A DNA stretch of 64,000 bases from NCBI GenBank assembly GCA_002457735.1, contig NTKO01000002.1, positions 35,433 through 99,432 on the forward strand, read 5' to 3'. Positions 1 through 64,000 of the stretch are shown in pieces. A model generated the notes under the pieces. It searched no databases and had not been told where the DNA came from. It was given only the letters and a program-made list of their open reading frames with translations. Source of the stretch: Bacteroidetes bacterium MED-G13 (GTDB taxonomy: Bacteria; Bacteroidota; Bacteroidia; Flavobacteriales; Flavobacteriaceae). Both the position numbers and the translations under genes were made by a program. How positions within the stretch are numbered: the first letter of the stretch is position 1; each line of letters opens with the position of its first letter.

Positions 1-1483
1 TTATAACCGAAACAATATTTTCTCTCGTTGTTAAACTGGATTCATCCCTATCTGGATTTGAAGAACCATAATCATCTCTAAACAACTTAATTGACTCATA
101 TCTAATACCAGGAGATACAGTTAGTCCATTTATTTTATACTTGTACATTATGTATGATGCAATCGATTTTGCAGAACTAATCCTATTGCCCTGTGCTCCT
201 AATTCACCTAAGGTTTCTAAATACATTTGTTCACCATTAATTCCATATATGTCTTCCCACTGAAATCTATCTTCTTCATCGTAATGAAATCTTAGTCCAA
301 TTTCCAAATCATTAAATCCTCCATTATTAGGGTACCAGTGGTAATCAAATTTTGTTTGAAATCCTTTTGAAATATATTTTCTATTATTTGCTTTTACTTT
401 TAATGAACTGTTGTAATCTAAATATCCATTGATTATTGAAAAATGATTTGGATATTGCTCTGGATTTGAAATAACTTTTGAAATTTTTTGTGAATTATTT
501 TCAAAAACAACATCATCTAATTTATACCAATTTCTTTTGAATTTGTTAAAATAGAGATTTGAAGTAAGTTTTAGCTTATCATTAAATAAAAATTCGTGAG
601 TTAGCATATACTGAAGATGCTCAGCATCCATTTTATCATTTTGTGATGCCGGATAGCGTAAAAAAGGATCATTATTAAAATCTAAATCTGTTAAACCAAG
701 ATAAGTCTCATTAGAAATTTCATCATAATGATGAAATTTTAATTCTAAAGACTGAATAGTTTTTTTGTCTTTAACGAATTTATATTTAATTTTTGAAGTT
801 ATTTCACTAATATCAAATCCTGAATTAAAATTATTGACAAGCGACTTAAAGCCATCTGAATTATAATTTAAATACTCAAACACGTAACCAAAGTTTTTTT
901 TAGTATTTCCAAAAAGTGCATATGTTTTAGCAGAATTAAAATTACCAATATTTGTCTCCAATCTTACTTTTGATCTGTCTGGGATTTCTGTAGAAATAAA
1001 ATTGATTGCGCCACCTGTAGTATAAGGGCCATATTGTATTTGACTACTCCCTTTTAGAACCTCAACAGCCTGCATACGAGCAACGGAAGGAAAATAATAA
1101 GCAGAGGAAGCACTGTATGGTGCGGGTGCTATTGGAATACCATCTTCCATTATTACAATTTTTGAACTTCTTTCGGCTGAGGTACCTCGGATACTTATAT
1201 TTGGTCGTAATCCAAAACCATCTTCTTCATAAAGATTTATTCCTGGAATCCTTTTTAAAGATCTATTTACATCGGTATTAATATAATCTGTAAGCTCTTC
1301 AAATGATAAGTAATATGCAGCTCCAGTTCTGTTGTTAGCCATGAATTTACTACCAAGAATTCTGTTTGGTTTTATCAAAATTTCATCAATTGGTACAGTA
1401 TCAATTTTATTTACATAAATTTCATTACTATAAAGGCTAGTTACAACTAATAATTTGAAAAGAATAAAAATAAATGTCCTCAT
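1..1483 (-). CDS. FecA-like TonB-dependent outer-membrane receptor (C-terminal part beyond window)
   Basis: The minus-strand frame is open from ATG at 1483 to the left edge (about 494 codons), so the end of the beta-barrel is missing. It starts with a hydrophobic signal peptide (MRTFIFILFKLLVV). A TonB plug domain follows at about residues 40-170: NRSLKRIPGINLYEEDG, SIRGTSAERSSKI, VEVLKGSSQIQYGP and TGGAINF are typical plug motifs. The rest reads as alternating barrel strands. The plug resembles ferric-citrate/siderophore receptors of the FecA group. There is no N-terminal carboxypeptidase-regulatory domain as in SusC proteins. It is divergent from the heme operon, and a 19-bp palindrome lies just upstream that is also found in front of the iron ABC importer. 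Import of a ferric chelate is therefore a reasonable inference; the exact ligand cannot be read from sequence. Confidence 0.9.
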   Translation of the reverse strand, partial: MRTFIFILFKLLVVTSLYSNEIYVNKIDTVPIDEILIKPNRILGSKFMANNRTGAAYYLSFEELTDYINTDVNRSLKRIPGINLYEEDGFGLRPNISIRGTSAERSSKIVIMEDGIPIAPAPYSASSAYYFPSVARMQAVEVLKGSSQIQYGPYTTGGAINFISTEIPDRSKVRLETNIGNFNSAKTYALFGNTKKNFGYVFEYLNYNSDGFKSLVNNFNSGFDISEITSKIKYKFVKDKKTIQSLELKFHHYDEISNETYLGLTDLDFNNDPFLRYPASQNDKMDAEHLQYMLTHEFLFNDKLKLTSNLYFNKFKRNWYKLDDVVFENNSQKISKVISNPEQYPNHFSIINGYLDYNSSLKVKANNRKYISKGFQTKFDYHWYPNNGGFNDLEIGLRFHYDEEDRFQWEDIYGINGEQMYLETLGELGAQGNRISSAKSIASYIMYKYKINGLTVSPGIRYESIKLFRDDYGSSNPDRDESSLTTRENIVSVI

Positions 1484-1529
1484 TGTTTTGTATTTAAATT
1501 TCGCATAATTTATTTTTAAGAATGAATTA

Positions 1530-1537
1530 CAAATATA
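1530..1537 (-). promoter_or_regulatory. Putative -7 promoter element of the TonB receptor gene
   Basis: The minus strand reads TATATTTG, matching the Bacteroidota -7 consensus TAnnTTTG, about 46 nt upstream of the receptor ATG. No TTG lies at the expected -33 distance; that position is occupied by the palindrome at 1545-1563. In such AT-rich DNA this motif alone is weak evidence. Confidence 0.4.
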
Positions 1538-1544
1538 AATATTG

Positions 1545-1563
1545 ATTTAGATTTAATCTAAAT
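1545..1563. promoter_or_regulatory. 19-bp perfect palindrome, putative iron-regulator operator (copy 1)
   Basis: The sequence ATTTAGATTTAATCTAAAT is a perfect inverted repeat with 9-bp arms around one central base. It sits where the -33 region of the receptor promoter should be, the usual place for a repressor site. The same ATTTAGA-N5-TCTAAAT pattern occurs at 15103-15121, directly before the ferric-iron ABC importer. The 19-bp size with a central base resembles DtxR/IdeR or Fur-type boxes. Which regulator binds is inference. Confidence 0.6.
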
Positions 1564-1615
1564 AAAAATAAAAAAATATGATTTTCTAAGAAAAAAAAGT
1601 ATATCCCCTGTAACG

Positions 1616-1641
1616 ATATATTATTTAGAATGATAATATAT
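1616..1641. repeat. Inverted repeat (9-bp arms, 8-nt spacer) in the receptor-hemA intergenic region
   Basis: ATATATTAT, then TTAGAATG, then ATAATATAT form perfect 9-bp arms. The right part, TGATAAT at 1631-1637, equals one half-site of the classical Fur 7-1-7 box (TGATAAT-n-ATTATCA), while the other half matches poorly. It could be an operator for the heme operon or a chance AT-rich dyad. It has no U-tract and so is not a convincing terminator. Confidence 0.35.
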
Positions 1642-1707
1642 TAACAGATTGAACCTTGAACTACATTAATGAACTCTTAGCGTTACTTTAAATCAATTTT
1701 TAGATTT

Positions 1708-1715
1708 TATCTTTG
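1708..1715 (+). promoter_or_regulatory. Putative -7 promoter element of the heme operon
   Basis: TATCTTTG matches TAnnTTTG, 18 nt before the hemA ATG at 1734. No TTG stands at the -33 distance. It overlaps a degenerate version of the iron palindrome (TTTAGA-N5-TCT at 1699-1712), so the heme operon may be under related control; this last point is speculative. Confidence 0.4.
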
Positions 1716-1733
1716 CTTCCTCAAAGATTTTTT

Positions 1734-2956
1734 ATGATAGGTTTAGTAAGCTTAAACTATAAAATTGCACCCTTAATATAAGAGAACATTTCTACCTATT
1801 CCCTAACGAAATTTCTAAAATTCATGCACACATAAATAAAAAAGTAAAAACTCAAGGACTTTTTATTATTTCAACATGTAACAGAACTGAAATTTATTTT
1901 GAAGTCAATTTACAAGAGCTAAATGAGAATCAAGTTTTTCATTCGATTATCATGACCCTAAGTAGATTTAAAAAATTTAATGATGGCTTGAGGCCGTACA
2001 TTAAAAAGAAGAAAGGAATTGAAAAAATTTCAAAACATATATTCAGACTCTCAAGTGGACTTGAATCAATGATCATAGGTGAATTCCAAATTGTTGATCA
2101 AATAAAATCAGCATACAGTCTTGCTAAAAAGAATATAATGCTCAGCCCCACTCTTGAAAGAATGATCCAAAAATCTTTAGAGGTTAGCAAATTCATAAGA
2201 AATAATACAAGCATAGATAAAGGGGGTATTTCAGTGAGTTCAGCTGCTATCGATCAAATAGGAAGCATTAAAAATGCTCATAACCTATCCATTTTGTGTG
2301 TGGGGGCTGGAAGAACATCAAAACTCTCAGTTCAACAATTGATATCAAAAAAATTTAAAAATCTTTTTATCACCAACAGAACCAAAGCTAATGTTGATCC
2401 ATTAATTGAAAAGTTTAAATTAAAACATATTGATTACAAAAGCTGGAAGAAAAGATTACGGGACATAGATATTGTAATTTTTAGTACATCTTCAAAAACG
2501 CCTTTAATTAAAGACGATGATTTAAATGAAATTGATAAAATCCGAGCAAATAAAATAACTTTTGTTGATCTCTCAGTTCCAAGAAATATAAAATTAAAAA
2601 AGACCTACAAAAATGTTGATTTAGTAGATCTGGACAAGCTTAAAGATCAGGTTAATAGAAACTACAACAAAAGAATTTCTGAAATAAAAAAAGCCGAGTT
2701 GATGTTAACAAAGCATACAACAGAATTTAATAAATGGGTTGATAGTAGAGAGCTAAGACCAGCTATAATTTCCATTAAAAAACAATTTGATGAATTGATT
2801 ACCAATTCCCCTAAACTTAATGGTAATAAAAAGGAGGTTGAAGAAATTTATGAGAAATTTTCGGATAAAATTATTAAAAACCTGATTTCAGTAACCAATA
2901 ACGGTAAAAACAATGAAGCTCTTAAGATAATTAACAAAATATTTTCTAATGATTAA
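1734..2956 (+). CDS. hemA: Glutamyl-tRNA reductase HemA, frame interrupted by an apparent 1-base deletion
   Basis: HemA reduces glutamyl-tRNA(Glu) to glutamate-1-semialdehyde, the first step of C5 tetrapyrrole synthesis. ATG 1734 gives MIGLVSLNYKIAPL, a canonical GluTR N-terminus, but the frame stops at TAA 1779-1781. The expected continuation (NIREHF, the catalytic-Cys motif STCNRTE, then SSGLESMIIGEFQIVDQIK, the NADPH loop VGAGRTS and the C-terminal dimerisation helices) follows in another frame from about 1775 to 2956. Adding one A near 1776 would give a single protein of about 407 residues, normal for the family. This is either a sequence error or a real mutation. The longest ATG-started uninterrupted frame, 1952-2956, would lack the catalytic cysteine and cannot be the functional enzyme. 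The 3' end overlaps hemC by 8 nt. Confidence 0.88.
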
Positions 2957-4541
2957 TAAGTTAGTTGTTGGGTCTAGAGCTAGTAGCCTTGCTTTAACTC
3001 AGACAAGATATGTTATTCAAGAATTAAGAAAAACAAACCCTAACACTGAATTTGTTATAAAAAAAATCAAAACTAAAGGAGATCTATTACTAAGCAAAGA
3101 TTTAAATAAAATACTCGACAAAGGTTTTTTTGTTAGCGAAATTCAGAATGAACTGCTACATAACTCTATTGACATCGCTATTCACAGTTTAAAAGATTTG
3201 CCCTATGATGTGAATTCTAAATTAAAATCCTTTACTGTAACAAAAAGACAAGACCCTATGGATGTTCTTGTAATAAAAAAAAGACTCAAGACTAAAAAAC
3301 TAAAAGACTTGAAATTAGTTGGAACCTCATCGATTAGAAGACAGAAACAAATCCAAATGATTCATAAAGATGTGAAAGTTAAAAGCTTGAGAGGAAATGT
3401 TGAGACAAGAATCCAAAAACTTGATAAAGGTGAATATGATGGAATCATTCTTGCAGCTGCTGGACTAAAAAGATTAGGATTGGAAAAAAGAATAACAAAA
3501 TATTTTAATGTGAATGAAATGACACCCGCTGCAGGTCAGGGTGCTCTTGCGGTTGAATTCAGAAAAAATGATAAAAAAACCCTATCTATTTTAAAAAAAA
3601 TTCAAGATAAATCAACAGAGATTTGTGTTAACGAAGAAAGAAGTTTCTTAAAAAATGTTGGTGGCGGCTGTTCTTCTCCAGATGCAGTTTTATGCATCAT
3701 TGAAAATGATAAAATAAAGATTGAAGGTAAAATATTTGATAGCAATAGAAAAAAATATATTGCTGGAACCATGGTGAAAGATCTTGGAAATCATAAAGAA
3801 ATTGGAGTAAAACTAGCTAAGCAGTTAAAATCTAAGCTTTCTCCAGTATCAGCCAAACATGTCATTTTAACCAATGAAGGAGATATTAATGGGTTCTACA
3901 ATTTAGTTAAAAATAATTTTAAAGTCCATCATTTTCCTTTGTTAAAAATACTGCCTATTGAATTTAAAATTAATAATCTAGAATCTTATGATTATGTAAT
4001 ATTTACCTCTAAAAATGGTGTGAAAAACTTCTTTAGTAAAGTTAAAATATCTGAAAATGTAAAGTTTATATGCATTGGCAATAAAACAGAACAAATGCTA
4101 AATAAATATGGGTATGTTTCGTTACATACTTCTAAAAAAAATTATTCTGAAATAATGGCAACAGAACTAGAAAAAAATAAATTAATCAATGGGGAAAATG
4201 TTCTTCTTGTTCAGGGTAAAATAGCAAAAGATGATTTACGGTTCGAGCTAAAAAAGTTCTGTAATGTAGACAGAGTAAATGTTTACAGTACAAATGCTAA
4301 AGAAGATTTAAATGAAAAGCTTGAAAAGCTAATTTCTAGTATAAGCACTTTTACTGTTTTCACTAGCCCTTCAGCTTTTGATTCTTTTATTAAATTTTAT
4401 AATCCTAACAAAACAAAAATAATCAGTATTGGCAATACCACAACTAAATACATTGAATCTAAAGGTTATGATTGTATGCTAACGTCTCAAATGCAATCCT
4501 ATGAAGGGATTTCAGAATCAATAATAAAACACTTCTATTAA
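2949..4541 (+). CDS. hemCD: HemC-HemD fusion: hydroxymethylbilane synthase + uroporphyrinogen-III synthase
   Basis: The protein has 530 residues where HemC alone has about 300-310. Residues 1-300 are porphobilinogen deaminase: VVGSRASSLALTQT at the N-terminus, HSLKDLP, GTSSIRRQKQI, LRGNVETR, and Cys241 in GGGCSSPDAV, which holds the dipyrromethane cofactor. Residues from about 303 to 530 form the two-lobed HemD fold (HVILTNEGD, DYVIFTSKNGVKNFF, VFTSPSAFDSFI, IISIGNTTTKYIESKGY). The fusion would pass the unstable linear hydroxymethylbilane directly to the cyclising enzyme. The deaminase and synthase parts are contiguous with no stop or frameshift. The gene overlaps hemA by 8 nt and is followed 2 nt later by hemB, so it is clearly operonic. 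Confidence 0.95.
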   Translation: MINKLVVGSRASSLALTQTRYVIQELRKTNPNTEFVIKKIKTKGDLLLSKDLNKILDKGFFVSEIQNELLHNSIDIAIHSLKDLPYDVNSKLKSFTVTKRQDPMDVLVIKKRLKTKKLKDLKLVGTSSIRRQKQIQMIHKDVKVKSLRGNVETRIQKLDKGEYDGIILAAAGLKRLGLEKRITKYFNVNEMTPAAGQGALAVEFRKNDKKTLSILKKIQDKSTEICVNEERSFLKNVGGGCSSPDAVLCIIENDKIKIEGKIFDSNRKKYIAGTMVKDLGNHKEIGVKLAKQLKSKLSPVSAKHVILTNEGDINGFYNLVKNNFKVHHFPLLKILPIEFKINNLESYDYVIFTSKNGVKNFFSKVKISENVKFICIGNKTEQMLNKYGYVSLHTSKKNYSEIMATELEKNKLINGENVLLVQGKIAKDDLRFELKKFCNVDRVNVYSTNAKEDLNEKLEKLISSISTFTVFTSPSAFDSFIKFYNPNKTKIISIGNTTTKYIESKGYDCMLTSQMQSYEGISESIIKHFY

Positions 4542-4543
4542 TT

Positions 4544-5533
4544 ATGAAATTTCCAACAAATAGACTTAGAAGGCTTAGATACAACAAAATTCTAAGAGAC
4601 ATGATTGAGGATGTGAGAATAAATCCAACTGACTTGATATGCCCTATATTTATTATCGAAGGAACAAATATAAAAGAGCCTATTGCGGCTATGCCTGGAC
4701 AATATAGGTTTTCCGTTGATCAAGCTGTAAAACTATGTGAAGAACTTATTCAAAATAATATAAACTCAATTATATTATTTGGAATTCCAAAAGACAAGGA
4801 CAATACAGGTGAAATTTCATGCAGCTCAAATAGTATTATTCCTAAGGCAATTGAAGAATTAAAAAATGTATATGGTGATCAAATTTTTATCATAGCGGAT
4901 GTATGTAATTGCGAATACACAACTCATGGACACTGTGGTACTGTAATCGATAATGATGTAGACAATGATGCAACTCTAAAAACCCTATCCAGTCAGTCTT
5001 TAATTTTGGCTAAAAGTGGTGCCGATGCATTAGCACCCTCAGACATGATGGATGGAAGAGTTAAAGTAATAAGAGAAGTTTTAGATAATAATAAATTTGA
5101 AAAGATTCCTATTTTCCCATACTCCGTGAAATACAGTTCCGCATTTTATGGTCCATTTAGAGATGCCGCCAAAAGTAGTCCATCCTTTGGTGATAGAAAA
5201 ACTTACCAAATGAATTTCAAAAATTCTGAAGAGGCAATAAACGAAGTTAAATTTGATATAAACGAAGGTGCTGATGTGGTTATTATTAAACCTGCTTTAT
5301 CATATCTAGACATCATATACAGAATAAAAGAAAGATTTAATATTCCCATAATTGCATATAATGTTAGCGGGGAATATACAATGGTTAAAAGCGCATCAAA
5401 AAACGACTTTATTGATGAAATGGAAACAATTTTGGAAATATTACATTCTATTAAAAGATCTGGTGCAAATGCGATAATAAGCTATCATGCACTAGATATC
5501 GCAAAATATTTAAGATCCAATGAAGTACAATAA
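4544..5533 (+). CDS. hemB: Delta-aminolevulinic acid dehydratase (porphobilinogen synthase)
   Basis: HemB condenses two 5-aminolevulinate molecules to porphobilinogen. At 329 residues it has normal family length. The zinc-binding triad is intact (Cys121, Cys123 and Cys131 in DVCNCEYTTHGHCG), so this is the Zn-dependent type. The two active-site lysines lie in FPYSVKYSS (about 199) and VVIIKPALSY (about 249), the latter forming the Schiff base. ATG 4544 follows the hemCD stop by 2 nt, and the 3' end overlaps hemL by 14 nt. Confidence 0.97.
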   Translation: MKFPTNRLRRLRYNKILRDMIEDVRINPTDLICPIFIIEGTNIKEPIAAMPGQYRFSVDQAVKLCEELIQNNINSIILFGIPKDKDNTGEISCSSNSIIPKAIEELKNVYGDQIFIIADVCNCEYTTHGHCGTVIDNDVDNDATLKTLSSQSLILAKSGADALAPSDMMDGRVKVIREVLDNNKFEKIPIFPYSVKYSSAFYGPFRDAAKSSPSFGDRKTYQMNFKNSEEAINEVKFDINEGADVVIIKPALSYLDIIYRIKERFNIPIIAYNVSGEYTMVKSASKNDFIDEMETILEILHSIKRSGANAIISYHALDIAKYLRSNEVQ

Positions 5534-6806
5534 AAGCACTAAAGCATTTAAGGAGTCCCAAGCACTGATCCCTGGCGGGGTAAATTCACCTGTACGAGCA
5601 TTTAAAAGTGTAAAATGCAATCCTGTTTTTTTTGATTATGGAAAAGGAAGTAAAATTTATGATATCGATGGTAATGAATATATTGATTGTATCTCATCTT
5701 GGGGTCCGCTTATTTTTGGACATGCTGATCGTACGACACAATCCAAAATTAGTGATTATCTAAAAAGAGGAACAACATATGGTGCACCCACAGAAATTGA
5801 ATCTGAAATGGCAAAAAAAATTATTGAATTAGTTCCCTCCATTGAAAAGGTGAGGATGGTAAATTCAGGAACTGAAGCAACAATGAGTGCAATTAGACTA
5901 GCTAGGGGATATACTTCTAAAAACTTAATTTTAAAATTTGCAGGAAATTATCACGGTCATGGAGACAGTTTTTTAATTAAAGCTGGCTCAGGTGCAATGA
6001 CTTTAGGATTACCCGATAGCCCAGGTGTAACTAAAAATACTGCGAAGGATACAATTATTGCTGAGTTTAACTCAATTGAATCTGTAGCTAAACAATTCAA
6101 AAGAAATCCTGGTAAAATTGCTGCTGTTATAATTGAGCCTGTAGCTGGAAATATGGGTCTAGTTCAATCTAAAAAAGATTTTCTTAGAGAGCTTAGAAAA
6201 CTTTGCGACAAGAATAAATCATTATTAATATTTGATGAGGTAATGAGTGGTTTCAGATTGTCCCAAGGTGGAGCTCAGCAGTTATACGATGTAATTCCAG
6301 ACATTACAACTTTAGGTAAAATAATCGGCGGTGGACTTCCAGTTGGGGCCTATGGAGGTAAATCTGAGATAATGGATTACTTGGCTCCTAATGGACCGGT
6401 ATATCAAGCAGGAACGCTTTCAGGGAATCCACTGGCAATGAGTGCTGGTCTTTCAGTACTTAACCGATTAAATGATAAACTTTTCAATAAACTAGAATCA
6501 ATTTCAAAAAAAATACATGACGGATTTATGCAAAATATTCATAAAACTGGAACAAATGCCATAATTAACAGAGCAGGTTCAATGATGACTCTTTTTTTTA
6601 CTGAAAAAGAAAAAATTGAGAATTATAATGACGCAATCGCATGTGATTTAAACATGTACGCAAAATACTTTAAATCTATGTTAGATGAAGGTATATATTT
6701 ACCTCCATCTCAATTTGAATGTATGTTTATTTCCTCAGTTTACAGCACAAAAGACATTGATAAAATTATCAGTTCTAATAAAAAATCTCTTGAATCTATA
6801 AGATGA
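5520..6806 (+). CDS. hemL: Glutamate-1-semialdehyde 2,1-aminomutase
   Basis: HemL is a PLP enzyme that transfers the amino group within glutamate-1-semialdehyde to give 5-aminolevulinate; with HemA it defines the C5 route. It has 428 residues, as usual. Visible motifs are ALIPGGVNSPVRAF near the N-terminus, MVNSGTEATMSAIRLAR (PLP phosphate site), NYHGHGDSFL, LIFDEVMSGFR, and the PLP lysine at about residue 267 in TTLGKIIGGGLPVGAYGG. It overlaps hemB by 14 nt at its start and hemE by 4 nt (ATGA) at its end. Confidence 0.97.
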   Translation: MKYNKSTKAFKESQALIPGGVNSPVRAFKSVKCNPVFFDYGKGSKIYDIDGNEYIDCISSWGPLIFGHADRTTQSKISDYLKRGTTYGAPTEIESEMAKKIIELVPSIEKVRMVNSGTEATMSAIRLARGYTSKNLILKFAGNYHGHGDSFLIKAGSGAMTLGLPDSPGVTKNTAKDTIIAEFNSIESVAKQFKRNPGKIAAVIIEPVAGNMGLVQSKKDFLRELRKLCDKNKSLLIFDEVMSGFRLSQGGAQQLYDVIPDITTLGKIIGGGLPVGAYGGKSEIMDYLAPNGPVYQAGTLSGNPLAMSAGLSVLNRLNDKLFNKLESISKKIHDGFMQNIHKTGTNAIINRAGSMMTLFFTEKEKIENYNDAIACDLNMYAKYFKSMLDEGIYLPPSQFECMFISSVYSTKDIDKIISSNKKSLESIR

Positions 6807-7828
6807 AAAAAAATATATTTATTGAAAATATTAATGGAAATGTAACTTCTCGCCCACCCGTGTGGTTCATGAGACAAGCAGGAAGAATATTACCATCTTA
6901 TTTGAAATTAAAACAGAAATTTAGTTTTGATGAAATGATGCAAAATAAAGAACTAGCAGCCAAAGTCACACTACTTCCTATTGATGACCTTGGAGTTGAT
7001 GCTGGAATACTTTTTTCTGACATTTTAGTAATCCCTAAAGCTTTAGGATTAGAACTTGAATTTACTGCAAAAGGACCTAAATTTCACAATGCTTTAGATG
7101 AAAATATAATGATTGAAAATTTAAAATTTCACCCCAATAAGTTAGATTACATTTACAATAACATTAAAGAAATAAAATTTCAACGACCAGAAACTCCTTT
7201 AATTGGTTTTTGCGGTGGACCACTTACAACGTTTTTATTTATGTTTAGAAGGAACGAATCAAATAAAGATTTTAACCATGTTATAAAACTACTTTACAAG
7301 GAAAAGAAAAAATGTATTAAAATAATGGAAATGCTCACTGAAGCATCTATTGAATATGTAAATAAGCAAGTTGATAGTGGGATAGATTGCTTTCAGTTAT
7401 TTGAAACTTATTGTGGAATAATACCTGAAAAAATGTATACTGAAATTGTTCTTCCTTTTTCAAAAAGGATTTTAAATGCTGCAATGGATAAAAATTGTAA
7501 AACAATTTTTTTCCCAAAAAATTACAATAACGGACTAAAGAACATAAACAAAGATATTTGCGACATTACAAGCATTGATTGGCAGATACCACTTGAATCG
7601 GCACGAACATTGCTCAACAAAAATATTGGAATCCAAGGAAATATGGATCCAAGAATATTTTTTTCTGACAAAAAAGAAATTGAAAAATACCTTATGAAAT
7701 TAACAAGTTTTGGTGAAAAGAATTCTAATTGGATATTTAATTTGGGTCATGGTTTTATACCTGGAATTGATGTAAAAAATGTAAATTTTGTTGTTGATTG
7801 GATTAAAAATAAAAACTGGAATAGATAA
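6803..7828 (+). CDS. hemE: Uroporphyrinogen decarboxylase
   Basis: HemE removes four carboxyl groups from uroporphyrinogen III to give coproporphyrinogen III in the cytosol. At 341 residues it is of family size. The signature RPPVWFMRQAGRILPSY at about residues 17-33 carries the substrate-binding arginines; the usual tyrosine of GRYLPEY is isoleucine here. Other family motifs are FCGGPLTTF, DCFQLFETYCG and NLGHGFIPGID. It starts inside the hemL stop (ATGA) and hemN follows after 1 nt, so it is translationally coupled within the heme operon. Confidence 0.96.
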   Translation: MKKNIFIENINGNVTSRPPVWFMRQAGRILPSYLKLKQKFSFDEMMQNKELAAKVTLLPIDDLGVDAGILFSDILVIPKALGLELEFTAKGPKFHNALDENIMIENLKFHPNKLDYIYNNIKEIKFQRPETPLIGFCGGPLTTFLFMFRRNESNKDFNHVIKLLYKEKKKCIKIMEMLTEASIEYVNKQVDSGIDCFQLFETYCGIIPEKMYTEIVLPFSKRILNAAMDKNCKTIFFPKNYNNGLKNINKDICDITSIDWQIPLESARTLLNKNIGIQGNMDPRIFFSDKKEIEKYLMKLTSFGEKNSNWIFNLGHGFIPGIDVKNVNFVVDWIKNKNWNR

Positions 7829-7829
7829 A

Positions 7830-9206
7830 ATGAAAATTAACAACAAATTACTGAACAAATACAACAGAAAGGGTCCTCGTTATACCTCATACCCTCCAGC
7901 CACACATTTTTCAGAAAAATATAATGATAAGAGTTTTATAAAATCTGTAACTCTGTCAAATGATGAAAAACCAGAAAACGTATCAGTATACATTCACATA
8001 CCCTTTTGTCCGCAAATTTGTCATTTCTGCGGATGTACTACTGAATCTGGATTTACAAAACCATTTTTAGAAAGATATGTTGATGCTCTAATTAAAGAAA
8101 TTGAATTTGTATCAAAGTTGATTGATAAAAATAGAAAACTTACACAAATACATTGGGGAGGTGGAACTCCAAATGCTATTTCATTAAAATACATTAAAAG
8201 AATTACACATAAAATTCTACAATGTTTCAACCTTAATGAAGAATATGAAATGGCTATTGAATGTAGTCCAGCTCATCTTGATTACAAGCATATTGAATTG
8301 TTAAAAAGCTATGGATTTAACAGAATTTCTCTTGGGATTCAAGACTTTAAAGATGAAGTTTTAGACGCTATTAATAGAAGAAGACCAAAACATCCAATTG
8401 ACAAAATAATTGATAAAATTCACAATGAAGGTTTTACTGGAACTAATATTGATCTGGTATATGGATTACCCTTACAAACTGTTGAAGGTTTTAACGAAAC
8501 AATTGATAAGGCAATTTCTTTAAATACCGACAGAATTGTAACATTTTCATACGCTCATGTTCCATCTATTCTTCCAAGACAAAAAATATTAGAAAATATT
8601 GGATTCCCATCCTCACATGAAAAAGCAGAAATGTATAATAATGCTTTTAAAAAATTTACAGAGGCTGGATATGTACCAATTGGAATGGATCACTTTTGTA
8701 GACCTGATGACGAGTTTTATTTAGCCCTAAAAAATAACCAACTTCACAGAAATTTTCAGGGATACTGTACAACTAAAACAACAGGGCAAGTTTATGGATT
8801 TGGCGCCTCTTCAATATCTCAACTATTTTCTGCCTACAGTCAAAATGTAAAGAACGCAGCTCAATACATTAAGAAAATTAATGATAATAATACTGCTGTC
8901 TTGAGAGGATATAATCTCACGCAAAATGAAAAAATAATTAGAGATGTTATAAACTCAATCATGTGCAATTATTTTGTTGATTTTCATGAAATTGCAGAAA
9001 GGTTTGAAACTAATTCCTATAAAATCAAAGAAGTCATAGCTTTTGATAAAGAAAAATTTAAAGATTTTATAGATTTGAATTTTATGAAAATTGAAAATGA
9101 CAAAATCACTATTTCCCATGATGCAAGATTATACATAAGAAATATTGCAATGGAGTTTGACCCACTAATGGATACAAAAATTGGAACTTATTCAAAAACT
9201 ATATAA
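7830..9206 (+). CDS. hemN: Oxygen-independent coproporphyrinogen III oxidase (radical SAM)
   Basis: HemN oxidatively decarboxylates coproporphyrinogen III without O2, using S-adenosylmethionine and a [4Fe-4S] cluster. The cluster motif is Cys60-x3-Cys64-x2-Cys67 in IHIPFCPQICHFCGC. Also visible are the N-terminal YTSYPPATHF, HWGGGTPN, the RISLGIQDF strand, and the C-terminal HemN domain (about 370-440). The chosen ATG at 7830 lies 1 nt after hemE and yields 458 residues, matching the family. An in-frame TTG at 7788 would add 14 residues inside hemE and is unlikely. The HemN-specific length and motifs argue against the related HemW. Its stop overlaps the hemH start by 1 nt. Confidence 0.94.
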   Translation: MKINNKLLNKYNRKGPRYTSYPPATHFSEKYNDKSFIKSVTLSNDEKPENVSVYIHIPFCPQICHFCGCTTESGFTKPFLERYVDALIKEIEFVSKLIDKNRKLTQIHWGGGTPNAISLKYIKRITHKILQCFNLNEEYEMAIECSPAHLDYKHIELLKSYGFNRISLGIQDFKDEVLDAINRRRPKHPIDKIIDKIHNEGFTGTNIDLVYGLPLQTVEGFNETIDKAISLNTDRIVTFSYAHVPSILPRQKILENIGFPSSHEKAEMYNNAFKKFTEAGYVPIGMDHFCRPDDEFYLALKNNQLHRNFQGYCTTKTTGQVYGFGASSISQLFSAYSQNVKNAAQYIKKINDNNTAVLRGYNLTQNEKIIRDVINSIMCNYFVDFHEIAERFETNSYKIKEVIAFDKEKFKDFIDLNFMKIENDKITISHDARLYIRNIAMEFDPLMDTKIGTYSKTI

Positions 9207-10234
9207 TGAAAGGGCTATTATTAATCAACTTGGGCTCACCGGATAGCACATCAATTCCAGATGTCAAGAAATATCTTGATGAATTTTTGATGGATAAAAG
9301 AGTTATTGGTAAAAGTTATCTTTTTAGATGGATATTAGTCAAATTAATAATACTCAACTTTAGGCCAAAAAAATCGGCTAAGGCTTATAAAAAAATATGG
9401 TGGAAAGAAGGGTCTCCATTAATTGTTCTTTCTCAAAGGTTATTCAAAAAAATATCAAAAATTCTTAATATTCATGTTTCTCTAGCCATGAGATATGGGT
9501 CAATGAGTATACTGAAAGGACTTACTGAACTTAATGATAATGGAGTTAGAGATATTGTAGTTTTACCTCTATACCCTCACTACGCAATGTCTTCATATGA
9601 AACGGTAGTTGAGAAAGTAAAAGAAGAAGCTCAAAAAAATTTTCCAAATAATAATATTTTATTCATCGAACCTTTTTACAATGATCCTGACTATATAAAA
9701 TTACTTTCCAAAAAAATTGGAGATAAAATCAAGAATCTTAACTATGACCATATATTATTTTCTTATCACGGAATACCAGTTAGTCATCTCAAAATTTCTG
9801 ACCCAACAAAAAAACATTGCTATAAAATAAATGATTGTTGTTCAGTGAAATCTGATGCTCATAAAACATGCTACAAGCATCAAGTGATTGTTACCACAGA
9901 TTTAGTTGCCAAAAATTTGTCTCTTAATAAAGAAAAATTTAGTGTATCATTTCAATCTAGATTGGCTAACGAACCTTGGCTAAAACCTTATACTGATAGC
10001 GAACTTGAGAGATTGGCAAAAAGTGGAAAGAAAAATTTAGTAATTGTAACCCCAGCATTTGTAACTGACTGCCTTGAAACACTTGAAGAAATTGTCATGG
10101 AAGGTAAAGAAGAATTTTTAGAAGCTGGCGGAGAAAATTACTATTATGTACCCTGTTTAAATGATGATATGAGTTGGGCAAAACTGGTTTCAAAATGGAC
10201 TGAAAATAAGCTTACAGAATTTAATAATGCCTAA
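9206..10234 (+). CDS. hemH: Ferrochelatase
   Basis: HemH inserts Fe2+ into protoporphyrin IX to give protoheme. The 342-residue protein begins MKGLLLINLGSPDS, as expected. It contains YPHYAMSSYET, the catalytic histidine in FSYHGIPVSH (about residue 192), FQSRLANEPWLKPYTD, and the conserved glutamate region TPAFVTDCLETLEEI. A cysteine-rich stretch (CYKINDCC then TCYKH, about 209-233) follows the catalytic histidine; in this lineage it may bind a metal, but that is not established here. The start codon shares one base with the hemN stop (TAATG). Confidence 0.96.
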   Translation: MKGLLLINLGSPDSTSIPDVKKYLDEFLMDKRVIGKSYLFRWILVKLIILNFRPKKSAKAYKKIWWKEGSPLIVLSQRLFKKISKILNIHVSLAMRYGSMSILKGLTELNDNGVRDIVVLPLYPHYAMSSYETVVEKVKEEAQKNFPNNNILFIEPFYNDPDYIKLLSKKIGDKIKNLNYDHILFSYHGIPVSHLKISDPTKKHCYKINDCCSVKSDAHKTCYKHQVIVTTDLVAKNLSLNKEKFSVSFQSRLANEPWLKPYTDSELERLAKSGKKNLVIVTPAFVTDCLETLEEIVMEGKEEFLEAGGENYYYVPCLNDDMSWAKLVSKWTENKLTEFNNA

Positions 10235-11567
10235 AAGCTTTCCTAAAAAAGTAGATAATCTTATAATTGGTGCTGGTATAACCGGTTTGTCACTTGCTCA
10301 TTTTTTAAAAAAATTTAATCAAGATTTTATTATACTTGAGTCTTCTAAAAGAATTGGAGGAAATATTAATACAGTTTCAAAAAAGGGCTTTACTCTTGAA
10401 AACGGACCTAACACACTGCTTTTAGACAATAAGTCTATTCAGGCTTTAATTGAAGATTTTAATATTTCAAAAAATATCATTTTCCCAAATGAAAAGGCCA
10501 AAAATAGATTTTTAATCAAAAACCACATACTAACACCCATTCCTAAAAATCTTACTGATTTCTTGAAGTCAAACATATTGAGCTTCTCAGCAAAAATCAG
10601 AATCTTTTTTGAGCCATTTATAAAAAAACACAAAAAAGATACAAGTGTATTTAACTTTATTGTTAAAAGATTTGGTAAAGAATTTCACGACAACCTAATT
10701 GTGCCATTTTTAAATGGTATATATGCTGGGGATACCAAAAAAATGAGCATAAAATTTGTGCTTAGAAAAGTTTGGGAAATGGAACAAAAAAATGGAAGTA
10801 TTTTAAAATCTATTTTTTTAAATAAAACAAATTATCAACCAAAATCTTTTAGTTTTAAAAATGGACTTTCTGACCTTTTGGATTGTTTTAAAAAAGAACT
10901 TGATAAAAACATATTTTTAAAAATAAAAGTTACAAGTTTAACCAAGAAAAATAACCTTAATTTTGTTCAAATTAATGACGGCCAAGAAATTCAATGCAAG
11001 AATATAATTTCTACCATACCAGCACACTGTCTAAAAGATATTATTACAGATCAAAAAATAATTACTTGTCTAAAAAAAATTGAATATCATCCATTAAATG
11101 TTTTACATTTTAGCTTGGAAAGAAATAAAATTTATAGCCCCATTGATGGATTTGGAGTTTTAGCAAAACCAAGTGATAAACTATCATTTTTAGGAATTTT
11201 ATTTAACTCAAGAATATTTCCTCATCTTTCCCCTAAAAAATATGATCTAATTACTGTAATGGTAGGTGGGGCTAAACAAAAGAACATTCTTAAAAAACCA
11301 AAAAAAGAAATTGAGAAAAGAGTTATTTCGGATATCAAAAAAATTATAAATTTTGAAGGTAAAATTGTATTACTAAATCAATTTTCCTGGAAAAAAGGTA
11401 TACCGCAATATGATATGAATTTTTTAAATCTTTCTAAGTCAATAAAAAATTTTACACAAAAAAATCCTGGATTATTTATAATTGGTAATTTTCTAGAGGG
11501 TGTTTCTGTAAGTAATTGTATTAAAGCTGGACACAAAACTGCACAATTACTCTGTGAAAAAGTTTGA
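10227..11567 (+). CDS. hemY: Protoporphyrinogen oxidase, HemY type (FAD-dependent)
   Basis: This enzyme oxidises protoporphyrinogen IX to protoporphyrin IX (or coproporphyrinogen in the coproporphyrin branch). The Rossmann FAD motif IGAGITGLSLAHFL is at about residues 13-26, followed by SSKRIGGNINTVSK and GFTLENGPNTLL, the standard PPOX N-terminus. The C-terminal FAD loop reads FIIGNFLEGVSVSNCI. Its 446 residues fit the family. Known HemY enzymes use O2, which contrasts with the O2-independent HemN in the same operon. Some databases call this family hemG, although E. coli HemG is an unrelated flavodoxin-like protein. It is the last gene of the heme directon, and its 3' end overlaps the convergent fbpC by 21 nt. 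Confidence 0.93.
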   Translation: MPKSFPKKVDNLIIGAGITGLSLAHFLKKFNQDFIILESSKRIGGNINTVSKKGFTLENGPNTLLLDNKSIQALIEDFNISKNIIFPNEKAKNRFLIKNHILTPIPKNLTDFLKSNILSFSAKIRIFFEPFIKKHKKDTSVFNFIVKRFGKEFHDNLIVPFLNGIYAGDTKKMSIKFVLRKVWEMEQKNGSILKSIFLNKTNYQPKSFSFKNGLSDLLDCFKKELDKNIFLKIKVTSLTKKNNLNFVQINDGQEIQCKNIISTIPAHCLKDIITDQKIITCLKKIEYHPLNVLHFSLERNKIYSPIDGFGVLAKPSDKLSFLGILFNSRIFPHLSPKKYDLITVMVGGAKQKNILKKPKKEIEKRVISDIKKIINFEGKIVLLNQFSWKKGIPQYDMNFLNLSKSIKNFTQKNPGLFIIGNFLEGVSVSNCIKAGHKTAQLLCEKV

Positions 11568-12512
11568 GCAACCTTTATCAAAATAAATTAAATCTTCTTC
11601 TAAATATTCAAAGCAAACCTTAGAGTTTATTTTAATCGGTTCTTTTGAGAAAACTGACCAAATATTATTATTATATAAACCAATAATCTTATAGTCTTTT
11701 CCTTGAAAAAAACATTTCTTTGCATTCATTGACAATTTTGAATGTTTTACTATTTTTATATTCTCAGGTCTTATATAGAATGTTTTTTTACCGATGGATA
11801 ATTTATTTATATCACCTAAAATTTCAGCACAATAACAATTAGCAGGTTTACAATACATTGTAGTTGGGTTCGAAAATTGTTGTACTACTCCAGCCTTAAA
11901 TACTAAAATTTTATCAGAAATATTTAATGCATCATTAATATCATGGGTTACCAATATTGTAGTTGTTTTAGTTTTCTTTACAATATTGCAAATTTCATCT
12001 CTAACTTGATGCTTTATATTTGAATCCAAGTTACTAAAAGGCTCATCCAATAATAACAAGTCAGGTTCTCTAATAATCGATCTTGCAATACAAGCCCTTT
12101 GTTGTTCCCCACCTGAAATTTCGTGAGGATATCTGTTCAAAATTGATTTTAAATTTGTTAATGAAACGACTGAATCAAAATTAGAATTAAACTTTATATC
12201 TAAATTAAAGCAAATATTTTCTCTTATATTCAAATGTGGAAATAAGGCGTAATCTTGAAATACATAACTTATTTTCCTTTGCTGAGGAGGTATAAAGGTA
12301 TTATGGCTACTAATTATTTTACCATTTAAAATTATTTCACCACCATCAATTTTTTCTAGACCCGAAAGACATTTAAGGAAAGTTGATTTTCCAGCTCCAC
12401 TCTCACCTACAAATGACAACAATTCACCCTTTTGCAATTGAAAATTTAGTTTTTTTAAAACTGGTAGGTTATCAGCGTATGATTTTATTAAGTCTTTAAC
12501 TTCTAGAAACAT
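11547..12512 (-). CDS. fbpC: Ferric-iron ABC transporter, ATP-binding protein
   Basis: This 321-residue ATPase has Walker A GESGAGKST (about residue 36), a Q-loop in VFQDYALFP, signature ISGGEQQR, Walker B LLLDEPFSNLD and the switch histidine in LVTHD. A C-terminal TOBE-like part (about 235-321, YIRPENIKI) is typical of FbpC/PotA-type importers. It overlaps the permease gene upstream by 17 nt and is the last gene of fbpA-fbpB-fbpC. With the partner genes it should power periplasm-to-cytosol uptake of Fe3+. Its 3' end overlaps the convergent hemY by 21 nt, so the two transcripts are antisense there. Confidence 0.92.
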   Translation of the reverse strand: MFLEVKDLIKSYADNLPVLKKLNFQLQKGELLSFVGESGAGKSTFLKCLSGLEKIDGGEIILNGKIISSHNTFIPPQQRKISYVFQDYALFPHLNIRENICFNLDIKFNSNFDSVVSLTNLKSILNRYPHEISGGEQQRACIARSIIREPDLLLLDEPFSNLDSNIKHQVRDEICNIVKKTKTTTILVTHDINDALNISDKILVFKAGVVQQFSNPTTMYCKPANCYCAEILGDINKLSIGKKTFYIRPENIKIVKHSKLSMNAKKCFFQGKDYKIIGLYNNNIWSVFSKEPIKINSKVCFEYLEEDLIYFDKGCSNFFTE

Positions 12513-14064
12513 TTATCCTGCTTATAATATTTTTAAAAATAATTAATAGTATACTGCAAACAAATATAATTACTAAAGAATAAATTGAAGATAATGGAAG
12601 CATTTCTTCAATTGCGAACTCATATGTTTGAGTTGCAAGGGTATCAAAATTAAATGGCCTCAGTATTAAAATTATTGGCAACTCTTTCATTAAATCAATA
12701 AAAACCAAAATCAATGCAGAAACAAAAGATAATTTATTTACAGGTAAATATATTTTTTGAAAAATTTTAAATCTTTTTAATCCGAGTGATTCTGCAGTTA
12801 AGTCATACGTTTTAGGTAATTTTTCAAATCCAGATTTAATAGGAGATTTTCCAACAGCCATGAATCTAATTAAGTATGCGTAAATGAGAATAAAAAGATA
12901 TACATAAAAATTACCCAAAAGATTAATGGAATCAATATTTTTATCAATACTTGTGAAATATATAATTATTGCAAGAGCAATGACTGCACCAGGGATTGAG
13001 TAACCAAGTGATATAAATTGATTTATATAAAAATATATTTTTGAATTTGAAAATCTCTCATTAAACAAAAAATATACAGAAACAACCAGTATAATTATTG
13101 AAGATATTAATGAAATTGATACCGAATTAATTGTTAATTGAAGAAGGTTTGATATATCAATTTTATCAAAGTTGTCTATTACATTTGAAATATTAAATAA
13201 AACAGGAATGAAAAAAGAAAATATAATTGGTATGAGGCAAGCCAGGTAAATTAATAGTTTTTGATTAATAGTACTATTAATTAGTTCAATTGGATTAGAA
13301 TTTTTTAAGTAAGAAAATAGCTTTTTTTTATTTATTTTTTTTTCTATAAAAAATAAAAACGCTACAATAAATAAAAGAATTGAAGAAAGCTGTATAGCGG
13401 CACCAGTATCATTCATTGAATTCCATGTTCTAAAAATACCAATAGTATATGTATTTACTCCAAAATATTTTACTGCACCGTATTCATTTAACACCTCCAT
13501 AATAACTAAAAAAAGACCAGAAAAAATAGCTGGTTTTGAAAGTGGAATTATAATTTTAAAAAAGGACTTGTATACACTTAACCCTAAAATCTTGCCCATG
13601 TTAATAAATTTTGAACCCATCAAACTAAAAGATATTCTTGAAACAGCATATATGTATGGAAATAAGGAAAATGAAAGTATTATGCCTAAAATCTCTAGTT
13701 GTAAAAAATCGGCTTTAATTTTTAGTGGCCCTGTAAAACTCAATATCTCAGCATAAGTAAAAGCCATAATATAAGTTGGAATTGAAAGAGGTAAAAAAAG
13801 AAGTACATCAATAATACTTCGCCCATAAAATCTAAAATTACTGACATACCAAGCTGGAATTATCCCAAGAATAAGTGAAAATACTGAGGTTATGATAATT
13901 AACTTAAAAGTACTGGAGCTGTAATCTAATAAAAGGTTCTCAAACACATATACCAAAGATTCTGTCTCGGAAAAGAAAGAGGTAAAAACAAGGAATAATA
14001 TTGGAAAAAAAATTATTCCAAATATTAAAAAAGCAAATTTTTCGTTTTTTTTAAAAGTATTCAA
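12496..14064 (-). CDS. fbpB: Ferric-iron ABC transporter, fused permease
   Basis: The 522-residue protein has about twelve hydrophobic helices in two homologous halves, as in FbpB/SfuB permeases that carry both transmembrane domains on one chain. EAA-type loops that dock the ATPase are visible in each half (GKILGLSVYKSFFKIIIPLSKPAI at about 160, split as AESLGLKRFKIFQKIYLP near 425). The start is TTG at 14064; a stop lies three codons upstream, so no ATG start is available. It follows fbpA by 6 nt and overlaps fbpC by 17 nt. Confidence 0.92.
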   Translation of the reverse strand: MNTFKKNEKFAFLIFGIIFFPILFLVFTSFFSETESLVYVFENLLLDYSSSTFKLIIITSVFSLILGIIPAWYVSNFRFYGRSIIDVLLFLPLSIPTYIMAFTYAEILSFTGPLKIKADFLQLEILGIILSFSLFPYIYAVSRISFSLMGSKFINMGKILGLSVYKSFFKIIIPLSKPAIFSGLFLVIMEVLNEYGAVKYFGVNTYTIGIFRTWNSMNDTGAAIQLSSILLFIVAFLFFIEKKINKKKLFSYLKNSNPIELINSTINQKLLIYLACLIPIIFSFFIPVLFNISNVIDNFDKIDISNLLQLTINSVSISLISSIIILVVSVYFLFNERFSNSKIYFYINQFISLGYSIPGAVIALAIIIYFTSIDKNIDSINLLGNFYVYLFILIYAYLIRFMAVGKSPIKSGFEKLPKTYDLTAESLGLKRFKIFQKIYLPVNKLSFVSALILVFIDLMKELPIILILRPFNFDTLATQTYEFAIEEMLPLSSIYSLVIIFVCSILLIIFKNIISRINVSRS

Positions 14065-14070
14065 GTTGAT

Positions 14071-15093
14071 TTATTTCCATCCGGTTTTATCAAAAACCTT
14101 AATTGCATCATCTCTAAATGACCCAAGCAAATTTAAATCTAAATTATCAATTTTAAAATCCCCCCAGGATGAAACAATATCCGATGGATTAACAAGGGGA
14201 TTTGCAGGATACTCATAGCTATTATTTACATATATATTTTGTGCCTCCTCCCCGGTTAAATACTCTAATAATTTTATTGCATTTTCTTTATTAGGTGGAT
14301 TTTTTGTCATAGCATAGCCTGAAATGTTAATGTGCGTACCTCTATCTCCTTCAGCTTGATTAGGAAAAAATATTGAGACAGAATTTCCAGCATCAATTTC
14401 CGCTAGTTTTTCCGATGATAATAACAAACCAATGTAATAGGAATTTACTATTGCTAAGTCACCTTGACCTGCAGCAATTGCCTTTACCTGATCTCTGTCA
14501 TTTCCTTTGGGATTTCTTGCAAAATTATTAACTAAACCTTTAGACCATTTAGTAACATCATCTTTACCAAGATTTGCATACATAGCTGACATAAGAGCTT
14601 GATTATAGGCATTCGAAGATGACCTAACTAATATTCTACCCTTCCATTTTGGATTTGCTAAATCCTCATAAGTACTTAATTGATCCAATGAAACTCTATC
14701 TTTACTGTAAACTATAAGTCTTGCTCTGTAAGTAATTGGTATCCAGTACTTATGAGGATCCTTTAACTCACTTCTAACATTTGCATCAATTTTATCATTA
14801 ATAATTTTTTGAAATAACTCCATTTCAACTCCCTTTTGAAGTTTTCCTGCGTCAACAGTAACATAAAGATCAGCCGGGCTATTTAAACCTTCATTTTTTA
14901 ATCTTTCCAAAAGTTCATCATCTCCTGCTTTAACAATATTAACCTTAATTCCTGTTTTTTCTTCAAATTTTTTGTATAAGAGCTTGTCTACCTCATAATG
15001 TCTTTTACTATAAATGTTAATTTCATTTTTTTCATTTTTAGTACATGAGCCTAAAAAAATGGAAATTGAAATTAATATTAAATATCTTTTCAT
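14071..15093 (-). CDS. fbpA: Ferric-iron ABC transporter, substrate-binding lipoprotein
   Basis: ATG 15093 gives a lipoprotein signal MKRYLILISISIFLGSC with a lipobox cysteine, so the protein is probably anchored by lipid. An upstream in-frame TTG (15126) is rejected because it would place coding sequence over the 19-bp operator. The 340-residue protein has FbpA/FutA family marks: NIYSKRHYEVD near the N-terminus, the iron-ligand tyrosines in ITYRARL and NSYYIG, and RGTHINISG. Its role is to capture Fe3+ outside the inner membrane and deliver it to FbpB. It heads the fbpABC operon and is divergent from an AraC-type regulator. Confidence 0.93.
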   Translation of the reverse strand: MKRYLILISISIFLGSCTKNEKNEINIYSKRHYEVDKLLYKKFEEKTGIKVNIVKAGDDELLERLKNEGLNSPADLYVTVDAGKLQKGVEMELFQKIINDKIDANVRSELKDPHKYWIPITYRARLIVYSKDRVSLDQLSTYEDLANPKWKGRILVRSSSNAYNQALMSAMYANLGKDDVTKWSKGLVNNFARNPKGNDRDQVKAIAAGQGDLAIVNSYYIGLLLSSEKLAEIDAGNSVSIFFPNQAEGDRGTHINISGYAMTKNPPNKENAIKLLEYLTGEEAQNIYVNNSYEYPANPLVNPSDIVSSWGDFKIDNLDLNLLGSFRDDAIKVFDKTGWK

Positions 15094-15102
15094 TTTGTTG
15101 TT

Positions 15103-15121
15103 ATTTAGAGTTATTCTAAAT
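15103..15121. promoter_or_regulatory. 19-bp inverted repeat, putative iron-regulator operator (copy 2)
   Basis: ATTTAGAGTTATTCTAAAT has perfect 7-bp arms (ATTTAGA / TCTAAAT) around five bases. The arms and spacing are identical to the palindrome before the TonB receptor (1545-1563). It ends 10 nt from the fbpA ATG, so a bound protein would block transcription start or early elongation. A near -7 element (TATCTTG on the minus strand, about 15126-15132) lies just upstream. Two copies with the same arms, both before iron-uptake genes, make a shared operator likely. Confidence 0.6.
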
Positions 15122-15267
15122 TGCAAGATAGTTATTAAAATAAAAAAACCTCGTGAAGTGCTTGATTATTTTATCATTCATTTATTACAAACTATTAAAA
15201 TACTTCAAATGAAAAAGAAGAAATTGGTTTAATTATTGATAAATTTGCTTTAGTTAAATAATCTGCA

Positions 15268-16140
15268 ATGAATCTTGTTAGTAGCTGTCAATCTTTTGAA
15301 GTTGAAGTAGAAGAAAATTTTTTTGTTGTAAAAAATGAAAATCAAGAAAAAAATAATTTAAACTACAGAAAAACTATTGATAATAGTTTTATCCAATTCC
15401 ATTTTGCTTTGTCAGGCAACTCTGTTTTTAAATTCAGTGTTTTTTATAAAATGGAAGTTAAAAATGGGGATTATGTTGTTCTTTATAATCCAAACAAAAA
15501 TTTACCTGTTAATATTACTGTTAATCAAAACTCAACTCTATTTTCAATTTTTATTTCTATAAAAAAATTTCATAAGCTTTTTTCTGAAGATGCAGATAAT
15601 ATTCATTTTTTAAAAGATGAAAATATTTCCGAAAAGTATTATCACAAGAGTAATATTCCAAATTCAACCTTACTAATTTTAAATGAATTAAAACGATTTG
15701 ATAATAATAGCTCGACAAAAAAACTTTTTTTGAAAGCCAAGATATATGAATTATTTAGTTATATATTCAATAAAAACAGAGATCTTAATGTAGAGCAATG
15801 CCCCTATTTAAATAATGAAGAAAACTTTAAAAAAATCAAAAAAGCTAAAGAAATAGTTATCGAGAATATGACAAATCCGCCTACGTTAAAAGATTTATCT
15901 TTTGAAATTGATTTAAGTCTAAAAAAATTAAAAGAAGGATTTAAAAAAATATACGGTAAACCTGTTTACCAGTTTTTACTGGAACACAAAATGGAGTTAG
16001 CTAAAAAATTGCTTTCAGATAGCAAAAACAATGTTAATGAAGTAAGTTTGAAACTTGGATACAGTACTGCAAGTCATTTTATTGCAGCTTTTAAAAATAG
16101 ATTTGGAGTTACCCCAAAGATGTTTAAAAAAAATTATTGA
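15268..16140 (+). CDS. AraC-family transcriptional regulator
   Basis: The C-terminal 95 residues are a classical AraC/XylS double helix-turn-helix: PTLKDLSFEIDLSLKKLKEG is the first HTH, and VNEVSLKLGYSTASHFIAAF followed by KNRFGVTPKMFKK the second. The N-terminal 180 residues are a poorly conserved, probably cupin-like sensor region. The gene is divergent from the iron importer fbpABC across about 175 nt. AraC regulators of the PchR type next to iron genes usually respond to ferric chelates, so control of fbpABC or of the neighbouring receptor is a reasonable inference. It is followed after 5 nt by tRNA-Leu and then the carotenoid genes, which it could also influence. A possible -7 element TAAATTTG is at 15240-15247. 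Confidence 0.88.
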   Translation: MNLVSSCQSFEVEVEENFFVVKNENQEKNNLNYRKTIDNSFIQFHFALSGNSVFKFSVFYKMEVKNGDYVVLYNPNKNLPVNITVNQNSTLFSIFISIKKFHKLFSEDADNIHFLKDENISEKYYHKSNIPNSTLLILNELKRFDNNSSTKKLFLKAKIYELFSYIFNKNRDLNVEQCPYLNNEENFKKIKKAKEIVIENMTNPPTLKDLSFEIDLSLKKLKEGFKKIYGKPVYQFLLEHKMELAKKLLSDSKNNVNEVSLKLGYSTASHFIAAFKNRFGVTPKMFKKNY

Positions 16141-16145
16141 AAATA

Positions 16146-16230
16146 GCGCACGTGGCGGAATTGGTAGACGCGTTAGGTTGAGGGCCTAATAACCAAATTG
16201 GTTGTGGAAGTTCGAGTCTTCTCGTGCGCA
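16146..16230 (+). tRNA. tRNA-Leu (anticodon GAG)
   Basis: Class II tRNA of 85 nt. The acceptor arms GCGCACG and CGTGCGC pair perfectly with discriminator A. The D-arm contains GGTAGAC. The anticodon stem TTAGG/CCTAA encloses the loop TTGAGGG (anticodon GAG, reading CUC/CUU). A long variable arm (ACCAAATTGGT) and the T-arm GGAAG-TTCGAGT-CTTCT follow. CCA is not encoded, so it depends on the CCA-adding enzyme at 52557-53978. It sits 5 nt after the AraC gene and 14 nt before crtI, unusually tight for a tRNA. Confidence 0.97.
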
Positions 16231-16244
16231 CATTAAAAAATTAA

Positions 16245-17711
16245 ATGAAGAAAAAGAAGAATATTTTTATAATTGGATCAGGATTTTCATCTCTCTCAGC
16301 TGCATGTTATTTAGCAAAAGAAGGAAATAACGTAACAGTGTTTGAAAAGAATAACTCCCTAGGTGGCAGGGCCCGACAATTTAAAGAAGATGGCTTTACG
16401 TTTGATATGGGGCCTAGTTGGTATTGGATGCCTGGGGTTTTTGAGAAATTTTTTAGTGATTTTGGAAAAAAAGTATCTGATTACTATAAACTTAAAAAAT
16501 TAAATCCTGCATATAGGGTTATTTTTGGTAAAAATAACTTTGTTGATATTGCCGATAATCTAGAAAAGATTTGTGAAGAATTTGAAAAAATTGAAGTAGG
16601 TTCAGGAAAAAAATTAAAAAACTATTTAAAAATTGCTAAAGAAAATTATGAGCTAGGTGTTGAAGACATGCTTTATAAGATGCCTGGAAAATCTCCTTTG
16701 GAGTTAGTTTCATTTAAAACAATTAAAAAAATTAGATTCTTTTTATCGAATATTAAAAAGGATGTTAGAAAAGATTTTAAGGATCCCAGGCTTAGATCAA
16801 TATTAGAATTTCCGGTATTGTTTTTAGGTGCTAAAGCTTCCAATACCCCGTCTTTCTACAACTTTATGAACTTCGCTGATTTTGGTTTGGGAACCTTTCA
16901 ATCAGAAAATGGATTTTATGATTTAGTCAAGGCAATGGTTGAGCTTGGCAGAAGCTTGGGAGTGAAATATTTAACAAATCAATCTGTTAATAAAATTATA
17001 GTTCAAAATAAAAAAGTTGAAAAACTTTTAGTTAACGAAAAAGAATTCATTTGTGATATTCTTATCTCTGGCGCTGATTATAACCATACCGAATCGTTAC
17101 TTGAAGAAAAATATCGACAATACAAACCAAAATATTGGAAACGAAAAGTATTTGCTCCATCATCCTTACTTTTTTATGTAGGTTTTAATAAAAAATTAAA
17201 AAATGTAAAACACCACAATCTAATCTTTGATACTGATTTTGAAATGCATGCTAGTGAAATTTATGAGAATCCTATCTGGCCAACTGACCCCTTATTTTAT
17301 GCAAATTTTACCTCAAAAACCAATCCTAAAACAGCACCTCAGGGATATGAAAATGGATTTTTCTTAATTCCGATTGCCATTAACCTTAGTGATACTGATG
17401 AAATCAGAAAAAAATATTTTGATTTCATAATAAGAAAATTGGAGTTATATACTGGACAAAAATTAAAGAATTCAATAGTTTACAAGAAAAGCTTCTGTGT
17501 TAATGATTTCAAGAAAGAGTATAACTCATACGGTGGAAATGCATATGGATTAGCTAACACCTTAATGCAAACAGCCTTTTTAAGACCTAAAATTAAAAGC
17601 AAATTGGTGAAAAACTTGTATTTTTGTGGTCAATTAACAGTACCTGGCCCTGGAGTCCCACCGGCTGTTGTCTCTGGAGAACTTGTGGCTGGCCTAATTA
17701 GTAAAATTTGA
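16245..17711 (+). CDS. crtI: Phytoene desaturase
   Basis: CrtI is an FAD enzyme that introduces double bases of unsaturation stepwise into phytoene, normally four steps to lycopene. The N-terminal dinucleotide motif IIGSGFSSLSAACYLA is followed by FEKNNSLGGRARQF and FDMGPSWYWMP. The C-terminal family signature YFCGQLTVPGPGVPPAVVSGE is interrupted by no frame problem. Its 488 residues are normal. It opens the crtI-crtB-crtZ-crtY set and starts 14 nt after tRNA-Leu. The gene order and company favour lycopene formation for zeaxanthin; a diapophytoene (C30) enzyme is less likely given the partners. Confidence 0.94.
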   Translation: MKKKKNIFIIGSGFSSLSAACYLAKEGNNVTVFEKNNSLGGRARQFKEDGFTFDMGPSWYWMPGVFEKFFSDFGKKVSDYYKLKKLNPAYRVIFGKNNFVDIADNLEKICEEFEKIEVGSGKKLKNYLKIAKENYELGVEDMLYKMPGKSPLELVSFKTIKKIRFFLSNIKKDVRKDFKDPRLRSILEFPVLFLGAKASNTPSFYNFMNFADFGLGTFQSENGFYDLVKAMVELGRSLGVKYLTNQSVNKIIVQNKKVEKLLVNEKEFICDILISGADYNHTESLLEEKYRQYKPKYWKRKVFAPSSLLFYVGFNKKLKNVKHHNLIFDTDFEMHASEIYENPIWPTDPLFYANFTSKTNPKTAPQGYENGFFLIPIAINLSDTDEIRKKYFDFIIRKLELYTGQKLKNSIVYKKSFCVNDFKKEYNSYGGNAYGLANTLMQTAFLRPKIKSKLVKNLYFCGQLTVPGPGVPPAVVSGELVAGLISKI

Positions 17712-17750
17712 TATTATATTTTTGTAAATTGAAATCATTAATTTGAGCAA

Positions 17751-18590
17751 ATGAAAGAAATATTTGATAAGGTTTCATATGAGTGTAGTGAAAGAGTTAC
17801 AAAAACTTACAGCACATCCTTTTCAATGGCTACTAAACTTTTGTCAAAAGCAATAAGAAAAGATATTTATAACATATATGGCTTTGTTAGATTTGCTGAC
17901 GAAATCGTTGATTCATTCCATAGTTATAATAAATCTGAATTATTTAATTCTTTCTGTCAAGATCTTGATAAGGCTTTATTAAATAAAATTAGTCTTAATC
18001 CTATTCTTAACTCTTTTCAGCATACTTTTCATAAATATTCTATTGATAGAGATTTAGTTGAATCATTTATGAAAAGTATGAAAATGGACTTGAAAAAGAA
18101 AAAATATTCTTCCGTTAAAGAGTATAAAGAATACATCTATGGATCGGCAGATGTTGTTGGTTTAATGTGTTTAAAGGTTTTTGTTCAAGGAAATGATGAA
18201 CAATATAAAAAACTTAAAAAAAATGCAATGAAACTTGGATCAGCTTTTCAGAAAGTAAATTTTTTAAGGGATATAAAAGCTGATCAGCAAAATTTAAAAA
18301 GATCATACTTCCCAAATACTCAATTTAATAAATTAAGTGAATCAGAAAAAAATGAGATAGTTAACGAAATTGAAGACGATTTTAGAATTGGACTACAGGG
18401 TATTAAAGAACTACCCATTGTTGCAAAATTTGGTGTCTTTATTGCATACAGATATTATAACCAATTATTAAAAAAATTAAAAAAAACACCTGCTAGAGAA
18501 ATTATTAATCAAAGAATTAGGGTGCCAAACTTAAAAAAACTTGAACTTTTAACCAGAAGTTATGTCAAATATCAACTAAACCTTTTGTAA
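17751..18590 (+). CDS. crtB: Phytoene synthase
   Basis: CrtB condenses two geranylgeranyl diphosphate molecules to phytoene. The two aspartate-rich motifs are present: ADEIVDSFH (about residues 46-54) and NFLRDIKADQQ (about 170-180), which bind the Mg-diphosphates. Also typical is YGSADVVGLM. The protein has 279 residues. The start follows crtI by 39 nt, the widest gap in the cluster, with a possible -7 element TATTTTTG at 17717-17724. It is followed immediately by crtZ. No GGPP synthase gene lies in the window, so that precursor must come from elsewhere. Confidence 0.95.
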   Translation: MKEIFDKVSYECSERVTKTYSTSFSMATKLLSKAIRKDIYNIYGFVRFADEIVDSFHSYNKSELFNSFCQDLDKALLNKISLNPILNSFQHTFHKYSIDRDLVESFMKSMKMDLKKKKYSSVKEYKEYIYGSADVVGLMCLKVFVQGNDEQYKKLKKNAMKLGSAFQKVNFLRDIKADQQNLKRSYFPNTQFNKLSESEKNEIVNEIEDDFRIGLQGIKELPIVAKFGVFIAYRYYNQLLKKLKKTPAREIINQRIRVPNLKKLELLTRSYVKYQLNLL

Positions 18591-19046
18591 ATGGAAGAAA
18601 TTAAAATAGCAATAGTATTTATATTAACTTTTCTATTTATGGAGTTTATGGCTTGGTTTTCTCACAAATTCATAATGCATGGTTTTTTATGGTCACTTCA
18701 TAAAGATCATCACAACCAAAATCTTAAAAAATCTTGGTGGGAAAGAAATGATTTATTTTTTGTCTTTTATGCTGTAGTAAGTATGAGTTTTTTCTATTCA
18801 CAAGTTGAGCTTGGGTTTAAATTTGGGTTTGCTATAGGATTTGGAATTATGGCTTATGGTTTAACGTACTTTATAGTCCATGATATATTCATTCACCAAC
18901 GTTTTAAATTTCTTAGAAAAGCAAATAATTGGTATGCTAAAGGGGTTCGCAAAGCTCACAAAATTCATCATGCAAATATAAAAAAAGATGGAGGTGAAAG
19001 CTTTGGAATGTTATTTCCACCACTAAAGTATTTTAAAGATAAGTAA
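18591..19046 (+). CDS. crtZ: Beta-carotene hydroxylase
   Basis: CrtZ hydroxylates both beta-rings of beta-carotene to form zeaxanthin. The 151-residue membrane protein belongs to the fatty-acid-hydroxylase superfamily. Its di-iron histidine boxes are intact: HKFIMHG, HKDHHN, HDIFIHQRF and HKIHHA. Hydrophobic segments at the N-terminus and around residues 55-100 anchor it in the inner membrane. The ATG directly abuts the crtB stop. The end of crtZ runs into the open frame of crtY, so the two are probably translationally coupled. Confidence 0.95.
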   Translation: MEEIKIAIVFILTFLFMEFMAWFSHKFIMHGFLWSLHKDHHNQNLKKSWWERNDLFFVFYAVVSMSFFYSQVELGFKFGFAIGFGIMAYGLTYFIVHDIFIHQRFKFLRKANNWYAKGVRKAHKIHHANIKKDGGESFGMLFPPLKYFKDK

Positions 19047-19056
19047 GCCTAAAAAA

Positions 19057-20214
19057 ATAAACGTCAAGCTATTTGATTATATCATAGTTGGTGGTGGTCT
19101 CTCGGGACTTCATTTATCTTATTTCTTAATAAAAGATAAATATTTTAAGAATCACTCAATTTTAATTTTAGAAAAGGATAAACCCAAAAATAAAGACCAT
19201 TACTTTTCATACTGGGAATCAGGTCATGGTAATTGGGATTCTATTTTAAAAAATAAATGGAATAAAGGGGAATTTTTTTCTAAACTTGGAAAAATTCAAA
19301 TGGATTTTTCAAATTACAACTATAAAACCTTAAGCTCACTTAAGTTTAGAAAATTTGTAATTGAAAGTGTAAATAAACAAAGAAAATTTAAATTCATAAA
19401 TGATGTAGTCTTAAATATTCGAGAAGAAAAGAATAAAGTTATAGTTGTAGGAAATAAAAAAAATTATTTAGCAAAGCATGTTTTCGATTCTAGGTTATCT
19501 GAAAAAAATTTTAATGAGATTAAACATCACACATATCTAAAACAACATTTTGTTGGATGGGTTATAAAAACAAATAAAAAAATATTTAACAAAAATTCAT
19601 TTGTTTTTATGGACTATCGAATTAGGGATAAAAAAAGTACAGCATTTACATATGTTTTACCCTTTAAAAAGGACGAAGCTTTAATCGAGCATACTTATTT
19701 TTCTAAAAATGAATGCGATAAAAAAGTTTATGAAAAATATATTATTGAATATTTGAAAAAATATTATAGTGACACAAGTTATGAGATAATAAAATCTGAA
19801 TTTGGAACAATCCCAATGACAACATATCCTTTTTATAAAAAGTCAACAAAAAATATTACTAAAATTGGAACTGTAGGCGGTTGGGTAAAAGCTTCAACAG
19901 GATATTCATTTAAAAATTGCGAAAAATATTCTTTAAAAATTATTGACAACATAAAAAAGGGAAAAGCTTTAAGAATAATTCCAAAAAAAAGATACTATTT
20001 TTTAGATAAAATTCTTTTAGGAGTTCTCTCTAAATATAACAATAGAGGAGAAACTATATTCTATAGATTGATAAAAAGAAATTCTACAAAAAAAATATTA
20101 CAATTTTTAGATGAAGAGAGTAAACCATTAGATATTTTAAAAATAATCTTCTCCATGCGATCAATACACTTTATTTTAATTTTTTTCAAAAGCTTGTTTA
20201 AGAAAGCTCTATAA
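19057..20214 (+). CDS. crtY: Lycopene beta-cyclase, apparently without a canonical start codon
   Basis: CrtY cyclises both ends of lycopene to beta-carotene. The N-terminal flavin motif [19 protein letters not shown] (from 19072) is coded well upstream of the first ATG (19300), so starting at that ATG would delete the dinucleotide-binding fold. Other family marks are [34 protein letters not shown] and [15 protein letters not shown]. The frame is open back to a stop at 19024, yet has no ATG, GTG or TTG there. ATA at 19057 (385 residues, chosen) and ATT at 19030 (394 residues, overlapping crtZ) are the only starts of plausible type. A substitution or sequence error that destroyed an ATG is equally possible. 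The 3' end overlaps the convergent aconitase gene by 6 nt. Confidence 0.88.
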
Positions 20215-22467
20215 ATTCTCTTTTTTTATAAGATTTAATGCTGATCCCTCATCATACCACTTAATTTGTGACTGGTTGTACGTATGATTTAAATTAACAA
20301 TATCAATTGTACCATCTGAGTGCTTAAGTTCAATAGTTAATTGTTTTGAAGGAAAAAATTTATCAAGGTCTAAAAAACTTATAAGATCTTCTTCTTGAAC
20401 CAGGTCATAGTCAGATTCATTTTGAAAAGTTAGCGCTAACATTCCTTGTTTTTTTAAATTTGTTTCGTGAATTCTAGCAAAAGATTTTACAATAACAGCA
20501 CAAACTCCAAGATGTCTTGGCTCCATAGCAGCATGTTCTCTTGATGATCCTTCACCATAATTATGATCTCCAACAACAATTGTTCTGATATTATTTGCTT
20601 TGTAATCTCTTTGAGTATCAGGAACACCACCATAATCACCAGTAAGGTGATTTTTAATGAAATTAGTTTTCATATTAAAACTATTAACTGCTCCAATTAA
20701 ACAATTATTAGAAATATTATCTAAATGACCTCGATATCTTAACCAAGGACCAGCCATTGATATGTGATCCGTTGTACATTTCCCGTGAGCTTTAATAAGT
20801 AGTCTAGCATCATTAATTTTTCTACCAACTGGTTTAAAAGGGTCTAATAATTGTAATCTGTCAGATTTTGGATTTACTGAAATATTTACGTCATTACCAT
20901 CATCTTTTGGCTCAATATAGCCTGAATCCTTACAATCAAAACCGTTAGATGGAAGCTCTACTCCTACAGGTGGATCTAAAGTTACCTCTTGACCATTTTG
21001 ATTTGTTAGAGTATCCTTTGTTGGGTCAAAATCTAATTTGCCAGCTATTGCTATCGCAGCTACAATTTCTGGAGATCCAACAAATGCATGAGTATTTGGA
21101 TTTCCGTCTGCTCTTTTTGAAAAATTTCTGTTAAATGAATGAACAATAGTGTTTTTTTCTTGACCCTTTAAATCACTTCGATCCCATTGGCCAATACAAG
21201 GACCACATGCATTTGTAAAAATAGTTGCATTTAGGTCTTCAAAAATTTTAAGAATACCATCTCTCTCAGCGGTATATCTAACCTGCTCAGAACCAGGGTT
21301 TATTCCAAAATCAGATTTTGTAATTAATTTTTTTTCAATGGCCTGTTTCGCAATTGATGCAGCTCTTGTTAAATCCTCGTAAGAGGAATTCGTACAAGAA
21401 CCTATCAGCCCCCAATCAACTTTTAATGGCCAATTATTTTCTCTTGCCTTGTCTCCAATCTCAGAAACTGGAGTAGCTAAATCAGGTGTAAAAGGACCGT
21501 TGAGGTGTGGTTTGAGATTAGTAAGATTAATTTCAATTACCTGATCAAAATATTTATTGGGAGAATCATAAACTTCTGAATCAGCAGTCAAATATTCTTT
21601 TATTTTATTTGCTTCATGCGCAACATCAATACGGCCAGTTGCTTTAAGATATCTTTCCATAGATTCATCATATCCAAAAGTAGATGTGGTCGCGCCCACC
21701 TCTGCACCCATATTACATATGGTTCCTTTACCTGTGCAAGAAAGTGCTTTGGCTCCAGGACCAAAATACTCAATTATACAACCTGTACCCCCTTTGACGG
21801 TAAGAATACCTGCAACTTTTAATATAACATCTTTTGCAGATGTCCATCCGTTTAATTCACCTGTTAACTTAACCCCTATAATTTTGGGAAATTTTAATTC
21901 CCATGGCATACCTGCCATAACATCAACAGCATCAGCGCCTCCTACTCCAATTGCTATCATTCCCAATCCACCAGCATTTACTGTATGAGAATCGGTTCCA
22001 ATCATCATTCCACCAGGAAAAGCATAGTTTTCTAAAACTACCTGATGTATTATACCAGCACCTGGTTTCCAAAAACCAATACCATACTTATTGGATACAT
22101 CTTTCAAAAAATCAAATACTTCACTACTAACTTTATTTGCATGTTGTAAATCTTTTTTTGCTCCGATTTTTGCTTGAATTAAGTGATCACAGTGAACAGT
22201 AGTAGGTACAGCTACTCTGGGCTTACCAGCCTGCATAAACTGAAGCAAAGCCATCTGAGCAGTAGCATCTTGACAAGCGATTCTGTCAGGCTTAAAATCA
22301 ACGTAATCAACTGATCTTTTAAATTCAACTATTTGGTTACTCCACAGGTGAGAATACAAAATTTTCTCAGAAAGTGTAAGTGGCTTTTCTATTAACTTTT
22401 TAGCTTCATCAACTTTCTTTACAATTCTTGAATAAACTTCTTTTATTACATTAAAATCAAAAGCCAT
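20209..22467 (-). CDS. acn: Aconitate hydratase (mitochondrial-type aconitase)
   Basis: Aconitase interconverts citrate and isocitrate in the TCA cycle using a [4Fe-4S] cluster. The cluster cysteines lie in [12 protein letters not shown] (about residue 358) and [11 protein letters not shown] (about 421-424). The catalytic serine region [10 protein letters not shown] is in the C-terminal swivel domain. At 752 residues it matches the mitochondrial-type enzymes found in Bacteroidota rather than AcnA or AcnB of E. coli (about 860-890). It is a single transcription unit convergent with crtY. The iron cluster ties its activity to the iron-uptake genes nearby, though no shared operator is visible upstream. 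Confidence 0.96.
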
Positions 22468-22497
22468 TTATTATTACTTTAGGTTAGTTAACTATGA

Positions 22498-22505
22498 CAA
22501 AATTA
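22498..22505 (-). promoter_or_regulatory. Putative -7 promoter element of aconitase
   Basis: The minus strand reads TAATTTTG, fitting TAnnTTTG, about 30 nt before the ATG at 22467. A 10-bp palindrome TAGTTAACTA (22485-22494) follows in the predicted leader. No TTG is found at the -33 distance. Confidence 0.35.
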
Positions 22506-22540
22506 AAAAAATTTGAGCAGTAAAATTGAAAAAATAAGTG

Positions 22541-23905
22541 CTAATTCTTTAGCCAATTACTAAAAAATTCACAATCCTTAAAATCATTACTTATCTTAAT
22601 ATATGTGTCATTTATTTTTTTTGCTTGCCAATTTTCAATCTCTTTTAGTTGTTTATTCTGGAGAGCCAGTTTTTGGATCTTTATATAATCTTTAGAAAAA
22701 TCGGCAACATGCTCATCATATCGATTAGAAACAGTTAAAATTTTGAATTTAATTCTATTTATTCTGTCTTCATCTTGAAATACTGAGCTAATCTCTCTTT
22801 CTTTTAAATTTGCAATCTGAGAATATAATTCAGGATCCATTTTAGTTAATTCAAAACTATAATCTTGGGTCTCTGGATTAATCAGCAAACCCCCATCATT
22901 TTTTGTTTCAACTTCATCACTAGCCTCTCTTGCTGCGTCAGAAAAGGATATTTCATCCGTTAAAATCTTTTCTCTTATTGAATTTATTCTTTCTTTGGCT
23001 TGATCTATCTCCTTTTTACTGATTTCAGGTCTTAATAAAATATGTCTAACATCGTATTCCTGACCTCTAATTTTTTCTAAAAAAATGATATGATAGCCTG
23101 CTTCTGTTTCGAAGGGGTCTGAAATTTCTCCTTCAGAAAGAGAAAATGCAACTTCATTGAATTCACGCATCATTTGAGATGTTTTTCTATTAATTGAATA
23201 CTTACCACCCTTACCTCTAGATCCTGGATCTTGACTATATAAAACGGCTTTAGAGATAAAGCTTGCCCCATTATCAATTACATCAGCCTTAAACTCTTCT
23301 AATTTACTTATTACTTTATCTTTTTCTTTTTGAGATACTTTTGGATATACCACAATTTGAGACACTCTAAGCTCGGTTCCAAATACAGGCCTCTCATTCT
23401 TTGGAATTAAATTAAAAAACTGTCTGACTTCTTCGGGTGTTATTTCTATTTCATCAATGATTGATTGTTGCATTCTCTTTGAGAGCTCAGCACTTCTATT
23501 TAATTCAATCATTTCCGACCTCAAATCTTGTTCTGAATCTTTTTTATAATAATCTAATAATTTCTCCATTGAACCGATTTGATTTGCAATAGCGTTTATT
23601 TGTTGATCAACAAAGGAATTTATTTCCTGCTGATCAACTTCAATACTGTCTTGGATGGCGTGGTGCTGATACAACTTATCTTCTAAAAGCTTTCCAAAGA
23701 CCTGACACTCATTAATATTATCCATTGAAATTCCAGAAACTTTCAGCTGAGTATATTGTTTTTGGATATCGGATGATAAAATTAAAAAATCTCCTACCAC
23801 CGCAGCTACTCCATCAATTTTTTCTCTTTGTTGGGCCTCTAGGGAGAAAGAAGAGACTATAAATAAAAGAAATATTGTTAATAAATTAAAAAATCTCAAG
23901 TTCAT
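22541..23905 (-). CDS. surA: SurA-like periplasmic chaperone / peptidyl-prolyl isomerase
   Basis: A periplasmic foldase for outer-membrane proteins. The chosen ATG 23905 starts a signal peptide (MNLRFFNLLTIFLLFIVSSF, cleavage near LEAQ); ATG 23920, five codons upstream, is an alternative. After a SurA-type N-terminal domain (DGVAAVVGDFLILSSDIQ) come two parvulin domains: RVSQIVVYP to TEAGYHIIFLEKI (about 180-280) and VRHILLRPE to about 390. The first has the typical SQDPGSRGKGG and AGYHII motifs, while the second is shorter. The gene overlaps its upstream neighbour by 20 nt. It is the last of three related genes in a row (24729-26363, 23886-24722 and this one). Confidence 0.9.
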   Translation of the reverse strand: MNLRFFNLLTIFLLFIVSSFSLEAQQREKIDGVAAVVGDFLILSSDIQKQYTQLKVSGISMDNINECQVFGKLLEDKLYQHHAIQDSIEVDQQEINSFVDQQINAIANQIGSMEKLLDYYKKDSEQDLRSEMIELNRSAELSKRMQQSIIDEIEITPEEVRQFFNLIPKNERPVFGTELRVSQIVVYPKVSQKEKDKVISKLEEFKADVIDNGASFISKAVLYSQDPGSRGKGGKYSINRKTSQMMREFNEVAFSLSEGEISDPFETEAGYHIIFLEKIRGQEYDVRHILLRPEISKKEIDQAKERINSIREKILTDEISFSDAAREASDEVETKNDGGLLINPETQDYSFELTKMDPELYSQIANLKEREISSVFQDEDRINRIKFKILTVSNRYDEHVADFSKDYIKIQKLALQNKQLKEIENWQAKKINDTYIKISNDFKDCEFFSNWLKN

Positions 23906-24722
23906 TATTTTGTATTGCATTTTTTATAAGATCAGCTTTAATCAATTGTGTTAATTTTTTTTTTCTCTGATTAATTGACATGTATTCAAGAGTTGGAAAA
24001 ACATAATCAACTGGTGAATAACTGCCAATTTTTTTGAAGTCAAGAACTTTAATTATATATAAATTTAAAGAATCTTTACTTTGTAAAAAAGAATAATTTT
24101 TTAAAGATTTTAATTTTTGTTTGTTTAAAAATGAAAATATTTTTTTTAAATCCTTTTCAGCTATCCAACTTTTTGTATCATATGAATAATCTATAAACCT
24201 GTAGGAAATTGAATCAAGAAATTTCTGATTATTTTTAAAATTTCTTAGTTTGTTTCTCACATCACCAATATCAGAAAAATCTTTTGGTACTTTCAAATAT
24301 GCAAGTTTAAATATATTATCTTTTAATTTAAACAAGTCAATGTTTTTTTTATACAAGTTTTCAATTTCAGTTGTATCAATTTCTAAATTAATTGAAGAAT
24401 TTATTAAAGCATCTAAATATGCTGTTGAATATAACTCAGATTTATAATTTTTAACCAGTTTTTCTAAAGAATTAAGATCTTGTATAGTAAGATTTAATTT
24501 TGCTTTTTCGATAAGAATCTTGTTTACAGCCCATTCATTAATAAGTTTATTAATGATTATTATTGAATCTTTATAGTTGGTCTTATTAAATAATTCAGTT
24601 AGTTGGCTTTTCTTAAGAATTTGATCCTTAAACTTTGCAATGTTTTGTGAATTATCTTCATTGAAATCACTACATGAAAATAAAACTAAAACTAAATAAA
24701 TATTAAATTTTATCTTTAACAA
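23886..24722 (-). CDS. Lipoprotein of the SurA/PpiC gene set without a recognisable parvulin domain
   Basis: The 278-residue protein begins with a short lipoprotein signal ending in LVLVLFSC, so it should be lipid-anchored facing the periplasm. The start is TTG at 24722, because a stop lies directly upstream and there is no early ATG. The sequence is lysine-rich and mostly helical (QILKKSQLTELFNK, NDSIIIINKLINEWAVNKIL-like heptads), resembling the SurA N-terminal chaperone region. I see none of the parvulin motifs (HILI, GYHII) of its neighbours. Context suggests a partner chaperone for outer-membrane protein assembly. It lies 6 nt after the PpiC-like gene and overlaps surA. Function is inference from position and fold resemblance. 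Confidence 0.75.
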   Translation of the reverse strand: MLKIKFNIYLVLVLFSCSDFNEDNSQNIAKFKDQILKKSQLTELFNKTNYKDSIIIINKLINEWAVNKILIEKAKLNLTIQDLNSLEKLVKNYKSELYSTAYLDALINSSINLEIDTTEIENLYKKNIDLFKLKDNIFKLAYLKVPKDFSDIGDVRNKLRNFKNNQKFLDSISYRFIDYSYDTKSWIAEKDLKKIFSFLNKQKLKSLKNYSFLQSKDSLNLYIIKVLDFKKIGSYSPVDYVFPTLEYMSINQRKKKLTQLIKADLIKNAIQNNELEIF

Positions 24723-24728
24723 CTAATT

Positions 24729-26363
24729 TTATTTATACATTTTTTTTAATCTTCTCATAGCTTTTGAATAAAGAACAATAGAATTTGTTTTTCTTAAATT
24801 TTCAATCCAATTATTTTCCACTTTTTTTTGATAATCGGCAATTATTTTACCTCTATTGGTTTCAAAGGAATCGTATTTATCAATATTTTTGATATAGTAT
24901 TCTCTAAGTACAATTGAATCTTTTTCACCAATTGACCAAACTTTTTCTTGCATAATATTAAACATCAGCAGTCCTTCTCTGTACTCTGTTAAAATATTAT
25001 TATATTCACTATTTTCTCTTTCTAAATCTTTCTTGTATTCTTCAAGTAATATATCTCTATAAAATCTTGAAAAAAGGTTATTTGCTACTTGTTCAAAATC
25101 TTTACTTGAAATGAAACTTTGATTTTTTTCAACATACTGAAGAAAATCTTTTTTAAATATAGTTTTCTGATTTATTACAAATAATGGTTCGTGAAATTTG
25201 AGATCATTGTAATTTATCTTCCACTTATTTTTAGTTATTGAGTCGTTTAATAATGGAATAATAAATTTATAATCAATGTTCTCCGTTGATAAATTATATT
25301 TATCATCTAAAAATTGATTAAAAGAATTAGATATATATTCATTTCTTGCACCTCTTCTTATCTTACTTAGAATAGATGGTTTTAATTCGTCAAAACTTTT
25401 AATTTCATTTCTTGATAATAACTTTATGATATGCCAGCCAAACTTGGTTTCAATGGGATTAGAAATGTCTCCAATATTCTTTAAAGAAAATGCAGCGTTT
25501 TCAAAAGGAATTGAGTTTATTTGACCAGATGAAAATTTATTTAGCACACCACCTCTTGCAGCAGACCTTTTATCTTGAGAATATAATTTAGCCATTGATT
25601 CGAAAGATGAACCTTTATTTATTGAATCGAGTATTTTGGTAATTTTTTCTTTTGAGTTTGAGCTTTTTTTATAAATCATGATATGGGCTACTGAAATCTC
25701 TCCCAAAGATTCTCTTTTATCAGTTACTTTTAAGATATGAAAACCAAATTTAGTTTTGAAAGGCCTTGAAACTTTACCAACCTCAGTATTATATGCAATA
25801 TTTTCAAATTCATATATCATTTTGAATGCTGAAAAGTAACCAAGATCTTCAATAATTAACTGTTTATCAGAATTATGTTCCTTATTAAATATTTCAATAT
25901 TTTTTTCCAAAAAGGGTAGTCGTAAATTTGATAATCTGTTGTAAATTTCAGAGGAATCATTGGTTTGATCATTATTTCTGATTAAAATATGTGAAACTTG
26001 AACTTCATTTCTGGTTCTCTCATAGGCCTCTTCTACTAATCTTTCTTGTGACTCGCTATCAGTCAAATAACCCTTTAATAATTGATTTTTATATTTTTTA
26101 TATTCTTTTTGATAATCTTCATTTTTGTCATACCCCAAATCATAAGCTTCTGCTAACTTTAGTTTATAATTAATGAAAAGTTCTAAATAACTCATATAAT
26201 CATTTTCCTTACTATCTTCAACTAAATCAATATTCTTGTTGTAAACTCTATTAAATTCACCTAGTGTGGTTTCAATATCATTTATTTTAAATAAAACTAA
26301 ATCTTTTTCATTTTGTGAATAAAAAATTGAAGTAAATAAAAGAAAAACTAAAAGTCTTTTCAT
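24729..26363 (-). CDS. PpiC-type periplasmic peptidyl-prolyl isomerase with two parvulin domains
   Basis: The 544-residue protein has an N-terminal signal peptide (MKRLLVFLLFTSIFYSQ). Two tandem parvulin (rotamase) domains lie at about residues 95-215 and 220-320. They are marked by VSHILIRNND, KFGFHILKVTDKRE, VAHIMIYKKS, YSQDKRSAARGG and KFGWHIIKLLSR. A long helical C-terminal tail of about 210 residues follows. It probably acts on outer-membrane or secreted protein folding with the two following genes. It lies 14 nt downstream of guaB and may be read through from it. Confidence 0.9.
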   Translation of the reverse strand: MKRLLVFLLFTSIFYSQNEKDLVLFKINDIETTLGEFNRVYNKNIDLVEDSKENDYMSYLELFINYKLKLAEAYDLGYDKNEDYQKEYKKYKNQLLKGYLTDSESQERLVEEAYERTRNEVQVSHILIRNNDQTNDSSEIYNRLSNLRLPFLEKNIEIFNKEHNSDKQLIIEDLGYFSAFKMIYEFENIAYNTEVGKVSRPFKTKFGFHILKVTDKRESLGEISVAHIMIYKKSSNSKEKITKILDSINKGSSFESMAKLYSQDKRSAARGGVLNKFSSGQINSIPFENAAFSLKNIGDISNPIETKFGWHIIKLLSRNEIKSFDELKPSILSKIRRGARNEYISNSFNQFLDDKYNLSTENIDYKFIIPLLNDSITKNKWKINYNDLKFHEPLFVINQKTIFKKDFLQYVEKNQSFISSKDFEQVANNLFSRFYRDILLEEYKKDLERENSEYNNILTEYREGLLMFNIMQEKVWSIGEKDSIVLREYYIKNIDKYDSFETNRGKIIADYQKKVENNWIENLRKTNSIVLYSKAMRRLKKMYK

Positions 26364-26377
26364 AATTAAAGTAATTT

Positions 26378-27847
26378 TTATCTAGAATAATTTGGAGCTT
26401 CTTTTGTTATTTTGACTCCATGTGGATGACTCTCAATTATTCCTGAGTTTGTAATCCTTACAAATTTAGATTTTGTTTGAAGCTGTGAAATATTTTTACA
26501 GCCACAATATCCCATACCGGCTTGAAGTCCACCTATAAATTGGTTAATACTTTCTACCAAATCACCTTTATATGGAACTCTTCCCACAATACCCTCGGGA
26601 ACCAGCTTCTTAATATCATTTTGAAGGTCTTGAAAATACCTATCTTTACTACCCTTTTTCATAGCTTCAATTGAGCCCATTCCTCTGTAGGATTTAAATT
26701 TTCTACCTTCATAAATTATTGTTTCACCGGGTGATTCTTTTGTGCCTGCAAGCATTGAACCTAACATAACGCAAGATGCACCTGCAGCAATAGCTTTAAC
26801 TATGTCTCCTGTATATTTAACCCCTCCATCAGCTATTACTGGAATTTTATTTTTTACTGCGCTGCAAACATCCATTATAGCTGATAATTGTGGCACTCCT
26901 ACTCCAGCAACAACTCTTGTTGTACAAATTGAACCAGGACCAATTCCTACTTTTATTCCATCTGCTCCGTTTTTTATTAAAAAACTAGCTGCTGCTGCAG
27001 TTGCTACATTACCTACAACAATATCTGTTTCGGGATATATTTTTTTTAATTCTTTTAAAAGATCAACAACTCTTTTTGTATGACCGTGAGCTGTATCAAT
27101 TACAATTGCATCAACACCTGAGCTAATTAATGCTTTAGCTCTCTCTGTTGAGTTTGAAGTTACACCAATTGCAGCAGCAACCATTAGCCTGCCATACTTA
27201 TCTTTGTTGGCAATTGGCTTTAGCTTTAGCTTTGTAATATCACTAAAGGTAATTAAACCAACTAATTTATTCGTTTTTGTTACAACAGGTAATTTCTCAA
27301 TTTTATTCTCTTGGAGAATGATTTCTGCTTCTTGAAGTGATGTTCCTTGACCAACAGTGATTAATTTTTTTTGGGTCATGACTTCTGTTATTTTTCTGTC
27401 GTATCTTTTTTCAAATCTTAAATCTCTGTTCGTTACAATACCATTTAAGTACCCGTCAGAATCAATGATAGGAATACCCCCAATTCTATTTTCTTTCATG
27501 CTTTTTTTTGCATCTTCGACTGTCGAGGTAAGAGGAAGAGTGACAGGATCTATTATCATACCACTTTCAGCACGTTTTACTCTTCTAATTTTTTCAGCTT
27601 GCTTTTTAATGGACATATTCTTATGAATAACTCCAATTCCACCCTCCTGAGCGATTGAAATCGCCATTCTACTTTCGGTTACGGTATCCATTGCTGCTGA
27701 AATAATTGGAATATTCAAAGGGATATTTCGTGAAAACATTGATTTTATGTTTGCCTCATGTGGAATTATCTCAGAATAATCAGGAATCAGTAAAACATCA
27801 TCATATGTTAATGATTCAGAAAGTATTTTTTTTGAAGTTTTACTCAT
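26378..27847 (-). CDS. guaB: Inosine-5'-monophosphate dehydrogenase
   Basis: GuaB oxidises IMP to XMP with NAD+, the committed step to GMP. The 489-residue protein has the TIM-barrel catalytic domain interrupted by a Bateman module of two CBS domains at about 95-205 ([17 protein letters not shown] and [11 protein letters not shown]). The catalytic cysteine lies in [17 protein letters not shown], with phosphate-binding [15 protein letters not shown] and the flap [17 protein letters not shown] 27847 follows a possible -7 element (TATATTTG, minus strand, 27871-27878). No purine riboswitch-like structure is evident in the short leader. Confidence 0.97.
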
Positions 27848-27935
27848 GCAACTATGAAATTAATTGCATGCAAATATAAGATTTAATAGTAAACTTTTAC
27901 ATTTAATAGATATAAATTATCGCAAATAAATATTA

Positions 27936-28559
27936 TCAAACAAATAATATTAATAGTGCGATTAAAAATAGAATAACTGGACTTAAGTAACTTTTTATTG
28001 AAGTAAAGAGGTAATTTGATTCTAAATACATAGAAATATACTTTGATATAAAAATTATTATTGAAAAAACAACAAATGTTGAAATAATAAAAATTAAGCC
28101 CAGAATTAGTATTTGTAAATTAAAACTTATCTCGTTTGAAAAGATGAAATTCGGAAAAAAAATACTAAAGAATAAAAATACCTTGGGGTTTAAAACATTC
28201 ATTAAAAAACCAGTTTTATAAAAATTTATTTTTTGATTTTTTTTTAAACCTTCCTTGTTGTCAATATTTTTGAATAGTAGTTTGATTGAAAGAAAAATCA
28301 AGTAGACAAATCCAATAATTTTAATAAAATCTAAAACTAAGGGTACTTTATCAATTATTAAGTTTAAGCCAATAATCAACGCGAATGTATGAACTAAGCA
28401 TCCAGAAATCAAACCAAATAAAAATAAAAAGCAATGTTTTTTCTTTTCGTTTAGACTTAATGAAAATAAAAATAAATTATCAGGACCTGGAGAAAAGGCC
28501 AAGGCAATACATGAAATAAAAAAAGACACTAATTTGAAATCTGTAACTATTAAATCCAA
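27936..28559 (-). CDS. LysE/RhtB-family amino-acid exporter
   Basis: The 207-residue inner-membrane protein has about six transmembrane helices and the LysE-family N-terminal signature AFSPGPDNLFLFSLSL at about residues 22-37, followed by LFGLISGCLVHTF. A second family motif, FLMNVLNPKVFLFF, is at about residues 118-131. Substrate within the amino-acid/metabolite range cannot be predicted. The start is TTG at 28559, since a stop lies six codons upstream with no ATG between. It follows pyrD by 4 nt and is probably cotranscribed with it. Confidence 0.88.
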   Translation of the reverse strand: MDLIVTDFKLVSFFISCIALAFSPGPDNLFLFSLSLNEKKKHCFLFLFGLISGCLVHTFALIIGLNLIIDKVPLVLDFIKIIGFVYLIFLSIKLLFKNIDNKEGLKKNQKINFYKTGFLMNVLNPKVFLFFSIFFPNFIFSNEISFNLQILILGLIFIISTFVVFSIIIFISKYISMYLESNYLFTSIKSYLSPVILFLIALLILFV

Positions 28560-28563
28560 AAAC

Positions 28564-29583
28564 TCAAATTTCTTTTAGTAGTTTCTTCTTAATTTTTTTT
28601 GCAATTACTGGGCCTTCATAAATAATTCCAGTATATAGTTGAACTAAATGAGCACCACATTTTATTTTTTCAATAGCATCTTTAGCACTCAATATTCCGC
28701 CGACACCAATTATTGGTAACTTACCCTCTGTTTTTTTTGAAATGTAAGAGATTATTTGATTACTTTTCTTTTGTAATGGAGCACCACTTAGACCACCTGA
28801 TTCGTTTTTACTTTTAGAATCTAGTTTTGGGAAGTTTACAGTTGTGTTTGTAGCAACTATACCATCAATTTTGCAACCTTCAATTATCTGTAATAATTCA
28901 TCGATTTTATTTTTTTCAAGATCAGGTGAAATTTTTATAAGAATAGGCTTGTATTTATTTCTTTTTGATCTCTCAATATTTAAATCTTTGAATAAATCCT
29001 TTAAAAAATTTGGAGTTTGTAATTTACGAAGTCCTGGTGTATTTGGGGAACTAACATTTATTACAAAATAATCGATGAAATCATAAAGTTTTTTAAAACA
29101 TTTTAGATAATCTGATTTCGCTTTTGAATTAGGCGTTGATTTATTTTTACCAATATTTCCTCCAATTATTACATCGTAATTATCTTTTAGTCTTGGTAAA
29201 ATTTTTTCTAGACCTTCATTATTAAACCCCATTCGATTAATTATTGCATTATCCTTTTCTAGTCTAAATAATCTTTTTTTTGAGTTACCAATTTGAGGTT
29301 CTGGTGTTATGGTTCCTACTTCAACAAAACCAAAACCAAAACTGCTAAATTCTTTAATATGTGCCGCATTCTTATCTAATCCCGCAGCTACGCCAACTGG
29401 GTTTTTAAAATTTAATCCGAATAATTGTTTTTCAAGTTTCTGGTTTTCAAAAGATAAAAGAAAAGAAACTATAAACTTTGTTAAGGGGAATTTATAAGAT
29501 ATTTTTAAAACGGTAAATGTAAAATTATGAACACTTTCTGGGTCAAACAGAAATAAAAATGGTGATACTATCCTTTTATACAT
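28564..29583 (-). CDS. pyrD: Dihydroorotate dehydrogenase (quinone), class 2
   Basis: PyrD oxidises dihydroorotate to orotate in pyrimidine synthesis, passing electrons to quinone at the inner membrane. The 339-residue protein has the class 2 N-terminal membrane-associating helices (MYKRIVSPFLFLFDPESVHNF split at the first 40 residues). FMN-barrel motifs are GVAAGLDKNAAH, the catalytic serine in NVSSPNTPGLRKLQ, VATNTT, GGLSGAPL and IIGVGGILSAKDA. It lies 13 nt after yajC. The neighbourhood nusB-DUF1573-yajC is common in the phylum; pyrD-lysE next in line is also frequent in flavobacteria as far as I recall. Confidence 0.96.
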   Translation of the reverse strand: MYKRIVSPFLFLFDPESVHNFTFTVLKISYKFPLTKFIVSFLLSFENQKLEKQLFGLNFKNPVGVAAGLDKNAAHIKEFSSFGFGFVEVGTITPEPQIGNSKKRLFRLEKDNAIINRMGFNNEGLEKILPRLKDNYDVIIGGNIGKNKSTPNSKAKSDYLKCFKKLYDFIDYFVINVSSPNTPGLRKLQTPNFLKDLFKDLNIERSKRNKYKPILIKISPDLEKNKIDELLQIIEGCKIDGIVATNTTVNFPKLDSKSKNESGGLSGAPLQKKSNQIISYISKKTEGKLPIIGVGGILSAKDAIEKIKCGAHLVQLYTGIIYEGPVIAKKIKKKLLKEI

Positions 29584-29596
29584 GAATATACCAAAT

Positions 29597-29872
29597 CTAT
29601 TTATTTATTTTATTTGATGCATCCATAGAAATCATAGTACTATTAAACTTTAACTTTCCAGCAGTAGTTTCAATCATACAAGTCCCTTCCTTTACATTAA
29701 CATCATTGACTCTTCCATGCATTCCGCTTTTCATAACTACTCTATCCCCTCTTTTTAAATCTGAAATGAACTTTCTTTCACGCTTAGCCTTTCGCATTTG
29801 AGGTGCAATCATAAAAAAATATATGACAAGAATCATTAATATAAAAGGTGTGGCTTGTAGGGTTCCTTCCAT
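29597..29872 (-). CDS. yajC: Preprotein translocase subunit YajC
   Basis: The 91-residue protein has one N-terminal membrane helix (TPFILMILVIYFFMIAP) followed by the YajC signature QMRKAKRERKFISDLKRGDRVVMKSGMHG, here cut into shorter recognisable parts (RGDRVV, SGMHGRV). YajC accompanies SecDF in the holotranslocon and aids Sec-dependent export. It starts 2 nt after the DUF1573 lipoprotein gene and precedes pyrD. Confidence 0.94.
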   Translation of the reverse strand: MEGTLQATPFILMILVIYFFMIAPQMRKAKRERKFISDLKRGDRVVMKSGMHGRVNDVNVKEGTCMIETTAGKLKFNSTMISMDASNKINK

Positions 29873-29874
29873 AA

Positions 29875-30348
29875 TTATCTATTTACCGGGCCGGGTGCCA
29901 TAGGCACGCCAGGCTTATTAATAAATGCAGTAATTCTAACTGATTCATTTCCTGATTGAGTATTAGACTTAATCGTAACTGTTTTGGATGTTTTATTAGC
30001 ACCTTTACCATTAAATTTTACAGTGAATTTTGATGATTCTCCTGCAAGTAGAGGTGCTCTACTCCAGTCTTGTGGCACGGTGCATCCACATGTAGATTTG
30101 ATTTCACTAACCACCAATGGAGCGTCACCTGTGTTGGTGTAAGAAAATATAGTTTCTACAGGTGTACCATCATCAATAGTTCCAAAATCGTGTACTTTTT
30201 TATCAAAAGTCATAATAGGATACTTTGAGGGAGAATTATCTCTAGATGAAGCTTCGACTACATTTTCAGACTTAACTTTTGAGAACGGATCATCACCACA
30301 GCTAAAAAATAAAGAAAAAGCAAGTGTAATAAATAATATATTTTTCAT
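29875..30348 (-). CDS. DUF1573 lipoprotein
   Basis: The 157-residue protein starts at ATG 30348 with the lipoprotein signal MKNILFITLAFSLFFSC; a TTG six codons upstream is less likely. The body is one ASPM/SPD-2/Hydin-like Ig fold of the DUF1573 family, with VHDFGTIDDGTPVETIFSYTN-type strands and the hallmark STCGCTVPQDW. It ends with a short proline-rich tail. Such proteins are abundant in Bacteroidota envelopes and their role is not established. It lies between nusB and yajC, a conserved placement in the phylum. Confidence 0.9.
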   Translation of the reverse strand: MKNILFITLAFSLFFSCGDDPFSKVKSENVVEASSRDNSPSKYPIMTFDKKVHDFGTIDDGTPVETIFSYTNTGDAPLVVSEIKSTCGCTVPQDWSRAPLLAGESSKFTVKFNGKGANKTSKTVTIKSNTQSGNESVRITAFINKPGVPMAPGPVNR

Positions 30349-30399
30349 GTTAAAAATTTTTTTCAAAATTAACTAAAAAATTCATTGTCTCAAACCTAA

Positions 30400-31329
30400 T
30401 TATTCTTTAGTTAGTTTTTTATTTTTTTTTAAATCTTTGCAAATCTTATCCAAAACACCATTTATAAAAAAACTACTCTTGTCTGAGGAATAATCTTTTG
30501 CAATTTCGATATACTCGTTTAGACTAACTTTCATTGGAATTGAATCGATATTTACAATTTCAGAAATTGCAAGGCTAATCAAAACCAAGTCAATTTTTGC
30601 AACTCTTTCTACATCCCAATTTTTCAAATATTTATTAATTAAGGATAAATTTGATTTGTGATTAAATAAAGCAGATTCAAATAAAAATTTAGCAAAATTC
30701 TCATCACTTTTTGATGAAAATAACCCCAAAGTTAATAACTTTTCAAAACCATCATTTTTTGAACTTTTTATGAATCTTAAAATTAATGTATTAACAAATG
30801 GAAAATCATCTGACCAAAAAATATTAGAATCCTGTACGAAATCATAAAAAATATCATTTTTAATTATAATTTCAGAAAAAATACTACTCACAAACTTTTT
30901 ATCAATTTCAAATGAGCTTTTTTCTATTAAAATATATTTATCATAAACACCACTATTAATAATTTCTTTGTATAGGTTGTCAATTAATTTAAAATTAATA
31001 TCCCAATTAACGATATTTTTATTTGCTATCTGCTCAAAGATTATTGGATCATTTAACCAATTCTTAATCAATAAATTTTGAGAAAAGTTTTTACTTAAAT
31101 ATTTTTTGTTTTGAATTCCCGAAATACTCCTTTTTGAAATATTTAGTTGTTTTTGGGATTTATTTTGTAATTCAATTATTAGAGAAACTAGCATTATAAA
31201 TAATGAATTTACTGAACTAAAGCAATCATTAAAGTATTTCTTATGTACTTTTGTGTCTTCATTTTCAGTAAATTGAAAACTATACAAATACTGCATCACT
31301 TTAAGCCTAATGTGTCTTCTGTTTATCAT
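30400..31329 (-). CDS. nusB: Transcription antitermination protein NusB (long Bacteroidota form)
   Basis: NusB binds boxA RNA with NusE and supports rRNA antitermination. The protein has 309 residues, more than twice the E. coli length. The NusB fold is the C-terminal third (about 205-303: FESALFNHKSNLSLINKYLKNWDVERVAKIDLVLISLAISEI in outline, then IPMKVSLNEYIEIAKDYSSDKSS and FINGVLDKI). The N-terminal 200 residues form a helical extension typical of this phylum, beginning INRRHIRLKVMQYLYSF. It is divergent from an ABC exporter across 51 nt containing a 16-bp palindrome. Confidence 0.9.
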   Translation of the reverse strand: MINRRHIRLKVMQYLYSFQFTENEDTKVHKKYFNDCFSSVNSLFIMLVSLIIELQNKSQKQLNISKRSISGIQNKKYLSKNFSQNLLIKNWLNDPIIFEQIANKNIVNWDINFKLIDNLYKEIINSGVYDKYILIEKSSFEIDKKFVSSIFSEIIIKNDIFYDFVQDSNIFWSDDFPFVNTLILRFIKSSKNDGFEKLLTLGLFSSKSDENFAKFLFESALFNHKSNLSLINKYLKNWDVERVAKIDLVLISLAISEIVNIDSIPMKVSLNEYIEIAKDYSSDKSSFFINGVLDKICKDLKKNKKLTKE

Positions 31330-31337
31330 TTACAAGA

Positions 31338-31353
31338 ACATTTGCGCAAATGT
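31338..31353. promoter_or_regulatory. 16-bp perfect palindrome between divergent nusB and ABC exporter genes
   Basis: ACATTTGCGCAAATGT is a perfect palindrome with 8-bp arms in a 51-nt divergent spacer. It overlaps a -7-like TACATTTG on the minus strand (31347-31354) that could drive nusB. Its GC-containing centre stands out in this AT-rich DNA. It could be an operator or simply two overlapping promoter-like elements. Confidence 0.4.
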
Positions 31354-31380
31354 AATATAGTATTTATAAAAACTACTTAA

Positions 31381-33135
31381 TTGAAAGAATTAAAATATTT
31401 AAATAAATATCTACTCAAGTACAAAAAAAGACTTTTGTTAGGGTTTTTTATTGTAATTGTAGCAAGAATATTACTGCTATTTACGCCTGGCCTTATAAGA
31501 AATTCTGTAAATGTTGTGGAACTATATTTAAATGGGGAGATTGATTCTGTGAGTGACGTACAAATTGAGTTAGTAAAAAATATTTTTTTAATACTCCTAG
31601 CTTCCATTTCTGCTGGTATTTTTACTTTTTTAACGAGACAAACATTAATTAATGTTTCGAGGTTTGTAGAATTTGATTTGAAAAATGAAATTTTTGTTCA
31701 GTATCAAAATCTTTCAATGAATTTTTACAAAAAAAATAGAACCGGTGATTTAATGAATAGGATCAGTGAAGACGTTTCTAAAGTAAGAATGTATGTTGGA
31801 CCTGCCATAATGTATTCAATTAACACATTTACTTTAATAGCAATAACTCTCTTTTATATGTTTAGACAATCACCTGAGTTAACTTTTTACACGGTATGTC
31901 CGTTGCCAATTCTTTCATTTGCAATATTTAAAATTAGCAGAAAAATTAATTTGAAGAGTAAAGTCGTTCAAGAATCTATCTCCAAATTATCATCTTTTTC
32001 ACAAGAAATATTTTCTGCAATTAAAATAATCAAATCATATGCAATTCAGGAAACAACTAAAAAAAAGTTTAATAAAATATCAAAATTAAATAAGGTTAAT
32101 CAAATTGAGCTTGTCAGAATTCAAGCCATGTTTTTTCCCCTGATGATTTTTTTGATTGGAATTAGTAATTTATTTGTAATCTATATTGGTGGAAGCAAAT
32201 ACTTAGATGGAAGCATCGAACAGCTTGGGATAATTGCTGAATTTATTATATATGTAAACATGTTGACATGGCCCGTTGCATCATTAGGGTGGATTAGCTC
32301 TGTTGTACAGCAAGCAGAAGCTTCACAAAAAAGAATTAACGAATTTTTAAAGCAAAAAAATGATATAATACAGCATGGTAAAATTTCAAAAAATATTTCT
32401 GGAAAAATCAAAGTTGAAAATTTGTCATTTAAATATGCTGACTCTGGAATAAAAGCACTAAAAAAAATTAATTTTTGTCTAAAGGCTGGTAAGTCTTTGG
32501 GAATTATTGGATCTACTGGATCTGGTAAAACTTCATTGATTAATATCATGTTAAGAACATTAGATTTTGATAATGGCAAAATTTTAATTGATGATATAAG
32601 TATTAAAAAATTTGATATCCAAAAATTGAGAGCACAAATAGGAATCGTAAATCAAGACTCTTTCTTATTTTCAGATTCAATTTCTAATAATATTCGTTTT
32701 GGATCAAAAAAAACAGATATAAAAAGCATTATTAGGGTTTCGAAAATATGTAGTATTCATGATGAAATAATAAATTTCAATAACCAATATAACACACTAT
32801 TAGGAGAAAGAGGAGTTAATTTAAGTGGAGGTCAAAAACAAAGATTATGTATTGCAAGAGCTCTTGTAAAAAATCCAAAAATATTAATCCTCGATGATTG
32901 TTTATCAGCATTAGACAATAAAACAGAAAATGAGATTTTAAAGAAAATTAAAAAAAATTATAAAAATTCAAGTAAAATTATTGTCAGCCATAGATTAAGC
33001 AGCATTCAAGACTGTGATAATATAATTGTTATGAATAATGGAGAAATAATCCAGATTGGTAAACATAATGATCTTATTAATACTGATGGTTATTACAAAA
33101 ATCTCTTTCTTGATCAGTCAAACAATAAAGATTAA
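31381..33135 (+). CDS. ABC exporter (MsbA/multidrug-type half transporter)
   Basis: The 584-residue protein is a half-size exporter. An N-terminal six-helix membrane domain (about 1-320) contains the intracellular-loop motif NFYKKNRTGDLMNRISEDV. The C-terminal ATPase (about 340-580) has Walker A GSTGSGKTSL, Q-loop VNQDSFLFSD, signature LSGGQKQR, Walker B ILILDDCLSALD and the switch histidine in IIVSHRLSS. The catalytic position after Walker B is D instead of the usual E (LILDDC), a known variation in one half of asymmetric exporters. The start is TTG at 31381, because TAA lies immediately upstream. It follows the conserved arrangement opposite nusB. The substrate is unknown; lipids are plausible. 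Confidence 0.9.
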   Translation: MKELKYLNKYLLKYKKRLLLGFFIVIVARILLLFTPGLIRNSVNVVELYLNGEIDSVSDVQIELVKNIFLILLASISAGIFTFLTRQTLINVSRFVEFDLKNEIFVQYQNLSMNFYKKNRTGDLMNRISEDVSKVRMYVGPAIMYSINTFTLIAITLFYMFRQSPELTFYTVCPLPILSFAIFKISRKINLKSKVVQESISKLSSFSQEIFSAIKIIKSYAIQETTKKKFNKISKLNKVNQIELVRIQAMFFPLMIFLIGISNLFVIYIGGSKYLDGSIEQLGIIAEFIIYVNMLTWPVASLGWISSVVQQAEASQKRINEFLKQKNDIIQHGKISKNISGKIKVENLSFKYADSGIKALKKINFCLKAGKSLGIIGSTGSGKTSLINIMLRTLDFDNGKILIDDISIKKFDIQKLRAQIGIVNQDSFLFSDSISNNIRFGSKKTDIKSIIRVSKICSIHDEIINFNNQYNTLLGERGVNLSGGQKQRLCIARALVKNPKILILDDCLSALDNKTENEILKKIKKNYKNSSKIIVSHRLSSIQDCDNIIVMNNGEIIQIGKHNDLINTDGYYKNLFLDQSNNKD

Positions 33136-33189
33136 AAAATCACTTAATTTATTTTTTTTACATTTACAACAATAAAATTTAATAATTAT

Positions 33190-33513
33190 ATGATGGAGAG
33201 AGATGAGATTTATTCAAAAGCACTTAGAGCTGGAAGAAGAACTTATTTTTTTGATGTAAGATCAACAAAGGCAGGAGACTATTATCTTACTGTCACCGAG
33301 AGTAAAAAATTCACTGAGGAGGATGGCACATTTTATTTTAAAAAGCATAAAATATACCTCTACAAAGAAGATTTTAATGAATTTAAGAATATTCTTGATG
33401 AGATGACTGATTATATCATTTCAGAAAAAGGTGAAGAAGTTATAAGTGAAAAACATCAAAAGGATTTCAAAAAAGATGATGAAAATGTTGAGGATGAAAT
33501 TAAAGAAGATTAG
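33190..33513 (+). CDS. DUF3276 / PUR-family nucleic-acid-binding protein
   Basis: The 107-residue protein matches the small DUF3276 family found across Bacteroidota: ALRAGRRTYFFDVRSTKAGDYYL, then LTVTESKK and KHKIYLYKEDF. The fold resembles the PUR (purine-rich element binding) repeat, and bacterial members bind nucleic acid. The C-terminal tail is highly charged (lysine/glutamate/aspartate rich). Two adjacent ATG codons (33190, 33193) are both possible. Its end overlaps the start of the carboxypeptidase gene by 20 nt. Confidence 0.88.
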   Translation: MMERDEIYSKALRAGRRTYFFDVRSTKAGDYYLTVTESKKFTEEDGTFYFKKHKIYLYKEDFNEFKNILDEMTDYIISEKGEEVISEKHQKDFKKDDENVEDEIKED

Positions 33514-36028
33514 TTTCTCTAAACTTTTCATACATATTTTTTTTCTGCTTAGTACTAGCCTATTTGCTCAACATGATTCCCTAAGTTTAGAATATTATTT
33601 TTCAAGTGATCAATTATCAAATCTTGATCCTAAAATTCCAACACCCCAATCTGTTCTAGGTTTCAATGTTGGGGAATGGCATGTTTCTCATGATAAATTA
33701 GTAAGCTACATGTACGCACTTTCTAATGCATCAAAGAGAGTTTCAATAGAGAATAGAGGAAACACTTATGAAAATAGAGAACTAATACTATTAACAATTT
33801 CATCTGAAAAAAATCACTCAAATATTGAAACTATTATTTCCAACAGAAAAAAAATTTATAATAATAGTTTAGATATTTCTGAAAGTCCTAGCGTAATTTA
33901 TCAAGGTTTTTCAATTCATGGAAATGAACCCAGTGGAGCAAATTCAAGTATATTACTTGCTTATTATTTAGCTGCTTCAAATGACAAATTTATAATCGAA
34001 TTGCTAAATAATTCTATTATTTTGATTGATCCTTGCATGAACCCTGATGGCTTACAAAGATTTGCAAGTTGGGTTAACAGCAATAAGAGTAAAACTCCAA
34101 ATGGAAATAGTTATGACAGAGAGTTTAATGAAGCCTGGCCTAGAGGAAGGACTAATCACTATTGGTTTGATTTAAACAGAGACTGGTTAGCTGCACAACA
34201 TCCTGAATCTCAAGCAAGAATTAAAACTTTTAATAAATGGATTCCTCATATTTTGACAGATCATCATGAAATGGAAACTAATTCTACTTTTTTCTTCCAA
34301 CCTGGTGTTCAAAGTAGAACTCACCCGTTAACATCAAAAGCAAATCAAGATCTCACAAAAAAAATTGCAAAATATCATGCAAAAAATTTTGATAATAATA
34401 ACGTCCTTTACTTTAGTGGAGAGAGATTTGATGATTTTTTCTATGGTAAAGGCTCTACTTTTCCCGATATTAATGGGTCAATTGGTATTTTATTCGAACA
34501 GGCAAGTTCTAGGGGACACATACAAAATTCTGTTAATGGCTTATTACCTTTTTCTAAAACAATTAAAAATCAGTTAATTGCTGGTTTCTCAAGCTTAGAA
34601 GCATTAGTTGAGTTAAAAGAGGAATTACATAAATATCAACTAGATTTTTTTAAAAATTCAAAAAAAGAATCAAACAAGTATAAAAATGAAGCTATCATCT
34701 TTGGTGATAATTCGGACCCCTACAGAGTAGATAAAATGGCTGAGGTATTTTTGAGACATGAAATTGAAGTGTATAAACTTAAAGAAGAAATAACTCACAA
34801 AAAAATTACTTATAACCCTAGTAATTCATACTTAATTCCTAAGAATCAAAAAAAATTCAAATTAATTGAAGCTATATTTGACAAACGGACAAAATTTAAT
34901 GATAGTTTATTTTATGATGTCTCTGCTTGGACATTCCCTTATGCTTTTGATTTAAATTTTGATATGGATGTAACAAACTTTAAACTTGGTAAAAAGCTAC
35001 AAAATATCAAATACAAAGAATATGAGAAAATTGTAGATAATGTATATGCTTATTTAATTGATTGGAGTAACTATAAATCTCCTGCAGCGTTAAATCATTT
35101 ACTGAACAATAAAATCATAACTAAAGTTGCTACAAAAGAGTTTGAAATTAATAACATTTCCTTTAGTTATGGAACACTATTAATTCCATTTGAAATAAAC
35201 AGATCAAAAAAAATAAAAAGTGTTTTAGAGTATATTAATAATAAACTAAATATTGAAATCCACTCTATAACTACTGGTGATTCTTATGGGCCAGATCTTG
35301 GTAGTAATTATTTTAAGAGAATAAATAAAAAAGAGATTGGCATTATTGTAGGAAATGGTGTAAATGCCTACGATGCTGGTGAAGTTTGGCATTTATTAGA
35401 TTACAGAAGTTCAATTTCGGTTACAAGATTAGAAATTGATGATTTAAACTCTATCAATTTAGATCAATTTACAACTATAATTTTTCCAGACTACAAAGTA
35501 GAAAATGAAAGTGTTTATAAGAAACTAAAAAAATGGATTGAAAAAGGTGGTACTTTAATTTCATATAAAGGAAACATAAAGTCCTTGAACAAATATGAAA
35601 TATTAAATACAAAAAGTAAACCTAAAGATTTAGTAGCAAAAAAAGTCGCTTTTGAAAATAAGTCAAATTTTTATGGATCTCAAGTAATTGGAGGTGCTAT
35701 TTTTGAAACAATTTTAGATCTATCACACCCTATTAACTACGGAAAAACAAGAAGTAAAATGCCAATTTTCAGAAACTCTACAATTTTTATTGAACCAGAT
35801 AGTCAGAGTTATAATAATCCAATTGTTTATTCTCAAAACCCCTTACTAAGTGGTTACGTATCTAAAGAAAATTTAGACTTAATTAAGGGAAGCTCGGTAG
35901 TAAAGATTAAAAGAAACGGAAAAGGGAGAACAATATATTTAACAGACAATACGAACTTCAGAGCATTTTGGTATGGAACTAATAAAATCCTGATGAATGC
36001 AATATTCTTTTCAGAGCTTATGAATTAG
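33494..36028 (+). CDS. Secreted M14-family zinc carboxypeptidase
   Basis: The 844-residue protein carries an export signal (FSKLFIHIFFLLSTSLFAQ). ATG 33494 is chosen because the upstream in-frame starts only add a basic stretch over the DUF3276 gene. The peptidase M14 domain spans about residues 55-370. Zinc ligands are in FSIHGNEPSG (HxxE) and TDHHEMETN, with a substrate arginine region DLNRDW and the catalytic glutamate in LFEQASSRG. The C-terminal half contains a glutamine-amidotransferase-like region (GIIVGNG, TTIIFPDYK, GGTLISYKGN). Such proteins degrade peptides in the periplasm or outside the cell. Confidence 0.92.
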   Translation: MKLKKISFSKLFIHIFFLLSTSLFAQHDSLSLEYYFSSDQLSNLDPKIPTPQSVLGFNVGEWHVSHDKLVSYMYALSNASKRVSIENRGNTYENRELILLTISSEKNHSNIETIISNRKKIYNNSLDISESPSVIYQGFSIHGNEPSGANSSILLAYYLAASNDKFIIELLNNSIILIDPCMNPDGLQRFASWVNSNKSKTPNGNSYDREFNEAWPRGRTNHYWFDLNRDWLAAQHPESQARIKTFNKWIPHILTDHHEMETNSTFFFQPGVQSRTHPLTSKANQDLTKKIAKYHAKNFDNNNVLYFSGERFDDFFYGKGSTFPDINGSIGILFEQASSRGHIQNSVNGLLPFSKTIKNQLIAGFSSLEALVELKEELHKYQLDFFKNSKKESNKYKNEAIIFGDNSDPYRVDKMAEVFLRHEIEVYKLKEEITHKKITYNPSNSYLIPKNQKKFKLIEAIFDKRTKFNDSLFYDVSAWTFPYAFDLNFDMDVTNFKLGKKLQNIKYKEYEKIVDNVYAYLIDWSNYKSPAALNHLLNNKIITKVATKEFEINNISFSYGTLLIPFEINRSKKIKSVLEYINNKLNIEIHSITTGDSYGPDLGSNYFKRINKKEIGIIVGNGVNAYDAGEVWHLLDYRSSISVTRLEIDDLNSINLDQFTTIIFPDYKVENESVYKKLKKWIEKGGTLISYKGNIKSLNKYEILNTKSKPKDLVAKKVAFENKSNFYGSQVIGGAIFETILDLSHPINYGKTRSKMPIFRNSTIFIEPDSQSYNNPIVYSQNPLLSGYVSKENLDLIKGSSVVKIKRNGKGRTIYLTDNTNFRAFWYGTNKILMNAIFFSELMN

Positions 36029-36389
36029 ATCTTTTTCTATTTTCCATAAAGTTTCTCACAAAATAAATCATCGCAAATAGCGAACTTAAAACCATTAACA
36101 AAACTCTAATAGCAGCATCCGTCCTGCCATTAGAAATGGCTTTAAATAAGGGCATAAGATTCGCAAAGGAAATAATAGTCAATAGTACCGCAATGTGAGC
36201 AATCAACTTGTTACTCGTTTTAACTCCATTATTACATAAAGCGATAAGAACACCAAGACTAATTGGAATAAATGGGCTTTTATTCACTATGAGACCGCTA
36301 AAAATTTCTGGATTTATATTAATCAAACCCCAAATACCCATTACAATTAGGGTTGCTGCATTGATTAAACTTGCTTTGTGTGCTGTCAT
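36018..36389 (-). CDS. Small four-helix membrane protein of unknown function
   Basis: The 123-residue protein is almost wholly hydrophobic with four predicted membrane helices: near residues 8-26, 37-52, 64-82 and 95-113. A basic C-terminal tail ends in NFMENRKRSNS. The loops contain NNGVKTSNK and ISNGRTDAA. The overall design resembles the TMEM14 family, but I cannot assign it firmly. It stands alone, convergent with the carboxypeptidase gene (11-nt overlap). Codon use is like its neighbours, so I take it as a real gene. Confidence 0.75.
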   Translation of the reverse strand: MTAHKASLINAATLIVMGIWGLININPEIFSGLIVNKSPFIPISLGVLIALCNNGVKTSNKLIAHIAVLLTIISFANLMPLFKAISNGRTDAAIRVLLMVLSSLFAMIYFVRNFMENRKRSNS

Positions 36390-36436
36390 TGTCTGTTTTT
36401 TTTTGTAAAATTACAATTATATATTAACTTATAAAA

Positions 36437-36991
36437 ATGGCTAAAACACCCTCAAATATGGTTTCATTGGGAACAACCGCCCCAAATTTCAAACTTCCTG
36501 ATATTATTTCACAAAAAATTGTTTCTCTTGAAAAAATAAAGGGTTTAAACGGTACTTTAATTATGTTTATTTGTAATCATTGTCCATACGTAAAACATGT
36601 AAATGGAACCATTGTAAATTTGGCTAAAAAATACAATCAAGATGGAATTAATTTTATTGCTATTTCAAGTAATGATGTTAAAAATTATCCTGAGGATAGT
36701 CCCAAATTGATGAAAGTAAATGCAGTAGAAAATAATTATATTTTCCCTTATTTATATGATGAATCTCAGGATGTTGCTAAATCATATGATGCTGCATGTA
36801 CCCCTGATTTTTACCTCTATGATTCAAATTTACTTTTAGTATATAGAGGTCAATTAGATGACTCTCGCCCAGGAAATGGCCTAAGTTGTGACGGAAAAGA
36901 TATTTCAAATGCAATCGAATGTTTGATAAATGGAGAGGAAAATTCGCAAATTCAAAAACCTAGCATAGGCTGTAATATCAAATGGAAATAA
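36437..36991 (+). CDS. Thioredoxin-fold protein (AhpC/TSA-like)
   Basis: The 184-residue protein has a thioredoxin fold: APNFKLPDI at the N-terminus, the active-site strand TLIMFICNHCPYVKHV with a CNHC motif at about residues 47-50, and the cis-proline region AACTPDFYLYD. The fold resembles the peroxiredoxin-like group with a CxxCPYVKH motif. The C-terminus has further conserved cysteines (SCDGKDISN, SIGCNIKWK). There is no signal peptide, so it is cytosolic. A role in thiol or peroxide chemistry is likely, with unknown substrate. Confidence 0.88.
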   Translation: MAKTPSNMVSLGTTAPNFKLPDIISQKIVSLEKIKGLNGTLIMFICNHCPYVKHVNGTIVNLAKKYNQDGINFIAISSNDVKNYPEDSPKLMKVNAVENNYIFPYLYDESQDVAKSYDAACTPDFYLYDSNLLLVYRGQLDDSRPGNGLSCDGKDISNAIECLINGEENSQIQKPSIGCNIKWK

Positions 36992-36993
36992 AT

Positions 36994-37923
36994 TTATTCT
37001 ACGGAAATTAATTCGACATCAAAAATTAATGTAGCATCAGGCGGAATAACTCCACCAGCCCCAGATTTACCGTAAGCTAAACCACTAGGAATTATAAAAG
37101 TAGCTTTTTCTCCAACAGATAACAATGATATTCCTTCATCCCAACCTTTGATCACTTGACCAACTCCAAGGGTAAAATCAATTGGTTGATTTCTCTTAAA
37201 GGATGAGTCAAAAATAACACCATCCAAAAGCATTCCTTCATAATGCACTTTTACTTTTTTTCCAGATTCAGCCTTGACTGCGTTTTTTTTCTCAATTATT
37301 TTGTAAAGTAAGCCCGATGGGGTTTTTTTAAATCCAATAGAAATCTTTTTTAATTTTTTTTCTAATTCTTCTTTCTCTTTTTTTTCTCGATTTTGTTTTT
37401 CTGAATTAAACTTTTCAAAAGCAGTCACAGGGTCATAACTATTGGCATGATTACCTACTGCATTTATACTAATGGATTTGATCTCATCATTTTGGACAAT
37501 GGAATTTACAACTTCCATCCCTGAAATTACTTTACCAAAAACAGTATGTTTATTATCAAGCCATGGGGTATCGATATGCGTCATAAAAAATTGACTGCCA
37601 TTTGTTGAAGGACCTGCATTTGCCATCGACAAAATTCCAGGACTATCATGTTTTAAGTCAGGGTGGAATTCATCATCAAATTTATAACCCGGGTCTCCTG
37701 AGCCAGTCCCCAGGGGACACCCAGCTTGTATCATAAAGTCATTAATTACCCTATGAAATTTCAGTCCATCATAGTATGGTATTCCAATGTTTTTGACATT
37801 ATTTTTGATTTTTCCAAGAGATAAACCAACAAAATTACCTACTGTTGCTGGAACTTCTTTGTAGAATAATTTTATTTTAATATCTCCTTTATTAGTGCTA
37901 ATAGTTGCAAAAAGACCATCCAT
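36994..37923 (-). CDS. Dual-family immunophilin: cyclophilin fused to FKBP
   Basis: The 309-residue protein joins two unrelated peptidyl-prolyl isomerases. Residues 1-160 are a cyclophilin ([60 protein letters not shown] in family order). After a charged linker (about 170-200, [15 protein letters not shown]) comes an FKBP domain: [36 protein letters not shown] and [19 protein letters not shown]. Such cyclophilin-FKBP fusions are known in flavobacteria and a few protists. No signal peptide is visible, so it should be a cytosolic foldase. The 3' end faces the thioredoxin-fold gene 2 nt away. Confidence 0.93.
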
Positions 37924-37963
37924 TTTTTTATTTTTTGCGAATATATCAAAATATTATTATTTT

Positions 37964-40153
37964 TTAATTTGCTAAATCACTTAAAAATTTTACTCTGTAA
38001 AGCCTGATCTCAAATTCATCGTATTCTTCACCTAGATCTACAATGGATTGATTGATATTATCAATTTCAGAATTCAAAAAATACTCTTTTAAATCATCTT
38101 GTTGATCATCATCCAAATATTCTTCGATACAAAAATCTAAATTAATTTTGGTGCCAGACAATACAATTGACTCCATTTCATCAATTAATTCATCAATACT
38201 AACTGATTTTGCGTTAGAGATATCATCTAGGCTAAGTTTTCTGTCTAGACTTTGAATTATAAATAGCTTTAAAGAAGATTTTTTTCCAGAAGTTTTTACA
38301 ATGATATCATCAGGTTTTATAATATTATTTTTATTTATATAATCAGTAATTAGTGTAATAAATTTGGCACCAAACTTTCTTGCTTTCCCTTCGCCTACTC
38401 CGTGAATTGCTGAAAGTTCTTGTACAGTTGTTGGGTATTTCAAGCTCATCTCATTCAATGATATATCTTGAAAAACCACATATGGTGGAATTGATTTATT
38501 TTCAGAAATTGTTTTTCTAAGTTTTTTTAATAAACCTAATAATTCTTTATCAATAACAATATCATTATTTTGCTGCCAAGCATTAGATATAGTTTTATTT
38601 TTATTTTCAAGTATAAAAAAATTGAATGGAGATTTTAAAAATTCTAAACCAATATTAGAAATATTTAAAGTTCCATAATCTTCAATTTTTTTATTAATAA
38701 TTCCTTCTGCAAATGAGTGCCAAATTAAATTATTCCAAAAACCTTCATCTTTATCTTTACCTTTTGAAAAATAAAAATTTGATTCAATATTGTGAGAGTT
38801 TAACATTGAAGTCATTTCCCCCATTAGAATATTCACTAAATCTTTTTGTTTGTATATTGAATTTACAGAATTTAATAGCTTTAATAGTATTACCAACTCA
38901 TCTTGAACATTTGTTTTTTCTGAAGCTTGAATTCGATTATTATCATCCATTTTGTGATCATCATCGGCTATTTCAAAGTTTTCACCAAAGTATTTAAGTA
39001 TATATTTTCTTCTACTCACTGTTGATTTACAATATGCAACAACATCCTCTAAAAGATACATTGATAAATCTTTTTCACTTTTAGGCTTTGATGACATAAA
39101 TTTCTTTAATTTTTCAACATCTTTATCAGAGTAAAATGCTAAACAATGTCCTTCTCCACCATCTCTTCCAGCTCTTCCAGTCTCTTGATAATATCCTTCT
39201 AAACTTTTTGGTATATCATAATGTATTACATATCTAATATCAGGCTTATCTATACCCATCCCAAAGGCAATTGTAGCAACAATAACATCGATATCTTGCA
39301 TCAAAAATAAATCTTGATTTTTGTTTCTGATTTTTTTTTCCAAACCTGCATGATAAGGCATAGAATTAATATTATTTAATTTTAAAAATTGTGAAATTTC
39401 GTCTACTTTTTTTCTACTTAAACAATAAATAATACCTGATTTATCTTCATTTATTTTTATAAACTTTAAAAGTTCATAATTTATATTTTCGTCTTTTTCT
39501 CGAACTTCATAATATAAATTTGGTCTATTAAAAGAAGATTTGAATTTTTTTGCATCAGGGATTTTAAGATTTTTTATAATGTCCAATTGAACTTTTTCTG
39601 TTGCAGTAGCCGTTAATGCAATTACAGTTGATTTTGGACTGATAACACTTAATGTTTTTCGCAAATTTCTATATTCAGGTCTAAAATCGTGCCCCCACTC
39701 ACTAATACAATGAGCCTCATCAATGGCTAAAAAAGAAATTTTAATAGATTTTAAAAAATCTATATTTGACTGCTTCGCAAAAGATTCTGGAGCCATGTAT
39801 AGTAACTTAGTTTTTTGATTTTTAACATCAGAAAATACCTGACTGATTTCTGAACTGGACAATGATGAGTTTAAAACATGGGCAATAGACTCATTTTCTA
39901 GAACCCCCCTTAGATTATCAACTTGATTTTTCATTAGCGCTATCAAGGGAGATATAACTATGGTAGTTCCTTCTTTTATTAGTGCAGGGATTTGATAACA
40001 CAGTGATTTTCCAGCACCAGTAGGCATAATTACTAATGAATCATTACCTTGGATAACACTCAGAATAATTTGTTTTTGCTCTCCCTTAAAACTTTTAAAC
40101 CCAAATACCTTAACCAAAGTATCTTCAATTAAGCTCTCGTAATTAATTTTCAT
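37964..40153 (-). CDS. recQ: ATP-dependent DNA helicase RecQ
   Basis: RecQ unwinds recombination intermediates 3' to 5'. The 729-residue protein has Walker A MPTGAGKSLCYQ, DEAH box AIDEAHCISEWGHDFRPEY, ITALTATAT-like motif III and motif VI YYQETGRAGRDGG. The winged-helix (RQC) domain and an HRDC domain (PPYVVFQDISLNEMS, LSAIHGVGEGKARKFG, about 515-590) follow. The zinc-binding region (about 365-410) has VAYCKSTVSRRKYILKYFGE but then ADDDHKMDDNN instead of the usual CxxCxxC cysteines, so at most one zinc ligand remains. A 16-bp palindrome lies 5 nt upstream of the ATG. Confidence 0.94.
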   Translation of the reverse strand: MKINYESLIEDTLVKVFGFKSFKGEQKQIILSVIQGNDSLVIMPTGAGKSLCYQIPALIKEGTTIVISPLIALMKNQVDNLRGVLENESIAHVLNSSLSSSEISQVFSDVKNQKTKLLYMAPESFAKQSNIDFLKSIKISFLAIDEAHCISEWGHDFRPEYRNLRKTLSVISPKSTVIALTATATEKVQLDIIKNLKIPDAKKFKSSFNRPNLYYEVREKDENINYELLKFIKINEDKSGIIYCLSRKKVDEISQFLKLNNINSMPYHAGLEKKIRNKNQDLFLMQDIDVIVATIAFGMGIDKPDIRYVIHYDIPKSLEGYYQETGRAGRDGGEGHCLAFYSDKDVEKLKKFMSSKPKSEKDLSMYLLEDVVAYCKSTVSRRKYILKYFGENFEIADDDHKMDDNNRIQASEKTNVQDELVILLKLLNSVNSIYKQKDLVNILMGEMTSMLNSHNIESNFYFSKGKDKDEGFWNNLIWHSFAEGIINKKIEDYGTLNISNIGLEFLKSPFNFFILENKNKTISNAWQQNNDIVIDKELLGLLKKLRKTISENKSIPPYVVFQDISLNEMSLKYPTTVQELSAIHGVGEGKARKFGAKFITLITDYINKNNIIKPDDIIVKTSGKKSSLKLFIIQSLDRKLSLDDISNAKSVSIDELIDEMESIVLSGTKINLDFCIEEYLDDDQQDDLKEYFLNSEIDNINQSIVDLGEEYDEFEIRLYRVKFLSDLAN

Positions 40154-40158
40154 TAAAA

Positions 40159-40174
40159 AACTAAATATTTAGTT
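40159..40174. promoter_or_regulatory. 16-bp perfect palindrome just upstream of recQ
   Basis: AACTAAATATTTAGTT is a perfect palindrome ending 5 nt from the recQ start codon. It shares the CTAAAT/ATTTAG core with the iron-type operators at 1545 and 15103 but has a different spacing, so I do not group it with them. It could be an operator or an AT-rich coincidence. Confidence 0.3.
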
Positions 40175-40274
40175 ACTTTAAGTTATGACAATCTTTTTGC
40201 TTTTAAGAATATCTTTAATAAAATTTTTTGTTTTTTTGCATTAAATAAAGTTTAATTACAAAAGTATTTTTACA

Positions 40275-41093
40275 GTGAATAAAACTTCGGATAATATGTC
40301 TTTTTTGGAACATCTTGAAGAATTAAGATGGCATATAATTAGGTCCATAGGGTCGATACTATTTTGTGGATTTATTTGTTTTTTAATGAAAGATTTTATT
40401 TTTGACACAATCATATTTGGCCCAAAAAAAATGAGTTTTCCTACATATAAATTTTTATGTCAAGCAGCCACATTTATCGGAATTGAAACAAACTTTTGTG
40501 CTGATACCTTCCCGTTTATCATACAAAATAGAACGATGACTGGCCAATTTTCAGCACATATAATGACATCAATAATTGGTGGATTTATAATTTCTTTTCC
40601 TTACATACTTTATGAATTTTGGAAATTCATCAGTCCAGGACTTTTAAAAGAAGAAAAGTCAAGTTCTGGAGTATTTATATTTGTTTGTTCTTTCCTTTTT
40701 TTTATGGGAGTTTTATTTGGTTATTATATTTTAACTCCACTTTCAGTTAATTTTTTAGGGACATATCAAGTTTCTAAAGAAGTTATGAATGAAATTGATC
40801 TAGGCTCATTTATTTCACTTGTCAGATCCTCATCTTTAGCATCAGGAATTATTTTTGAACTACCTGTAATTGTTTATTTTCTTACGAAAATTGGGTTGGT
40901 GACACCGAAAACTCTTATTCAATTCCGAAAATATGCTTTGGTTTTAGTATTAATTCTTGCTGCTGTAATAACTCCACCTGATGTGGCTAGCCAGATCATA
41001 GTTTCTATTCCGATAATAATTTTATATCAATTTAGTATATTGATATCAAAACTTGTGCTTAAAAAACAAAAGAATGAAATTAAAAGCCTCTAA
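40275..41093 (+). CDS. tatC: Twin-arginine translocase subunit TatC
   Basis: TatC is the receptor that recognises twin-arginine signal peptides of folded export substrates. The 272-residue membrane protein has the conserved N-terminal motif MSFLEHLEELRWHIIRS, with the signal-peptide-binding glutamate, and about six helices. Also typical is SPGLLKEEK in the first cytoplasmic loop region. The start is GTG at 40275; ATG 40296 would begin directly at MSFLEHL and is also possible. The end overlaps lptB by 20 nt. TatA is not in the window. Confidence 0.95.
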   Translation: MNKTSDNMSFLEHLEELRWHIIRSIGSILFCGFICFLMKDFIFDTIIFGPKKMSFPTYKFLCQAATFIGIETNFCADTFPFIIQNRTMTGQFSAHIMTSIIGGFIISFPYILYEFWKFISPGLLKEEKSSSGVFIFVCSFLFFMGVLFGYYILTPLSVNFLGTYQVSKEVMNEIDLGSFISLVRSSSLASGIIFELPVIVYFLTKIGLVTPKTLIQFRKYALVLVLILAAVITPPDVASQIIVSIPIIILYQFSILISKLVLKKQKNEIKSL

Positions 41094-41808
41094 TCTTGTA
41101 AAGTCATACTCTGGGAAAAATGTTGTAAAACAAGTAAGTGTTGAGCTGAACCAAGGTGAAATCGTTGGTCTATTAGGACCTAATGGGGCTGGAAAAACAA
41201 CTTCATTTTATATGATTGTGGGATTGATCAAAGCAAATTCAGGGAAAATTCACTTGAATAAAAAGGAAATAACAAATTACCCAATGTACAAAAGAGCTCA
41301 GAATGGAATTGGATATTTAGCACAAGAATCATCTGTTTTCAGAAAAATGAGTGTTGAAGATAATATCTTAAGTGTATTAGAATTAACAAATCTTTCAAAA
41401 AAAGAACAAATTCAAAAAACTGAATCCCTACTAGATGAGTTTGGATTGCTAGAGATACGTAAAAGAAGAAGTGACTTGTTATCTGGAGGAGAGCGAAGAA
41501 GAACTGAAATTGCTAGGGCATTAGCAACAAATCCAAATTTTATTTTGCTTGACGAGCCATTTGCAGGAGTTGATCCCCTAGCCGTTGAAGACATCCAAAA
41601 AATTGTAAGAGACTTGACCAAAAAAAATATTGGAATATTAATTACTGATCACAACGTACAAGAAACACTTGCTATCACTGACAGAACATATTTAATGTTT
41701 GAAGGTGAAATTTTGCGCCATGGTAGTCCGGAGGATCTCGCCAATGATGAAATGGTTAGGAAAGTATATTTAGGTAAAAACTTTGAACTTAGAAGAAAAA
41801 CTATTTAG
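41074..41808 (+). CDS. lptB: Lipopolysaccharide export ATPase LptB
   Basis: LptB powers LPS extraction from the inner membrane with LptFG. The 244-residue ATPase has Walker A GPNGAGKTTSFYMI, a Q-loop at YLAQESSVFRKMS, signature LSGGERRR, Walker B FILLDEPFAGVDP and ITDHNVQETL with the switch histidine. These are LptB-specific sequence features rather than LivF/G ones. ATG 41074 (MKLKASNLVKSY) is preferred over TTG 41053. It overlaps tatC by 20 nt and the convergent pssA by 8 nt. Confidence 0.95.
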   Translation: MKLKASNLVKSYSGKNVVKQVSVELNQGEIVGLLGPNGAGKTTSFYMIVGLIKANSGKIHLNKKEITNYPMYKRAQNGIGYLAQESSVFRKMSVEDNILSVLELTNLSKKEQIQKTESLLDEFGLLEIRKRRSDLLSGGERRRTEIARALATNPNFILLDEPFAGVDPLAVEDIQKIVRDLTKKNIGILITDHNVQETLAITDRTYLMFEGEILRHGSPEDLANDEMVRKVYLGKNFELRRKTI

Positions 41809-42520
41809 CAGTTTTTACGTAAAAAGTAAAAATTGATACTACAATATACATTATCATTATTATTGGTATCGAATAAAAGCTTAGCATATACACAAGTATA
41901 CCTGAAGTTAATAAAATAAATATTCTTCTTCTATTTCCTTTAAATTTGAATTTTTTGAATTTAAAATTCATCAGTTTTAAATTACAAACAAGTAAAAATG
42001 ATGATATTAAAATAAGTAATGTCAGCGATGAATAGTTTAGAAAAAGATCTGCAAATTTATTTTTATCAGAAATAATAATTGCTATAGAATAAATCAAAAT
42101 AGTATTTGCTGGAGTTGGAAGTCCATTAAAAAAACTGGAGTTTGATTTAGAAATATTAAATTTTGCCAGACGAATAGCAGAGGCAATAGTGACTAAAAAA
42201 GAAAAAAAGGGAACAACTGATGACAAAATTGACCCCACATATGAAGATGGTGCCTGAATAAACAAATTATAAATTATTATTCCAGGAACAAGACCAAAAC
42301 TAACCAAATCTGCTAATGAATCAAGCTGAATTCCAATATTTGATTGTTGATTAAAATAACGAGCAATTAAACCATCAAAAAAATCTAAAATCAGGCAAAT
42401 GAGAGATAATATAAAAACATAATGAATTTCTACATTATTTTCAACAAGAAGCAAAACAGCAATACATCCAAAAAACAGATTTAAAAGGGTAATTAAATTG
42501 GCCAAAGAAAGTATTTTCAC
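41801..42520 (-). CDS. pssA: CDP-diacylglycerol-serine O-phosphatidyltransferase
   Basis: PssA makes phosphatidylserine, precursor of phosphatidylethanolamine. The 239-residue integral membrane protein has the CDP-alcohol phosphatidyltransferase motif DFFDGLIARYFNQQSNIGIQLDSLAD, given here as its parts DG...AR...G...D...D (about residues 47-71). Eight or so hydrophobic helices surround it. The start is GTG at 42520. It stands alone, convergent with lptB (8-nt overlap) and divergent from the PorV-like gene. Confidence 0.9.
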   Translation of the reverse strand: MKILSLANLITLLNLFFGCIAVLLLVENNVEIHYVFILSLICLILDFFDGLIARYFNQQSNIGIQLDSLADLVSFGLVPGIIIYNLFIQAPSSYVGSILSSVVPFFSFLVTIASAIRLAKFNISKSNSSFFNGLPTPANTILIYSIAIIISDKNKFADLFLNYSSLTLLILISSFLLVCNLKLMNFKFKKFKFKGNRRRIFILLTSGILVYMLSFYSIPIIMIMYIVVSIFTFYVKTAK

Positions 42521-42612
42521 AGAATTTAGTATAAAAAGTAAAACTAATGATTAATTGTATATAATGTTTTATTTTTAAAACAATATTAAAAATTATAATG
42601 TGTTATTAAAAT

Positions 42613-43680
42613 ATGAAATTTAAAATTTTCATCATCTTTACTTTCACGTTGAGCGGATTTTCACAAAACAGCTCAAAATATTCAAACGAGTTTTTAAACA
42701 TTGGGGTTGATGCTAAATCAATTTCTATGAGCAAAGCCGTGGTTTCTAATATTAATGATGTAAATGCTTCCTATTGGAATCCCGCAGGCCTGATTGGGAT
42801 TGAAAATTCTCAAATATCAATTATGCATTCTAATTATTTTGCAAATATTGCTAATTACAACTATTTGGGATATGCTAAAAAAATTGACAGGGAATCTGCT
42901 ATTGGTTTTTCAATGATAAGGTTTGGTGTTGACAATATTTTAGATACAACACAGCTTATCGATAATCAGGGTAATATTGATTATGACAGAATTGAATTAT
43001 TTTCGGCAGCAGATTATGCTTTTATCTTTTCATACGCTAGGAAAAATTTTTTAATTGGAATGAATTACGGAATTAATGTAAAAGTCCTCAGAAGAATTAT
43101 AGGGGAATTTGCTAACTCCTGGGGATTTGGATTTGATTTTGGAATTCAATATCAAACAAAAAATGGTTGGTCTTTTGGAATTATGGGTAGAGATATTACA
43201 ACTACTTTAAACGCTTGGTCATTTGATGAAAACAGAATAAATGATATTCAAAATGCAATAATTGGACAAAATCAAGCATTACCACAAAAAAGAGAAATTA
43301 CAATACCAAAAATACAACTGGGACTTTCAAAAGATTTCTATTTTGGAACTGATTATAGTTTATTAACTGCATTTGATCTGTTTTTAATGTTTGATGAAAC
43401 TAACGATATTTTAAGCACAAGCATATTAAGCATAAACCCTGCTCTTGGATTAGAAATAGGATACATAGATTTAGTTTTTTTAAGAATTGGTGCTGGAAAC
43501 TTTCAAAAAGAGTTAGATTATTCAGGAAGAAAAAATTTATCTTTTCAGCCTAATTTTGGAATTGGTTTTAATCTAGCAAATTTTGAAATTAGTTATGCTC
43601 TTACTGATATTGGAGATCAATCAACTGCTTTATATTCAAATATCTTCTCAATCAAATTTGATATATTTAACAGTAGATAA
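42613..43680 (+). CDS. PorV/PorQ-like outer-membrane beta-barrel protein
   Basis: The 355-residue protein has a signal peptide (MKFKIFIIFTFTLSGFSQ). It continues with the PorV/PorQ-type N-terminus FLNIGVDAKSISMSKAVVS, then NASYWNPAGL, followed by alternating amphipathic strands ending in ALYSNIFSIKFDIF. The family resembles FadL-like barrels used by the type IX secretion system as accessory proteins. No other T9SS gene is in this window. A T9SS role fits the large secreted protein at 59919 but is not shown. It is a single gene, 9 nt before the adenosyltransferase gene. Confidence 0.82.
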   Translation: MKFKIFIIFTFTLSGFSQNSSKYSNEFLNIGVDAKSISMSKAVVSNINDVNASYWNPAGLIGIENSQISIMHSNYFANIANYNYLGYAKKIDRESAIGFSMIRFGVDNILDTTQLIDNQGNIDYDRIELFSAADYAFIFSYARKNFLIGMNYGINVKVLRRIIGEFANSWGFGFDFGIQYQTKNGWSFGIMGRDITTTLNAWSFDENRINDIQNAIIGQNQALPQKREITIPKIQLGLSKDFYFGTDYSLLTAFDLFLMFDETNDILSTSILSINPALGLEIGYIDLVFLRIGAGNFQKELDYSGRKNLSFQPNFGIGFNLANFEISYALTDIGDQSTALYSNIFSIKFDIFNSR

Positions 43681-43689
43681 TTTAAATAA

Positions 43690-44238
43690 ATGAAAATTTA
43701 CACTAAAAAAGGAGACTCAGGAAATACTTCACTAATTGGTGGGGAAATTGTAAAAAAACATAACATAAAGGTTGATGCATATGGAAATATAGATGAGCTT
43801 AATTCATTTTTAGGATTAGTAAGAGATTTTTCTGATGATGACCAAGTAAATGATATTATTGTTACTATTCAGAAAAAACTTTTTTCAATTGGATCACTAT
43901 TAGCTCTTGGTGATTATAAAAGTGTAACTAAGATTGACAATAAAAAACTGCAAATCAAAAAAATTGATATTGATTATATTGAAAACGAAATTGATAAAAT
44001 TGATAAAAACCTTTCTACAATAACTAAATTTACAATTCCAGGTGGTCACAAATTAATCTCATATCTGCATATTACAAGATGTGTTTGTAGAAGGGCAGAA
44101 AGAAAAATTTCTTATGTGAATGAAATAGAAAAGCTAGACCCTAATATTCCTGCTTATATGAATAGATTATCCGATTTACTTTTTATCTTATCAAGGTATT
44201 TTTGTAAAAAATTAAATGTCAAAGAGTTATATTGGTAG
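43690..44238 (+). CDS. Cob(I)yrinic acid a,c-diamide adenosyltransferase (PduO type)
   Basis: The enzyme transfers the adenosyl group of ATP to cob(I)alamin to make coenzyme B12. The 182-residue protein begins with the PduO motif MKIYTKKGDSGNTSLIGGE, followed by VDAYGNIDELNSFLG. The C-terminal motif RCVCRRAERKI carries the ATP-binding arginines, and ending NRLSDLLFILSRY is typical. The family partner MeaB (47981-48973), which services B12-dependent methylmalonyl-CoA mutase, is a few kilobases downstream, consistent with a working mutase in this genome. Confidence 0.93.
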   Translation: MKIYTKKGDSGNTSLIGGEIVKKHNIKVDAYGNIDELNSFLGLVRDFSDDDQVNDIIVTIQKKLFSIGSLLALGDYKSVTKIDNKKLQIKKIDIDYIENEIDKIDKNLSTITKFTIPGGHKLISYLHITRCVCRRAERKISYVNEIEKLDPNIPAYMNRLSDLLFILSRYFCKKLNVKELYW

Positions 44239-44265
44239 ATTGTCAATTATTTTTTCATGAATCAC

Positions 44266-44295
44266 TTGCACAATTCCACTAAAAAATTATTTTTG
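44266..44295 (+). promoter_or_regulatory. Bacteroidota-type promoter before the DUF2795-secA pair
   Basis: TTG at 44266-44268, a 19-nt spacer, then TATTTTTG at 44288-44295 fit the -33 TTG / -7 TAnnTTTG consensus with ideal spacing. The -7 end is 16 nt from the DUF2795 ATG. This is one of the best promoter matches in the window. Confidence 0.55.
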
Positions 44296-44311
44296 CAAAA
44301 AAAATTACATC

Positions 44312-44533
44312 ATGTATTGGACTTTAGAATTAGCCTCTTATCTCAGCGATGCTCCTTGGCCAGCTACTAAAGACGAACTAATAGACTATTCAATCAGAAC
44401 TGGTGCGCCACTTGAAGTCGTTGAAAATTTACAAGCAATTGAAGATGAAGGCGATCTCTATGAATCAATTCAAGAAATTTGGCCTGATTATCCAACAGAT
44501 GAAGATTATCTTTGGAATGAAGATGAATATTAA
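44312..44533 (+). CDS. DUF2795 small acidic protein
   Basis: The 73-residue acidic protein begins MYWTLELASYLSDAPWPATKDELIDYSIRTG in outline and contains APLEVVENLQAIEDEGDLYES. This matches the DUF2795 family (small helical proteins). It ends in an acidic tryptophan-containing tail (WPDYPTDEDYLWNEDEY). Its place immediately before secA is conserved in Bacteroidota, but its function is unknown. A good promoter precedes it. Confidence 0.88.
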   Translation: MYWTLELASYLSDAPWPATKDELIDYSIRTGAPLEVVENLQAIEDEGDLYESIQEIWPDYPTDEDYLWNEDEY

Positions 44534-44631
44534 AGATTTTATTTAAACTTCTTATTAAATAGTATTATCCGTCGTTAGTTAAACATGTTGTATATTTATG
44601 AATATTCCCTAGTACCACAAATTTTGTATTA

Positions 44632-47600
44632 ATGATTGGAAAAATTTTAAAATTTTTTGTTGGTGATAAGTCTAAGAAAGATTTAAAATTAATTAATCCC
44701 ATAATTGACAAGATTCACTCTTTTCAGAAAGAAGTTTCCGATTATTCAAATGATGAATTAAGAGCTCAGACGATAAATTTTAAGACTAAAATTTTTAATG
44801 CAACGTCAAGCCTTCACATTGAAATTGATAAAATCAAATCAGAAATTGAGCAACAAATTAACATTAATCAAAAAGAATCTCTTTTTTCTAGAATCGATAA
44901 ACTAAATCAAGAAATTTATCAAATTTCTGAAAGTTGCTTAGAAGAAATTCTGCCAAAAGCATTTGCAGTTGTCAAAGAAACAGCTAGTCGATTTGTTAAT
45001 AATAAAAATATTACTGTCAAATCTACAGATTTTGATTTAAAGATTGCACAAACAAAAGATTATGTGGAAATAAAAAAAAACCAAGCTGTATGGAAAAATA
45101 ATTGGGATGCCGCTGGTAAAAATATACTTTGGGATATGATCCACTACGATGTACAGTTAATTGGAGGTGTTGCAATGCATCAAGGAAAAATTGCTGAAAT
45201 GCAAACCGGTGAGGGAAAAACACTTGTTGCAACACTTCCCGTGTATCTAAATGCATTGACGGGAAGAGGTGTACACTTAGTTACTGTCAATGATTATTTA
45301 GCAAAAAGAGACAGTGCATGGATGGCTCCAATATTTGAATTTCACGGACTTAGTGTAGATTGTATAGATTATCATAAACCAAATTCTATTGAGAGAAAAA
45401 ATGCCTACAATTGTGACATAACATATGGAACTAATAATGAATTTGGTTTTGACTATTTAAGAGACAACATGGCTAATTCACCAGATGACCTGGTACAAAG
45501 AAAACATAATTATGCAATTGTTGATGAAGTTGATTCAGTTTTAATTGATGATGCAAGAACTCCCTTAATAATTTCAGGACCGATACCGAAGGGTGACAAA
45601 CATGAATTTAATAATTTAAAGCCAAAAATTGAAAAAATTGTATCAACACAAAGAAAGTTTTTACTAGGAACTCTTTCTCAAGCTAAAAGTCAAATTTCAA
45701 ACCAGGAGACAGATGAAGGTGCATTTAATTTATTAAGAGTTTTTAGAGGAATTCCTAAAAATAAAGCTTTAATAAAATACCTCAGTGAAGAGGGCATAAA
45801 ACAGTTATTGCAAAAAACTGAAAATTTTTATATGCAGGATAATAACAGAGAAATGCCTAAAATTGACAAAGAACTTTATTATGTAATAGACGAGAAGAAT
45901 AATCAAATTGAATTAACTGATAAGGGAATTGAATTTTTATCTGGAAAAGATGATCCAAATTTTTTCATTATGCCAGAAATTGGTATGGAAATTTCGAAAA
46001 TTGAAAATAAAAAACTTAGAAAAGAAGACGAAGCAAAAGAAAAAGATGACTTGTATAGAGATTTTGGTGTTAAATCTGAAAGAATTCATTCAATAAACCA
46101 ATTACTTAAAGCATACGCATTGTTTGAAAAGGATATTCAATACGTAGTGATGAATAATAAAGTATTGATTGTTGATGAGCAAACAGGAAGAATAATGGAT
46201 GGAAGAAGGTATAGCGATGGCTTACATCAAGCAATAGAAGCAAAGGAAAATGTCAAAATTGAAGCTGCCACACAAACGTTTGCAACAATCACCTTACAAA
46301 ACTATTTCAGAATGTATAACAAGCTCTCAGGAATGACTGGAACAGCAATAACAGAGGCAGGAGAATTTTGGGAAATATACAAACTTGATGTCATTGAAAT
46401 ACCTACAAATAAACCCATTCAAAGAGATGATAAAGAGGATATAGTTTTTAAAACGAAAAGAGAAAAATATAATGCCGTTATTGATAATGTTACAGATCTA
46501 TCCAAATCTGGTAGACCAGTATTAATCGGTACCACATCTGTTGAGATTAGTGAACTACTTGGAAGAATGTTGAAAATTCGTAAGATTCCACATAATATTT
46601 TAAATGCAAAGCTTCACAAAAAAGAATCAGATGTAGTTGCTGAAGCTGGAAAACCTGGACAAGTTACTATTGCCACCAACATGGCTGGTCGTGGTACTGA
46701 TATTAAACTAATTGATCAAGTCAAAGATGCAGGTGGATTAGCAATTATTGGTACAGAAAGACATGATTCAAGAAGAGTTGATAGACAGCTAAGAGGAAGA
46801 TCTGGTAGACAAGGTGATCCAGGAAGTTCTCAGTTCTATGTTTCTCTTGAAGATAATTTGATGCGTTTATTCGGAGCTGAGAGAATAGCAAAAATGATGG
46901 ATAGAATGGGATTAAAAGAAGGGGAAGTCATCCAACATTCAATGATTACTAATTCAATTGAAAGGGCTCAGAAGAAAGTTGAAGAAAATAATTTTGGTAT
47001 CAGAAAAAGGCTATTGGAATATGATGATGTCATGAATGCACAAAGAGAAGTAGTATACAGAAGAAGAAATAATTCTCTATCCGGAGAAAGACTTAGAATT
47101 GATATTTCAAATATGATCTATAATACCTGTGAAAATATTACTTCGGATAATAAAAATTTAAATGATTTTAAAAATTTTGAATTTGAGCTTATTAAATATT
47201 TTTCAATTACAACAGAAATTGATTCAGATTCATTTGAATCTATGAATATTAATGAAATAACAGAAAAAATTTATAAAGTGGTATTAAAACATTACATGAA
47301 TAAAATTGAAAGCAATGCTAAATTAGCTTTTCCAGTTATTAAACATGTTTACGAAAACCAAAGAGAAAAATTTAAAAGAATTGTAGTCCCCTTCTCTGAT
47401 GGAGTTAAAACTCTTCAAGTCATTACGAATTTAGAAAAAGCATTTGAATCGGGTGGTAATCAACTTATAACTGATTTTGAAAAAAACATTACACTGGCAA
47501 TTTTAGACAATTCATGGAAAAACCATCTAAGAAAAATGGATGAGCTAAAACAATCTGTACAATTAGCAGTTCACGAACAGAAAGATCCACTGCTAATCTA

Positions 47601-47973
47601 TAAATTTGAAGCATTTGAATTATTTAAAATATTACTTGACGAAGTTAACAAAGAGATTTTATCCTTTTTATTTAAGGCTGAGATTTCTTCAAATAATCAG
47701 AATGTTAAAGAAGCAATTGAAAGAAAACCAGTTAAATTAAATACGTCTAAAGAAGAAATACCAAACTCTGATCAATTAAGAGAGCAAAACAGGGTAATTA
47801 CAAATAGATCTTCAAATCAACAGGTTGAAACAATAGTTAGAACCCAGCCTAAGGTTGGAAGAAATGATCGGGTTAGTATCAAAAATGTAAAAACTGGGGA
47901 TATAAAAGAATTAAAGTACAAACATGCTGAAAATTTAATTTCTAGTGGTGAATGGATAATAACTAACAAATAG
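44632..47973 (+). CDS. secA: Preprotein translocase ATPase SecA
   Basis: SecA drives Sec-dependent export. The 1113-residue length reflects the insertions usual in this phylum (E. coli 901). Motifs include Walker A in MQTGEGKTLVATL, the DEAD-like VDEVDSVLIDDARTPL, GTDIKL of nucleotide-binding fold 2, and GRSGRQGDPGSSQF. A long insertion lies at about 315-480 between the two halves of NBF1. The C-terminus (KNVKTGDIKELKYKHAENL) lacks the CxCxSGxxxxxCH zinc motif that contacts SecB in proteobacteria. The gene lies 98 nt after DUF2795. Confidence 0.97.
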   Translation: MIGKILKFFVGDKSKKDLKLINPIIDKIHSFQKEVSDYSNDELRAQTINFKTKIFNATSSLHIEIDKIKSEIEQQININQKESLFSRIDKLNQEIYQISESCLEEILPKAFAVVKETASRFVNNKNITVKSTDFDLKIAQTKDYVEIKKNQAVWKNNWDAAGKNILWDMIHYDVQLIGGVAMHQGKIAEMQTGEGKTLVATLPVYLNALTGRGVHLVTVNDYLAKRDSAWMAPIFEFHGLSVDCIDYHKPNSIERKNAYNCDITYGTNNEFGFDYLRDNMANSPDDLVQRKHNYAIVDEVDSVLIDDARTPLIISGPIPKGDKHEFNNLKPKIEKIVSTQRKFLLGTLSQAKSQISNQETDEGAFNLLRVFRGIPKNKALIKYLSEEGIKQLLQKTENFYMQDNNREMPKIDKELYYVIDEKNNQIELTDKGIEFLSGKDDPNFFIMPEIGMEISKIENKKLRKEDEAKEKDDLYRDFGVKSERIHSINQLLKAYALFEKDIQYVVMNNKVLIVDEQTGRIMDGRRYSDGLHQAIEAKENVKIEAATQTFATITLQNYFRMYNKLSGMTGTAITEAGEFWEIYKLDVIEIPTNKPIQRDDKEDIVFKTKREKYNAVIDNVTDLSKSGRPVLIGTTSVEISELLGRMLKIRKIPHNILNAKLHKKESDVVAEAGKPGQVTIATNMAGRGTDIKLIDQVKDAGGLAIIGTERHDSRRVDRQLRGRSGRQGDPGSSQFYVSLEDNLMRLFGAERIAKMMDRMGLKEGEVIQHSMITNSIERAQKKVEENNFGIRKRLLEYDDVMNAQREVVYRRRNNSLSGERLRIDISNMIYNTCENITSDNKNLNDFKNFEFELIKYFSITTEIDSDSFESMNINEITEKIYKVVLKHYMNKIESNAKLAFPVIKHVYENQREKFKRIVVPFSDGVKTLQVITNLEKAFESGGNQLITDFEKNITLAILDNSWKNHLRKMDELKQSVQLAVHEQKDPLLIYKFEAFELFKILLDEVNKEILSFLFKAEISSNNQNVKEAIERKPVKLNTSKEEIPNSDQLREQNRVITNRSSNQQVETIVRTQPKVGRNDRVSIKNVKTGDIKELKYKHAENLISSGEWIITNK

Positions 47974-47980
47974 AATCCCA

Positions 47981-48973
47981 TTGTCCTTTTTATCAAAAAA
48001 TATTGAACAAGTTTGTAATGAAATTATAGACGGAAACCGAAAGACTCTTGCAAAAGCTATAACTCTCATTGAGAGTAATAATAGTGACCATAGAAAATTT
48101 GCTAATAAACTTTTAAATAAATTAAACACTAAGAAAAATAAAGGTGAATCTATAAGAATTGGAATTACTGGAATTCCTGGTGCTGGGAAAAGTACATTCA
48201 TTGAAAGTCTTGGGAATTACTTGCTAAATGATAAAAATAAGATTGCTGTTTTAGCTATTGATCCTTCCAGTAGAATAAGCAAAGGAAGCATTTTAGGTGA
48301 TAAAACAAGAATGAGCCAATTATCCAATAATCCCAATGTTTTTATTAGACCAACAGCTGCATCAAATTTTCAAGGAGGCACTGCAAAAAACACAAGAGAA
48401 TCAATTTTTTTATGTGAAGCTGCAGGCTTTAATATAATATTTATTGAAACAGTTGGTGTGGGTCAAAATGAAATTAGTGTTTTTGAGATGGTTGATTTTT
48501 TTCTTTTATTAAAAATTGCTGGATCTGGTGATGAGCTACAAGGAATAAAAAGAGGAATTATCGAAATGTCTGATTTAATTATAATTAATAAAACTGATGG
48601 AGATAATACAAATAATTCCATCATTGCTAAAAATGAATTTCAAATGGCATTAAAACTATTTTCTAAAAAAGAATCAGGATGGATACCTGAGGTTATGAAT
48701 TGTAGTTCGATTGAAAATAAGGGGATAATTGAAATTTGGGATAAAATTACTAGCTATTTTAAACTTACAAAGGATAATAATTTTTTTTATAAAAACAGAA
48801 TAAAACAAAATAAATACTGGCTCAAAAAAATAATTAATCAATCCATCATTGATAATTTTTATCACAATGAAAAAGTTAGAAAAGAATACAAGAATCAGGT
48901 AAAAAAAATTGAAGAAAATAAAGTTGATGTTTTTGAGGCCTATCAAAAAATTATTTTGTCACAAAAATCTTAA
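47981..48973 (+). CDS. meaB: Methylmalonyl-CoA mutase-associated GTPase MeaB
   Basis: MeaB (ArgK family) guards B12 loading into methylmalonyl-CoA mutase. The 330-residue G protein has the P-loop GIPGAGKSTFIESLG, AIDPSS, the switch region ETVGVGQNEISVFEMVD and the base motif NKTDGDN. The start is TTG at 47981, 7 nt after secA, since no ATG is nearby in frame. No mutase subunit is adjacent. Its 3' end overlaps the convergent PAP2 gene by 23 nt. Confidence 0.94.
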   Translation: MSFLSKNIEQVCNEIIDGNRKTLAKAITLIESNNSDHRKFANKLLNKLNTKKNKGESIRIGITGIPGAGKSTFIESLGNYLLNDKNKIAVLAIDPSSRISKGSILGDKTRMSQLSNNPNVFIRPTAASNFQGGTAKNTRESIFLCEAAGFNIIFIETVGVGQNEISVFEMVDFFLLLKIAGSGDELQGIKRGIIEMSDLIIINKTDGDNTNNSIIAKNEFQMALKLFSKKESGWIPEVMNCSSIENKGIIEIWDKITSYFKLTKDNNFFYKNRIKQNKYWLKKIINQSIIDNFYHNEKVRKEYKNQVKKIEENKVDVFEAYQKIILSQKS

Positions 48974-49520
48974 AATTTAAAATTAATCTATAAAAAAAGT
49001 ATCCTGCAGAAATTCCAAAGATTAACCCAAAAAGAATATCCAATGGATAATGTTTTCCCAAGTAAATTCTACTGTAAGAAAATAATATAACCCAAAAAAA
49101 TAATACCATTGAAATTAACGATTTTCTGTAGCTTTTAAAATTAAGTAATATGAATGAAGTAACGGCAGCTGAATTTGCTGCATGTGCAGAGAAAAAACCG
49201 TATTTACCACATCCAATATCAATATCTCTCAATAAACCAAAAAGTTGAGGCTCACTACACGGTCTAAATCTTTCAAAACTTGCTTTTATAAAATTTGTAA
49301 ACTGATCAGTGAATAAAATTAATATTGAAATAGATAAAAGTATTTTCAGTGCTTGTTTTACACCAAAATCCTTAAAAAACCTGTAGATTATAAAAAGAAA
49401 AATCGGAATAAATGTAAGTTTATCAGTTATCAACAACCATATTGGGTCCCATAATTCAGATCCTAAATTATTTAAAAACACTAATAACTCTCTATCAATT
49501 TCTAAAATTCTTTTAATCAT
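48951..49520 (-). CDS. PAP2-family membrane phosphatase
   Basis: The 189-residue protein has about five membrane helices and all three PAP2 motifs: KASFERFRPCSEPQ (KxxxxxxRP), GFFSAHAANSAAV (in place of PSGH) and SRIYLGKHYPLDILFG (SRxxxxxHxxxD). Members dephosphorylate lipid phosphates such as phosphatidate or undecaprenyl diphosphate. It overlaps the MATE gene by 8 nt upstream and meaB by 23 nt downstream. Confidence 0.92.
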   Translation of the reverse strand: MIKRILEIDRELLVFLNNLGSELWDPIWLLITDKLTFIPIFLFIIYRFFKDFGVKQALKILLSISILILFTDQFTNFIKASFERFRPCSEPQLFGLLRDIDIGCGKYGFFSAHAANSAAVTSFILLNFKSYRKSLISMVLFFWVILFSYSRIYLGKHYPLDILFGLIFGISAGYFFYRLILNFKIFVTK

Positions 49521-50880
49521 TATCTATTTTTTGATTAACTAATTGATTAAACCTTAAATATAAAAAAACTGAGGTAAAAAGAAGGCCAGTTAAAAGTCCA
49601 AACCAAATTCCCATTTCTTTAAATTGATCAAAACTTCCAAAATAATAGCTAATTGGGAATCCAATAAACCAATAGGAAATAAATATTATAATTGTTGGAA
49701 TTATGACATCTTGCATACCTCTCAAGGACCCTAAAATTATAACTTGAGCACTATCAAAAAGCTGAAACAAAGCAACTATTATAAATAATCTAGAAGCCTT
49801 TGAAATAATACTCAAATTCTTTTGATAATTATTGACATCATCAATATCTACAAAGAGAAATGGAATAATTTCTCTCATATAAAATATCAATAATGAAAAA
49901 ATTAGTGCAAATATTAAACCGAGTAAAAGTATTGACAATGATATCCTTTTTAGTTCATAATAATTATTAAGTCCTTTTTGATTTCCAGCTCTAATTGAAG
50001 CGCTCAATCCAAGACCACTTGCAACCATAAAAGTAAAAGAAGAAACATTAAGTACAATTTGATTTGCTGATTGAGTAACTTCCCCTAATAAACCACTGAG
50101 CCATATAGCTGAAGTAAAAATACCAACTTCAAAAAGCATTTGAAGAGAAGTTGGGAATCCTAATGAAATTATATTAGTAAATATTTTTTTATTGATTAGA
50201 AAAAATCCTTTGGTAATATTCATTATTATTTTATTTTTTTTCAGCAGTAAATACAGAACTATGAACATCATTATCCTCGAAACTAGGGTTCCGATTGCAG
50301 CACCTATTATACCTAATTGTGGGAAACCAAACTTTCCAAAAATTAGAACATAGTTAACAAGGATGTTAATCAAATTTGCAAATATGGTAGCATACATTGA
50401 ATATGAAGTCATTGATAATCCATCACTGTATTGTTTGAGAGCTTGAAACATCAATAGAGGAATTAATGAAAAGGCTACAATATCCAAGTAGGGAATTGCT
50501 AAATCAACAATAATTTGAGGCTGCCCTAGTAATTTTAATAAAGGCTTACATATTAGAATGAACATGAACAGAAAACAGCCTAAAAAAAAACATAATAGAA
50601 AACCATTAGTGAATGCTTTTTTTAATCTGTCTGAATTATTCTGTGAATCTGCCTCAGCTACTACGGGGGTTATTGCAGCTGAAAACCCTATCCCAATTGA
50701 CATTGCTATAAATAAAAAACTATTTCCAAGGGATACTGCAGCAAGGTTATCTGGATCTAACTTTCCAACCATGATGTTATCTACAATACCAACAATTGTA
50801 TGACCAAGTAGACCAATTATAATTGGAAATGATAATCTCAAGTTATAATTAAACTCCTTATAATATTTACTTAATACCAA
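49513..50880 (-). CDS. MATE-family efflux transporter
   Basis: The 455-residue protein has twelve hydrophobic helices in two halves. The family N-terminus FPIIIGLLGHTIVGIVDNIMVGKLDP carries the VD-x-x-MVG motif of MATE antiporters, followed by LAAVSLGNSFLF. It exports organic compounds in exchange for Na+ or H+; the substrate is unknown. The start is TTG at 50880, because no ATG is available near the conserved N-terminus. It follows def by 2 nt and overlaps the PAP2 gene by 8 nt, in a ruvX-def-MATE-PAP2 directon. Confidence 0.92.
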   Translation of the reverse strand: MVLSKYYKEFNYNLRLSFPIIIGLLGHTIVGIVDNIMVGKLDPDNLAAVSLGNSFLFIAMSIGIGFSAAITPVVAEADSQNNSDRLKKAFTNGFLLCFFLGCFLFMFILICKPLLKLLGQPQIIVDLAIPYLDIVAFSLIPLLMFQALKQYSDGLSMTSYSMYATIFANLINILVNYVLIFGKFGFPQLGIIGAAIGTLVSRIMMFIVLYLLLKKNKIIMNITKGFFLINKKIFTNIISLGFPTSLQMLFEVGIFTSAIWLSGLLGEVTQSANQIVLNVSSFTFMVASGLGLSASIRAGNQKGLNNYYELKRISLSILLLGLIFALIFSLLIFYMREIIPFLFVDIDDVNNYQKNLSIISKASRLFIIVALFQLFDSAQVIILGSLRGMQDVIIPTIIIFISYWFIGFPISYYFGSFDQFKEMGIWFGLLTGLLFTSVFLYLRFNQLVNQKIDND

Positions 50881-50882
50881 AT

Positions 50883-51455
50883 TTATTTTACGTATTTCAT
50901 AAAATAATCAACATCAACTTTTCCAACCATAATATTTTGAAGTTTATTTTTAATTATTTTTTTCTTAAAAGAAGAAATCTTATCGGTAAATAGTATCCCT
51001 TCAATATGATCATATTCATGCTGAATTACTCTCGCAATAATACCCGAATACTCTTCACTAACTGTTTTAAAATTTTCATCACAGTATGTTATTTTAATTT
51101 TAGATTTTCTACCAATTTTTTCTCTAACACTAGGGATACTTAAACAACCCTCCTCAAGAGTTTTATTTTCACCCGATTCATTTACAATGGTTGGATTGAT
51201 AAAAGTTTTTTTTAGGGTTCCAACTTCAAATCCAGTTTCTTTTTCAAATTCTGCGCTATCAAAAGGTGATGTATCAATTACAAATAGTCTGATGGGTTTC
51301 CCAATTTGAGGAGCAGCAAGTCCCACCCCTTTTGCAGCATACATAGTTTCGTACATATCATCGATTAATTTTCTTAAGTTATTGTAGTCCGATGATATTA
51401 CAGAGGCTTTTTGCTTTAAAACATTTTGTCCATATGCGTAAATTGGTAAAACCAT
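50883..51455 (-). CDS. def: Peptide deformylase
   Basis: Def removes the formyl group from nascent proteins. The 190-residue protein has the three metal motifs: KGVGLAAPQIG (motif 1), EEGCLSIP (metal Cys) and IQHEYDHIEG (HExxH). ATG 51455 gives MVLPIYAYGQNVL, the usual flavobacterial start; an upstream TTG adds five residues. It lies 31 nt after ruvX and 2 nt before the MATE gene. Confidence 0.96.
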   Translation of the reverse strand: MVLPIYAYGQNVLKQKASVISSDYNNLRKLIDDMYETMYAAKGVGLAAPQIGKPIRLFVIDTSPFDSAEFEKETGFEVGTLKKTFINPTIVNESGENKTLEEGCLSIPSVREKIGRKSKIKITYCDENFKTVSEEYSGIIARVIQHEYDHIEGILFTDKISSFKKKIIKNKLQNIMVGKVDVDYFMKYVK

Positions 51456-51486
51456 ATAGTTTATTTTCAAAATTACAATTAAAATC

Positions 51487-51909
51487 TTAAGAATTCTTTT
51501 TAATGTATTCTAAAAAATCTCTTAAAATTATGGTTGCACTTATTTTATCTACAATTTCTTTATTCAATCTAATTTTCTTTTTAGCACCAGCTAATAAAAT
51601 GGCCTTGGTTGCAATTTTTGATGTAAACCTTTCGTCATATCTAACAATTGGAATTTTAGGAAATTTTTTTTCTAACTTTTTTATAAATTCAATGATTTCG
51701 CTTTCAATTTCTGAACTTTCTCCAGACATTCTAGTAGGTTTACCAACTATAAACTTTTCTACATCATTCTCTTTAAAAAATTTGGTAATAAAGTCGAAAA
51801 AATCAATTCTTTTGACAGTTTCAAGTGGGAAAGCAAATATTTTATCATTATCTGTAACAGATAAACCTATTTTTTTTTGACCATAATCAATACCAATATA
51901 TTTTGACAT
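51487..51909 (-). CDS. ruvX: Pre-16S rRNA nuclease / Holliday-junction resolvase-like RuvX (YqgF)
   Basis: The 140-residue RNase-H-fold protein has the family start YIGIDYGQKKIGLSVTD with the catalytic aspartate, FIVGKPTRMSGESSE and VRYDERFTSK with the second acidic site. YqgF family members process the 5' end of pre-16S rRNA; resolvase function was predicted earlier. It is divergent from the Sua5 gene and precedes def by 31 nt. Confidence 0.94.
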   Translation of the reverse strand: MSKYIGIDYGQKKIGLSVTDNDKIFAFPLETVKRIDFFDFITKFFKENDVEKFIVGKPTRMSGESSEIESEIIEFIKKLEKKFPKIPIVRYDERFTSKIATKAILLAGAKKKIRLNKEIVDKISATIILRDFLEYIKKNS

Positions 51910-51983
51910 AATTTTTACTCAATTAAAAATGAAACTGTTTTTTTATATAGTATTCTTATTTTTGAAGTAAAGATATTTAACTA

Positions 51984-52553
51984 ATGCCAAAACTAATAGA
52001 CAAAGAAGTAGAAAAATCATTTAGAATAATTAATGATGGTGGAATAATATTATATCCAACTGATACCACCTGGGGAATTGGCTGTGATGCTACCAAAACA
52101 GTTTCTGTTGAGAAATTATTTAATATAAAAAAAAGATCAATGGAAAAACCTATGTTATCACTAGTAAGTAGTATTGAAATGGTTGAAAACTATGCCGAAA
52201 AACAAAATGATAAAATTATTTCAATAATTAAAAATTTCAAAAAACCAACAACTGTAATTTTTAGCAATGCAAAAAAAATTAGTCCTTTGCTTATTTCAAA
52301 AAATAATGATGCAGGGTTCAGGATCACTAAAAATATATTTTGTAAAAAATTAATTAATTTACTGTGCAAACCAATTGTATCAACTTCAGCAAATATCAGT
52401 AACAAACCATTTCCTCAATCATTTGCCGAAATAGATAATCAAATTTTATTACAAGTTGACTATGTTGTAAATTTGCCAGTGAAAAACTGGAATATTACGC
52501 CTTCATCAATTGTAAAATTTAAAAAAAATGGTGAGATTCTAAATATTCGTTAG
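51984..52553 (+). CDS. Sua5/YciO/YrdC-family threonylcarbamoyl-AMP synthase
   Basis: The 189-residue protein has the YrdC fold: GGIILYPTDTTWGIGCDA, KRSMEKPMLSLV (the K-R-x(2)-K-P motif that binds ATP and carbamoyl phosphate) and VSTSANISNKPFPQS. It makes threonylcarbamoyl-AMP for the t6A37 modification of ANN-decoding tRNAs. The Sua5 C-terminal domain is absent, so it is TsaC-like in length. A -7-like element TATTTTTG lies at 51957-51964. The CCA-adding enzyme follows after 3 nt, which groups two tRNA maturation functions. Confidence 0.92.
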   Translation: MPKLIDKEVEKSFRIINDGGIILYPTDTTWGIGCDATKTVSVEKLFNIKKRSMEKPMLSLVSSIEMVENYAEKQNDKIISIIKNFKKPTTVIFSNAKKISPLLISKNNDAGFRITKNIFCKKLINLLCKPIVSTSANISNKPFPQSFAEIDNQILLQVDYVVNLPVKNWNITPSSIVKFKKNGEILNIR

Positions 52554-52556
52554 ATT

Positions 52557-53978
52557 ATGTTATTAAGTAAGTTAATAGAATTAGATTTTTTCAAAGAACT
52601 CTCAAAGGTTTCAATAGAAAACAACATTGAATGTTATGTTGTTGGTGGTTTTGTTAGGGACTACTTTCTAAAAAGAAAATCAAAGGATATTGACATAGTA
52701 GTTGTCGGGGATGGTATTTTTTTAGCTAATAAGTTTGCAGCAAAGCTGGATAAAAAAATTAAAGTAAATATTTTTAAAAACTTTGGAACTGCTAATCTAA
52801 AATATAAAAATTATGAAATAGAGTTTGTTGGTGCCAGAAAAGAGTCTTATTCCAGAAATTCTAGAAATCCAATAATTAAGCCCGGTAGTTTACATGATGA
52901 TATTAATAGAAGAGACTTTAAAATGAATTCAATAGCGGTATCTTTGAATGCTAATAATTTTGGAGAACTTATTGATTATCATAATGGTTTAACAGATATT
53001 AACAACAAAATTATAAATACACCATTAGATTCAAAATTAACATTTTCTGACGATCCCTTAAGAATTTTTAGATCAGTTCGGTTTGCTTCTCAACTTAAGT
53101 TCAAAATACACGATAATCTCATTGAATCAATGTCAATATTACGTGAAAGAATTAAAATTCTAAACATGGAGAGAATTGTTGATGAATTACACAAAATTTT
53201 AATGTCTGAAAAACCATCAAATGCTTTTATAACACTTGATAAAGTTGGCATACTTGAGCTAATTATACCTGAGCTAACAAATTTAAAGGGGATTGATGAA
53301 GTTGAAGGACAAAAACATAAGGATAATTTTTATCATACCCTTGAAGTTCTTGACAATATTTGCAATAGTACAAAGAATTTGTGGCTTAGATGGGCTGCAC
53401 TATTGCATGATATTGGAAAAGCTCCTACAAAGAAATTTAATAACAAAGTTGGATGGACCTTTCACGGTCATGAATTTGAGGGAAGTAAAATGGTATATAA
53501 ATTGTTTAAAAGATTGAAAATGCCATTAAATGATAAAATGAAATATGTTCAAAAACTTGTTTTAATGAGTTCAAGACCAATTGTGCTTGCAGAGGACTAT
53601 ATTACTGATTCAGCAGTTAGAAGATTAATTTTTGATGCGAATGAAACAGTTGATGATCTTATGACATTATGTGAGGCAGATATCACCACAAAAAATTTCA
53701 ATAGATATAAAAAATATCACGAAAACTTTAAAACCGTTAGAAAAAAAATAGTTGAAGTTGAAGAGCGGGATCACATAAGGAATTTCCAACCTCCTATTTC
53801 AGGAGAAGAAATTATGAGAACATTTAATCTTAAGCCATGTAAAACCATTGGTATTATTAAAGAAAATATCAAAGAGGCTATTTTGGATGGGGTAATTGAA
53901 AATGATTATCAGCAGGCATATAAATTAATGATTAAAGAAGGAAATAAATTAGGTCTCTCCAATGAAAAACAAGTTTAA
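52557..53978 (+). CDS. cca: CCA-adding tRNA nucleotidyltransferase with HD domain
   Basis: The 473-residue protein has the class II nucleotidyltransferase head (CYVVGGFVRDYFLKRKSKDIDIVVVG, GGFVRD with catalytic DxD in DIDIV). RNA-binding motifs are RRDFKMNSIAV and DDPLRIFRSVRFA. A C-terminal HD domain (about 240-400) has ALLHDIGKAPTK and WTFHGHEFEGS. It adds or repairs the CCA end of tRNAs, needed because the tRNA-Leu in this window does not encode CCA. ATG 52557 is 3 nt after the Sua5 gene, and ctaA overlaps its end by 17 nt. Confidence 0.93.
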   Translation: MLLSKLIELDFFKELSKVSIENNIECYVVGGFVRDYFLKRKSKDIDIVVVGDGIFLANKFAAKLDKKIKVNIFKNFGTANLKYKNYEIEFVGARKESYSRNSRNPIIKPGSLHDDINRRDFKMNSIAVSLNANNFGELIDYHNGLTDINNKIINTPLDSKLTFSDDPLRIFRSVRFASQLKFKIHDNLIESMSILRERIKILNMERIVDELHKILMSEKPSNAFITLDKVGILELIIPELTNLKGIDEVEGQKHKDNFYHTLEVLDNICNSTKNLWLRWAALLHDIGKAPTKKFNNKVGWTFHGHEFEGSKMVYKLFKRLKMPLNDKMKYVQKLVLMSSRPIVLAEDYITDSAVRRLIFDANETVDDLMTLCEADITTKNFNRYKKYHENFKTVRKKIVEVEERDHIRNFQPPISGEEIMRTFNLKPCKTIGIIKENIKEAILDGVIENDYQQAYKLMIKEGNKLGLSNEKQV

Positions 53979-54990
53979 ATTTTTAACAAGGCTTTCACTG
54001 TTTCTAGTTTACCTAGTTATTCTCGCTGGGGCTACGGTTAGAATGACTGGGTCAGGGATGGGATGTCCAGATTGGCCAAAATGCTTTGGGTATTATATTC
54101 CACCTGTTGAACAGTCACAAGTTTTATTTCAACCAAATTCCAAATACTACAAAGGGGAAATGATTATTTACAATGAAGAAAAATTACTTGTCGCAAAATC
54201 AAATTTCATATCTTCAAATTTCATAAATTTAAATAACTGGGGTACTTACGAAAAACATGATTATATAATTTTTAATCCCGTACACACTTGGATTGAGTAC
54301 ATCAACAGACTGATTGGTGCAATTTCTGGAATTCCGATATTACTTTTTACAATCATTTCAGTAGTTTATTTTAAAAAATATAAACATCTGACATTTATTT
54401 CCATTTTAACTGTTTTGTGTATGGGTTTTCAAGCATGGCTTGGAAAAACAGTAGTTGATTCTAATTTAGCACCCTTCAAAATAACTTTTCATATGTTAAT
54501 GGCGCTTTTAATAATAGCTCTTTTAATTTATTTGGTGAACTCTTCATCAAAATTTACAATCAAAAAAAATAATATTTTTACAAATTTCCTTTTTGTTGCA
54601 GTTATGCTCACGTTAATTCAAATAGTTCTTGGTACACAGGTTAGGCAATTTGTCGACGAACAGGCAAATGTATACTATGATAAATTTCAGTGGTTTAACG
54701 AAATTCCAAAAGTTTATGAATACCACAGAACATTTTCACTTGTAGTAATTGCCGTGAATTTTGGTTTATTTTATCTTAACAAAAAACTTAATCTCGGTAA
54801 CAATTATATTTCCTATGTAATAGTACTTTTATTTATTGAAGCACTAAGTGGAGTAGTTATGTTTTATTTTGATTTTCCTTTTGGATCACAAACCATTCAT
54901 CTATTTATTGCCAGCTTAATATTTGGTTTTCAATTTTATATATTACTACAAAACATAACTTTTAAAAATAAATTGAATTATGACATATAA
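53962..54990 (+). CDS. ctaA: Heme A synthase (COX15/CtaA)
   Basis: CtaA oxidises the C8 methyl of heme O to a formyl group, giving heme A for cytochrome aa3 oxidase. The 342-residue protein has eight predicted helices. Conserved heme-ligand histidines are in FNPVHTWIEYINRLIGA, FHMLMALL, YHRTFSLVV and QTIHLFIAS. The N-terminal TGSGMGCPDWPKCFGYYIPP holds the cysteine pair typical of CtaA. It uses protoheme from the operon at 1734-11567. It overlaps the cca gene by 17 nt and the next gene by 11 nt. Confidence 0.95.
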   Translation: MKNKFKFLTRLSLFLVYLVILAGATVRMTGSGMGCPDWPKCFGYYIPPVEQSQVLFQPNSKYYKGEMIIYNEEKLLVAKSNFISSNFINLNNWGTYEKHDYIIFNPVHTWIEYINRLIGAISGIPILLFTIISVVYFKKYKHLTFISILTVLCMGFQAWLGKTVVDSNLAPFKITFHMLMALLIIALLIYLVNSSSKFTIKKNNIFTNFLFVAVMLTLIQIVLGTQVRQFVDEQANVYYDKFQWFNEIPKVYEYHRTFSLVVIAVNFGLFYLNKKLNLGNNYISYVIVLLFIEALSGVVMFYFDFPFGSQTIHLFIASLIFGFQFYILLQNITFKNKLNYDI

Positions 54991-55438
54991 AATCAGAGTT
55001 ATTCTAGACAATGATAATGATGAAGATGTATTTAAAGATTTTGAAGTTTCAAAAAATATTAACCTTATAAAATTTCATGAGTATATCAAAAAAGAATTCA
55101 ATTTACAGGGAAGTGAAATGGCGTCTTTTTACTCTGTTAATAAAAACTGGGAAACTCTTATTGAATATACATTAGTACCATTTGATGATAATTGTGTACC
55201 CATGGAAAGACTAAGTTTACATGAAATATTAAATAATAATGAATCCAGTATACTATATGTTTATGATTTTATGAATATGTGGACCTTTTTTATCGAGTTA
55301 CTCTATGAGACAAGCAAAAAAGAAAATGAATCTCATATTAGTATTATTTTTTCAAGGGGTAACGTTCCCAAAATTGCACCGAAAAAAAGATTTACAAATG
55401 ATGATGAGAATATTTTATCTAATGATTTTAATATTTAA
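54980..55438 (+). CDS. PRiA4-ORF3 / IS1096 passenger-like protein
   Basis: The 152-residue protein matches, by eye, the PRiA4_ORF3 domain (plasmid pRiA4b ORF-3): MTYKIRVILDNDNDEDVFKDFEVSKN, then LIKFHEYIKKEFN, DNCVPMERLSLHEILN, and YVYDFMNMWTFFIELL with the conserved Y-x-YDFG/M-W-x-F core. Despite the IS1096 passenger name there is no transposase, inverted repeat or IS end nearby. It is embedded between ctaA (11-nt overlap) and uvrB (TAATG overlap), so it is a housekeeping gene of unknown function in this lineage. Confidence 0.8.
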   Translation: MTYKIRVILDNDNDEDVFKDFEVSKNINLIKFHEYIKKEFNLQGSEMASFYSVNKNWETLIEYTLVPFDDNCVPMERLSLHEILNNNESSILYVYDFMNMWTFFIELLYETSKKENESHISIIFSRGNVPKIAPKKRFTNDDENILSNDFNI

Positions 55439-57435
55439 TGAAATTTAATCTAAAATCTGAATTTATTCCTACCGGAGATCAACCAGCAGCAATTAATGAT
55501 TTAGTGGATGGTATTCATAAAAATGTACATCATCAAACTTTATTAGGAGTAACCGGATCGGGTAAGACATTTACAGTTGCAAATGTAATTCAAAAAGTAA
55601 ATAAACCTACTTTGGTTTTAGCACATAATAAAACACTAGCAGCACAACTTTACGCAGAGTTTAAAAATTTTTTTCCTGAAAATTTAGTTGAATATTTTGT
55701 TTCTTACTATGATTATTATCAGCCAGAAGCATACATTCCAACAACTGGAATATATATTGAAAAAGATCTGTCGATAAACGAGGAAATTGAAAAACTAAGA
55801 TTAAGCGCAACCTCTGCTCTTCTTTCTGGAAGAAAAGATATTATCATTGTTGCTTCTGTTTCTTGTATTTATGGAATGGGCAATCCTGAGTCATTCAAAA
55901 GTAGCATTATTGAAATAGAAGAAGATTCTAAAATTTCAAGAACAGATTTATTGAATAAATTGGTTCAGAGTCTATACTCTAGATCTATAACAGATAACTT
56001 TAAACAAGGAAAATTTAGAATCACAGGTGACACGATTGATATATTCCCTGCCCACACAGATCATGCCTATAAAATTCATTTTTTTGGGGATGAAATTGAA
56101 GAAATTGAAAAATTTGATCCTGAAACAAATGAAACTTTGGAAAAGATACCTAGAATCACAATTTACCCTGCAAATATTTTTGTTACAAGTCCAAATATGA
56201 TTCATGATGTAATTAAAATGATTCAAGACGATTTGATTAAGCAATATGATTACTTCAAAGAAATAGGATCTACTTTAGAAGCAAATAGAATAAAAGAGAG
56301 AACTGAATTTGATATGGAAATGATTAAAGAATTGGGGTACTGTTCAGGAATTGAAAATTACTCTAGATATTTTGACGGACGTAAACCAGGAACAAGACCA
56401 TTTTGTCTTTTAGACTACTTTTCTGATGATTATTTAACTATAATCGATGAAAGCCATGTTACCATCCCTCAAGTTAGAGCAATGTATGGAGGAGATAGAA
56501 GTAGAAAAGAAAATTTAGTTGAATATGGTTTCAGACTTCCAGCAGCAATGGACAACAGACCCCTAAAGTTTGATGAATTTGAAAGTTTACAAAATTTTAT
56601 AGTTTATGTAAGCGCTACACCAGCTGATTATGAATTAGAAATGAGTGAAGGTATTATTGTTGAACAAATAATTAGACCAACAGGGCTTTTAGATCCCAAA
56701 ATTATTATCAAATCAACAAAACATCAAATTGATGATTTAATTAATGAAATTCAAGAAAAAGTTTGCTTGAAAGAAAAAGTTTTAGCTACAACTTTGACAA
56801 AGAAAATGGCTGAAGAGCTTAGTAGGTTTTTAAATAATATCGAAATAAGATCTAAATATATCCACTCTGATATAGATACAATTGAGAGAGTAGAAATTAT
56901 GGAAGGATTAAGAAACGATGAGTTTGATGTTTTGATTGGAATCAATTTATTACGTGAAGGTCTTGACTTACCGGAAGTATCATTAGTAGCAATTTTAGAT
57001 GCTGACAAAGAAGGTTTTTTAAGATCCCATAGATCATTAACACAAACAATTGGAAGAGCTGCTAGACACGTAAATGGGATGGCTATCCTGTATGCGGATA
57101 AAATGACAAAAAGCATAAATAAGACTATTGAGGAGACTAATTATAGAAGAAAAAAACAGATTGAATTTAATACTAAAAACAACATTACACCCACCCCTAT
57201 CATAAAGCATGTTAAAAATCCATTAACAGAAAGACTTATCAAAAAACCGGAACTTCTTCCGGATGATGATATTATTGACTTTGTTATTCCTGAAAAACCT
57301 AAAGAATTTGATAAAAAAATAAGCGAATTAAGAAAAGAAATGGAAAGATCAGCAAAAGAATTAAACTTTAAGCTTGCAGCGACCTTTAGAGATCAAATAA
57401 AAAAAATGAAGGAAATTAAATCAACTAGATCTTAG
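55438..57435 (+). CDS. uvrB: Excinuclease ABC subunit B
   Basis: UvrB verifies DNA damage in nucleotide-excision repair. The 665-residue protein has Walker A GVTGSGKTFTVANV, the beta-hairpin YYDYYQPEAYIP that inserts between strands, DESHVTIPQ (DEAD-like), the helicase motifs REGLDLPEV and QTIGRAARH, and a C-terminal UVR domain (ISELRKEMERSAKELNFKLAATFRDQI in family order). UvrA and UvrC are not in the window. Its start overlaps the previous stop (TAATG) and its 3' end overlaps sucC by 15 nt. Confidence 0.97.
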   Translation: MKFNLKSEFIPTGDQPAAINDLVDGIHKNVHHQTLLGVTGSGKTFTVANVIQKVNKPTLVLAHNKTLAAQLYAEFKNFFPENLVEYFVSYYDYYQPEAYIPTTGIYIEKDLSINEEIEKLRLSATSALLSGRKDIIIVASVSCIYGMGNPESFKSSIIEIEEDSKISRTDLLNKLVQSLYSRSITDNFKQGKFRITGDTIDIFPAHTDHAYKIHFFGDEIEEIEKFDPETNETLEKIPRITIYPANIFVTSPNMIHDVIKMIQDDLIKQYDYFKEIGSTLEANRIKERTEFDMEMIKELGYCSGIENYSRYFDGRKPGTRPFCLLDYFSDDYLTIIDESHVTIPQVRAMYGGDRSRKENLVEYGFRLPAAMDNRPLKFDEFESLQNFIVYVSATPADYELEMSEGIIVEQIIRPTGLLDPKIIIKSTKHQIDDLINEIQEKVCLKEKVLATTLTKKMAEELSRFLNNIEIRSKYIHSDIDTIERVEIMEGLRNDEFDVLIGINLLREGLDLPEVSLVAILDADKEGFLRSHRSLTQTIGRAARHVNGMAILYADKMTKSINKTIEETNYRRKKQIEFNTKNNITPTPIIKHVKNPLTERLIKKPELLPDDDIIDFVIPEKPKEFDKKISELRKEMERSAKELNFKLAATFRDQIKKMKEIKSTRS

Positions 57436-58620
57436 TACCTCTTGTACTTTATCTGCAGCTTCTTTAAATTCAATTGCACTGTAGAAATTAAGCCCAGATG
57501 TGTCAATGATATCTTTGGCTAAACCAGAATTAGTTCCCTCTAATCTGACGATGATAGGAATAGAAATTTCATCTTTCATCTTGGAATACGCATCAACAAC
57601 TCCATTTGCAACTCTATCACACCTTACAATTCCTCCAAAAATATTTACCAGAATTGCTTTTACTTTAGAATCTCTCAGAATGATTCTGAAAGCTTTTTCT
57701 ACCCTTTCACTATCAGCCGTTCCACCTACATCTAAAAAATTTGCAGGCTCTCCTCCTGCTTGCTTAATTAGATCCATAGTTGCCATCGCAAGACCTGCGC
57801 CATTAACCATGCAACCAACATTTCCATCTAAATCAACATAATTTAGACCTGCTTCTTTTGCTTCAACCTCAATTGGATTTTCTTCTCTAATATCACGCAT
57901 TTCTAAATAATCTTTGTGTCTAAATAAAGCATTATCATCAATGGTAACTTTCGCATCCACAGCAAGAACTTTATCATCACTTGTTTTCAAGACTGGGTTG
58001 ATTTCAAAAAGAGATGCATCTGAATCAATGTATGCACTGTAAAGAGCCTTGATAAAAGAAGTCATTTCTAAATGAGCTTCACCTGAAAGTTTTAAGTTGG
58101 TAGCTACTTCTTTAGCATTTTTATCGGTTAGCCCAATTTTTGGATCAATATCAAGAGCGTGAATCAAATGAGGTGTTTCTTCAGCTACAGTTTCAATATT
58201 CACTCCACCCTCAGTAGAATACATTATCATATTTTGTGCACTCGCCCTATTTAATAATACAGAAACATAAAATTCCTCCATTTCTGATGGACCCGGATAG
58301 TAAACATCTTCTGCAACTAATACTTGATGCACTTTTTTTCCCTGTTTAGAGGTCTGAGGGGTTATCAAATTCATTCCAATAATTTGATTAGAAATATCAG
58401 AAACTTCATCAATGGATTTGGCTAATTTAACTCCACCTCCTTTTCCTCTTCCGCCAGCATGAACTTGAGCTTTTATTACATAAAAATCAGTTCCGGTTTC
58501 TTCATGTAGTTGATTGGCTTTGTTTACAGCTTCTTCAGAGCTAGTAGCTACATACCCACGTTGAACTCTAACTCCAAAACTATTTAAAATTTCTTTGGCC
58601 TGATATTCATGTAAATTCAT
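57421..58620 (-). CDS. sucC: Succinyl-CoA ligase (ADP-forming) subunit beta
   Basis: SucC is the beta subunit of the TCA enzyme that converts succinyl-CoA to succinate with ATP or GTP formation. The 399-residue protein has an ATP-grasp fold: NLHEYQAKEIL at the start, VHAGGRGKGGGVKLA, EINPVLKT, and the C-terminal NIFGGIVRCDRVANGVV loop. The alpha subunit SucD is not next to it, as is usual in Bacteroidota. It is a single gene, convergent with uvrB (15-nt overlap), with a good promoter upstream. Confidence 0.97.
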   Translation of the reverse strand: MNLHEYQAKEILNSFGVRVQRGYVATSSEEAVNKANQLHEETGTDFYVIKAQVHAGGRGKGGGVKLAKSIDEVSDISNQIIGMNLITPQTSKQGKKVHQVLVAEDVYYPGPSEMEEFYVSVLLNRASAQNMIMYSTEGGVNIETVAEETPHLIHALDIDPKIGLTDKNAKEVATNLKLSGEAHLEMTSFIKALYSAYIDSDASLFEINPVLKTSDDKVLAVDAKVTIDDNALFRHKDYLEMRDIREENPIEVEAKEAGLNYVDLDGNVGCMVNGAGLAMATMDLIKQAGGEPANFLDVGGTADSERVEKAFRIILRDSKVKAILVNIFGGIVRCDRVANGVVDAYSKMKDEISIPIIVRLEGTNSGLAKDIIDTSGLNFYSAIEFKEAADKVQEVLRSS

Positions 58621-58638
58621 AAATCAAAAATTTGGAAA

Positions 58639-58665
58639 CAAATGTAATAAAGAATGATATTTCAA
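58639..58665 (-). promoter_or_regulatory. Promoter of sucC
   Basis: On the minus strand TTG (58663-58665) is followed after 16 nt by TACATTTG (58639-58646), fitting the Bacteroidota -33/-7 pattern with slightly short spacing. The -7 element is 18 nt from the sucC ATG. Confidence 0.5.
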
Positions 58666-58726
58666 TTAGGATACTTTGGTATTATTTGTGATAAGTTATG
58701 AAGAATTTATTCTTAGTTTTGCAGCT

Positions 58727-59827
58727 ATGAAAAATCTCATTTTTTTCACTATATTTTTTTTAATATTTGGCTGTAAATCCATAAAAACTCCAATTGATTT
58801 TGCAATTAAATCCCCCAAACCCTCAATTTCTATTGTTAAAAAGAATTTAAAAAATCATAAAATTCAAATTAAACTAACAGCTATTGATGAAGAGGAAAAT
58901 ATTAATTATGACTTTAATGTTGACAACGAAAATTACTTTTATCCTGCAAGCACTGTAAAACTTCCCATTGCGCTTCTTGCAATAGAAAAAGTAAATGAAT
59001 CTAAATACATAACATTAGATACTCCATTTAGGATAGAAGACGAAGATGAAAAATCTAGCCTGCGTGATGAAATCCTAAAAATGTTTGTTGTTAGTGATAA
59101 CGAATCCTTTAATAGAATATTTGAATTCCTTGGTCAAGACTACATTAATGGTACGCTAAAATCTTTAGGATTTGAAAACACAAAAATATTTCACAGGTTA
59201 TCTACCAATAATTCCGAAAATTTAAATACAAAAAAGGTTTTCTTTTACCTTGAAAAAGACAGTATTTCTTACCAGAGTCTAAACAGAGAAATTACTCCAA
59301 ATCAATTGAATGGTTTAAAAAAAGGAAAAAAGTTTTATAATGATATGAATGAATTGGTAAAAAAACCGATGGATTTCTCTAAAAAAAATAGACTATCCAT
59401 TGATGATTTACATGAAATGACCACTCAAGTTTTTTTTCCTGAAAATTATATCAACAAAAATTCTTTTCAGCTAAATAACAAACAGAGAGAATTCATTTGG
59501 GAGGCTATGTCTGCATCACCCAGCAAACTTGGATTAAACAGAGAGAACTATCCTGATAACTTTGTTAAGTTTTTTGTTAGAGGTGATGAAAAAAAGAAAG
59601 ATACTATAATTAATTATCCAAAAATATACAATAAAGTGGGTACCGCATATGGTCAGTTGACTGAAACTGCATTTATTGAGTCTGATAATAATCAATTTAT
59701 TCTTACCGCTACTATTTACGTAAATGAAAATGATATTATCAATGATGATATATATGAGTATGAATCTGTTGGTATACCGTTTTTTGCCTCACTGGGCAAA
59801 GAAATCCTATCTCTTCTAAAAAATTAG
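58727..59827 (+). CDS. Class A beta-lactamase-like serine hydrolase, lipoprotein
   Basis: The 366-residue protein starts at ATG 58727 with a lipoprotein signal (MKNLIFFTIFFLIFGCKS); upstream in-frame codons would only lengthen the front. The fold is serine beta-lactamase / penicillin-binding: the active-site STVK in FYPASTVKLPIALLAIEKV (SxxK), the SDN motif in FVVSDNESFNRIF, and a KVG triad position in YNKVGTAYGQLTE (usually KTG). It could act on peptidoglycan or on esters; resistance to beta-lactams cannot be claimed from these motifs. Anchoring at the inner face of the outer membrane is likely. Confidence 0.85.
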   Translation: MKNLIFFTIFFLIFGCKSIKTPIDFAIKSPKPSISIVKKNLKNHKIQIKLTAIDEEENINYDFNVDNENYFYPASTVKLPIALLAIEKVNESKYITLDTPFRIEDEDEKSSLRDEILKMFVVSDNESFNRIFEFLGQDYINGTLKSLGFENTKIFHRLSTNNSENLNTKKVFFYLEKDSISYQSLNREITPNQLNGLKKGKKFYNDMNELVKKPMDFSKKNRLSIDDLHEMTTQVFFPENYINKNSFQLNNKQREFIWEAMSASPSKLGLNRENYPDNFVKFFVRGDEKKKDTIINYPKIYNKVGTAYGQLTETAFIESDNNQFILTATIYVNENDIINDDIYEYESVGIPFFASLGKEILSLLKN

Positions 59828-59850
59828 GTGTTTCCTTATCAATCAAAACT

Positions 59851-59882
59851 GTAATGTCTCTCACATTATTTGGGAGAATTAC
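59851..59882 (+). terminator. Possible hairpin after the serine hydrolase gene
   Basis: GTAAT-G-TCTC pairs with GAGA-ATTAC (5 + 4 bp with one bulged G) around a 13-nt loop, followed by TTTT and a T-rich stretch. The stem is weak and the T-tract is interrupted, so a Rho-independent terminator is only possible. Confidence 0.3.
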
Positions 59883-59918
59883 TTTTAAATCATATTTTTA
59901 GCCTTCCAATAAGTTTTT

Positions 59919-62900
59919 ATGTATGCTCGGCTAAGCTTTTACTTATATTTCTTTGTAATTAATTTTACATATTCACAAGAAAATGTCTCTCCCTTAATTA
60001 CTTCACAAGGAAATGAAATTTATTGTCCTCAAACGGAGCAAAATATAGTAAACTTATTTAACATTCAAGATCCCGATGATATAGAGTTAGATGCCTTATA
60101 TGTACAAATTTCTCAGGGTTATATTCCTGGAGAGGATGTATTAATTTTAAATGGAGATCATCCTGGAATTTCAACTTCTTGGAGCGTTAGTGAAGGGAAA
60201 CTTGAAATTGCAGGAAACGGTGGCCCTGCTTTAATAGCAGATATTATAGCTGCTGTTTATGATATTGTATTCTTCTCTTCGAATCCAAACCCTGTTGATA
60301 AATATTTCTCATTTACGATTGGAAATGTGAATTATCTTCCATCAACAGGTCATTATTACATATATTATGAATCTGTTGGGATAACATGGACTCAGGCAAA
60401 AAGTGCCGCTGAAAATTCAACATATTATGGTCTTCAAGGATATTTAGCAACAATTTTATCAGCAGAGGAAAATCAAATTGCAGCAGAACAAATTGGTGGA
60501 GCTGGATGGATTGGAGCTAGTGACCAAGATATTGAGGGAGAATGGAATTGGGTAACAGGGCCCGAAGCTGGAACTAATTTTTGGAACGGAAATTTTACAG
60601 GAAGTGCAGTAGATGGTATGTATACTAATTGGAATGAATTCGAACCAAACCAAGCAGGAGATGAGGATTACGCACATATTACTGATGATTCTATAGGTAT
60701 AATTGGTTCTTGGAACGATTTATCAAATGATGGATCATTTGAAGGTCCTTATCAACCCAAAGGTTATATTGTTGAATATGGTGGTATGCCAGGAGATCCA
60801 GTATTAAATCTTTCATCAAGTACTAATTTACTTTCAGTACCAACGATTGACACTACCCCATTTGACGGATATGATTGTGTTGAAGTTGAACTAATTGCAA
60901 TCTCTGATTATGAAGATGGAAATGTGTATTGGTATGATTTACCAGAGGGTGGTGAACCGATTTTCTACGGAACTAATTTTTATCCTGAAATTTCTGAAAG
61001 TACCTCATATTGGGTTTCTAATTTTAATGTTGGGGAATGTGATAATTATCCACGAATAGAAATCGTTGCGAATATAACCCCTATTTTATCAGAAGTAGTT
61101 ACTCCAAATGTATATGTAAATGAGGAATGCTTTACTGTCGAAGAACTTGTAACTAATGTTCTTATAAATAATCCTTGTGCAAATGTTTCAAACATTACAT
61201 TTACGAGTGGAAATGACTTTAACGATGTAAATGGTATTGGTCACTTTATTGAGCCAAGTGAATCCTTCCCTTTTAGTGAAGGTATAGTTTTATCTACTGG
61301 AAATACATTGTTAGCATCAGGTCCTAACACTGGACTAGGGGATGCTAGTACCGGAGATAATCAGTGGCCTGGAGATAATGATTTAAGTGCATTAATTGGG
61401 GAAGAGACATTTAATGCTTCAACCATTGAATTTGATTTTGTACCTATTTCAAATAACTTGAGTTTCCGATTTATTATGGCATCTGAAGAATATGACCAGG
61501 GATTATATGAATGTGAATATTCTGATGTATTTGCGTTTTTACTAACAGATTCTGAAGGAAATACAACCAATCTTGCGGTAATCCCTGATACTGATATCCC
61601 AATTGCAATTACAAATATTCACCCTGCAAATGATGTATGTGATGCAGTAAATGAGGAGTATTTTCATGGATATACCCCTGTAAATCAACCTGACATTGGT
61701 TATGATGGTAGAACCATTGCGTTTGTTGCTCAAGCCGATGTAACCATTGGTGAAACTTATCACATTAAACTCTCTGTTGCGGATGCATCTGATACACAAT
61801 TAGATTCCGCTGTATTTCTTGAGGCTGGAAGTTTTGATCTCGGATTATATTTGGGTGATGATATTTTAGTTAGCACAGGGGAATCAGCATGCCAAGGAGA
61901 TCCAATAATACTTGACACTCAAATTGATGAAGATAATGAAAACATATCATTTGTGTGGACATATGAAGGTGCAGTGATTAGCGATGAAAATTCACCATCC
62001 CTTTCAATTTTTGAATCAGGAACTTATGAAGTTATTGTAACGCTTTCTGAAGAATGTATTTTATCTGATGAGATTTATGTGGAATTCTATGTTCCAATAG
62101 AATTAGATCCGCTGAATAATCTTGAGTCTTGTGATAATTTTGATTTTGATGGAATGGGAATTTTTGATTTAACGGAGCAGACGCAAAATATCCTTGAACA
62201 GATTAACTCTGAAAATTATTTTATTAATTATTTTGAGAGTGAGGAAAATGCAATTAATAATATTGATCCTATTGAATCACTAGACTTTTATGAAAATATT
62301 ACTGCATTTAACCAACCAATATTTGTTAGCCTATTCGAACCTGAATACCCTGATTGTGCTAGTATAGAAAGTTTCAATTTGATAACTATTGATCCTCCAT
62401 CACTTATTGTTCCTACTCCACTTGAGGAGTGTGATGATGATTACGACGGTATTGTCTCTTTCTTTGATCTATCTCAAAAAACAGAGGAAATTCTAAATGG
62501 ACAAACCGGAATATCTGTCTCCTATTACGAGACTCTAGAAAATGCAGAAAGTGGTGAAAATCCTATTGAAGGTCTATACACTAATATTGAAGTGGATACG
62601 CAAACTCTATATGTAAGGCTTGTTGATGATCTAAATAATTGTATTTCTTCAACTTCATTAGATTTAATTGTTAATCCTTTACCAGAAATTATAACTCCTA
62701 CTCCACTTGAGGAATGTGACGATGATTACGATGGTATTGTTTCCTTCTTTGATCTATCTCAAAAAACCGAGGAAATACTAAATGGACAAACCGGAATATC
62801 TGTCTCCTATTATGAGACTCTAGAAAATGCAGAAAGTAGTGAAAATCCTATTGAAGATCTATACACTAATATTGAAGTAGATACGCAAACACTATATGTA

Positions 62901-64000
62901 AGACTAGAAGTAGATGAAACTGGATGTTATGCAACCACTACACAAGAACTAATTGTTCATCCACTGGCTGTAATTGAAGTTACGGATTATGAATTATGCG
63001 ATTATACGAATCCTGGAGATTTAATAGAAGTATTTGATATTACAACTAAATCTGATGAAATTATCAATGAACAAGACGTAGTACTAACTTACTTCACTTC
63101 ATTATTAGATTCTCAAAATAATACAAATCCAATAAGTAATGAAGAATTAGTTGCCTATTCTAATACGGAACCAACAGAAACAATATATGTTACCTTAGAA
63201 CAAAATGCTACGGGATGTATCACTTATGGATCCTTTGATATTATTGTCAATCCACTACCTAATGTTATTGAAAATACTGATTTGGTACAATGTGATATTG
63301 ATGATGTACAAGACGGAATATCTATTTATAATTTGGAAGAAGCTGCAGAGAATATTGTTATAGGAGATGATCCTAATAACTATGTACTTACCTTCCATTT
63401 ATCTCAAGAAGACTTAGATGCTGGAATTAATGCCATTGAAGAGCCAACAGCATATGTAAATGAAACACCACTGCAAAATATATACTGCAGAGTAGAAAAT
63501 ATAAATACCGGATGTTATACAACTTCATACTTCTATTTAGAAACAGTATTTAACCCAATCCCAGGTGATGCTGGATTAATAGTTTGTGATGATAGTGAAA
63601 TGAATGGAACAGATGCTGATTACAATGGCCTTGGACTCTTTACATTAAGCGATGCAGATGAATATGTATTATCACTAATTGTAGCAAATCCAAATAATGA
63701 TATAACAGATGCGAGTCAGTTAAATGTAAGTTATTATTTCGATGAAAATGATGCACTCTTAGAGCTCAATCAATTACCAAATGAATATATCAGTGAAGTG
63801 CCAAATCAACAAGTCATTTATCTAAGAGTGGAAAGAGGTAATGACTGCTTTGGAATAAATAGTATGACTCTTGAAGTATTACCAGTACCGCAAATTATAA
63901 CTCCTACTCCACTTAAAGAGTGTGATGATGATTATGATGGTATTGTCTCTTTCTTTGATCTATCTCAAAAAACAGAGGAAATTCTAAATGGACAAACCGG
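59919..64000 (+). CDS. Giant secreted adhesin-like protein: C-type lectin, choice-of-anchor L and repeated Cys/Asp modules (C-terminus beyond window)
   Basis: The frame runs from ATG 59919 to the right edge (1360 full codons) without a stop. A signal peptide (MYARLSFYLYFFVINFTYSQ) comes first, then a cadherin/Ig-like region (about 25-140). Residues 144-289 are a C-type lectin fold (GHYYIYYESVGITW, LATILSAEENQ, GWIGASDQDIEGEWNW, TNWNEFEPNQ, SWNDLS). An Ig-like stretch (about 290-390) and a choice-of-anchor L domain (about 400-640: GIVLSTGNTLLASGPN, STIEFDFVP, FRFIMASEEYDQ, VFAFLLTDSEGN) follow, then another Ig-like part. Seven or more modules of about 95-110 residues begin near residues 737, 838, 933, 1027, 1125, 1223 and 1335, each starting CDxDxDG-like and reaching a FDL core. 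The layout is that of flavobacterial type-IX-secreted gliding or adhesion proteins; the sorting domain would lie outside the window. Confidence 0.9.
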   Translation, partial: MYARLSFYLYFFVINFTYSQENVSPLITSQGNEIYCPQTEQNIVNLFNIQDPDDIELDALYVQISQGYIPGEDVLILNGDHPGISTSWSVSEGKLEIAGNGGPALIADIIAAVYDIVFFSSNPNPVDKYFSFTIGNVNYLPSTGHYYIYYESVGITWTQAKSAAENSTYYGLQGYLATILSAEENQIAAEQIGGAGWIGASDQDIEGEWNWVTGPEAGTNFWNGNFTGSAVDGMYTNWNEFEPNQAGDEDYAHITDDSIGIIGSWNDLSNDGSFEGPYQPKGYIVEYGGMPGDPVLNLSSSTNLLSVPTIDTTPFDGYDCVEVELIAISDYEDGNVYWYDLPEGGEPIFYGTNFYPEISESTSYWVSNFNVGECDNYPRIEIVANITPILSEVVTPNVYVNEECFTVEELVTNVLINNPCANVSNITFTSGNDFNDVNGIGHFIEPSESFPFSEGIVLSTGNTLLASGPNTGLGDASTGDNQWPGDNDLSALIGEETFNASTIEFDFVPISNNLSFRFIMASEEYDQGLYECEYSDVFAFLLTDSEGNTTNLAVIPDTDIPIAITNIHPANDVCDAVNEEYFHGYTPVNQPDIGYDGRTIAFVAQADVTIGETYHIKLSVADASDTQLDSAVFLEAGSFDLGLYLGDDILVSTGESACQGDPIILDTQIDEDNENISFVWTYEGAVISDENSPSLSIFESGTYEVIVTLSEECILSDEIYVEFYVPIELDPLNNLESCDNFDFDGMGIFDLTEQTQNILEQINSENYFINYFESEENAINNIDPIESLDFYENITAFNQPIFVSLFEPEYPDCASIESFNLITIDPPSLIVPTPLEECDDDYDGIVSFFDLSQKTEEILNGQTGISVSYYETLENAESGENPIEGLYTNIEVDTQTLYVRLVDDLNNCISSTSLDLIVNPLPEIITPTPLEECDDDYDGIVSFFDLSQKTEEILNGQTGISVSYYETLENAESSENPIEDLYTNIEVDTQTLYVRLEVDETGCYATTTQELIVHPLAVIEVTDYELCDYTNPGDLIEVFDITTKSDEIINEQDVVLTYFTSLLDSQNNTNPISNEELVAYSNTEPTETIYVTLEQNATGCITYGSFDIIVNPLPNVIENTDLVQCDIDDVQDGISIYNLEEAAENIVIGDDPNNYVLTFHLSQEDLDAGINAIEEPTAYVNETPLQNIYCRVENINTGCYTTSYFYLETVFNPIPGDAGLIVCDDSEMNGTDADYNGLGLFTLSDADEYVLSLIVANPNNDITDASQLNVSYYFDENDALLELNQLPNEYISEVPNQQVIYLRVERGNDCFGINSMTLEVLPVPQIITPTPLKECDDDYDGIVSFFDLSQKTEEILNGQT
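62411..62618 (+). repeat. Intragenic repeat copy A (208 bp)
   Basis: This copy codes for the module starting ECDDDYDGIVSFFDL. It is aligned without gaps to copy B (62696-62903), with about 12 differences in 208 bases by my count. Copy C at the right edge is even closer to A than B is. Confidence 0.9.
62696..62903 (+). repeat. Intragenic repeat copy B (208 bp)
   Basis: It lies 285 bp (95 codons) downstream of copy A and in the same frame. Most differences from A are silent (e.g. third-base changes), which suggests recent duplication with selection on the protein. Spacing equals one protein module. Confidence 0.9.
63902..64000 (+). repeat. Intragenic repeat copy C, cut by the window edge
   Basis: The first 99 bases match copy A at all but about four positions, although A lies 1491 bp away and B, with more differences, is between them. 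This pattern fits gene conversion or unequal crossing-over within the gene. Confidence 0.85.

Follow-up and report, generated by a model that had tools for sequence, protein, structure and literature searches.

Predicted Fur operators before two iron-uptake gene sets of a marine flavobacterium

Two palindromes and the described iron operators

The classical enterobacterial Fur box (GATAATGATAATCATTATC) is a 19-bp palindrome for a Fur dimer, and operators of the DtxR/IdeR type (TTAGGTTAGCCTAACCTAA) are likewise 19-bp palindromes found in iron promoters. Within the Flavobacteriia, the Fur box of Riemerella anatipestifer reads ATTTAGAATTATTCTAAAT, and purified Fur shifts promoters carrying such boxes in EMSA (PMC5609570). 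The rhuB box of the same species (ATTTAGAATTATCCTAAAT) binds Fur in an assay requiring Fe2+ (PMC10986502), and mutation of the Fur box between rhuH and rhuR derepresses rhuH (PMC11967795). Our literature search for flavobacterial Fur boxes found only this Riemerella work, and no description of the motif in the present marine lineage was found in the literature searched.

In the window (the whole 64-kb stretch of DNA analysed here), two palindromes with full arms lie exactly where a first-pass annotation had placed them, one before a FecA-like TonB-dependent receptor and one before fbpA (Table 1). Of the 19 bases in each, 17-18 are those of the R. anatipestifer Fur box. The two systems have in common the 19-bp length, the arms, the symmetric T-N-A centre and a location at most about 100 bp from the start codon of a TonB receptor or iron gene; the distances measured in the window place both boxes well within 100-150 bp of an iron-uptake gene. 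The half-site here is ATTTAGA(A/T)T as against GATAATGAT in the enterobacterial box, and it also differs from the half-sites of the DtxR/IdeR type. Unlike in R. anatipestifer, the sites belong to another lineage and habitat and are known by sequence, and among their predicted targets are the FbpABC importer and, in related genomes, an operon with DUF4856 and imelysin genes. The motif, which the annotation had considered possibly unlisted, is already published and not new to science: it is the same as the Fur box described for R. anatipestifer (PMC5609570, PMC10986502). From these resemblances and the comparisons below, we consider both palindromes to be very probably Fur operators preceding two iron-uptake gene sets.

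Table 1. Positions of the predicted operators, promoter elements and genes in the window
Feature	Coordinates	Strand	Remarks
TonB-dependent receptor (FecA-like), N-terminal part within window	1..1483	-	Pfam Plug 2.1e-14
-7 promoter element TATATTTG (TAnnTTTG) of receptor	1530..1537	-	7 bp downstream of box 1 in receptor direction; same register in 11/11 genomes
Fur box 1 (predicted), ATTTAGATTTAATCTAAAT	1545..1563	.	61 bp to receptor ATG; divergent from hemA
fbpC-like ATPase	11547..12512	-	ORF and gene order; annotated by inspection
fbpB-like permease	12496..14064	-	ORF and gene order; annotated by inspection
fbpA, ferric-iron substrate-binding lipoprotein	14071..15093	-	ATG 15093-15091; SBP_bac_8/SBP_bac_6
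Fur box 2 (predicted), ATTTAGAGTTATTCTAAAT	15103..15121	.	9 bp before fbpA ATG; ATTTAGAATAACTCTAAAT on fbpA coding strand; kept at all 34 fbpA loci that have upstream sequence
Putative -7-like element TATCTTG of fbpA	15124..15130	-	two bases before box 2
AraC-family regulator	15268..16140	+	HTH_18 2.9e-18; divergent from fbpA

The exact pattern ATTTAGA-N5-TCTAAAT occurs at these two sites and nowhere else, either in the window or in the whole source assembly (1,061,404 bases in 32 contigs, 82% complete), and it is absent from 100 dinucleotide shuffles of the window; Markov models of order 0-3 built from the window predict 0.005 occurrences for the window and 0.08-0.09 for the genome. A genome-wide scan for the 17-bp core TTTAGA-N5-TCTAAA, which had been proposed as a check, found the core before both iron gene sets, but its two occurrences against approximately 0.7-0.9 expected do not amount to an enrichment, and a reversed control pattern also occurs twice. 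With two mismatches allowed, the 23 matches observed against 20.6 expected correspond to background, and the eleven two-mismatch matches of the source genome that we inspected all lie within open frames. Of two one-mismatch matches, one is intragenic and the other is a conserved site before a cytochrome operon, described below. Given these core and control counts, counting is weak evidence and could not settle function alone, and it is position and conservation that carry the case.

Conservation of the boxes before fbpA and beside hemA

The fbpA loci were chosen by an FbpA alignment search of named genomes, and their upstream DNA was read afterwards, so that the motif played no part in the choice. 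The search found 36 loci. Upstream sequence was available for 34, and the box is present in every one of these, with no mismatch in 16 and one mismatch in 18; when the upstream regions were dinucleotide-shuffled, a best match with no more than one mismatch arose in 0.2% of cases. These loci share ancestry and do not represent 34 independent events, and they fall into at least five arrangements. Those nearest to the window's have 7-12 bp between box and start codon, with a (TA)TCTTGCA-like block ahead of the box. The Marinoscillum group carries GTTTAGAAT(A/T)AATCTAAAT, another group carries ATTTATATTCAATCTAAAT, and in still other loci the box stands 54-113 bp upstream, apparently as one of a pair in some (L170, L173). 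The distance from box to start ranges over 7-113 bp in the other fbpA relatives. A TTG start of fbpA at 15126, listed mechanically, would overlap box 2.

The gap between the receptor and hemA was followed in the source genus, where 11 of 21 genomes have hemA. The strict core is kept in this gap in all 11 same-genus genomes with hemA at the locus, and in each of them a perfect TAnnTTTG, which we take to be the Bacteroidetes -7 element, begins exactly 26 bases from the start of the box and reads away from hemA. At fbpA, TAnnTTG stands in the same register in the 11 loci most like that of the window; as this is shorter than the TAnnTTTG consensus, its -7-like role is putative. Conservation at 34/34 and 11/11 loci, together with the fixed promoter register, thus shows function where the counts could not, and it backs the annotation's proposal that the TonB receptor and fbpABC share a repressor operator within an iron regulon.

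The gene behind the position of box 1 is a DUF4856 lipoprotein in ten of the 11 genomes. At L119, a locus read over a longer stretch, the genes for an imelysin, an HTTM/VKGC protein and a TonB receptor come next. The window locus has no DUF4856, imelysin or HTTM gene, and its FecA-like receptor (approximately 730 aa as a whole gene) stands directly behind box 1; this receptor is 65% identical to one in genome G020 that has two boxes in front of it. Box 1 is retained while the gene behind it changes.

The spacer is not free in the homologous sites: position 9 is T in 45/45 and position 11 is A in 44/45, so that the element is a 9-1-9 rather than a 7-5-7 palindrome. The 45-site consensus is ATTTAGAWTNANTCTAAAT, i.e. 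ATTTAGA(A/T)T-N-A-N-TCTAAAT, with a nearly invariant T and A flanking the centre. It may serve as a Fur-box model for uncultured marine Flavobacteria with small genomes, which are represented mainly by single-cell genomes and MAGs; with it, their iron regulon could be predicted from sequence and iron-stress genes picked out in ocean metatranscriptomes.

The regulator reading the boxes

A clear match to a FUR-family protein was found in 14 of the 20 genus relatives, one per genome (with a marginal fragment in G004), and among PDB structures its nearest relatives are Fur proteins. At each of the nine loci read, fur is encoded between relA/spoT and purA. The search gave no match in the window's own 82%-complete assembly, from which purA, otherwise near-universal, is also missing; since purA neighbours fur in relatives, we read this as an assembly gap, and the relA/spoT-fur-purA locus is probably missing from the assembly and not from the organism, although the missing neighbour points to a gap and does not prove it. 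The genus Fur (L089:1941-2399 and orthologues) lacks, after its HDHLI motif, the CxxC structural zinc pair that E. coli Fur carries there.

The annotation had left the reader of the operator as a DtxR/Fur-like regulator. DtxR-family regulators also bind palindromes of about this length at iron promoters, and DtxR is encoded in 12 of the 23 more distant fbpA genomes, but a DtxR/IdeR/MntR-type reader is very unlikely: DtxR (PF01325) is absent from all 21 genomes of the source genus, whereas the same search is positive in 28 of 33 high-quality relatives outside it, no DtxR was seen in the other 11 of the 23 distant fbpA genomes, and the motif is the Fur box tested in R. anatipestifer. The Fur half of that proposal stands, through the match to the R. 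anatipestifer box, and the DtxR half does not. Another member of the Fur family, such as PerR or Zur, has an equally slight chance of being the reader; 7-1-7-type palindromes are shared across the family, but no second FUR-family protein was found in any genus genome searched, and the targets concern iron rather than peroxide or zinc. Since the genomes with a clear match encode one Fur-family protein each and DtxR is lacking, Fur is much the strongest candidate.

The divergent AraC-family regulator adjoins box 2, which it may share, and could be thought to read the boxes in the manner of PchR or YbtA near siderophore genes. This is extremely improbable, as its place is occupied by other genes in many relatives that retain the box, box 1 is 13.5 kb distant, and the palindromic symmetry of the box contrasts with the direct repeats that AraC regulators usually bind. 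Finally, chance palindromes in AT-rich DNA, a reading favoured only by the near-expected frequency of the core, are refuted by the cross-genome comparison: the box is kept at 34/34 and 11/11 orthologous promoters, and at the receptor/hemA gap its register with the promoter elements is fixed.

The analysis directly established the two sites, how they are conserved and where they stand at promoters, and also that the genus has a single Fur and lacks DtxR; that the Fur of this lineage binds the boxes, and the direction of control, we infer from the equivalent R. anatipestifer box. When cytoplasmic iron is sufficient, an Fe2+-loaded Fur dimer would occupy the 9-1-9 palindrome and block transcription. 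At the receptor promoter, with the box just upstream of the -7 element, the dimer would bar the polymerase; at the fbpA promoter, the box lies just downstream of the -7-like element and would cover the predicted transcription start. When iron is scarce, Fur would be released, allowing joint synthesis of the outer-membrane receptor with the FbpABC importer.

A third site and the neighbouring genes

The third site in the source genome is asymmetric, with one mismatch (ATTTAGAATGGATATAAAT, C1:98740-98758; G000, L064). Ten genomes of the genus retain it, in the gap separating a SPOR-domain gene from a multihaem cytochrome operon that probably encodes alternative complex III, and it lies upstream of the likely -7 element of this operon; these cases were found by the motif and are weaker evidence than the loci chosen by protein. 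The position would suit an activator, but that the same Fur also acts here is rather doubtful. If it did, iron-loaded Fur might activate a haem-rich respiratory complex at the same time as it represses uptake.

The cassette of DUF4856, imelysin and HTTM/vitamin-K-dependent-carboxylase-like genes behind the predicted Fur box in relatives (L119:701-4547) is a candidate iron-uptake set. On the other side of box 1, the 135 bp preceding hemA (1582-1716) are of equal length and align essentially without indels in 11 genomes, with the invariant islands TTATATTATTTAGAAT, CAGATTGA and AGCGTTACTTT. No RNA structure and no Rfam match were found in this block, and the islands are probably promoter elements of hemA. 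At the start of hemA itself (ATG at 1734; 1734-1780), the window has a one-base deletion near 1771-1777 with respect to the aligned relatives, so that the first codons run into a stop; this is either a sequencing error or a real frameshift.

In addition, the DNA between the box and fbpABC differs within the genus. Where other members carry the haem biosynthesis genes, G020 and G002 (loci L118 and L120) encode an HmuY-like haem-binding protein. A search of these two draft genomes found no hemA in either, and haem synthesis may possibly have been swapped for haem uptake in them.

Follow-up and report, generated by a model that had tools for sequence, protein, structure and literature searches.

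A one-base break in hemA of a marine flavobacterial heme operon, and apparent exchange of heme loci between related species

The question raised by this locus is whether an uncultured flavobacterium has lost its entry to heme synthesis or whether a single base is missing from its assembly. The window, the 64,000-nucleotide stretch of contig NTKO01000002.1 of Bacteroidetes bacterium MED-G13 (GCA_002457735.1) that was analysed, carries a heme operon whose first gene, hemA, is interrupted shortly after its start. The frame that opens at ATG 1734 on the forward strand reads MIGLVSLNYKIAPLI and then meets a premature TAA at 1779–1781, so that the 5′ fragment (1734–1781, +), as read from the sequence, comprises the start and 14 native codons. 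The remainder (1775–2956, +; 393 codons), which runs NIREHFYLF...STCNRTE, begins one base back, at 1775 in the −1 frame, and is open through 2956. Its downstream part alone (1781–2953) scores 259.2 bits against the NCBIfam model TIGR01035, above the curated cut-off of 209.55, and the genome has a PF05201 match above cut-off; a profile search of the whole genome returned a single GlutR_N match with one stop (TAA) inside it. The catalytic Cys motif S/T-CNRTE is present, but its frame differs from that of ATG 1734. The −1 frame is closed upstream by TAA at 1760–1762 and contains no ATG, GTG, or TTG between that stop and the catalytic Cys; rescue of the gene by a simple alternative start codon is thereby ruled out. 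The frameshift after ATG 1734 and the position of the catalytic Cys beyond it, both described in an earlier note made from the sequence alone, are thus as reported: the break is real in the sequence as given and weak as biology.

The earlier note also held that the rest of the operon is intact, and all genes from hemCD to hemG are indeed open. Following hemA on the same strand are a hemCD fusion of porphobilinogen deaminase and uroporphyrinogen III synthase, named from the sequence reading (2949–4541), hemB (4544–5533), hemL (5520–6806), hemE (6803–7828; PF01208), hemN (7830–9206; TIGR00538), the ferrochelatase gene hemH (9206–10234; TIGR00109), and a hemG/hemY-type protoporphyrinogen oxidase gene (10227–11567; TIGR00562). 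The 5′ part of a gene for a FecA/siderophore-type TonB receptor (1–1483, −) diverges from hemA and continues to the left of the window, and on the right an ABC uptake operon (11547–15126, −) encodes an ATPase (11547–12512), a permease (12496–14064), and a binding protein (14071–15126). The window genome is a 1.06 Mb draft in 32 contigs, 82% complete, and was compared with 20 congeners to give a set of 21 genomes. Its nearest relative, G018, is the single-cell genome AG-337-I03, with 91% nucleotide identity to the window and a hemCD orthologue that is 83% identical.

In the relatives, as in the window, hemA heads an operon of the order hemA-CD-B-L-E-N-H-G; the placement of the start codon and first 14 codons out of frame is found in the window assembly alone. 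In the alignment of hemA 5′ ends from related genomes, proposed in the earlier note as a check, all 10 other congeneric copies found are intact and open, none has a frame break at the junction, and each is one base longer than the window copy, the difference lying inside an A-rich stretch. At the break these copies read AP[LVI][KQ]IRE without a stop. The earlier note was therefore right that the continuation lies one frame away, but the Asn that it took as the expected residue is K or Q in the relatives, so that the window differs from them by a substitution beside the missing base as well. The window and G018 differ in length, by a synonymous change, and by a substitution, all within a few bases, and the flanking stretches are identical. 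No other copy of the hemA junction turned up when viral contigs were searched for the exact pattern, nor was one found in phage records.

Loss of heme synthesis elsewhere in the genus has a different form. The genes hemA, hemB, hemE, and hemH are all missing from 9 of the 20 congeners, and at least six congeners have no hem operon at all at the syntenic site, where the flanking genes are retained and HmuY and a TonB receptor occupy the site or adjoin it. In G020 (L042), only HmuY lies between the TonB receptor, an orthologue of that on the left flank of the window, and the right-flank ABC ATPase; in G002 (L043), DUF4856 and the ABC ATPase flank HmuY, which takes exactly the position occupied by hemA-hemG in G003, G007, G012, and G016; and in G010 (L041), the ABC ATPase has HmuY and a TonB protein resembling heme receptors as its immediate neighbours. 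The ABC right flank is thus retained without hem in these three genomes, whereas in G006, G014, and G015 (L083–L085), an araC-type gene abuts HmuY and the hem and ABC genes are both absent. The site could not be read in G005, G009, and G011 because of contig ends or missing pieces. As judged from these loci, heme synthesis is lost in the genus through absence of the whole operon and not through decay of hemA. Six genomes (G002, G005, G006, G010, G014, and G015) lack hemA, hemB, hemE, and hemH and have COX1, the pattern of a heme auxotroph; COX1 is kept in most hem-less genomes, was not found in G020, and is partial in G011. The hem-less cells would presumably need heme from outside. Their HmuY-family protein adjoins a TonB receptor, as in the HmuY/HmuR system of Porphyromonas gingivalis (PF14064; PMC2873494), and the best NCBIfam matches of the receptor include heme receptors; unlike in that system, these matches are below the curated cut-offs, and heme binding is putative.

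The window genome does not show the auxotroph pattern of a missing pathway with retained heme enzymes, because its hem operon is otherwise complete and a heme-copper oxidase (COX1) is present. The earlier note had proposed that an intact second hemA would remove the biological weight of the break, and none was found by profile search in the sequenced 82% of this genome or in any of the 21 genomes. ALA synthase of the C4 route gave no match above cut-off in the window genome, only superfamily matches below it. HmuY had no match there, and the stretches checked, which include the rest of the contig (C12), contain neither HmuY nor its TonB partner. With no second hemA, ALA synthase, or HmuY, and with a heme-copper oxidase present, a real null would be costly. 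G018 has an intact hem operon and a remnant of HmuY with in-frame stops (L033, about 3640–3912). Given the absence of HmuY from the one and its remnant in the other, both genomes look dependent on their own heme synthesis, and this lowers the likelihood of a true hemA null.

Downstream of the break, strong purifying selection acts on hemA along the window genome's own branch. Over 391 codons the pairwise dN/dS between the window and G018 is 0.12, and the polarised changes on the window branch since the split comprise 7 nonsynonymous and 11 synonymous, about like those on the G018 branch (10 nonsynonymous to 11 synonymous), as compared with an expectation of ~3.9 nonsynonymous per synonymous without constraint. 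It follows that hemA worked through nearly all of the branch and that a real break must be very recent; the relaxed constraint and accumulated lesions of an established pseudogene are not seen, all 393 codons being open. We infer that a technical indel error is the probable cause of the break. The single-base deletion in the A-rich stretch of the assembled gene would have arisen in sequencing, amplification, or assembly, and in the living cell an intact glutamyl-tRNA reductase would supply a heme operon that is itself intact. From its kinship, size, and fragmentation, the window genome appears to be a single-amplified genome like its sister, and the pipeline for the AG-337 single-cell genomes, the sister's plate, has a reported rate of 3.0 indels per 100 kb (PMC6122165). 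The hemA break is the sole frame break in the 80 kb of the 99 kb contig C12 that is covered by homologues, in a check that recovered 19 of 25 planted one-base deletions, and no break was found in a further 41 kb outside this contig, where six of the eight sampled stretches are uninformative because they have no homologues in the comparison loci. One break in the ~120 kb of coding sequence checked overall is not above the published rate and needs no biology. The window break resembles the indel errors of such assemblies in being a lone one-base deletion in an A-rich stretch; it differs from them in that a substitution adjoins the length change, slightly more than a plain homopolymer slip would leave. 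Also against an error, heme synthesis is clearly dispensable in several congeners, so that a real break is possible, and the part missing from the 82% complete genome could contain a second hemA or an uptake system.

A real and very recent deletion, which would leave a null hemA and a cell or young lineage dependent on outside heme, ALA, or other precursors as a first step to the hem-less state, is in our judgment unlikely, and loss of heme entry in the window lineage is unproven. Absence of hem from the same site in the six or more congeners shows that loss is tolerated in the genus, no other errors were seen in contig C12, and a FecA-like receptor adjoins the hem operon, all of which would suit a real deletion; the downstream frame is nevertheless still constrained, every hem-less relative with a readable site has HmuY and a TonB receptor, neither of which was seen in the window genome, and losses in the genus take out the entire operon, none of the hem operons found having just one gene in decay. 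Between the two outcomes offered in the earlier note, error or loss of the C5 entry to heme, the weight of evidence is on the side of an error or of a mutation that is very young; constraint, the lone break, the indel rate, and the lack of HmuY/TonB argue against an established C5 loss. It is very improbable that hemA is still decoded across the break, whether through slippage of the ribosome into the −1 frame, transcriptional slippage, or a non-canonical restart at the stop (ATA TAA). Overlap of the two frames at the stop and conservation of the protein downstream speak for it, but CCC TTA ATA TAA does not fit the X XXY YYZ heptamer, in line with the lack of a slippery heptamer observed in the earlier note, the longest run of A or T in CCCTTAATATAAG is two bases, and all ten relatives are in frame, so that recoding is not conserved. 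Programmed or transcriptional slippage was rejected because there is no site for it at the junction. A restart at the stop would remove the first β-strand of the catalytic domain of the known GluTR fold. We give least credence of all to functional replacement, in which the unsequenced 18% of the genome would hold an intact hemA or a different route to ALA: the completeness of 82% leaves room for it, but a second hemA was seen in none of the 21 genomes, and the best ALA-synthase-like match scores 200 bits against a cut-off of 338.6, control genomes showing how widely this superfamily rings.

Of more weight than the break itself, which at face value asserts a loss of heme synthesis that should not be concluded from the window assembly, is the comparison of the loci. 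The presence or absence of hem requires five changes on the rpoB tree, whereas on the HmuY tree a hem-less clade is separated from a hem-bearing set by a single change (support 95/99), G009 being counted as hem-bearing although its site could not be read. This clade, and its mismatch with the rpoB tree, suggest that species gain or lose heme synthesis by trading alternative versions of the locus with one another. G020 and G003 have RpoB proteins that are 99.9% identical, but the TonB receptor of G020 has 94% identity with its G002 counterpart and 71% with that of G003; abcA is 92% and 77% identical, and abcB 87% and 90% identical, to those of G002 and G003, respectively. Topologies in which G020 is forced together with G003 and G012 are rejected, with p-AU values of 3e-50 for the TonB receptor, for which some rows are truncated at the locus ends, 7e-8 for HmuY, and 9e-17 for abcA. 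The window genome (G000) and G010 have 90–93% identity at 16245–19046 and only 58–72% across abcA-araC. Among hem-bearing genomes, the hem genes show the expected groupings (G003 with G012, G000 with G018, and G008 with G016), which is consistent with mostly vertical descent of the hem-bearing version. The simplest reading of these alignments and trees is that the locus is replaced by recombination in its flanks between related species, and the direction of each exchange is inferred. It is quite likely that species exchange a version with the full hem operon for one that lacks it and has its own HmuY clade, by recombination of this kind. That the locus is switchable and, jointly, that the hemA break in the window is a genuine early step of a hem-bearing cell toward outside heme is doubtful.

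Heme auxotrophy is reported to be common in uncultured bacteria (Kim et al. 2021, as cited in PMC11139205), and a heme-dependent strain of the Flavobacteriaceae, S0825, has been isolated from marine sediment (PMC11139205). Like the aquatic auxotrophs by gene loss in that citation of Kim et al., several congeners without the hem operon keep heme enzymes and have the HmuY/TonB pair. In contrast to that account, as far as it is cited, the difference in this genus is one of presence or absence at one syntenic site, at variance with the rpoB tree, and the window genome itself retains the operon. A limited literature search found no report of syntenic exchange of hem-bearing and hem-less loci, although one may still exist. 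The comparison points to a streamlined marine flavobacterial genus in which a swap of locus versions between related species can alter whether a species is a heme prototroph or an auxotroph. Such exchange would be a concrete, testable route to public-good dependence, and the HmuY type may serve as a marker to predict which uncultured strains need added heme.

Apparent exchange boundaries lie in two of the loci. In G020 (L042, 7659–14058, compared with L034 and L043), where HmuY is 81% identical to that of G002, there is an apparent breakpoint near abcA/abcB, which is read as allelic exchange. When G010 (L041, 2860–8238) is aligned with window positions 11547–16140, the low identity across abcA-araC gives way to high identity from 16245, placing an exchange boundary between araC and that position. 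Within an operon that is otherwise conserved, hemH of G007 (L036, 16273–17250) is 39% identical to that of the window, as compared with 80–84% in other congeners, and is likely to be a gene replacement.

Follow-up and report, generated by a model that had tools for sequence, protein, structure and literature searches.

A giant flavobacterial adhesin gene with a C-type lectin head and a stalk that appears to be common to a second adhesin with an unrelated head

Gene and domain layout

The window analyzed here is a stretch of 64,000 nucleotides from Bacteroidetes bacterium MED-G13 and corresponds to bases 35433-99432 of contig C12. Since C12 is 99,432 bp long, window and contig end together, and the open reading frame at 59919-63998(+), which encodes 1360 aa and has no stop before the window end, is truncated by the end of the contig rather than by the choice of window. 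It is the 5' part of a giant adhesin gene (59919-64000, + strand, as are all features below) that is open at the contig end. The C-terminus, which the initial annotation had placed outside the window, thus lies beyond C12 as well.

The protein starts with a signal-peptide-like N-terminus, MYARLSFYLYFFVINFTYSQ (59919-59978), which appears typical when the sequence is read by eye. Alignment, structural model and a local profile define a beta-rich N-domain (aa 24-139, 59988-60335) that is adjacent to the lectin domain and conserved in Flavobacteriaceae. The cysteine-free C-type lectin domain (CTLD; aa 140-290, 60336-60788) is identified by Pfam, profile, model and Foldseek, and contains a predicted Ca2+ site 2 consisting of E242-P-N244, E249 and W265-N266-D267 (60642-60719), assigned by alignment and by its match to the EPN and WND motifs of CD23. 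An Ig_7 domain (aa 331-388, 60909-61082; PF19081, E 1.2e-12) is followed by a choice-of-anchor L domain (aa 411-639, 61149-61835; NF038133, E 1.7e-48) that scores 165 bits against a curated cut-off of 27 bits. The lectin, the choice-of-anchor L domain and the modules had been listed in the initial annotation, whereas the N-domain of ~115 aa and the Ig_7 domain are added here as corrections.

The remaining part consists of six complete modules and one truncated module of two-cysteine type, each of ~95 aa (Cys at aa 738, 838, 933, 1027, 1125, 1223 and 1335). Module 1 (62118-62399) is followed by module 2 (62418-62684), which carries a strict CDxDxDG motif, and by module 3 (62703-62966), the first ~210 bp of which copy module 2 at 93% DNA identity. 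Modules 4 (62985-63260), 5 (63279-63563) and 6 (63573-63890) lead to module 7 (63909-64000), which is truncated by the contig end and is a third copy of the module-2 start; the final 62 bp of C12 are an exact repeat of 62448-62509. That the contig stops in this third copy accounts for the broken assembly. PADLOC gave no defence match on the DNA.

C-terminus, sorting domain and secretion

Two complete relatives are available, L067 from the single-cell genome AG-337-I03 (3613 aa) and L081 from MED649 (2686 aa). Each has 17 modules and then a T9SS type B sorting domain at its end, detected by TIGR04131 at 112.6 bits in L067 and by a local profile and CHU_C in L081. L067 is 91% identical to the window protein across the head and the choice-of-anchor L region. 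Contig C16 of the same genome as the window opens with a 98-aa type B domain, the DNA of which is 95.7% identical to that of L067, and this is probably the C-terminus of the window gene or of its paralog. The sorting domain on C16 is followed by a FadL-like gene, and the CTLD gene L067 by an alanine dehydrogenase gene. Two other candidates for the continuation of the gene were rejected, as the homologues on contig C24 belong to a different choice-of-anchor L/type B protein (L008), and contig C30 holds a paralog with another head.

The T9SS is represented in the same genome by SprA and three PorP/SprF proteins. Two of the PorP/SprF genes adjoin type B substrates; for the third (L211), the ~5 kb read on either side contained no type B substrate. 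No PorP/SprF gene adjoins the CTLD gene, and in relatives alanine dehydrogenase is found at that place. The type B ends of the relatives, together with SprA and PorP/SprF in the genome, make a surface-anchored repeat adhesin the best reading. This agrees with the very long surface protein proposed in the initial annotation, which had advised searching downstream for a T9SS sorting domain; such a domain is present in L067 and L081, the window gene's own C-terminus being off the contig.

Type B domains send their cargo to SprF-like shuttles, and the fate of the cargo is either gliding or static anchoring (PMC12618676; PMC9143113). The window protein could be a gliding adhesin, passed by its type B domain to the gliding machinery and moved along the cell like SprB. 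In SprB, Fjoh_4750 and in part Fjoh_1123, the type B domain directs cargo to the gliding machinery, and three orphan type B substrates use one orphan shuttle (PMC12618676), a situation similar to that of the CTLD gene, which is likewise without an adjoining shuttle gene. However, the domain of Fjoh_3952 leads to static anchoring (PMC12618676), and we regard gliding as a serious alternative that is still somewhat doubtful.

Two-cysteine modules of the stalk

A profile of the module detected 220 near-complete copies in 67 ORFs. The cysteine pair is the conserved feature, with two cysteines in 208 of the 220 copies, whereas the strict CDxDxDG motif occurs in 35 (16%). Seven modules with CDxDxDG had originally been reported for the window; the number is right if the truncated one is included, but the strict motif is found in only three of the seven. 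Across the whole set, a strict DxDxDG is present in 41/220 modules and the loop length is variable.

It was also proposed at first that the modules are calcium-binding spacers which stiffen the stalk. An acidic loop does follow the first cysteine, as a loose C[DE]...[DN]G pattern is found in 193/220 modules, and there is a weak structural likeness to calcium-bound cadherin repeats. The pair of modules 2-3 was modelled at pLDDT 95.8 as mixed strands and two helices over ~95 aa each, but its superpositions on the cadherin repeats were poor (TM by query 0.20-0.29, rmsd above 9). With the motif rarely strict and the cadherin matches poor, calcium binding by the modules is possible but not implied, and calcium-dependent stiffening of the stalk is an unlikely explanation. 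We rejected the reading of the modules as calcium-bound TSP3/EF-like repeats, since conservation of the motif is lacking and no Pfam family matched the modules above its cut-off. Foldseek gave a partial match, better than those to cadherins, between the module pair and a fragment of the Aureispira grappling-hook protein GhpA (9flu_A; TM 0.42, rmsd 6.0), and in sequence comparison the GhpA repeats did not match the modules.

C-type lectin head

Pfam Lectin_C scores 22.2 bits on the whole protein, just below its cut-off of 22.6, and 28.4 bits (E 2.8e-6) on the isolated domain, which is above the cut-off. A profile made from 23 homologues matches animal C-type lectins in the PDB with a best E of 1.2e-7. 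The AlphaFold model of the CTLD has a pLDDT of 84, and Foldseek retrieves CD23, aggrecan and mannose-binding protein with E values from 1.5e-6 and TM by target of 0.69-0.86. The assignment as a C-type lectin made from the sequence at the outset is therefore borne out by profile searches, Pfam among them, by the model and by Foldseek.

All elements of Ca2+ site 2 (EPN, E and WND) are present in the window CTLD, and its EPN and WND align with those of CD23. In the alignment of homologues, E249, N266 and D267 do not vary, and E242 and N244 hardly do. EPN is found in 110 of 111 CTLDs, with QPD in the remaining one, and WND in all 111. In animal lectins, EPN is associated with mannose, fucose or glucose type ligands and QPD with galactose type ligands. 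By analogy with these lectins, the data support a CTLD fold with a mannose-type calcium site, for which the ligand preference is a prediction. Algal polysaccharides, given as an example of a ligand in the initial annotation, are not singled out by any of the present results.

Many animal CTLDs bind proteins or ice, and the CTLD studied here might similarly be a protein-binding or structural domain instead of a glycan-binding one. The canonical disulfides of animal CTLDs are absent, as the window CTLD has no cysteine and the same is true for 95/111 relatives; these disulfides are not needed for the CTLD fold. However, the motifs of calcium site 2 are held across the 111 domains, with the single QPD for EPN, as would be expected under selection for sugar binding, which makes a role other than glycan binding rather improbable.

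A stalk apparently in common with a second adhesin

Another giant ORF is found on contig C30 of the same genome. It has a CUB and PKD head, its modules resemble those in the stalk of L067, and it spans modules 8-11 within one contig. The heads of the CTLD gene and the C30 ORF are unrelated except for a short Ig-like stretch. Modules 10-11 of C30 match the CTLD gene of genome G299 (L067) at 91% identity, but the orthologous CUB gene in G301 at only 76%. Similarly, the G301 CUB gene and the G302 CTLD gene agree at 92% in their stalks, compared with 68% between the two CTLD stalks of G299 and G302. Judged by these identities, the stalk appears to follow the lineage and not the gene. When the CTLD gene L081 (G302) is compared with the CUB gene L176 (G301), identity is 40-57% in modules 8-9 and then rises abruptly to 83-98% until the C-terminus.

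For this genus, the assemblies are drafts or single-cell genomes and are fragmentary. In G298, a contig of 3041 bp contains only stalk and part of the sorting domain, and the two head contigs as well as the two genes downstream (alanine dehydrogenase and FadL-like) stop at contig ends. Such a pattern is expected if two genes were present and their stalks had been collapsed into one. Of the 11 loci of this architecture on longer contigs, nine have a contig end in the stalk, and in none does one lie within 8 kb on the side of the head (p 2e-4). The alanine dehydrogenase gene lies 3' of the CTLD gene in L067 and MED649 but 3' of the CUB gene in G301 (L176), and with such fragmentary assemblies this discordant flank means that some joins may be wrong. 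It is either due to one misjoined assembly or to stalk recombination which swapped the flanks.

A common stalk that is purely an artefact, i.e., a single adhesin stalk misjoined to two heads in draft or single-cell assemblies, would fit with head contigs and both 3' flanks tending to stop near the stalk, with the discordant flank and with the recovery of only one stalk sequence per genome, but is very unlikely, since the two 3' flanks adjoin type B C-termini in different genomes and so imply two genes, C30 runs through modules 8-11 in a single contig, and the same pattern is found in Polaribacter filamentus inside one contig.

This independent case matters because the genus assemblies are drafts. 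In P. filamentus (L124), a contig of 3.19 Mb carries two genes in tandem, with an IgGFc-binding and a CTLD head, respectively. The heads are unrelated, and the genes have 2340 bp in common at 99.4% identity, a region that takes in both stalk and sorting domain. An artefact alone thus does not account for stalk sharing. Stalk identity is not universal either, as a second tandem type B pair, L092, which includes one CTLD gene, has only 44% in common.

Gene conversion is the likely cause of stalk sharing, although recent duplication followed by head replacement may be an alternative. More generally, Flavobacteriaceae might possess sets of giant adhesins with unrelated heads in which recombination keeps the stalk and the T9SS sorting domain identical. 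Interchangeable heads would then be served by one shuttle and location, and stalk recombination would also swap the chromosomal flanks. We put this forward tentatively, as a proposal with slightly less than even odds.

Distribution and novelty of the architecture

The gene is present in 16 of 21 genomes of the same genus. Contigs C10 and C22 of MED649 were counted as one gene and not as paralogs, as they are 99.2% identical over 4.9 kb to both contig ends and look like one gene in overlapping contigs. The order N-domain, CTLD, Ig_7, choice-of-anchor L and modules recurs in 17 loci of uncultured marine Flavobacteriaceae besides the window (L066-L081, L085), nearly all of them titled as uncultured or metagenome records. 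Three of these (L066, L067 and L076) carry an extra front region of DUF285 (PARCEL repeat) and Ig_7, whereas the window gene lacks this region and starts directly at the lectin part.

A short form without choice-of-anchor L, i.e., N-domain, CTLD, Ig_7, modules and sorting domain, is common in cultured Flavobacteriaceae; in Flavobacterium, the order N-domain, CTLD, two Ig_7 and type B is often found. In N-domain, CTLD and Ig_7, the short-form proteins (e.g., L035-L053 and L082-L145) are ~45-57% identical to the window protein; a type B sorting domain closes most of them, and many have 2-3 of the same modules. They are mostly 690-1130 aa long with few modules and no choice-of-anchor L, while the window type has choice-of-anchor L and, where complete, 17 modules. 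The window architecture is an enlarged form, seen within a single lineage, of a family that is widespread.

The suggestion of an undescribed adhesin architecture can accordingly be kept in part. The open-access literature searched contained no description of the architecture, no text naming choice-of-anchor L, and none combining type B sorting domain, lectin and Flavobacteri-, but the exact order recurs in the 17 relatives and its core is widespread.

Proposed mechanism and significance

Collectively, we consider the window gene to encode a T9SS type B adhesin of ~2600-2700 aa, with a CTLD head of predicted binding function and a stalk of ~17 modules homogenised with that of the CUB/PKD adhesin (probability roughly 0.8). 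The full length is estimated from the relatives. The protein would be exported by Sec through its signal peptide, and then pass through SprA and be anchored by a PorP/SprF shuttle via the type B domain, as suggested by the relatives and by published work. The ~17 modules are compact, with probably one disulfide closing each, and would hold the head perhaps tens of nanometres off the cell. The head, with its EPN mannose-type and Ca2+-dependent site, would there bind sugars carried by particles, algae or other cells; algae and particles are surfaces to which marine flavobacteria attach.

The sequence comparisons support stalk sharing between the CTLD and CUB/PKD adhesins, and homogenisation of both stalk and sorting domain would place two heads on one standard stalk and address. 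The common sorting domain predicts the same PorP/SprF shuttle for both. By analogy with the orphan substrates, the two adhesins, neither of which lies beside a shuttle gene in the contexts read, should use one shuttle and location. The case suggests that the head of such an adhesin can evolve on its own while stalk and sorting address remain standard, and the evolutionary pattern of stalk sharing is worth following. In uncultured, streamlined lineages, most adhesins have gone unread, as assemblies break at their genes. The cause shown by this case is the presence of near-identical modules, both inside one adhesin gene and between such genes, and two complete examples are given here.

Comparison with known systems

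Large adhesins of this kind are common in Flavobacteriaceae, and the stalk in common with an unrelated head appears to be the notable part. SprB of Flavobacterium johnsoniae is likewise a giant type B T9SS adhesin (PMC12618676), but has the adjoining shuttle gene sprF, which genes of the window type lack; the Pfam SprB repeat had no match in the window protein. RemA of the same species is also a T9SS adhesin with a lectin domain (PMC12618676). However, it has a type A C-terminal domain, while the relatives of the window gene, whose own C-terminus is off the contig, have type B.

In Porphyromonas gingivalis, RgpA, Kgp and HagA are different T9SS proteins with identical adhesin repeats, and these repeats defeated automated assembly (PMC5266723). 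RgpA and Kgp differ in having protease heads, and their cleaved adhesin domains belong to another repeat family than the window modules. In F. psychrophilum, a 1.9 Mb chromosomal inversion is flanked by inverted 10 kb repeats with an adhesin and a PorP/SprF gene (PMC5808330). There whole genes are repeated, whereas in the window case only the stalk is repeated under different heads. Flank exchange by stalk recombination would nevertheless resemble what is seen at these F. psychrophilum adhesin repeats (PMC5808330).

Tandem adhesins and genes flanking the shared sorting domain

In Polaribacter filamentus, two giant adhesins lie in tandem (L124:3248-14104), one with an IgGFc-binding head and the other with a C-type lectin domain (CTLD) head. 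They have 2340 bp in common at 99.4% identity, and the few mismatches all fall inside the final ~455 bp ahead of the stop. Type B sorting domain genes also occur in tandem pairs with the pattern mirrored relative to the shared stalk (L180:3572-10220, L181:4816-11467 and L179:4698-11302), as their N-terminal ~450 aa are almost alike and the bodies then diverge (modules versus choice-of-anchor L).

The gene downstream of the sorting domain shared by the CTLD and CUB genes is not constant. Alanine dehydrogenase follows the CTLD gene in AG-337-I03 (L067:17876) and the CUB gene in G301 (L176:2261), while in MED-G13 itself a FadL-like gene (L064:2282-3835) comes after the sorting domain. This difference reflects either a misjoin or a real flank exchange. 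Immediately upstream of the window adhesin gene lies a Beta-lactamase2-like serine hydrolase gene (window 58676-59827), and an ORF resembling it occupies the equivalent position in three relatives' loci (L066, L067 and L081).

A separate type B protein of 1897 aa (L065, G000:C27:20300-28500) adjoins a PorP/SprF gene, with candidate gldM and gldN, recognized by eye, close by.

Variation of the N-terminal head

More distant families of the order encode proteins of 2.4-2.9 k aa in which a related CTLD occurs two or three times (L057, L058 and L060). A 1.56-1.58 kb block within the N-terminal head is tandemly duplicated in L066 (4382-7603) and L076 (331-3533), with copies 98.9% and 99.7% identical, respectively. 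DUF285/PARCEL repeats cap the N-terminus of the same adhesin in the close relatives L067 (7028-8600) and L066 (from 2846 onward) but are absent from the window gene. Horizontal spread of the PARCEL family among diverse microbes has been described (PMC2996958).
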